A stretch of 20,186 bases of DNA, from positions 1-20,186 of the IMG/VR virus record IMGVR_UViG_3300042695_000731. The stretch is one strand, 5' to 3'. A model generated the notes under the pieces. That model ran no database searches. It saw nothing but the letters and a program-made list of their open reading frames with translations, and was not told the DNA's origin. Shown one piece after another: positions 1 to 20,186 of the stretch (its first letter is position 1; each line of letters begins with the position of its first letter). The stretch comes from a virus. Position numbers and translations under genes: made by a program.

Positions 1-161
1 ATCTCGGCCATGCGCTCAAAATCGGCGTCGGTCTTCTTCTTCTTGGACGTCACCTGCTTCAGCTGCTTAGAGGCAGCGGACAGCGGGTTTGCGAGAGCTC
101 CATTGTGCATGATCAGAGGCGCGTCGCCTGTGATCCGATACGTCAACGTCTTCCAAGCCAT
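1..161 (-). CDS. Conserved phage protein of unknown function, 3' end cut by window edge
   Basis: The first 53 codons are visible, and the gene runs off the left edge. The N-terminus starts MAWKTLTYRITG and continues with APLIMHNG and a Lys-rich stretch (KKKKTDADFERMAE). I recall this pattern from a family of short-annotated phage proteins that sit beside early recombination genes, but I know no function for them. The ATG at 161 is preceded by an AAAGGA ribosome site with about 9 bases of spacing, the same style used by the other early genes. The start lies inside the 3' part of the HNH gene, giving a 95-base overlap in a different frame. It is probably the next cistron of the leftward early operon. 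Confidence 0.7.
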   Translation of the reverse strand, partial: MAWKTLTYRITGDAPLIMHNGALANPLSAASKQLKQVTSKKKKTDADFERMAE

Positions 162-474
162 AGAACACATCCTTTCGTGATGTAAACCCTTTAGAAACAC
201 AACCAACAGTTACCGGCTGACCGTCGTAACGACGGAACCGGATTACGCTCGTGACCGCTTCGTGGCACTGACAGCAAAGCGTTATCAAGTCGCGTTGCAC
301 GTCCTCTTTCATAAAGCGTTCGTATGTTTTGTGATGCACTTCAAGCCTCCACAGTGATCCGTCGTGAAGGCACGTCTGGCACTGGTGGCCGTCAATCTCA
401 AGCCGCTCCTGCCGCTTGCACAACCAGGCGTGGCTTCCGATGTATCTCTCGTAGTTCTGTTCGTGCGGCCTCAT
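67..474 (-). CDS. HNH endonuclease family protein
   Basis: This predicted small HNH nuclease has 135 residues from the chosen start. A zinc-knuckle pair CQTC is followed by LEVHHKTYERF (the HH of the HNH core) and a second pair CCQCHEAV. This is the C-x2-C, HH, C-x2-CH layout of phage HNH proteins. I chose the ATG at 474, not the in-frame ATG at 486, because it overlaps the TGA of the upstream winged-helix gene as ATGA and has GGAGGG just before it. The HNH core ends near residue 75. The rest of the protein has no recognisable motif, and its last 32 codons overlap the next gene. Phage HNH proteins can serve in packaging, recombination or homing, and the early position here argues against the usual terminase-linked role. 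Cleavage activity is inferred from family only. Confidence 0.8.
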   Translation of the reverse strand: MRPHEQNYERYIGSHAWLCKRQERLEIDGHQCQTCLHDGSLWRLEVHHKTYERFMKEDVQRDLITLCCQCHEAVTSVIRFRRYDGQPVTVGCVSKGFTSRKDVFYGLEDVDVSDHRRRASDHAQWSSRKPAVRCL

Positions 475-782
475 GCCACCCTCCATTCCCTCTCGCCCCG
501 TCCACTCGCACTCGCCACAAGCCGTCCCGTCTCAACGATCCTCCCAGCCCGTGCAAGCTCACCGAGTCGCTTGTTGACTTGGTGCCCCAGCAGCCCACAT
601 CGAGCAGCGATGCCTGACGCCCCGGCTGGGCCGTGCGACAGCGACTCAAGGATCGCCGCGTGGTGCTCGCCCTGGAACGTCTTGACGCTTGCGGCTGCGG
701 CCTTGCTCGTCACCGGATCGGTGCGGCGAAACAGCGGCAGCGTGTCTTCGATGTCTGGCGTGATGTAGTGGGGGCGGGTCAT
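471..782 (-). CDS. Winged helix-turn-helix phage protein
   Basis: This 103-residue protein has an N-terminal phage signature, DPVTSKAAAASV, followed by a helix that ends in a QGEHHAAIL-type segment. Then comes a winged-helix-like region (GASGIAARCG, HQVNKRLGELARAGRIVETG) and an RxxxG-type wing near the C-terminus. I recognise this arrangement from many small phage early proteins that resemble the C-terminal domain of replication or regulatory wHTH proteins. It is translationally coupled on both sides: its ATG overlaps the methyltransferase TGA region at 779-782, and its TGA overlaps the HNH ATG at 471-474. It probably binds DNA. The target cannot be read from the sequence. Confidence 0.75.
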   Translation of the reverse strand: MTRPHYITPDIEDTLPLFRRTDPVTSKAAAASVKTFQGEHHAAILESLSHGPAGASGIAARCGLLGHQVNKRLGELARAGRIVETGRLVASASGRGEREWRVA

Positions 783-1675
783 GCAACAGCCTCCGGTGCA
801 TCAAACAGCGTCCTGCTGTTCGCCTGGTGCGTCCGCTCTGCCTTCGCCAGATTCTTCAATGCCTGAGCGTGGTACTCGGGCTTCAGTTCGCAGCCGTAGA
901 AGCGGCGGCCTTGCTGCAGCGACACGTATCCCTCGCTGCCTATGCCGGTGAACGGCGAGAACACCACCTCACCGGGATTGCTGTACAGCCTGACGAGCCT
1001 GTCAATGACATCCAGCTGAAGCGGGCAGATGTGCTTCGTGTCCTCTTCGCTGCGTGCCTCTTTGACGTTCAGCGTGTTTGTCTCGCGGATGTCGCTCCAG
1101 CAGCATTCAGCCCAGTCAATCCACTCGTTGCGTGAAACGTCGCCATCGGAGTCGATGGCTACTTCGTTCTCGCCCGGCGCACGGAACTTGATGAGGTAGT
1201 CGGGCAGGCATCCACGCTGCTTCGCCCTGTCGCTCTCCAAGCCAGCGAACTGCAACTCACGGCTGCGGGTGCGTATTGCCTGTGCCTGCGGATTCTTCCG
1301 CACCACCCAGTCATATTCGTAGACGAGCCCGGCACGCTCGCCGAGGCGGATGTTGAGTCCACGGTAGTCGTGCAGGCCGACTTCGCCGGAACGCTTGAGC
1401 CTCGGGATCTGCATGACGTGGACGACGACAGCCCGGCCAGGCTTCAGCACGCGGGCCAGCCCGCGAAAGAAGTAAGACAGGTGTATCTTGGCTTCGCCTT
1501 TCATGTTCTCGCTGTTGCCGATGTCCTCGGCCTTCGAGGTGTACGAGAACAGGCTCGGGAACGGCGGCGAGAAGACAGAGAAATCCACCGAATGCGGCGG
1601 CATTTCTTCCAGCATGTGCGGGATGCAGTCGCCATGATGAACGGCGTACTTCTGGTCAGTTGGTAGAAGATTCAT
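779..1675 (-). CDS. Site-specific DNA methyltransferase (SPPF type), orphan
   Basis: This 298-residue amino-methyltransferase would use S-adenosylmethionine to methylate an exocyclic amine of A or C in DNA. The catalytic motif IV is SPPF near residues 36-39. The SAM-binding motif I comes late, as SPFTGIGSEGY near residue 250, followed by FYGCELKPEY. This order (IV before I) is the beta-class layout. The SPP variant is more typical of N4-cytosine enzymes, but N6-adenine cannot be excluded. I chose the ATG at 1675 because AGGAGGA lies 8 to 9 bases upstream. The longer frame up to 1741 would add 22 residues that do not look like the family. It overlaps the end of the helicase gene by 20 bases. 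No matching restriction endonuclease is visible, so protection from host restriction or regulation is the likely role. Confidence 0.9.
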   Translation of the reverse strand: MNLLPTDQKYAVHHGDCIPHMLEEMPPHSVDFSVFSPPFPSLFSYTSKAEDIGNSENMKGEAKIHLSYFFRGLARVLKPGRAVVVHVMQIPRLKRSGEVGLHDYRGLNIRLGERAGLVYEYDWVVRKNPQAQAIRTRSRELQFAGLESDRAKQRGCLPDYLIKFRAPGENEVAIDSDGDVSRNEWIDWAECCWSDIRETNTLNVKEARSEEDTKHICPLQLDVIDRLVRLYSNPGEVVFSPFTGIGSEGYVSLQQGRRFYGCELKPEYHAQALKNLAKAERTHQANSRTLFDAPEAVA

Positions 1676-3113
1676 GAAACATTTCCTCCTGCTCTCGGGT
1701 GTCGGCCTCGACGCGACGTGCCTTACGCAGCACGTTCTCAACCATCGGGCGTTCGATGTCGGTCACTGGGATATGCACGTTCAGCGGGCGAGTTGATCCA
1801 ACTCGGTTGGAACGCTTAACAGCCTGGTAATACTCCTCGTAGGAGTCCTGCAATCCGCTGAACACTTGCCGCGTGCAGATTTGCAGATTGAGTCCGAAGC
1901 CGAGAATCTTCGGCTTGGTGATGAGCACCTTGATTCGTCCAGCCTTGAACTCGTCAACGAGCCGCTGGCGTTCGTCCTGTGGCGTCTTGCCGTCGATGCT
2001 CGCAGCATCCGGCATCATCGCGGCGAGCATGTCCTGCTCGTCGTTGTAGCGGCACCAGATGATGGTGCTTTCAGTCGGCCACTCTCGCACCATGTCAACG
2101 ATGTACTGTGGCTTGATGCTGCTTTCGCACTTCGCCATACGCGAGAGCTTCGCCCTGGTGGTAATGCCGCCGAGTTGCGTGACAAACAGCTGCCCGGTGA
2201 TGGCTTGAACTGCTTTGTCCTGCTCGGCAGAAAGCCGCACGTCGTCAATGTGGACGTGAATGGGCGGGATGTTGTGGACGTTGTCGGCCCAGCCGTAGGT
2301 GCTCGGGTCAGTTAGAAAGATGCACCAGTGAGACAGTGCCTTGTAGAACGGCCTCAGTGCGTGCGGCTTGAGTTCCCATCGTTCCATCGTCTGCCCGCGA
2401 TTGATGAAGAACTTCGCGAGGAACGAATTGACGTTTGGGAAGGCGTCCAGAAACACGGCGTGATTCGCGTACTCAATGCGGTCATTGGGTGCCGGCGTGC
2501 CAGTCAGTGCCAGCTTCCATTCCACGCCTGCCCCGATGCGTAGGCACACCTGGCCCCATTTGCCGTAGTGACTCTTGAGCATCGACGACTCGTCGAGGAT
2601 GAGCCCGCCGAGGTTGCCGTCTGGCGTGTCGTCACGCAGTGCGTCGTAGTTCGTGATGCCGAGACGCCCGCCGGGCTTCTTCATCCACTTGGCGAGATCC
2701 TTGGCGGCTACCTGCTCGATGGGCAGCGTGTCGCCGTAAAACTTCTGAGCCTCGGCAATCGTCTGTGCCACCACCATGAGCGGCGACACAATCAGCACCG
2801 GCTTTTTCGGGCACGCCTCGCGGACGTGCCGAGCGAACTCCAACAGCATCAGCGTCTTGCCAAGCCCGCAGTCAGCGAAGATGGCGTATCGCTTCTTCTC
2901 TACTGCCGTGCGGACGATGTCGCGTTGGTAGTCAAACAGGCCAGGCCGAGGCTCGTAGGCTGACGTCTTTGCCTTCTTCGCCTTAACGCCGATGTCGCCT
3001 GCGTACTCGTCAGGGAACCACGCCATCCTGCCGTGAATCTCGTATCGCGGAAGCGACTTGATGCGGAGGAACTTGCGGTATGAGTCAATCGTGTCGTCAA
3101 GATAAATCTGCAC
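1656..3113 (-). CDS. SNF2/superfamily 2 phage helicase
   Basis: This 485-residue SF2 ATPase has two RecA-like lobes. Lobe 1 shows a Q-like motif FDYQRDIV near residue 60, Walker A DCGLGKT (81-87), motif Ia IVSPLMVV, Walker B LDES (173-176) and motif III LTGTP (203-207). Lobe 2 shows IIWCRYNDEQ, then ITKPKILGFGLNLQ, and motif VI QAVKRSNRVGS in place of the usual QxxGRxxR. It would use ATP to remodel duplex DNA during phage replication or recombination. I chose the GTG at 3113 because GGAAAGGG sits 6 bases upstream. The frame is open for a further 33 codons with a Cys-rich composition and no good start. It follows a roughly 160-base gap after the small gene ending at 3276 and leads into the methyltransferase gene. 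Confidence 0.9.
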   Translation of the reverse strand: MQIYLDDTIDSYRKFLRIKSLPRYEIHGRMAWFPDEYAGDIGVKAKKAKTSAYEPRPGLFDYQRDIVRTAVEKKRYAIFADCGLGKTLMLLEFARHVREACPKKPVLIVSPLMVVAQTIAEAQKFYGDTLPIEQVAAKDLAKWMKKPGGRLGITNYDALRDDTPDGNLGGLILDESSMLKSHYGKWGQVCLRIGAGVEWKLALTGTPAPNDRIEYANHAVFLDAFPNVNSFLAKFFINRGQTMERWELKPHALRPFYKALSHWCIFLTDPSTYGWADNVHNIPPIHVHIDDVRLSAEQDKAVQAITGQLFVTQLGGITTRAKLSRMAKCESSIKPQYIVDMVREWPTESTIIWCRYNDEQDMLAAMMPDAASIDGKTPQDERQRLVDEFKAGRIKVLITKPKILGFGLNLQICTRQVFSGLQDSYEEYYQAVKRSNRVGSTRPLNVHIPVTDIERPMVENVLRKARRVEADTREQEEMFHESSTN

Positions 3114-3275
3114 TGGGAACCCTTTCCTGTTGTGTATTGGCCCCGTCTCGTGGGGCATCCCGGCTGCGTTACCCGTTGGAGTCGGGCCGCAGCTGCGGCA
3201 GTTACTCGCCACCGATCCGCTGGGCGGCCAATGGTGCCTTGGATCGCAGCACCTACGGCAATGGCGTGCCGGTCG

Positions 3276-3518
3276 CTAAGTCCCTTCTCGATCTGCGTGG
3301 AAAATCTGCTCGTCTGTCATCCTGTGCGTGCGAGTCCCGAGCGGTGCCCGCAACGGCGGCAGGTTTTGCCACCGTTCCGATGCCGCTCGTCGTTCTGCCT
3401 CTTCCGCCTGGTACTGCGGGCTGTTGACTTCCTCGATGTCACGGTCAAGCCGGTCAATCAGTTGCCTGTGCCTGCGGTTCGCCGTCAGCCGGTCCTCGTC
3501 AGGTTCGTAGTCGTCCAT
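3276..3518 (-). CDS. Small charged protein of unknown function
   Basis: I do not recognise this 80-residue protein. It begins MDDYEPDED and is mostly a charged, probably helical segment (NRRHRQLIDRLDRDIEEVN, then QAEEAERRAASERW) with no membrane segment or Cys motif. The ribosome site GAGGAAAGG is 7 bases before the ATG, and the gene starts 14 bases after the stop of the DUF669-like gene, so it belongs to the same early operon. The frame after its TAG stays open into the helicase gene, but that stretch has no convincing start. The role is probably an accessory to the recombination cluster, from context only. Confidence 0.7.
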   Translation of the reverse strand: MDDYEPDEDRLTANRRHRQLIDRLDRDIEEVNSPQYQAEEAERRAASERWQNLPPLRAPLGTRTHRMTDEQIFHADREGT

Positions 3519-3532
3519 GACTGTGCCTTTCC

Positions 3533-4030
3533 TCAGAACGGGATGTCATCGGCACCAGCCGCAGCCTTGAACGTCGCCGCAGCCTTCTGCGGGAGCGTCT
3601 GACGCTTGGGTGCTGCCGGCTTGGCGACCAGCGGCACGTACTTCTTCACCACCGCCGACACGTTGCCAGACTTGGACGTGTAGTGAACGACCTCGACCGT
3701 CACTTCCCGTCCTTCGATGTCGCTGGGCACGACACGCAGCGTGTTGCCATCCGGCACGATGCCGAGAGCGTCGGCCAACTGCTTCGCCATCCACGGCAGA
3801 TGCTTCGGCAAGTCGTGGAAGACGAACTTGTGGTTGCCGACAGCCAGCCGCAGCTTCAGGCAGATGCCGTCAGGGTTGCTGGTCTCGTCCACCTTCCACT
3901 GATTCGGGCCTTCCTCGGCCTTCTTGATTACCGCCGTGTGCGTGCCGACCGGCACGATGGTTCGCTCCTCGGGCAGCGTCTTGTGAACGTCAGCCGGGAA
4001 GTCCTCGTCGATGTTCATGTCCCAATCCAT
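3533..4030 (-). CDS. DUF669-like protein with SSB-type acidic tail
   Basis: This 165-residue protein has a beta-rich body (VPVGTHTAVIKKAEEG, then ICLKLRLAVGNHKFVFHDLP and REVTVEVVHYTSKSG), a basic Ala/Lys linker, and a final DDIPF. That ending is the acidic-aromatic tip by which single-stranded DNA-binding proteins dock partner enzymes. The body and neighbourhood match my memory of DUF669 proteins, which lie next to Sak4-type ATPases in phages and are thought to bind single-stranded DNA. The ATG at 4030 follows GAAAGGA. The gene lies 18 bases downstream of the ATPase stop. The family call is moderate; the tail is seen directly. It could also be a phage SSB of another fold. Confidence 0.75.
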   Translation of the reverse strand: MDWDMNIDEDFPADVHKTLPEERTIVPVGTHTAVIKKAEEGPNQWKVDETSNPDGICLKLRLAVGNHKFVFHDLPKHLPWMAKQLADALGIVPDGNTLRVVPSDIEGREVTVEVVHYTSKSGNVSAVVKKYVPLVAKPAAPKRQTLPQKAAATFKAAAGADDIPF

Positions 4031-4048
4031 GAGCCTGCGTCCTTTCGC

Positions 4049-4924
4049 TTAGAGAGTGAGTCCGTTCCGCTTGTCCGTGATCGCTGCCGCCAGTTCCGTC
4101 GCTGTCGCCTGCGAGATCCGCCCCTCGGTCAACCGCTGGGCAATCCGCTGGTTCAGTCTGTCGAGCACGTCAACGCTGGTGGCGTCGCTGATCGCCTTCC
4201 TCGCACCGTCGATGACCGTCTGATCCTCGAGCGGCTTGCCGCCAGAGAGCCACTCGGCGATCCGCTCGCCGGTCTGGACGTTGATGGGCTTGGGATCGCC
4301 AGCGAACAGGCCCGTGCGGTCCTTGCTGACCGTCGCGTAGTGCCCGTCATGGATCAGGTCCAGGACGGTGGTGAACTCAAACTCCAGCCCGTCGCGGGCT
4401 TCCAGCTTCATCCCGAGTTTCGCCACCTTCTTCTTGCCGTGGTCGTCCACTTGGGCAGTCTCGGTCTTGCTGCGACCAGAGCAGATGACGTGGGCAGGCG
4501 ACCGCAACAACTTGTCCACGAACGCCCGCCAGCGTGGCGTGATGACGCTGAACGCCGACCACGTATTGCCACGAAACTGAGCCTTCGCAACGTCTTCGAG
4601 AAGCTCCAGGCATCCGCCCGAGCCGCTCCAGCAGTGCGTGACGCTGTCCACGATGATGACTTCGTAGCCAGCTTCTTCGGCTGCGGTGATCGCCTCGATG
4701 TACCGCTCTGGCGTGAACGGCGGGCGAAGGTCGATCACGTCGAAGTCGTGCAGGTGCTCGTAGAGATCGCTGCTGCCTTCCTCCGTGTCGATCACCATCG
4801 TCCTGCCGCCAAGCCCCTTGGCGATTTGCAGAGCGCCCCAAGTCTTTCCCGAGCCGCTCGGGCCTGTGAGAAGCAGCCGCAGCTTGGTTGCCGACCGCTT
4901 CGCCTTTCTGATCTGTACCGTCAT
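4049..4924 (-). CDS. Sak4-like RecA-fold AAA ATPase
   Basis: This 291-residue P-loop ATPase has Walker A GPSGSGKT at residues 21-28, an acidic VIDTEEGSS strand at 44-52, Walker B VIIVDS at 89-94 with a following THCW, and a motif ICSGRSKTE that fits the sensor region. This is the pattern of the AAA_24/Sak4 group, short RecA relatives that promote phage strand annealing with an SSB partner. The downstream gene is the likely partner. The ATG at 4924 follows GAAAGGA with 7-base spacing. The frame stays open upstream, and a GTG near 5023 with GGAAAGGAG only 3 bases away could add a 33-residue extension, which I consider less likely. About 140 bases separate it from the preceding gene. Confidence 0.85.
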   Translation of the reverse strand: MTVQIRKAKRSATKLRLLLTGPSGSGKTWGALQIAKGLGGRTMVIDTEEGSSDLYEHLHDFDVIDLRPPFTPERYIEAITAAEEAGYEVIIVDSVTHCWSGSGGCLELLEDVAKAQFRGNTWSAFSVITPRWRAFVDKLLRSPAHVICSGRSKTETAQVDDHGKKKVAKLGMKLEARDGLEFEFTTVLDLIHDGHYATVSKDRTGLFAGDPKPINVQTGERIAEWLSGGKPLEDQTVIDGARKAISDATSVDVLDRLNQRIAQRLTEGRISQATATELAAAITDKRNGLTL

Positions 4925-5067
4925 GTCCGTGTCCTTTCGTGTCTGTCCGTCCTGAAAAAGCCGCTTTCGCATCCTGCTAGGCGGCACGTATTTGCGTCCT
5001 TGCTGCTCCGGTTCCACCGGCTCCTTTCCGCCCGCCTGCGTCCTGCTGGCGAGCGTTCCTTGTGCGT

Positions 5068-5280
5068 TCAGTGCGTGATGTCCTTGGCCGGCACGGCGAG
5101 CCATGCGCCGCCGACGTCGATGGTCAGGCGGTCGCCGTCGATCCACTCGACGTGTCCAGACCACCTTCGCCCAGCCGACAAGCCAGAGACGAAGTCGCCT
5201 ACGGCGGGCGTCTGCTGCGTGCCGTAGGTCTCGGTCATGCCGGCGACGGCGGCGGCGTATTCGTTTGAGTGAGCGTCCAT
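5068..5280 (-). CDS. Small early protein, possibly SH3-like
   Basis: This 70-residue protein has an Ala-rich N-terminus, followed by GDFVSG, WSGHVEWIDGDRLTIDVGG and AWLAVPAKDI. The alternating strands and glycines suggest a small barrel (SH3- or KOW-like), but I do not recognise the family. Two ATGs lie close together. I chose the one at 5280 because AAAGGAG is a normal distance from it but directly abuts the ATG at 5289. It is the first gene after the P1 promoter at 5434-5461, with an unusually long leader of about 150 bases that contains an operator. It is probably the first product of the early leftward transcript. Confidence 0.75.
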   Translation of the reverse strand: MDAHSNEYAAAVAGMTETYGTQQTPAVGDFVSGLSAGRRWSGHVEWIDGDRLTIDVGGAWLAVPAKDITH

Positions 5281-5406
5281 GTGGGTCATCTCCTTTGGTT
5301 GTGGGGTGGAAGTGTACGGCTGAACAGTCGTCGGTCAAGCGTCCGAAAGTGCTGCAAAACAAGCTGTGGAGCGGTTTGTGTTTGTTGGAAATCTGTATAG
5401 TATTTG

Positions 5407-5422
5407 CTAACGACTGCGTTAG
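5407..5422. promoter_or_regulatory. Operator O1, CTAACG palindrome
   Basis: CTAACGACTGCGTTAG is a perfect 6+6 palindrome with a 4-base centre. It lies about +5 to +20 downstream of P1. Its centre is 30 bases from that of O2, close to three helical turns, which would suit cooperative binding. Confidence 0.65.
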
Positions 5423-5433
5423 TTGCGACGAGC

Positions 5434-5461
5434 AAGATAACGCCTGCGTTAGTTCTGTCAA
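5434..5461 (-). promoter_or_regulatory. Promoter P1, leftward early promoter
   Basis: Reading leftwards there is a -35 box TTGACA (5456-5461), a 16-base spacer and a -10-like TATCTT (5434-5439). The spacer is almost filled by operator O2. The predicted start is near 5427 and leads to the gene at 5068-5280 and the recombination operon. Confidence 0.55.
5437..5452. promoter_or_regulatory. Operator O2, CTAACG palindrome variant
   Basis: ATAACGCCTGCGTTAG lies between the -35 and -10 boxes of P1 and overlaps the -10 by three bases. One arm base differs from the consensus. Confidence 0.65.
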
Positions 5462-5694
5462 CGGAGAATGCTTAGGGCTGCGTCAGCAAGGTTGATTGCC
5501 GAACGTCCGAACTGGCGAAGCCGACCGGGCGGCTCCATCTGCGGCGGCATCTGCTGGGCAACGACCTGCGGCGCGAGAGCCTGGCGGTGTGCGATGTCGA
5601 TGGCGGCGATCTCGAATCGCGTCTCGACCAGCAACTCGGCACCGATGGTCATGCAGGCGATGACGAGAGCGGCTTTGAGTGTGTCGCGGAGCAT
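5458..5694 (-). CDS. Small membrane-anchored protein of unknown function
   Basis: This 78-residue protein has a hydrophobic N-terminal segment (LKAALVIACMTIGAELLV, about residues 6-23) that could be an uncleaved signal anchor. A helical region follows, then a Pro/Gln-rich stretch (QMPPQMEPPGRL) and an amphipathic end. Its ATG at 5694 is preceded by GGAAAGGA. The stop codon TGA lies inside the -35 box TTGACA of the next promoter. It lies downstream of the gene at 5752-6051 and probably shares its transcript from P2. I do not recognise a family. A superinfection-exclusion or host-interaction role would fit a lysogeny-region membrane peptide, but that is speculation. Confidence 0.65.
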   Translation of the reverse strand: MLRDTLKAALVIACMTIGAELLVETRFEIAAIDIAHRQALAPQVVAQQMPPQMEPPGRLRQFGRSAINLADAALSILR

Positions 5695-5751
5695 GGCGGA
5701 ATCCTTTCCGTGTGTTGCCCGCCGGCCCAGTTGCCGGCGGGCGTGGTGGTG

Positions 5752-6051
5752 TCAGAGAGCGGCGATGAACGCTTGACTGACTCCGCTGATGTTCATCGTG
5801 AAGCAGCCGTGCAGCATGGCCGAGTAGCCACCGACGCCCGAGCCGTCCGTGCCCCAGATGCTGCCGCCTCGGGCCGCGACCAGCGACAGGATGCCGTAAT
5901 ACTCGCCGTCCAGCTTGACGAACTCGTCGCGGCTGTTGGGCGTGAAGTGCTTGGTGATCGTGACGACGTTTTCACGGCTGCTGATCTTCCAACCAGCCTC
6001 GCGGGCTGCGGCGGCGAACTTGGCGGCGGCGGTCTTGGTCGAGGTCTTCAT
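5752..6051 (-). CDS. Conserved mobile-element protein of unknown function
   Basis: The chosen start gives 99 residues: a basic N-terminus with an amphipathic helix (AAAKFAAAAREAGW), then a compact domain with VVTITKHFTP, a GSIWGTDGSGVGG core and MNISGVSQAF at the end. The GSxWGTDG-GG motif with a final SG-S-xF resembles conserved hypothetical proteins I recall from actinobacterial phages and integrative elements, function unknown. The ATG at 6051 follows GGAGACGAA. The longer frame to 6096 lacks a site and begins in the promoter region. It is the first gene after P2 (6103-6131), whose spacer is filled by an operator palindrome, so it is probably under the same repressor as its neighbours. Confidence 0.75.
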   Translation of the reverse strand: MKTSTKTAAAKFAAAAREAGWKISSRENVVTITKHFTPNSRDEFVKLDGEYYGILSLVAARGGSIWGTDGSGVGGYSAMLHGCFTMNISGVSQAFIAAL

Positions 6052-6102
6052 CGTTTCGTCTCCGGTTCGTCGTCCGCGAGTCTCAATCGCTCGCATGGCA
6101 CC

Positions 6103-6131
6103 ATACTAGCGTTATCGTTAGTTGCTTGCAA
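6103..6131 (-). promoter_or_regulatory. Promoter P2 for the 99-residue protein gene
   Basis: Reading leftwards there is a -35 box TTGCAA (6126-6131), a 17-base spacer and a -10-like TAGTAT (6103-6108). Operator O3 fills the spacer and overlaps the -10 by three bases. Confidence 0.55.
6106..6121. promoter_or_regulatory. Operator O3, CTAACG palindrome variant
   Basis: CTAGCGTTATCGTTAG lies inside P2 at the same offset from the -10 box as O2 and O4. One arm base differs from the consensus, and the 4-base centre differs from the other three. Confidence 0.6.
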
Positions 6132-6172
6132 GGGGGGTGAGGAATTTTTTTCGGAATTCCTGAAAAGCCCCT
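6131..6172. other. Inverted repeat between the HTH gene stop and P2
   Basis: AGGGG pairs with CCCCT (6131-6135, 6168-6172), and GGAATT pairs with AATTCC (6141-6146, 6155-6160). The loop holds a run of seven T on the plus strand. It could attenuate read-through from the HTH gene, but it lacks a classic U tract in that direction. Confidence 0.3.
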
Positions 6173-6422
6173 ATTTCTTGCGGGTTTTCCGCTTTTTCGG
6201 GGTCGCTGGCTTGGCGTCCCGCCTGCCGACAGACCGGGTCGTCAGGGAGCTTTTGAGCGTCTCGACGTCGGTCTTGTGGATCAGCCAGGCTCGCTCGCCA
6301 GCCTTCCAGCCTTTTAGCCGACCGTCACCAAGCAGCAGGCGCACCCATCCATCGGTGCAGCCAGCTTGCTTTGCTGCCTCCGAGACGGTGAGCCACGATT
6401 CGTCGGGTGATGCCACAACCAT
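6171..6422 (-). CDS. Excisionase/MerR-type HTH protein, candidate repressor
   Basis: This 83-residue DNA-binding protein has an HTH_17-type domain at about residues 10-55 (SWLTVSEAAKQAGC, WVRLLLGDGRLKGWK, AWLIHKTDVETL). The layout is that of excisionases and MerR-like N-terminal domains. The tail is very basic (KPATPKKRKTRKK). The ATG at 6422 has no Shine-Dalgarno sequence and lies about 7 bases from the -10 box of P3, so the message may be leaderless. The operator palindrome at 6432-6447 lies inside P3, so the gene looks autoregulated. It is divergent from the integrase. It could be the repressor of the CTAACG regulon, an excisionase, or both. An effector domain is absent. Promoter geometry is seen; the identity of the binding protein is inferred. 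Confidence 0.8.
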   Translation of the reverse strand: MVVASPDESWLTVSEAAKQAGCTDGWVRLLLGDGRLKGWKAGERAWLIHKTDVETLKSSLTTRSVGRRDAKPATPKKRKTRKK

Positions 6423-6428
6423 GCCCCG

Positions 6429-6456
6429 ATACTAACGGCTGCGTTAGCCGAGTCAA
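6429..6456 (-). promoter_or_regulatory. Promoter P3 for the HTH gene
   Basis: Reading leftwards there is a -35 box TTGACT (6451-6456), a 16-base spacer and a -10-like TAGTAT (6429-6434). The predicted start falls on or next to the ATG at 6422, so the message may be leaderless. Operator O4 overlaps the -10. Confidence 0.6.
6432..6447. promoter_or_regulatory. Operator O4, CTAACG palindrome
   Basis: CTAACGGCTGCGTTAG is a perfect 6+6 palindrome inside P3, just upstream of the HTH gene. A bound dimer here would block transcription of that gene. Confidence 0.65.
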
Positions 6457-6514
6457 GCGTTTCCCGCCTAAAAACCGCCCAATTTGCCCGAGGCACCGTC
6501 ACGGCTCTACCTTT

Positions 6515-6580
6515 GTTTGGGTGTACAAAACTCAAATAACCCAAACTCAAGTGGAGGATAGCTCGTTTGGGTTCTGTACA
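6515..6580. repeat. GTTTGGGT repeat cluster upstream of the integrase
   Basis: GTTTGGGT occurs directly at 6515-6522 and 6565-6572, 50 bases apart, and inverted as AACCCAAAC at 6538-6546. Both direct copies are followed by TGTACA (6522-6527 and 6575-6580). The inner pair forms a 9-bp inverted repeat around GGAGGA. These could be integrase or excisionase arm sites, part of attP, or a leader hairpin. There is no convincing -35 box for the integrase promoter here. Confidence 0.5.
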
Positions 6581-6624
6581 TTAGTATACGTCAACTCAGT
6601 AACCTCACGCGATGGAGAATCGAA

Positions 6625-7596
6625 ATGACCAGAATACTACGGGACATCTACGAAAACGAGTACGCAGTGCTGCGGGCACATTCCGACCAGTGCAGGCGGC
6701 AATACCGTCTGACGTTTGCCCGCTGGGCAGACCAACTGAAAACGGAGCCGACAACCGAGCACCTCGACCCGCTGGTGGTTCAGACCTACGTTGCCAGCCG
6801 GCGAGCCGTGCGGTCAGCCGCCACGGCCAGAAAGGACCGAAACCAGATTTCTGCCCTGTGGTCCTACTGTGCCAAGCGAAGATACGTGGACCAGTTCCCG
6901 ACGCTGGCCCAGATACGGGCACCAGGACGCATACCGCGAGGCTACACGGTCGATGAGGTCTCAGCCCTCTTGCGGCAGGCTTTGCAGCGACGGCCCCGTA
7001 TAAAGCCTACCACGCTGCCGCCGCACCTTTTCTTTCCGCCGCTGATCCGGTCATGCTGGGAGACCGCCGAGCGGATCGGCTCGCATCTGGCACTCCGCTG
7101 GCGTGACGTGGACACGACGCAGCGAATCGTCATCTTCCCAGCCGAGGGTCGGAAAGGTGCGACCCGCGACATCCTGCGGACGATCTCAGAGGAGCAGTGC
7201 AAGTGGCTGGAGCAGATCCGAGGCAAGCCTGACGATCTCGTCTGGCCGTGGACGGCTGACAAAAGCACCTTGTGGCACCACTTCGGGCTGCTTTGCAAGC
7301 GGGCAAGCGTCACGAACCGTGGCTTCCACGGGCTGCGTAAGTCAGCGGCCAGCTACATGGCACTTGCCGGCGGTGACGCGGCAGCAACCCAGCTGCTTGA
7401 TCATTCCAATCCTGCCATCACAAAAGCCCACTACATCGACGTAACCATTGCCAAGCCGAAACAGACGGCGATTGACCTGCTGCCACCGCTTGACCTGACG
7501 ACGCCAAAGCCGCCGGCCAGCGAGCAGCCGCCAGAGAAGCCCGCCGACGCCCCGCCTGCGAGCGACGAAAAGCCACCAGAAAACAACGCTACTTGA
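6625..7596 (+). CDS. int: Tyrosine recombinase / phage integrase
   Basis: This 323-residue integrase has an N-terminal SAM-like core-binding domain (about 5-95) and a C-terminal catalytic domain. The catalytic residues are visible: Arg150 in AERIGSHLALRW, a beta-hairpin Lys near 177 in GRKGATRD, His235 and Arg238 in FHGLRKSA, His260 in LDHSNP and the nucleophile Tyr270 in AHYID. It would integrate and, with an excisionase, excise the element at an att site. After residue 285 it has an unusual Pro/Lys/Glu tail (PPASEQPPEKPADAPP). The ATG at 6625 follows TGGAGA with 7-base spacing. It is divergent from the HTH gene, and the 200 bases between them carry an operator and repeated GTTTGGGT elements. 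All catalytic residues are intact, so it is probably active. Confidence 0.95.
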   Translation: MTRILRDIYENEYAVLRAHSDQCRRQYRLTFARWADQLKTEPTTEHLDPLVVQTYVASRRAVRSAATARKDRNQISALWSYCAKRRYVDQFPTLAQIRAPGRIPRGYTVDEVSALLRQALQRRPRIKPTTLPPHLFFPPLIRSCWETAERIGSHLALRWRDVDTTQRIVIFPAEGRKGATRDILRTISEEQCKWLEQIRGKPDDLVWPWTADKSTLWHHFGLLCKRASVTNRGFHGLRKSAASYMALAGGDAAATQLLDHSNPAITKAHYIDVTIAKPKQTAIDLLPPLDLTTPKPPASEQPPEKPADAPPASDEKPPENNAT

Positions 7597-7675
7597 CGCC
7601 CGTGGCACACTACCCATGACGTCGCCCGGCTGGCCGGCAGCGGACTGATAAACCGTGTCGCCCACCCAGCCGGGT

Positions 7676-7705
7676 GGCGTTCCACTTTCTGGAATCTGGA
7701 ATGCC
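7676..7705 (+). other. Possible start-codon hairpin before a small plus-strand gene
   Basis: GGCGTTCCA (7676-7684) can pair with TGGAATGCC (7697-7705), which contains the ATG at 7701. A competing shorter hairpin pairs TTCCA (7680-7684) with TGGAA (7690-7694). The two exclude each other. This may be chance. Confidence 0.3.
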
Positions 7706-7913
7706 ACACGTCATCCTTCGCTTCCGTTTGCCCGAAGAGCAGGCCGAGTTCACCGCTGCCATGCAGGGCGCTGACGCCAAATCTGCGATCTGGCAGGTTG
7801 ACCAGTATTGCCGTGGCGTGCTCAAGCACGGCGAGCCGTCAGCGGAAACGCGGCGGCACCTAGAGGAGATCCGCGAAACGCTCAGAGAAAGGCCGGGGCT
7901 GCTTGATGACTGA
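7701..7913 (+). CDS. Small conserved phage protein of unknown function
   Basis: This 70-residue soluble protein has a strand (HVILRFRLPEEQAEF), a central helix with SAIWQVDQYCRGVLKHGE and a final charged helix (ETRRHLEEIRETLRERP). The LPEE start and SAxWxxDxxxRxxLKxG core resemble small proteins I recall from many phages. Function is unknown. I prefer the ATG at 7701 to a GTG at 7674 because CTGGAA repeats precede it and the extra residues look noncoding. The start codon is part of a possible hairpin (7676-7705). It overlaps the next gene by 8 bases and is presumably co-transcribed with it, downstream of the integrase. Confidence 0.75.
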   Translation: MPHVILRFRLPEEQAEFTAAMQGADAKSAIWQVDQYCRGVLKHGEPSAETRRHLEEIRETLRERPGLLDD

Positions 7914-8193
7914 CATCGTTGAACGACTTCGGACGTGGTGCCACGCCGCAGATGCGGAGTCTGCACAAGACCTGATGGACGAAGCCGCGAACGAGATCGA
8001 GCGACTGCGGAACGGTGCAGCATGCCCGCACGTTCGCGGCACGGTAACGCAGCATTGCTCGCTGAACTTCACGCTGACCGACGAGGAGCGGGAGGCGATT
8101 AGGTGGTTTTCGCAGTTGTCATACGGCGAGGGCGGCAGAGTGCCAACTTACGCCGCAACGCTTCGCTCTCTGCGGACTCGACTGCACACCTAA
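7906..8193 (+). CDS. Small conserved phage protein (DIVERLR type)
   Basis: This 95-residue protein opens with TDIVERLRTWCHAADAES and continues with DLMDEAANEIERLRNG, an N-terminal helical repeat that I know from many phage hypothetical proteins. A short Cys/His stretch (ACPHVRGTVTQHC) follows, then an acidic-helical C-terminus (LTDEEREAIRWFSQL). Function is unknown. I chose the ATG at 7906; the TTG immediately before it is in frame but unnecessary. It overlaps the stop of the preceding gene, which suggests coupling. It is the last plus-strand gene before a convergent junction with the minus-strand block. Confidence 0.75.
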   Translation: MTDIVERLRTWCHAADAESAQDLMDEAANEIERLRNGAACPHVRGTVTQHCSLNFTLTDEEREAIRWFSQLSYGEGGRVPTYAATLRSLRTRLHT

Positions 8194-8242
8194 TCGCACA
8201 AATCGTCATGTTATGTGCAGCGACACATCCCCCAAACGTGTT

Positions 8243-8270
8243 GCAAACGCGACGAAAAAGCGACGTTTGC
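8243..8270. terminator. Inverted repeat between convergent genes, possible terminator
   Basis: GCAAACG (8243-8249) and CGTTTGC (8264-8270) flank a 14-base loop containing AAAAA. The repeat sits between the ends of the plus-strand gene at 8193 and the minus-strand gene at 8279. There is no long T tract, so the call is weak. Confidence 0.35.
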
Positions 8271-8278
8271 CGATACGA

Positions 8279-8686
8279 TCAGTCGAAGATGTGCAGCTTC
8301 GCCGCCTGCCTTCTCGCCATCGCTTCCACCCTGGCTGGCTTGCCGGGCTCAGACGGCAGCCTATCCGGTGGCGTCATGAACGCTTCAATGTCCTCGGCCA
8401 GTGCTGCCGCTCGGTACTCCACCTCGCGGACAGTGTCGAGCACTAGCGTGTGATCGCCTGCCTTGGCTCTGTCGCACAACTCGCCCTGCCCGCCCTTGCG
8501 TGGGTCGTAGAGCAGTTCGATCGTCCAAGTGATTCGGGCACCGACGCGAGCGAGTTGCGTCAGCCACTTCCGCAGCTGCGGCGAGAGCCTTTCGGGCATG
8601 CGGCGTTTCTTGCCCTTCGGTGGTGGCAATTCGTCGTCGCTCAGTAGTGACCGCTGGACCTCGCCCATGCGTGCGAGTGTCGTCAA
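8279..8686 (-). CDS. Hypothetical protein, end of the late leftward block
   Basis: This protein of about 135 residues has a Lys/Pro-rich stretch (DDELPPPKGKKRRMPERLSP) followed by long helices (QLRKWLTQLARVGARITWTIELLY and VREVEYRAAALAEDIEAFM). I do not recognise the family. The start is uncertain: a TTG at 8686, 4 bases after the preceding stop with a weak GGAAAA site, or an ATG at 8668 with no site. The long upstream frame to 8794 overlaps the neighbour heavily and is not used. It is the last gene of the minus-strand run before the convergent junction. Confidence 0.65.
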   Translation of the reverse strand: MTTLARMGEVQRSLLSDDELPPPKGKKRRMPERLSPQLRKWLTQLARVGARITWTIELLYDPRKGGQGELCDRAKAGDHTLVLDTVREVEYRAAALAEDIEAFMTPPDRLPSEPGKPARVEAMARRQAAKLHIFD

Positions 8687-8690
8687 CGTG

Positions 8691-9068
8691 TCAAGTTTTC
8701 CGTGCTTCCCGGCAAGCCTGCCGCATCCACGTACGGTTCGCCATGCTCTCGAACCACAGCCGGGCGAACGACTCGACGGCGTCAGTGCCGACATCGCTGT
8801 AGAGTTTCTGGAGTTCCGGCGAATCGCCCCACATGGCTTCGACGTCTTCTCGCACCTTGGCGATCAAGACCTTGGCGTCACGCACTGCTGCCATCTCGCT
8901 TTCTGGCTGCGCCCTAGCGAGCTTCGTCCAGTGCTCGCAGTTCCAGCAGCGACAGACGGCGTCCACGAACTCATCGAACGCACGCCCAGCCTTGACGGCT
9001 CGCGGGCCGACCTCTTCTCTGAGCCGGCCACGCAGGTGCGCCAGCATCCCAGCCGGCGCGTCACTCAC
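8691..9068 (-). CDS. Hypothetical phage protein with a WCxxC-like motif
   Basis: This protein of about 125 residues is almost wholly helical: MLAHLRGRLREEVGPRAV, FDEFVDAVCRCWNCEHWTKL, then MAAVRDAKVLIAKVREDVEAMW and ESFARLWFESMANRTWM. The CRCWNCEH cluster might bind a metal, but it is too short to call. I chose the GTG at 9068 because AAGAGG lies 6 bases upstream, leaving 2 bases after the stop of the previous gene. The longer frame to 9161 lies inside that gene. It is co-transcribed with its neighbours. No function is recognised. Confidence 0.65.
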   Translation of the reverse strand: MSDAPAGMLAHLRGRLREEVGPRAVKAGRAFDEFVDAVCRCWNCEHWTKLARAQPESEMAAVRDAKVLIAKVREDVEAMWGDSPELQKLYSDVGTDAVESFARLWFESMANRTWMRQACREARKT

Positions 9069-9070
9069 CG

Positions 9071-9376
9071 TCACCTCTTGCCCGCAGGCGTAGTAGGTGC
9101 AGCAGGCGTGAGCGACGCGCCGGGGGAGGCTTTGCACTTGCACGACGCCGGGCACGGGCACGGCGTCCGGTGCCCGTCTCCATGGACGATGTAGCCACGC
9201 CCGCCGCAGTCCGTGCAGCAGCCCGGTTTAGGCTCTGGCTTCGGTTCTGGAGCCTTGTCCGGTGCCGTGGCGGCATAGGCCACTGAGACCGCCGCCGAGG
9301 CTCTAGGAGCCTCTTGGTCGATCTGTGCGGGATCAGCCGACAGAGCGGCGAGCACCGAGAGGATGTATTGCCACAT
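9071..9376 (-). CDS. Membrane-anchored Cys-rich small protein
   Basis: This 101-residue protein has a hydrophobic N-terminus (MWQYILSVLAALSA), an Ala-rich linker, a charged-proline spacer (PEPKPEPKP at about 44-51) and a compact Cys-rich tail. The tail has Cys at 53, 54, 57, 73, 75, 79 and 81 around GGRGYIVHGDGHRTPC, which looks like a small zinc-ribbon or DnaJ-type knuckle. It is a plausible exported protein held in the membrane with a Cys knot outside. The start at 9376 is chosen over 9388 because AAGGA would abut the earlier ATG. It is one of six consecutive genes with a membrane anchor. A lysis or envelope role is possible from context. Confidence 0.65.
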   Translation of the reverse strand: MWQYILSVLAALSADPAQIDQEAPRASAAVSVAYAATAPDKAPEPKPEPKPGCCTDCGGRGYIVHGDGHRTPCPCPASCKCKASPGASLTPAAPTTPAGKR

Positions 9377-9381
9377 GCGTC

Positions 9382-9645
9382 TCACCATCCTTGCCCGTGA
9401 TTGATCACTCTGTGCCCGTGCTCGTCTACCCGTGCGTGTACGACGTAGTGCTGCGGCTCTGCCGGTGGCGGCTCGACAAACATCATCGTCCACAGTCCAA
9501 GGCGGGCGAGCCGCTGAATCAGTCGCAACACCGGGCGGCTCGGCTCGGGCTTCACTGGGCTGTAGTCCGATGTCGCTGCCCACCACGTCAGCATCACTGC
9601 GACCAGGCCCACGACGACGGCGGATTGAATCTCTCGTTTGGTCAT
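9382..9645 (-). CDS. Small single-pass membrane protein
   Basis: The 87 residues start MTKREIQSAVVVGLVAVMLTWWAATSD, a charged start followed by a transmembrane segment (about 8-24). After that come a basic amphipathic helix (VLRLIQRLARLGLW), FVEPPPAEPQH and a His-rich end. The ATG at 9645 overlaps the stop of the GlsB-like gene as ATGA. The longer frame to 9855 lies inside that gene and is a shadow. The size and topology would suit a spanin- or holin-like accessory, but no lipobox or family match is visible, so the function is unassigned. Confidence 0.65.
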   Translation of the reverse strand: MTKREIQSAVVVGLVAVMLTWWAATSDYSPVKPEPSRPVLRLIQRLARLGLWTMMFVEPPPAEPQHYVVHARVDEHGHRVINHGQGW

Positions 9646-9869
9646 CGGTCCACGCTCCACAACGAGTACAGGAACATCACGACGCAGGCACCGATCACGC
9701 TTCCGATAAGACCAGCAGGAGCGTCGCCAAACGGCAGGCCGCCCGCGAGCGAACCGATGATGCCGAGTCCGATGGTGGGCACCCAGCCCTCGGGACAGCG
9801 TCCCGGCATCAGCCACTTGGCGATGCCGCCGGCGATCGCGCCGAATACGAGCCACATGACGAGCGACAT
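9642..9869 (-). CDS. GlsB/YeaQ/YmgE-family small membrane protein
   Basis: This 75-residue protein has three hydrophobic segments: MSLVMWLVFGAIAGGIAKWLMPG, then TIGLGIIGSLAGGLPFG and GLIGSVIGACVVMFLYSLW. The GAIAGGIAKWLMPG and IGLGIIGSLAGG glycine motifs are those of the GlsB/YeaQ/YmgE (transglycosylase-associated) family, small inner-membrane proteins linked to envelope stress in bacteria. The ATG at 9869 has TAGGAG 6 bases upstream, and this site contains the TAG stop of the peptidase gene. It is unusual in a phage late block. Here it may be a pore or holin-like protein or a host-derived gene. The family call is firm; the role is inferred. Confidence 0.85.
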   Translation of the reverse strand: MSLVMWLVFGAIAGGIAKWLMPGRCPEGWVPTIGLGIIGSLAGGLPFGDAPAGLIGSVIGACVVMFLYSLWSVDR

Positions 9870-9878
9870 AGGCGTCTC

Positions 9879-11015
9879 CTACTGTGCGAGATGGAATGTG
9901 TCAGCGATCAGGCGAGCGGGCGACGGCTTGCGAGCCTGCTTCTCAGGCGGCGCAGGGGCGAGCCAGTTGCCGTGGTGAATGTCCCGGTACTTGAAGCCGT
10001 CCGTGTCGCCGATGGCCCATGCGTCTTCGAGCATCCGAGTCTCAACGACAGAACGACGAGCCCAGTACGAGCCGTCTGGCATGTCTGCCGGAACCTTCGG
10101 GCCTGCGATCCAGTTTGGCCCCCACGAGTTCAAGATCAGCACCAAGTCGTCAGGCGAGCCATTCTTCTTGTGGCGGATCGCTATTGCTACTTGTTGGTGC
10201 ATCCATGTGCCGGATGCTTCGGCGATTCCGTCCTTGTTGCGGACAGACTGAAAGCCTTGGCTAGACGCGAGAGTTACGGGATAGCCAGACTCGATAGCCG
10301 CAGCCAGTTCTGCCCAAGTGCGGACGGCGACCACATGCCGCAGCGGGTGCTTTTTCGCCTCGGCATCCAAGCGGCCCGCGTCGCCCTGGCCGCCGCAGCC
10401 GTAGGCACCGTACTGCTTCGCACGCTCGCCGGAATACTCTGTCAAATCAACGGTCGGATACTTCTGCCGATAGACCACGCCGTACTCGCGGAGGAACTTG
10501 GCGACGCCGAAGCCAGTGGCACCATCGGAGAATCCGCCGTACGGCTGGGCGCCATCACCCGGCTTTCCTCGGGCTTCGACGCGAGCGCCACCGTACAGTG
10601 GCTCGGTAGCCGGCAGCAGCGGTGGCTCTGGGAGTTTGCCAAGCGACCATGAGACGGCATCCGCAACAGCCACGGCGTGCATCCCGCCCCAGCTGGTGCA
10701 ATCACCGATGAGTTGCCTGCCGACGACAAACGGCTTGCCGTAGCGTGCTCGATGTGCGGCATCTAGTTGGCGATACAGAAAGACGTCAATGCCTTTGGCT
10801 TCCTTCATCGCCTCGGCACCCGCCTGGCTGAAGAACTTCTCGTCGCCGAGCGTGTCAAGAAACTGTCGCGTACCGACAGGATCAGGCGTGTAGCCAAACC
10901 GTGCGTCAATGGCGTCAGCCGTGCGGCGAGTGGCACGCTCGACCAGCACGCCGAGAATCGCCATGACGACGACGAACGATACGGCAGACAGTGACCAGCG
11001 ATCAGCGCGTGACAT
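9879..11015 (-). CDS. Membrane-anchored papain-like (C1) cysteine peptidase
   Basis: This 378-residue protein has an N-terminal transmembrane anchor (WSLSAVSFVVVMAILGVLV, about 7-25). It then has a papain-fold domain with the catalytic Cys106 in IGDCTSWGGMHA, His273 in GTWMHQQVAIA and Asn296 in LILNSWGPNW. The C-H-N order and NSWG motif are diagnostic of the C1 family. A Pro/Lys-rich end follows. It would hydrolyse peptide bonds, probably outside the inner membrane if the anchor is N-in. No propeptide is obvious. The ATG at 11015 follows GAGGG and overlaps the end of the upstream gene by 14 bases. Neighbours on both sides are membrane proteins, so an envelope or lysis role is likely. Processing of a virion protein is the main alternative. 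Confidence 0.9.
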   Translation of the reverse strand: MSRADRWSLSAVSFVVVMAILGVLVERATRRTADAIDARFGYTPDPVGTRQFLDTLGDEKFFSQAGAEAMKEAKGIDVFLYRQLDAAHRARYGKPFVVGRQLIGDCTSWGGMHAVAVADAVSWSLGKLPEPPLLPATEPLYGGARVEARGKPGDGAQPYGGFSDGATGFGVAKFLREYGVVYRQKYPTVDLTEYSGERAKQYGAYGCGGQGDAGRLDAEAKKHPLRHVVAVRTWAELAAAIESGYPVTLASSQGFQSVRNKDGIAEASGTWMHQQVAIAIRHKKNGSPDDLVLILNSWGPNWIAGPKVPADMPDGSYWARRSVVETRMLEDAWAIGDTDGFKYRDIHHGNWLAPAPPEKQARKPSPARLIADTFHLAQ

Positions 11016-11556
11016 CGGCTGCAGCCCTCGACAGGTCACGGAGTGCAGCCACCCACGCTGCTCGACTCTCGGGCGTCACAGGACCGCCAGACGAGCCAAC
11101 GGCGTCATCCAAGAACCGATGGACGGCATCACGCACTTGCGGCTGGCGAGCACCGATGCTCTCGCCCTTGCAACGCATCTCGCGGGCGGCAATCCGCAAG
11201 TCATCGAACGCGACGCCTGTCTTGAGTCTCTGGTCGTTCTTTCCGTCGTACTCGATGCAATCTGCGAGAGAGCCGCAGAGTTCTGCCATGATCGAAGAAT
11301 CTTCTGCGGCAGTTGGACCGACGAACTTTCCGCGAAGCGAGAACGCATCCGGTGGCACTGGTGCAGGTGTGGGGGAGGGTGCTTGTCGATGCGGTGCAAA
11401 CGCAATCGCAGCAGCCACGAGCAAGGCCACGGCGGCGACGTGCTTGCCGTCGATGGTTGGCATGTGTGCCGTGGCGTACCACGCCTGCACCTTCTCGGTT
11501 ATCTGCTTGCCCGCGAGCACGTAGACCGCGAACGCGACGAGTAACGCTGTGATCAC
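11002..11556 (-). CDS. Two-segment membrane protein of unknown function
   Basis: This 184-residue protein has two hydrophobic segments, ITALLVAFAVYVLAG (2-16) and HVAAVALLVAAAIAFA (39-54). A proline linker (SPTPAPVPP) follows, and then a soluble helical domain of about 110 residues with FDDLRIAAREMRCKGE and RAAWVAALRDLSRAA. The start is GTG, overlapping the TGA of the previous gene as GTGA, with GAGGAAAAA directly before it. I do not recognise the family. It lies directly upstream of the peptidase and could be its partner or a holin/spanin-like component, by position only. Confidence 0.75.
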   Translation of the reverse strand: MITALLVAFAVYVLAGKQITEKVQAWYATAHMPTIDGKHVAAVALLVAAAIAFAPHRQAPSPTPAPVPPDAFSLRGKFVGPTAAEDSSIMAELCGSLADCIEYDGKNDQRLKTGVAFDDLRIAAREMRCKGESIGARQPQVRDAVHRFLDDAVGSSGGPVTPESRAAWVAALRDLSRAAADVTR

Positions 11557-11924
11557 TTTTTCCTCAGTAGCGGTAGGAGAGTCTCAATGGTTCCAGCGGC
11601 GATAGCGACGACCAGCGAGCGAGCGGCTGGGCGAACGATGTACCAAAACGGGTACGTCGCATACGGCACGCACAGCACGGCGACCGAGTCGAACAGCACG
11701 CCGACAGCCTCAAGCACGATGGCTCGCTTCTCTTCGCCCGTCAGCGTCTTGGTTGAGTCGAGCGTCTCGACAGTCAGCCGCACGAGTGCAGCGACGAGCA
11801 TCCCGAACTCGCCCCACGTCAGACCGTCCCTGGCAGACACGCGAGCCGTCACAAGGAACGCAGACACCTTTGACGCGATGTCATTGAACGGCGCAGCGGC
11901 AGCGAGTGGAGCGTCAGCAACCAT
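11553..11924 (-). CDS. Putative membrane-associated phage protein
   Basis: This 123-residue protein has an Ala-rich start and a helix with WGEFGMLVAALVRLTVETLDS. A charged TKTLTGEEKRAIVLEAVG segment follows, then two hydrophobic stretches (VLFDSVAVLCVPYA and SLVVAIAAGTIETLLPLL) and a terminal RKK. The hydrophobic segments with a cationic end are compatible with a holin-like protein, but the family is not recognised. The ATG at 11924 lacks a strong ribosome site. It is the first of the six membrane-associated genes that end with the Cys-rich protein at 9071. Confidence 0.7.
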   Translation of the reverse strand: MVADAPLAAAAPFNDIASKVSAFLVTARVSARDGLTWGEFGMLVAALVRLTVETLDSTKTLTGEEKRAIVLEAVGVLFDSVAVLCVPYATYPFWYIVRPAARSLVVAIAAGTIETLLPLLRKK

Positions 11925-11954
11925 GCCGCCAGACTAGGGCGGCTGGGCGGCTTT

Positions 11955-12680
11955 CTAGACCGGCTCTGCCGACTCGCACTCTGCGAGGCAGGCAGCGTAT
12001 CCAGCCAGGTCAATCGGCCCATCTGCGGTCTTGTTTGGACCGAGAAACCGTGCCACCTTGTCGAATGTCATGAAGATCGCCCAATCGCTTTCGGTCAGCG
12101 GTCGCTTTAGCACCTCGGAGAAAGCGGCGTTGATCATGCCGACAGTCCTTCGGAAGTGATGCCGTGGCCCGCCGTACTTGGGACGACGGTCACGAATCAC
12201 AGCGAGTGCTTCCAGCAGCAGCCGCTCGGCTGGCGTGCTCGCTGTCGGTTCCTCTCGCAGTCCGTCAGGCGGCGAAGCGAGGATGCTGTCACCCGTCCAC
12301 CGGATGTCGTCCGTCGAGGCTTCCATCTCCTTCTGCCCTTGCAGAATCCAATCAGCCGGCACCGTTTCCTCGCGCTCTGCGGCGTACTTCTCGGCACTCG
12401 CCTGCGTGATTTCCTTCCACCGATCTGGTGCCTCGTCTGCCGGTGCGTGGCACTTGCCACCGTCGCAGCAGCCGCCAGACAGGCGAGTCTCTACGGCTGC
12501 TCGCATCTGTGCGTTGGTGTCCTGCAAATCCGTAATAAATCCTTGCATCTTTTTCCTTTCAATGAGAAGTCGTGCCACGTCTGCCGCGAGCGAGCCTGCC
12601 GTGCCGGTCCACTGCCCTTGGTAGCGGTACGCTCGCTGGCGTGCGTCGGCGAGATACTCGTGAGTCAATTCGTATTCCAT
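11955..12680 (-). CDS. DUF6378-like phage protein
   Basis: This 241-residue protein has a helical N-terminal half (TAGSLAADVARLLIERKK and ITDLQDTNAQMRAAVE), a short Cys/Gly stretch (GGCCDGGKC) and a charged middle. The C-terminal domain of about 90 residues carries VIRDRRPKYGGPRHHF, LTESDWAIFMTFDKVARF and DLAGYAACLAECE. That C-terminal pattern matches my memory of the DUF6378 domain in phages, which has a MazG-like helical look; enzymatic activity is not shown. The ATG at 12680 follows AAAAGG and lies 3 bases after the metallophosphoesterase stop. It is the last soluble gene before the membrane-protein run. Confidence 0.8.
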   Translation of the reverse strand: MEYELTHEYLADARQRAYRYQGQWTGTAGSLAADVARLLIERKKMQGFITDLQDTNAQMRAAVETRLSGGCCDGGKCHAPADEAPDRWKEITQASAEKYAAEREETVPADWILQGQKEMEASTDDIRWTGDSILASPPDGLREEPTASTPAERLLLEALAVIRDRRPKYGGPRHHFRRTVGMINAAFSEVLKRPLTESDWAIFMTFDKVARFLGPNKTADGPIDLAGYAACLAECESAEPV

Positions 12681-12683
12681 GCG

Positions 12684-13760
12684 TCAAGCCTTTTGCGTAC
12701 GCAGGTCACGGTCGCAATAAATCGGCATGGCTTTCGTCACCTCGTGCCGCCCGTGGTCAATGACGATGCACGCCTGGCACGGTGGCTCGTACGCTGCCTT
12801 GATCCGTGTGGCGTATGCCGAGTGACCGATCACGCTGCCGTTGGCAACGTAGCGACCGGCACGCAACCACTGGAACTGGTGCCAGTGCCCGAAGCAGGTG
12901 AGGTCTGCACGCTTCACAGCGTCCCACGCTGCGATAGCTTTGTTGGTCGGGATCGTGATGCCGCCGATGCCGCCGCCGTACTTGATGGCGTGGCCGTGGT
13001 GGAATCGGACGAGGAAGCCATCAAGGTCAACGTAATTGAGGTAGCCGGTGCCGACTTGCCACTGCACGTTCTTTCGCTTCTCGCTGCTGGCAAGCGTGAG
13101 GTATAGGTGCTGCTCGAACGAGTGTTCCATCTCAGTGCCGATGCGTAGCTTTTCGGTGCTTCGCCCGTGGTTGCCGCTGTTGGTGGCGACGACAACAGAC
13201 TTTGCACTATCAGCCACGGCGTCAATGAACGCCCGCAGCCTTTCACCGATCCACCGGGTTGCCGCCAGCGGTGCAAGCTGTGCAAGTTCAGCGGTGTCGT
13301 CATGGATGTGACCACTCAGAAAGTCCCCTCCAAGCCAGATCACGACACGGTCAATCTTCGCCAACTGGCGTTCGTGCTCAAGCAGCCGGAAGAATCGCTC
13401 GTGGAGTTCGTTCAAGCGGAGTTGACATACGTCAAGCGAGTAGTCGTTGAGCCCGTTGACCGTCTCTGGATCGACACGCTCTTCGCAATGGATGTCCGAC
13501 AGCAGCACGACCATCGTTGCGGCGTGCTTCGGTCCTTTGACAGACTTGGGCAATGACGGCTTCGCAGCCTCAATGCCGTGCAACTGCACCAGGGCGTCTC
13601 CACGCTCTCTCTCACGGTCAATCTGAGCCAGCGCCGCCTTATACCTATTTCGGTACGTCGCCAGTTCTGACCGCAGCCGTGCGAGTTCAGCGTCAGCGGC
13701 AAGTTGCTGCGAATGACTCACGTCTGCTGCGACATCGTCCGTCAGGCTTTTTCGAGCCAT
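12684..13760 (-). CDS. Calcineurin-like metallophosphoesterase
   Basis: This 358-residue enzyme has an N-terminal coiled-coil-like region (about 15-60) and a metallophosphoesterase domain. The domain carries all five blocks: D89-x-H91 in LLSDIHCE, GGD at 144-146, GNH at 196-198, a HHGH at 254-257 and GHWH at 291-294. These residues bind two metal ions and catalyse hydrolysis of phosphoesters. The substrate may be DNA, as in phage SbcD-like relatives, or a small molecule. The ATG at 13760 follows AGGGGGTGA and overlaps the upstream gene by 19 bases. Its location among virion genes is common for phage metallophosphoesterases with accessory roles. Confidence 0.9.
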   Translation of the reverse strand: MARKSLTDDVAADVSHSQQLAADAELARLRSELATYRNRYKAALAQIDRERERGDALVQLHGIEAAKPSLPKSVKGPKHAATMVVLLSDIHCEERVDPETVNGLNDYSLDVCQLRLNELHERFFRLLEHERQLAKIDRVVIWLGGDFLSGHIHDDTAELAQLAPLAATRWIGERLRAFIDAVADSAKSVVVATNSGNHGRSTEKLRIGTEMEHSFEQHLYLTLASSEKRKNVQWQVGTGYLNYVDLDGFLVRFHHGHAIKYGGGIGGITIPTNKAIAAWDAVKRADLTCFGHWHQFQWLRAGRYVANGSVIGHSAYATRIKAAYEPPCQACIVIDHGRHEVTKAMPIYCDRDLRTQKA

Positions 13761-14005
13761 GTAATCACCCCCTGTGGGCCAACGTCAGAGATGCCACGAG
13801 CACGCATGTTCTCGGATAGAGACCTAGCCAGCGTCTTCTTTCGCGTGCCTAGTTCGCCGGCCTGCCACGCCGCTTTGATGGCGTTCAGTTCGTCGTGATG
13901 CTCAGTGGCAACGCGCTCCCACCAGTTGACCGGCCCGTGGCGATAATCAGCCACTGCCTTTCGCACGTCGTCGAGCAGGCTGCCGCTTTGGTTTTTCGTC
14001 TTCAC
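13742..14005 (-). CDS. Small phage protein, possibly DNA-binding
   Basis: This 87-residue protein from the GTG at 14005 is helical, with LLDDVRKAVADYRHGPVNWWERV, then LNAIKAAWQAGELGTRKKTLARSL split by short turns, and an end with GPQGVITWLEKA. The GTG is chosen because AAGGAG sits 7 bases upstream. The frame extends to 14062 without any such site. I recall similar short proteins next to phage metallophosphoesterases but no function. It overlaps the small gene ending at 13947 by 59 bases and the metallophosphoesterase start by 19. It may bind DNA through its C-terminal helices, which is an inference. Confidence 0.7.
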   Translation of the reverse strand: MKTKNQSGSLLDDVRKAVADYRHGPVNWWERVATEHHDELNAIKAAWQAGELGTRKKTLARSLSENMRARGISDVGPQGVITWLEKA

Positions 14006-14141
14006 GCTCGGGCTCCTTCCCTTTGAGATGAATCCACCCGTCATCGTCTGGGATGCCGCCACCAGCGTGCTCCTCGTCGTCGTCCAACTCGGGCGGCAGG
14101 ATCACCGCCTCGGGCTTCGGCTGTGGCTTGGTGCGTCCCAT
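13947..14141 (-). CDS. Small acidic-basic protein, uncertain
   Basis: The 64 residues begin MGRTKPQPKPEAVILPPELDDDEE, continue with GGGIPDDDGWIHLKG and end in a strongly basic tail (KPKRQPARRRAKGSG). The composition is low-complexity and charged, probably disordered. There is no good ribosome site before the ATG at 14141, and the last 59 bases overlap the next gene. The unbiased Trp/Ile core and position between two clear genes favour a real small phage gene, but it could be spurious. Confidence 0.5.
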   Translation of the reverse strand: MGRTKPQPKPEAVILPPELDDDEEHAGGGIPDDDGWIHLKGKEPEREDEKPKRQPARRRAKGSG

Positions 14142-14162
14142 GCCACTAGGGTGGCAGCACTG

Positions 14163-14591
14163 TCAAGCGTTCCGGCGTGCGTTGCTGATAGCCCGCCGCA
14201 CGAGCATCCGCCCCGCAAGGTCGAGGAACGGCAGGCCGCGAGCCTCGGCCTGCTCGCGCAGCCAGCCCACGATGGTGTCTATGTTGGCTTCGCACCAGCC
14301 GGGCGTCTCCTGCTCTCGGCGGTCCATCTCGGCGGCGCGAGCGTTGCAGGCACAGTCGGGCGTGGCGGTGATGCCGACACGGGCGAGGAGTTTTTTTAGC
14401 TCGGTGCCGGGGCCGTGGGTGGGTGGGGCTGGCGGTTCGGGCAGCCGCGACACTCGCGGATAGAACTCGCTGTCTGTGTCAATCGTCCACTCGTCGCCGT
14501 CCTGCGCGACGACACACGGCAGCACCTCGTCAAGCGTGTAGCCGCGCTCGACGCAACGGGCCTCAAGGTTGGAGCGGTGGCAGGTAATCAT
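14163..14591 (-). CDS. Conserved small phage protein (CHRSNLEARC type)
   Basis: This 142-residue protein has the N-terminal signature CHRSNLEARCVERGYTLDEV, then PCVVAQDGDEWTIDTD. After a Pro-rich spacer come PGTELKKLLARVGI, a CAC pair (80, 82) and a Cys at 100 in GWCEANIDTIVGWLR, followed by helices. I recognise this family from phages and prophages, often in planctomycetes, beside tail genes. Its function is unknown to me. The conserved CxC and C residues suggest a small metal site. The ATG overlaps the upstream stop as ATGA (14588-14591). It ends about 20 bases before the next gene. Confidence 0.8.
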   Translation of the reverse strand: MITCHRSNLEARCVERGYTLDEVLPCVVAQDGDEWTIDTDSEFYPRVSRLPEPPAPPTHGPGTELKKLLARVGITATPDCACNARAAEMDRREQETPGWCEANIDTIVGWLREQAEARGLPFLDLAGRMLVRRAISNARRNA

Positions 14592-15247
14592 GGGAGTGGG
14601 TTTGCGGCGATTGCTTGAATTGAAACCACGTCTTCGTCAGCAAGGTCGGCAGACAAGTCGCTTGCAATTGATTCACCGCGACAGAAACGAATATCAGCAT
14701 CGCTTACGAAACGCTGCCAAATGCTATAGGTCGCAAGGTTTGCGCCTGACACGTTGTGCAGAACGATGATTTCAAATCGCGGAGCAGACTGTGGCCCAGT
14801 TGTGAACACAAGCTGCGACGTTGCAGAGAAAGTCGATCCTGGCAGCATCGCGGCGGGCGTTGGTATTGTTGCGGTCCACCTAGAGCAGGATTCTTTGTAG
14901 AGCGTGTATGTTTGTGTCTTGTTGGTCTGGTCTGGCCAGCCTCGGTAATACACGCCGGTGCCAAGGTTTTGGGTTGTTCCGCTAATGGTTGCAGACACAG
15001 CAGTTGCCGAGAGAGTTGTCCCGTCGCTGCAATAACACAAGCAAGGATTCGGCGTACACACCGTCCCCACGCCCTTGAACACCTTCCCCGTCCCTTGGCA
15101 CTGACACGCTGGCTTGACCGTGCATGTCGTGCCCTCGCAGCACGCGCCTTCGCGGCAGGCTTCGTTGCACTCGGCTTCGGTCTTGTGGGACGCTCGGCCT
15201 GTGGTCGTGACGCCGATAGGCAGGTTTGTGGATTGGTAGCAAGTCAT
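14588..15247 (-). CDS. Cys-rich phage virion-associated protein
   Basis: This 219-residue protein has twelve Cys in its first 73 residues (3, 27, 31, 36, 37, 42, 48, 50, 64, 69, 71, 73), around a repeated EACREGACCEGTTC/CQCQGTGK theme. A beta-rich C-terminal domain of about 140 residues follows, with Thr/Ser-rich strands. The N-terminal part could form a disulfide- or metal-stabilised knot. The C-terminal part looks like a receptor-facing or fibre domain. It overlaps its neighbours by ATGA on both sides, so it belongs to the tail operon. I recall similar N-termini in planctomycete phage proteins, but the role is inferred from position. Confidence 0.8.
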   Translation of the reverse strand: MTCYQSTNLPIGVTTTGRASHKTEAECNEACREGACCEGTTCTVKPACQCQGTGKVFKGVGTVCTPNPCLCYCSDGTTLSATAVSATISGTTQNLGTGVYYRGWPDQTNKTQTYTLYKESCSRWTATIPTPAAMLPGSTFSATSQLVFTTGPQSAPRFEIIVLHNVSGANLATYSIWQRFVSDADIRFCRGESIASDLSADLADEDVVSIQAIAANPLP

Positions 15248-15921
15248 GATTGCGTCACACTCAGGCCGAGAGTTGCCATAAAGCTGCCTTCCTCTCGCAC
15301 AATCACCCTTGATCCAGAACTTGTCGAGACTGGCATCGGCGGGAAAACGGCTTGGAACGTCCGCGTATTGCTAACGCTCAGCAGTGACGAGCACTGGCCG
15401 ATGGTGCCACTGAGGGATTGCGAGCCTTGCGGTCCAGAGCTATTTGGATAGCCTGCTGCCCTGTCTGGAAGCCCTCGGCATTCCATCTGCGAAAGCTCTT
15501 TGTATTCCTCAGTCGTAAACGAGCCGTACGACAGCAGGCTGTAGCGAAACTCAATCGACCATTGAGTGTTATCAGCCCTAAAAGTAATGTCACCGACGCA
15601 CGTTGAGTGCGGAGTGGGCGAAAAGGTTTTTGTCCATGTCGATCCGCCTGGCTGTTTGGTAAGCGAGTGGGTTCCTGCATAGGCTGAACCAAGGAACCCG
15701 ACAGACACGAAGTCATAAAGAGTCCCAAACGTCGGCGATTCAAACTGCCCGCGAGTCCATCGCAGGTAGTCGCTGGCAGTGATTGTTACCACAACGCCAG
15801 TGATGGAATCAGCAACGCACGCGGGGCTGAAGCAGCAATACCACCCACCGCAGCACTCGCAGTTCTCTGCGAGCTTGCCGTCCTTGACGATCAGCGATCC
15901 GTTTTGGGTGGCGAGTGTCAT
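15244..15921 (-). CDS. Cys-rich phage virion-associated protein
   Basis: The 225 residues open with ATQNGSLIVKDGKLAENC and a Cys cluster (21, 23, 24, 29, 30, 35) in CECCGGWYCC. A beta-rich body follows with VVVTITASDYLRW, then WSIEFRYSLLSYGSF and VSNTRTFQAVFPPMP. The G-x-x-IV-x-DGKLA head next to a Cys cluster is shared, as far as I recall, by proteins in other planctomycete phages. It overlaps both neighbours by 4 bases. It is probably a tail-tip or fibre component, and no enzymatic motif is visible. Confidence 0.8.
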   Translation of the reverse strand: MTLATQNGSLIVKDGKLAENCECCGGWYCCFSPACVADSITGVVVTITASDYLRWTRGQFESPTFGTLYDFVSVGFLGSAYAGTHSLTKQPGGSTWTKTFSPTPHSTCVGDITFRADNTQWSIEFRYSLLSYGSFTTEEYKELSQMECRGLPDRAAGYPNSSGPQGSQSLSGTIGQCSSLLSVSNTRTFQAVFPPMPVSTSSGSRVIVREEGSFMATLGLSVTQS

Positions 15922-16742
15922 GTGCAGGCCGTGGTATCAATCCACGTCAATCCGCCATTGGCGGCGTGCGTGAGCACTTGCTGCTTGGACGCCGAGTAGC
16001 CTGTCATGCTGTGCCAATCCCAGCCGACTAGCACCCACTCATCAGCAACATAAGCGATGAGGCAAGCAGTCCCAGAGAGCGTGGCGATGTAGTTCTTCGC
16101 TGTGTATGTCGTGCCAGACACCACTGCATCCGTGACGGTTGTCGTGCTGCCTTTCGTCCACGTCCCTGAGAACGTGCCACGCTTGATGCCCTGAGAGCCG
16201 CCGCCTGCTAGCCGCACGAGTGCCCACTTGCCGCTTCCCGTGCCGCTGTCCTTCCAGAGAATCAGCCCCTCGCCCGTCGTGCCGGTTTTCAGTTCTGCCG
16301 CCGACGCCTTGCACGCAACGAACTTGTCGTCAGCACTCGTCACTTCCACCTTGCACTGCACGACGCCACCCACCGCCACTCTGCCAACAGCGTTCGCCGC
16401 AATCGGCTCGACAGCCACGCACCAGGCCGTCGTGCTCGCAGACGGCGCGTCACCCGTCAGTACGGGCATTTCCTCGAATGACGCTGTGGCACCGCCTGCC
16501 GACGACGTAGGCGTGATTGCCACGCCAGTAATCGCCAGCACGCCCCAGCGTGCGACGGTCACAGACGGACGGCAGTACGCCCATGTGTACGGCTTCAGCA
16601 CAGGCGAGCCAGGGACGCCTTCTGTGCCGGGATTGGCACCGAGCACCAAGTCAGCGGCGTCCTGCGCCCGATTCCACGCCCGGGCACTGATCGCACCGCG
16701 TAGCGGCTGGCCGGGCTCGATGCGTCCGTCTGGACGTGGCAT
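15918..16742 (-). CDS. Putative tail or virion structural protein
   Basis: This 274-residue protein has an N-terminal helix (RGAISARAWNRAQDAADLVLG) and a long beta-rich body. In order the body carries VTVARWGVLAITGVAI, AVGRVAVGGVVQCKVEV, GLILWKDSGTGSGKWALVRLAGG and a C-terminal Gly/Thr-rich region with GTFSGTWTKGSTTTVTD. The many short strands suit a fibre or spike. No chaperone or enzyme motif is seen. Its ATG overlaps the upstream TAA by one base (TAATG), and its stop overlaps the next ATG by 4 bases. The role is inferred from tail position. Confidence 0.75.
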   Translation of the reverse strand: MPRPDGRIEPGQPLRGAISARAWNRAQDAADLVLGANPGTEGVPGSPVLKPYTWAYCRPSVTVARWGVLAITGVAITPTSSAGGATASFEEMPVLTGDAPSASTTAWCVAVEPIAANAVGRVAVGGVVQCKVEVTSADDKFVACKASAAELKTGTTGEGLILWKDSGTGSGKWALVRLAGGGSQGIKRGTFSGTWTKGSTTTVTDAVVSGTTYTAKNYIATLSGTACLIAYVADEWVLVGWDWHSMTGYSASKQQVLTHAANGGLTWIDTTACT

Positions 16743-17611
16743 TAGACGTACCCCGTGCCTATGCCAAGCAGAGAGAAGTCTGAGTCTTTGTAGACCTTGT
16801 TGACGTAGACAGCCTTGGGCTTTTTCAGCAGGTTATAGCCAGACACGTCATCCTCGTACCGAACCCAGAGGTATTCGTGCCCCTTCTTGTCAACGAATAT
16901 GGGGCCTAGTTGCTGTCCGGTGACGTTCTTTGACGCCACGAAGCGGTACGAGAGCGACCACGGACCCTTGCCCTTTTGGTCGTCCCACTCCTGCGATCCG
17001 CTGCACCCAAGGAACAGCACTTCGCCCGCCTCAAATCCACGGAAGGCTGCGTTGTTCGTTGTCCCTGAGGCACCTGCAATCCCTCGCACGTACGCAGCCG
17101 TGATGTACGCATTCGGCACGTCATACTGCTCTTGCCACTGAAGCTGAGGCACCACGACGTCAACGCCGTTGACGCCGTTTGAATCAACGCCGATTGCGTT
17201 GTATTGCGATGGTGGAGTCTGGCCGAGTATGCCAAATGCAGACTCAGCGTATGCCTGAGTCATGTGCTGCGTCCCACCCGTCGTATCGAACGACCGGGCA
17301 CGCTTCATCGGGTCAGGCGTTGCAGGCTCTGCCCCCGCCTTCTCGTAGTTGATCGTGACTTGCCAGGCGTTATCGCCCAAGAAGGAGATCGAGTAGCTCT
17401 CGGCCCACAGCTGGGCATCAGCGACGCCGGGATACTGCCAGCCATAGCCAACGGTGCTGATCTGCTGGTTGACGGCAGCGTGGACCTCAAGGTCGTTGGC
17501 AGTGCCAAAGAGCTTGTAGCTCTTCGTCATCGTGCTGGCAGCCTTTCGGCCACGACGCACAATCGTTGCTTGGCGCGAGTCGCCGTCTTCAACCCAAACG
17601 AGTCCTGACAT
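16742..17611 (-). CDS. Putative minor tail protein following the tape measure
   Basis: The 289 residues start MSGLVWVEDGDSRQATI and contain a beta-rich region (DLEVHAAVNQQI, AQLWAESYSISFLGDNAWQV), a middle with QYNAIGVDSNGVNGVDVVVP, and a C-terminal part with KGPWSLSYRFVASKN and FVDKKGHEYLWVRYED. The pattern recalls proteins encoded right after the tape measure in siphophages with a distal-tail-like role, but I cannot name the family. Its ATG overlaps the tape measure TAA by one base, the same TAATG junction as the following gene. It is translationally coupled and so probably made in step with the tail. Confidence 0.75.
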   Translation of the reverse strand: MSGLVWVEDGDSRQATIVRRGRKAASTMTKSYKLFGTANDLEVHAAVNQQISTVGYGWQYPGVADAQLWAESYSISFLGDNAWQVTINYEKAGAEPATPDPMKRARSFDTTGGTQHMTQAYAESAFGILGQTPPSQYNAIGVDSNGVNGVDVVVPQLQWQEQYDVPNAYITAAYVRGIAGASGTTNNAAFRGFEAGEVLFLGCSGSQEWDDQKGKGPWSLSYRFVASKNVTGQQLGPIFVDKKGHEYLWVRYEDDVSGYNLLKKPKAVYVNKVYKDSDFSLLGIGTGYV

Positions 17612-20186
17612 TACGCTGCTACTCCTGCTTGTCCCTGCTGCACAAGCTGACCGACACCCTTGGCAGTGTCTTCCGCAGCCTTCGCCGTGCGTTCAGCAAG
17701 CGACGAGCCAAAGCCCATGCCGCCGAGATTCACGCTAGAGAACGTGCCAGCGACTTCGCTCTTGCTCATCGCGGAGTCAGCACCAGCGGCACCAGCACCA
17801 GCCGTCGCAGCCTTCTCGGAAGATGACGATGCCGCACTTGCGACGTTGACGCGAGAGAAGGCAGCGTAGTATGCGTCGAGCAGTTTCGACTCCATCTCAC
17901 TGCCCACGTTGCCACGCTCAATCAGTGCGTCCATGCTCGCGCCGATGTTCGAGATTTCATCCAGCGACGATGCAGAGCCGAGGGCGCTCAGGAGTTCAGC
18001 AGCGCTAGCAGCGTCTTTCCTGCGTTCACTTGCGCCGGTCGTGGCGTCGGACAACTTGCCCTCTGCCGCCTGCGTCGCAGCCCGGCGGTCCTCTGCCCGT
18101 TGCTGGTTTGCAACCTGCCTGCCGTCCTTCGTCGCCTGGGCGTCGTCCTTGATGGCTTGCTCTCTGTCCTTGCGTTCCTGCTCTGCCTGTGCGTTCTCTT
18201 CTGCCGCCTTGTCTGTGCGGCTCTCAATGCCTGGACGCTCCTGCCGTCGCTGCTCTGCACGGGCAGCGTTCTCGTCCCTGATTGCAGCGACACGCTCTTC
18301 CGTGTCCTTCGCACCCGTGATGAATCCCTGCACCCGAGTCCATGCGATTTGGATGCCAGCCACGAGGTTGTCAAACGTCGCCATCACGCCGTTTGCGATG
18401 TTGTCGAAGAAGCCCATGATGAAGGCTCCCATCGTGTTAAGCAGCGCCGCCGAGTCTGTGTAAATCTTGTCCCACGCGATGTAGATGCCCGAGCCGATAT
18501 CCGTGAAGACGTCCTGAAACGCTGCCACCCACGGATCAACGTAGGACATCAACGCTTCGGCGCCACGCAGCCAGCCAGCGACAAGCCCAGCCCAGAGAAT
18601 GTCCATCGCACCGGACAAGTCGCCGGCAGCGACTGCTTCATAGACGCCGTTGAAGGTGGCCGTGGCTGTGGCGGCGAGGTCGCCCAAGACGACGATGCCG
18701 TCAGAGACGGCAGTCGAGAAACCGCCAGCGATAGCACCACCAGCCTCGGTCACGTAGCCCGCCAGCCCAGCGAAGGCACCGGCGATCTGCGGGCCGAACT
18801 GCTTGACGGCGACGCCGACGCCTACAGCGGCAGCAGACAAAAGCAGAAGCGGTGCCAGAGGTGCGAGCCACGCAGCCGCTACCGCAGCAGCAGACGCCAC
18901 AGAGCCAGCCACAGCCATTGCAGTGGCGGCGAGGTATGTGCCGATGCCAGCGACGGCAGAGCCGACGAATGCCGCCACGCCACGAGCAGCCGAGCCGAGC
19001 CACGCCGCTGACATCGCAGCGGTTGACGCAATCGTCTTGCCGACAGCACCCGTGAGATTGGCGGCGTACTGTGCCATCCGTGCTGACGCACCCGTTGCCC
19101 ACCACACGAAAGACTTGTAGGTGAGCGTCAGCCCGCCGACGATGTCGCCGACGAAGCGAGCCATGCCGGAACCAGACACGGCAAACATCGCACCACGCAG
19201 AGCACTCGACGCCATCACGACGCCGTTGAGTCCTCGAATCGTTGCAGAAAAGAATCCAGCGCCAGCAGCGATTCCGCGATTGAATCCCGTGAAGAACACC
19301 GGGAACATTGCCGCAGCAGCAGCCGAGGCGGCACCGCTCATCCGCACAAAGCCGGCTGCACTCGATGCGGCGAAGCCTGCCAACGCCGTGGTAGACGACG
19401 CCGCAAAGCCAGCCATCGCACTGCCAGCAGTTGCAGCGAACGATAGGACGGACGCTGACGCTCCCAGCATCGACGAGCCGATTGAGTTTGCGAGCTTAAG
19501 CGTTGCAGGCATCGCCACCAGCGCAAAGCTCTGGCCGACTTTGGAGGCTGCGCCGATCAGCATCGTCAGAGGCGACAGAGCGAACGCTGCCGCCTTGCCG
19601 ATTCCAGCCAGGCCAAACGACGTCACTTGTAGCGAGATGCCAAGCCCGACCATCGCACTGCCGACCGCGACCGCAGCAACAGCGAACTTCGCAAACGCCG
19701 CGACGGCTTCCTTGTTGTCAGTCGCCAGCTTCGTCAGCCCGTCGATGAATCCCGTGATGAACGGCAACGCACCCGCGAGAGCCGGCGCCACGGCATCCGT
19801 GATGGCAATCGCCATACGCTGCATTGCCGCCAGCACGCTACCAAACGAGCCAGCCAGGCCCGACATCACCAACTTGTACTTCTCGCCCACTGGCAGGGCG
19901 GATGCCATCGCTTCACGCATCTTGGTGAATCCATCCACGCCTTCAGAGGCGAGAATCGACGCGGCGCGAATGGCATCGGCACCGAAGATGCGGCGGAAGA
20001 TGTCATCCTTCGCCGTCTGGTCAAGCCCGCCCATTGCCTGCGTGAGCGTGCCGATGATATCCACCATCGGCTTCATCTGCCCGTCAGCACCACGGAACGA
20101 GGCGACAGAAAGCCCGAGTTGGTCAAGAGCACCCACGGCATCGTCAGCCGGTGCCATCAGCCGCATCAGCATCGTCTTGACGCTGG
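17611..20186 (-). CDS. Phage tail tape measure protein, 5' end beyond the window
   Basis: About 857 C-terminal residues are present, and the frame stays open through the right edge (SVKT precedes the first internal ATG at 20172). The start of the visible part is the TP901-type domain: MLMRLMAPADDAVGALDQLGLSV, then DIFRRIFGADAIRAASIL. A very hydrophobic Ala/Gly-rich region of several hundred residues follows, with many membrane-like helices. Then comes a charged coiled-coil region (EQRRQERPG, AEQERKDREQAIKDDAQ) and a Ser/Ala-rich end. Tape measure proteins set tail length and pass into the host envelope during DNA entry. This implies a long-tailed (siphovirus- or myovirus-like) particle. Confidence 0.92.
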   Translation of the reverse strand, partial: SVKTMLMRLMAPADDAVGALDQLGLSVASFRGADGQMKPMVDIIGTLTQAMGGLDQTAKDDIFRRIFGADAIRAASILASEGVDGFTKMREAMASALPVGEKYKLVMSGLAGSFGSVLAAMQRMAIAITDAVAPALAGALPFITGFIDGLTKLATDNKEAVAAFAKFAVAAVAVGSAMVGLGISLQVTSFGLAGIGKAAAFALSPLTMLIGAASKVGQSFALVAMPATLKLANSIGSSMLGASASVLSFAATAGSAMAGFAASSTTALAGFAASSAAGFVRMSGAASAAAAAMFPVFFTGFNRGIAAGAGFFSATIRGLNGVVMASSALRGAMFAVSGSGMARFVGDIVGGLTLTYKSFVWWATGASARMAQYAANLTGAVGKTIASTAAMSAAWLGSAARGVAAFVGSAVAGIGTYLAATAMAVAGSVASAAAVAAAWLAPLAPLLLLSAAAVGVGVAVKQFGPQIAGAFAGLAGYVTEAGGAIAGGFSTAVSDGIVVLGDLAATATATFNGVYEAVAAGDLSGAMDILWAGLVAGWLRGAEALMSYVDPWVAAFQDVFTDIGSGIYIAWDKIYTDSAALLNTMGAFIMGFFDNIANGVMATFDNLVAGIQIAWTRVQGFITGAKDTEERVAAIRDENAARAEQRRQERPGIESRTDKAAEENAQAEQERKDREQAIKDDAQATKDGRQVANQQRAEDRRAATQAAEGKLSDATTGASERRKDAASAAELLSALGSASSLDEISNIGASMDALIERGNVGSEMESKLLDAYYAAFSRVNVASAASSSSEKAATAGAGAAGADSAMSKSEVAGTFSSVNLGGMGFGSSLAERTAKAAEDTAKGVGQLVQQGQAGVAA

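Follow-up and report, generated by a model that had tools for sequence, protein, structure and literature searches.

Four palindromic sites at the early promoters of an uncultured phage, probable operators of a small winged-helix protein

In a 20,186-bp IMG/VR virus record, referred to below as the window (the whole stretch of DNA that was analysed), the palindrome CTAACG-N4-CGTTAG recurs at leftward promoters, which raises the question of whether its copies form one operator set and which protein reads them. The full length of the window was scanned for the palindrome with mismatches allowed. The copies at 5407-5422 and 6432-6447 have no mismatches, and those at 5437-5452 and 6106-6121 have one each, exactly as the initial annotation had listed them; its statement that the window contains no other full copy holds as well, no further site being found elsewhere in the 20,186 bp at two mismatches or fewer. 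At three mismatches, five extra sites appear, which is the chance level (9 in total versus 5.6 expected). Four sites with at most one mismatch compare to a mean of 0.017 and a maximum of 1 in 300 dinucleotide-preserving shuffles. As a look-elsewhere control, we counted all perfect 6-N4-6 palindromes in the window: there are 12, the 10 others are single copies, and 60 shuffles never contained more than two copies of any such palindrome. The palindromes are genuine, and their number greatly exceeds chance expectation.

Three of the sites are located inside the spacers of predicted promoters, and the fourth follows the last of these promoters:

6429-6456, minus strand: promoter P1, predicted by consensus match, with -35 TTGACT (6451-6456), -10 TAGTAT (6429-6434) and a spacer of 16 bp.
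6432-6447, minus strand: putative operator of P1, the promoter of the HTH gene, CTAACGCAGCCGTTAG; identical in 9 of 10 relatives measured and in further ones.
6103-6131, minus strand: promoter P2, predicted from sequence, with -35 TTGCAA (6126-6131), -10 TAGTAT (6103-6108) and a spacer of 17 bp.
6106-6121, minus strand: putative operator of P2, CTAACGATAACGCTAG, from the sequence scan.
5434-5461, minus strand: promoter P3, predicted from sequence, with -35 TTGACA (5456-5461), -10 TATCTT (5434-5439) and a spacer of 16 bp.
5437-5452, minus strand: putative operator O1 of P3, CTAACGCAGGCGTTAT, from the sequence scan.
5407-5422, minus strand: putative operator O2 of P3, shortly past the expected start and 30 bp from O1, a distance kept in 10 of 10 relatives.

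Read on the minus strand, with the site in parentheses, P1 is TTGACT-CGG-(CTAACGCAGCCGT TAG)TAT, P2 is TTGCAA-GCAA-(CTAACGATAACGC TAG)TAT, and P3 is TTGACA-GAA-(CTAACGCAGGCGT TAT)CTT. The site thus begins 3, 4 and 3 bases past the -35 box, respectively, and its final three bases coincide with the opening three of the -10 box each time, so that the geometry claimed for the three promoters is recovered at all of them.

The relatives were collected by a search with the HTH protein (16 viral loci) and by a promoter-operator DNA pattern (20 loci), and 22 records were examined. All four sites, at no more than one mismatch and in the same order, are present in 16 of the 22, many of which are near-copies, with HTH identity to the window extending down to 68%; the scan of related phages that had been proposed as a check thus finds the palindromes conserved. 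Three sites were found in G015, one in G019 (at a contig edge), and, in the distant relative G020, one site at zero and one at two mismatches. G016 has none within two mismatches, and degenerate GTAACG forms were seen by eye at the same promoters; the P1 operator is degenerate in G015, G016 and others. Matches in G021 and G022 lie inside a coding gene and were taken as chance, as were the pattern matches L038/L039, which are a single coding stretch seen twice, an unrelated phage being represented by two records. Among the matches listed, every off-cluster site in these relatives had two mismatches. The P1-P2 distance is 326-328 bp and the O1-O2 distance 30 bp in 10 of 10 relatives, while P2 and O1 are separated by 502-1721 bp because the intervening genes differ.

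A combined operator/-10/start-codon pattern returned 56 stretches (18 known and 38 new), and we inspected all the new ones and 10 of the 18 known. Five of the 38 encode HTH_17 proteins (L084, L088, L109, L116, L117). Two of the others are P2-type promoters (L091, L098) and one lies ahead of a different 84-aa frame (L082); the remaining 30 precede frames of at most 17 codons and are chance-like, some of them recurring in several contigs. The idea that L091 has the operators without an HTH gene was rejected, as the gene is present there and was missed by the gene caller. The HTH protein was also detected (E<=0.01) in 27 of 50 records that mostly carry a LexA-type DNA-binding domain (DBD) protein. 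Variant operators include GTAACG (L084), TACCG-N4-CGGTA at P1, P2 and P3 (L209), GTTCCG (L220), and, in L206, L210, L211, L212 and L216, palindromes with a five-base centre.

The first gene of the set, behind P1, is flanked by a divergent integrase gene:

6171-6422, minus strand: 83-aa HTH_17 winged helix-turn-helix (wHTH) protein, Xis/MerR-like, the proposed regulator (Pfam HTH_17; PHROG excisionase families).
6625-7596, plus strand: tyrosine integrase, divergent from the HTH gene (Pfam PF00589, E 2e-12; PHROG 1).

The 83-aa protein passes the curated Pfam cut-off for HTH_17 (PF12728; 30 bits versus 27, E 6.5e-7). In its structural model (mean pLDDT 71, with residues 11-60 averaging 78-85) the protein folds as a wHTH. 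The closest structures are Pukovnik Xis, BldC, RacA and RdfS, no Foldseek E-value being below 0.013; MerR proteins, like BldC, are among the fold matches. A wHTH fold encoded beside a tyrosine integrase gene is the arrangement of an excisionase (RDF), and the 83-aa gene has both features. With regard to excisionase direct-repeat sites near attP, TAACG half-sites within 5300-6700 are confined to the four palindromes. Between the HTH and integrase genes (6480-6600), there are repeated GTTTGGGT / TGTACA-like words, possibly part of an attachment site. Since the HTH start codon lies 6 nt past the P1 -10 box, the message should be leaderless, and judging from the sequence it probably is; a script that permitted gaps of 5-9 nt placed 27 of 28 records at 6-7 nt. 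In G055 (L215, L226) the HTH gene is split across two frames with three operators kept, which may be an error or decay. Neither the HTH protein nor the integrase had a match in a collection of 50,697 phage records, in searches at E<=0.1 and E<=1e-5.

The message from P2 begins with a stem-loop and continues into small genes:

6076-6094, minus strand: stem-loop opening the P2 transcript, GCGAG-CGATTGAGA-CTCGC, from sequence and comparison of the relatives' leaders.
5752-6051, minus strand: 99-aa gene, first in an exchangeable cassette after P2, with the ribosome-binding site GGAGACGAAACG-ATG.
5458-5694, minus strand: 78-aa open frame in the cassette, no family match (Pfam, PHROG).

In 17 of 28 records P2 is followed by a 5-bp stem capped by a TGAG loop, a structure that occurs in 43 of 2000 random stretches. 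In 13 leaders, 94.9% of stem cells pair (73% in shuffles) and the covariation score is 0.645 versus 0.263, although these leaders were chosen for carrying the loop and 17 of 28 is the fair count. Four of six pairs change on both sides, a count that shuffles often match (295 of 500), and the few stem types among the P2 leaders imply few independent events. The loop is not evident in the leaders of L019, L032, L098, L199, L200, L202, L203, L209, L215, L222, L223 and L229. Where it is found, the stem-loop that opens the P2 message has a TGAGA loop, and the stems vary between phages; Rfam gave no match anywhere in the window. Because the P2 message opens with a stem-loop, the start given earlier for the 99-residue gene is right. 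A 114-aa frame behind P2 was rejected as a leaderless gene, as the leaders carry the stem-loop at that point and L212 has a disrupted frame. The 99-aa gene had no Pfam match. The small genes between P2 and P3 (5462-6102 in the window) are exchangeable and occupy 502-1721 bp across relatives; the cassette of L014 includes a frame resembling a cytosine DNA methylase by eye, and CsrA-like frames were seen by eye in distant relatives (L032:3572-3811, L116:8850-9092, L117:1390-1707).

P3 lies upstream of the early recombination genes, and another promoter directly precedes them:

5311-5338, minus strand: promoter P4, operator-free, predicted from sequence, with TTGACC (5333-5338) and TACACT (5311-5316).
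5068-5280, minus strand: first small gene of the early operon, from sequence, ATG at 5280 behind AAAGGAG.
4049-4951, minus strand: AAA_24 / Sak4-like recombination ATPase (family searches).
3533-4030, minus strand: SSB-like protein, a weak match (PHROG 378, E 0.0012).
1656-3212, minus strand: SNF2-type helicase of the early operon (Pfam search).
779-1741, minus strand: N6/N4 DNA methylase of the early operon (Pfam search).

A P4 candidate is present in 23 of 24 relatives, the exception being G038, as picked by a script with candidates individually unchecked. The P4 spacer carries no TAACG operator, yet is itself similar across relatives (e.g., TGAACGGGCGTAC, TGTTCAGCCGTAC), and is perhaps read by another factor. 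As P4 lacks an operator, part of early transcription may escape, and the recombination operon may not be fully switched by the factor that reads the operators. The initial annotation had the HTH gene, the 99-residue gene and the recombination operon switched together; one trans-acting factor is in agreement with this, whereas the operator-free P4 in front of the operon suggests that the operon may be only partly included. That annotation mentions neither P4 nor the probable lack of a leader on the HTH message nor the stem-loop of the P2 transcript. Neither host genes nor additional phage genes were seen in the operator set.

Do the operators share one reader? We set up 28 records by hand and kept 24 for a covariation test, dropping G060 (no P3 found) and the near-copies G028, G030 and G066; P3 was assigned by hand in G043, G065, G066 and G070, and the HTH-matching records G048, G054, G055, G062, G071 and G072 were left out. 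The P1 and P3 operators within a phage agree at 11.4 of 17 positions, compared to 8.6 in shuffled pairs (p=5e-5, the floor of the test; n=24), and in 11 hand-picked representatives the agreement is 10.7 versus 8.2 (p=5e-5). The operator-free P4 served as a control, in the 23 records that remain because G038 gave no candidate, and showed no covariation (p=0.89 with P1, 0.82 with P3, and 0.66). The same sites at several promoters thus change together, as expected for an operator-repressor set, and the P4 controls do not. Linkage alone hardly makes two separate sites alike, and a common reader is likely: on these sequence comparisons, one trans-acting factor is likely to read the P1 and P3 operators. 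The proposal of one factor for the promoters is therefore supported by site conservation as well as by covariation.

The small HTH protein had been proposed for binding tests at the four sites, and its place as the likeliest regulator is supported, since the operator type tracks it and hardly tracks the phage LexA-like protein. In permutation tests that leave ancestry in, the distance between P3 operators correlates with HTH distance at r=0.50 (p=0.0002, 24 records), to which shared inheritance adds because the HTH gene and the operators are linked. For the LexA-like DBD, r is 0.12 (p=0.04), or 0.11 (p=0.047) with HTH removed; for the integrase, r is 0.31 (the 21 records having an integrase). 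With the integrase removed the HTH correlation is 0.45 (p=0.0008), and with HTH removed that of the integrase is 0.19 (p=0.03). In ten pairs with DBDs 86-100% identical but HTH proteins 26-63% identical, 5-13 of 17 P3 positions differ; conversely, in five pairs with HTH proteins 81-98% but DBDs 42-58% identical, 0-3 P3 positions differ, and two of these five have 7 of 17 positions mismatched between their P1 sites. There is no simple recognition code: the HTH proteins of L116, L117, L222 and L032 are only 22-38% identical to that of the window and the TAACG core is common to them, while L210 and L216 have nearly the recognition helix of the window and different operators. Taken from sequence, it is fairly probable that a single regulator encoded by the phage uses the palindromes as its operators, the likeliest candidate being the 83-aa wHTH protein expressed from P1.

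It is rather unlikely that another phage regulator, unrecognised or off-contig, reads the sites. Most records are fragments, about two thirds of the genes of one large record fall outside the family search, and the HTH-operator correlation could be linkage; however, in the relatives studied the DNA-binding protein found next to P1 is the HTH protein, and it is a better predictor of the operator than the adjacent integrase.

The main rival to the HTH reading remains host LexA, although we consider it unlikely: the sites would be SOS boxes, with host LexA keeping the early promoters shut until DNA damage releases them. Known LexA boxes have a 5-N4-5 layout, which TAACG-N4-CGTTA fits, and the TAACG core is common to very different HTH proteins. 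Among 27 larger records, none has an S24 repressor domain and none has HTH_3 over the cut-off (two matches are under it), which makes host LexA control possible, and LexA-type DBD proteins occur in the phages themselves. In viral contigs, full-length LexA-type genes (L249-L256; the one in L172 is beside a serine recombinase gene) have CTAAC-N4-GTTAG, similar to the half-site, in their own promoters in 7 of 8 cases including the query, but with a spacing 2 bp shorter. The ten pairs with nearly identical phage DBDs, and so perhaps with like hosts, have different operators, and some lineages have five central bases, both of which speak against host LexA. The host itself was not found by searches of genome contigs, plasmids or phage collections; two matches in Streptoalloteichus from the genome-contig search, over 33 residues, were judged unrelated. 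Planctomycetes are a guess, and Planctomycetes LexA does not use the E. coli motif, according to the available part of PMC3108266.

Activation by the HTH protein from inside the spacer, in MerR fashion, is very unlikely. The operator does lie inside the spacer, and the fold search did return MerR proteins and BldC. MerR promoters have an overlong spacer of 19-20 bp, whereas those of P1, P2 and P3 (16, 17 and 16) are near the optimum, and O2 past the start suits repression. Binding by the phage LexA-like DBD protein is extremely unlikely and was set aside, as operators can be identical where the DBDs are 42-54% identical, and can differ where the DBDs are 100% identical. This protein of about 80 aa has a LexA fold, is encoded downstream within the early region, and scores over the cut-off in 5 of 23 records, often ones whose contig extends that far. 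Such LexA DNA-binding domains of about 80 aa without the peptidase part, with varying recognition helices, are common in these phages (L074-L078 and many of L119-L194).

Returning to the HTH protein as the reader, a symmetric pair of it would cover the spacer and three -10 bases at P1, P2 and P3, and would keep RNA polymerase off its own gene (P1), the exchangeable cargo cassette (P2) and P3, which lies upstream of the early recombination genes and has a second operator 30 bp on. Binding to the sites, the dimer state, repression and a role in the lysis-lysogeny decision are what we infer. More broadly, and only tentatively, a single wHTH protein of 75-95 aa (excisionase/MerR fold) with a leaderless message may be the immunity repressor of uncultured temperate phages that have no recognised CI/S24, the protein and its palindromic operators having co-diverged into specificity groups (TAACG, GTAACG, TACCG, GTTCCG and five-base-centre), with the cargo cassette likewise controlled. 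If true, a minimal excisionase-like protein reads palindromes sequence-specifically, unlike the direct-repeat or consensus-free binding of its relatives; the natural variants would be ready protein-operator pairs for testing specificity change, and immunity groups would be predicted among uncultured phages. We found no report of this operator in the open-licence literature within the terms searched.

CI/Cro-type phage switches have tandem operators over early promoters and an autoregulated regulator. The present set shares the tandem operators and, as proposed here, the autoregulation, but its protein has a MerR/Xis fold, and the 27 records lack S24 and HTH_3 over the cut-off. Most probably, the set works like a temperate-phage early control region, with an excisionase-fold protein and palindromic sites. 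Apl of coliphage 186, as described in the available part of PMC7498355, is likewise a small excisionase-type regulator that represses early phage promoters; however, its sites are direct repeats one helix turn apart, bound with low specificity and spreading, whereas the present sites are single or tandem palindromes of highly conserved sequence inside the spacer. RdfS has a wHTH fold and also acts at its own promoter, but has no consensus motif and forms filaments, in the portion of PMC11963761 available. Binding of direct repeats, or binding without a clear consensus, by excisionase-type wHTH proteins in these two partial sources (PMC7498355, PMC11963761) argues against a palindrome-reading HTH protein. 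Pukovnik Xis and BldC have a wHTH fold like that of the present protein, with 18-25% sequence identity in the fold matches. XisF4 of the Pf4 prophage, according to the accessible text of PMC7379572, is an excisionase with a further role in phage transcription next to the integration genes; it opposes a separate repressor, Pf4r, and activates, whereas in the present phages no second repressor was recognised beside the small wHTH protein.
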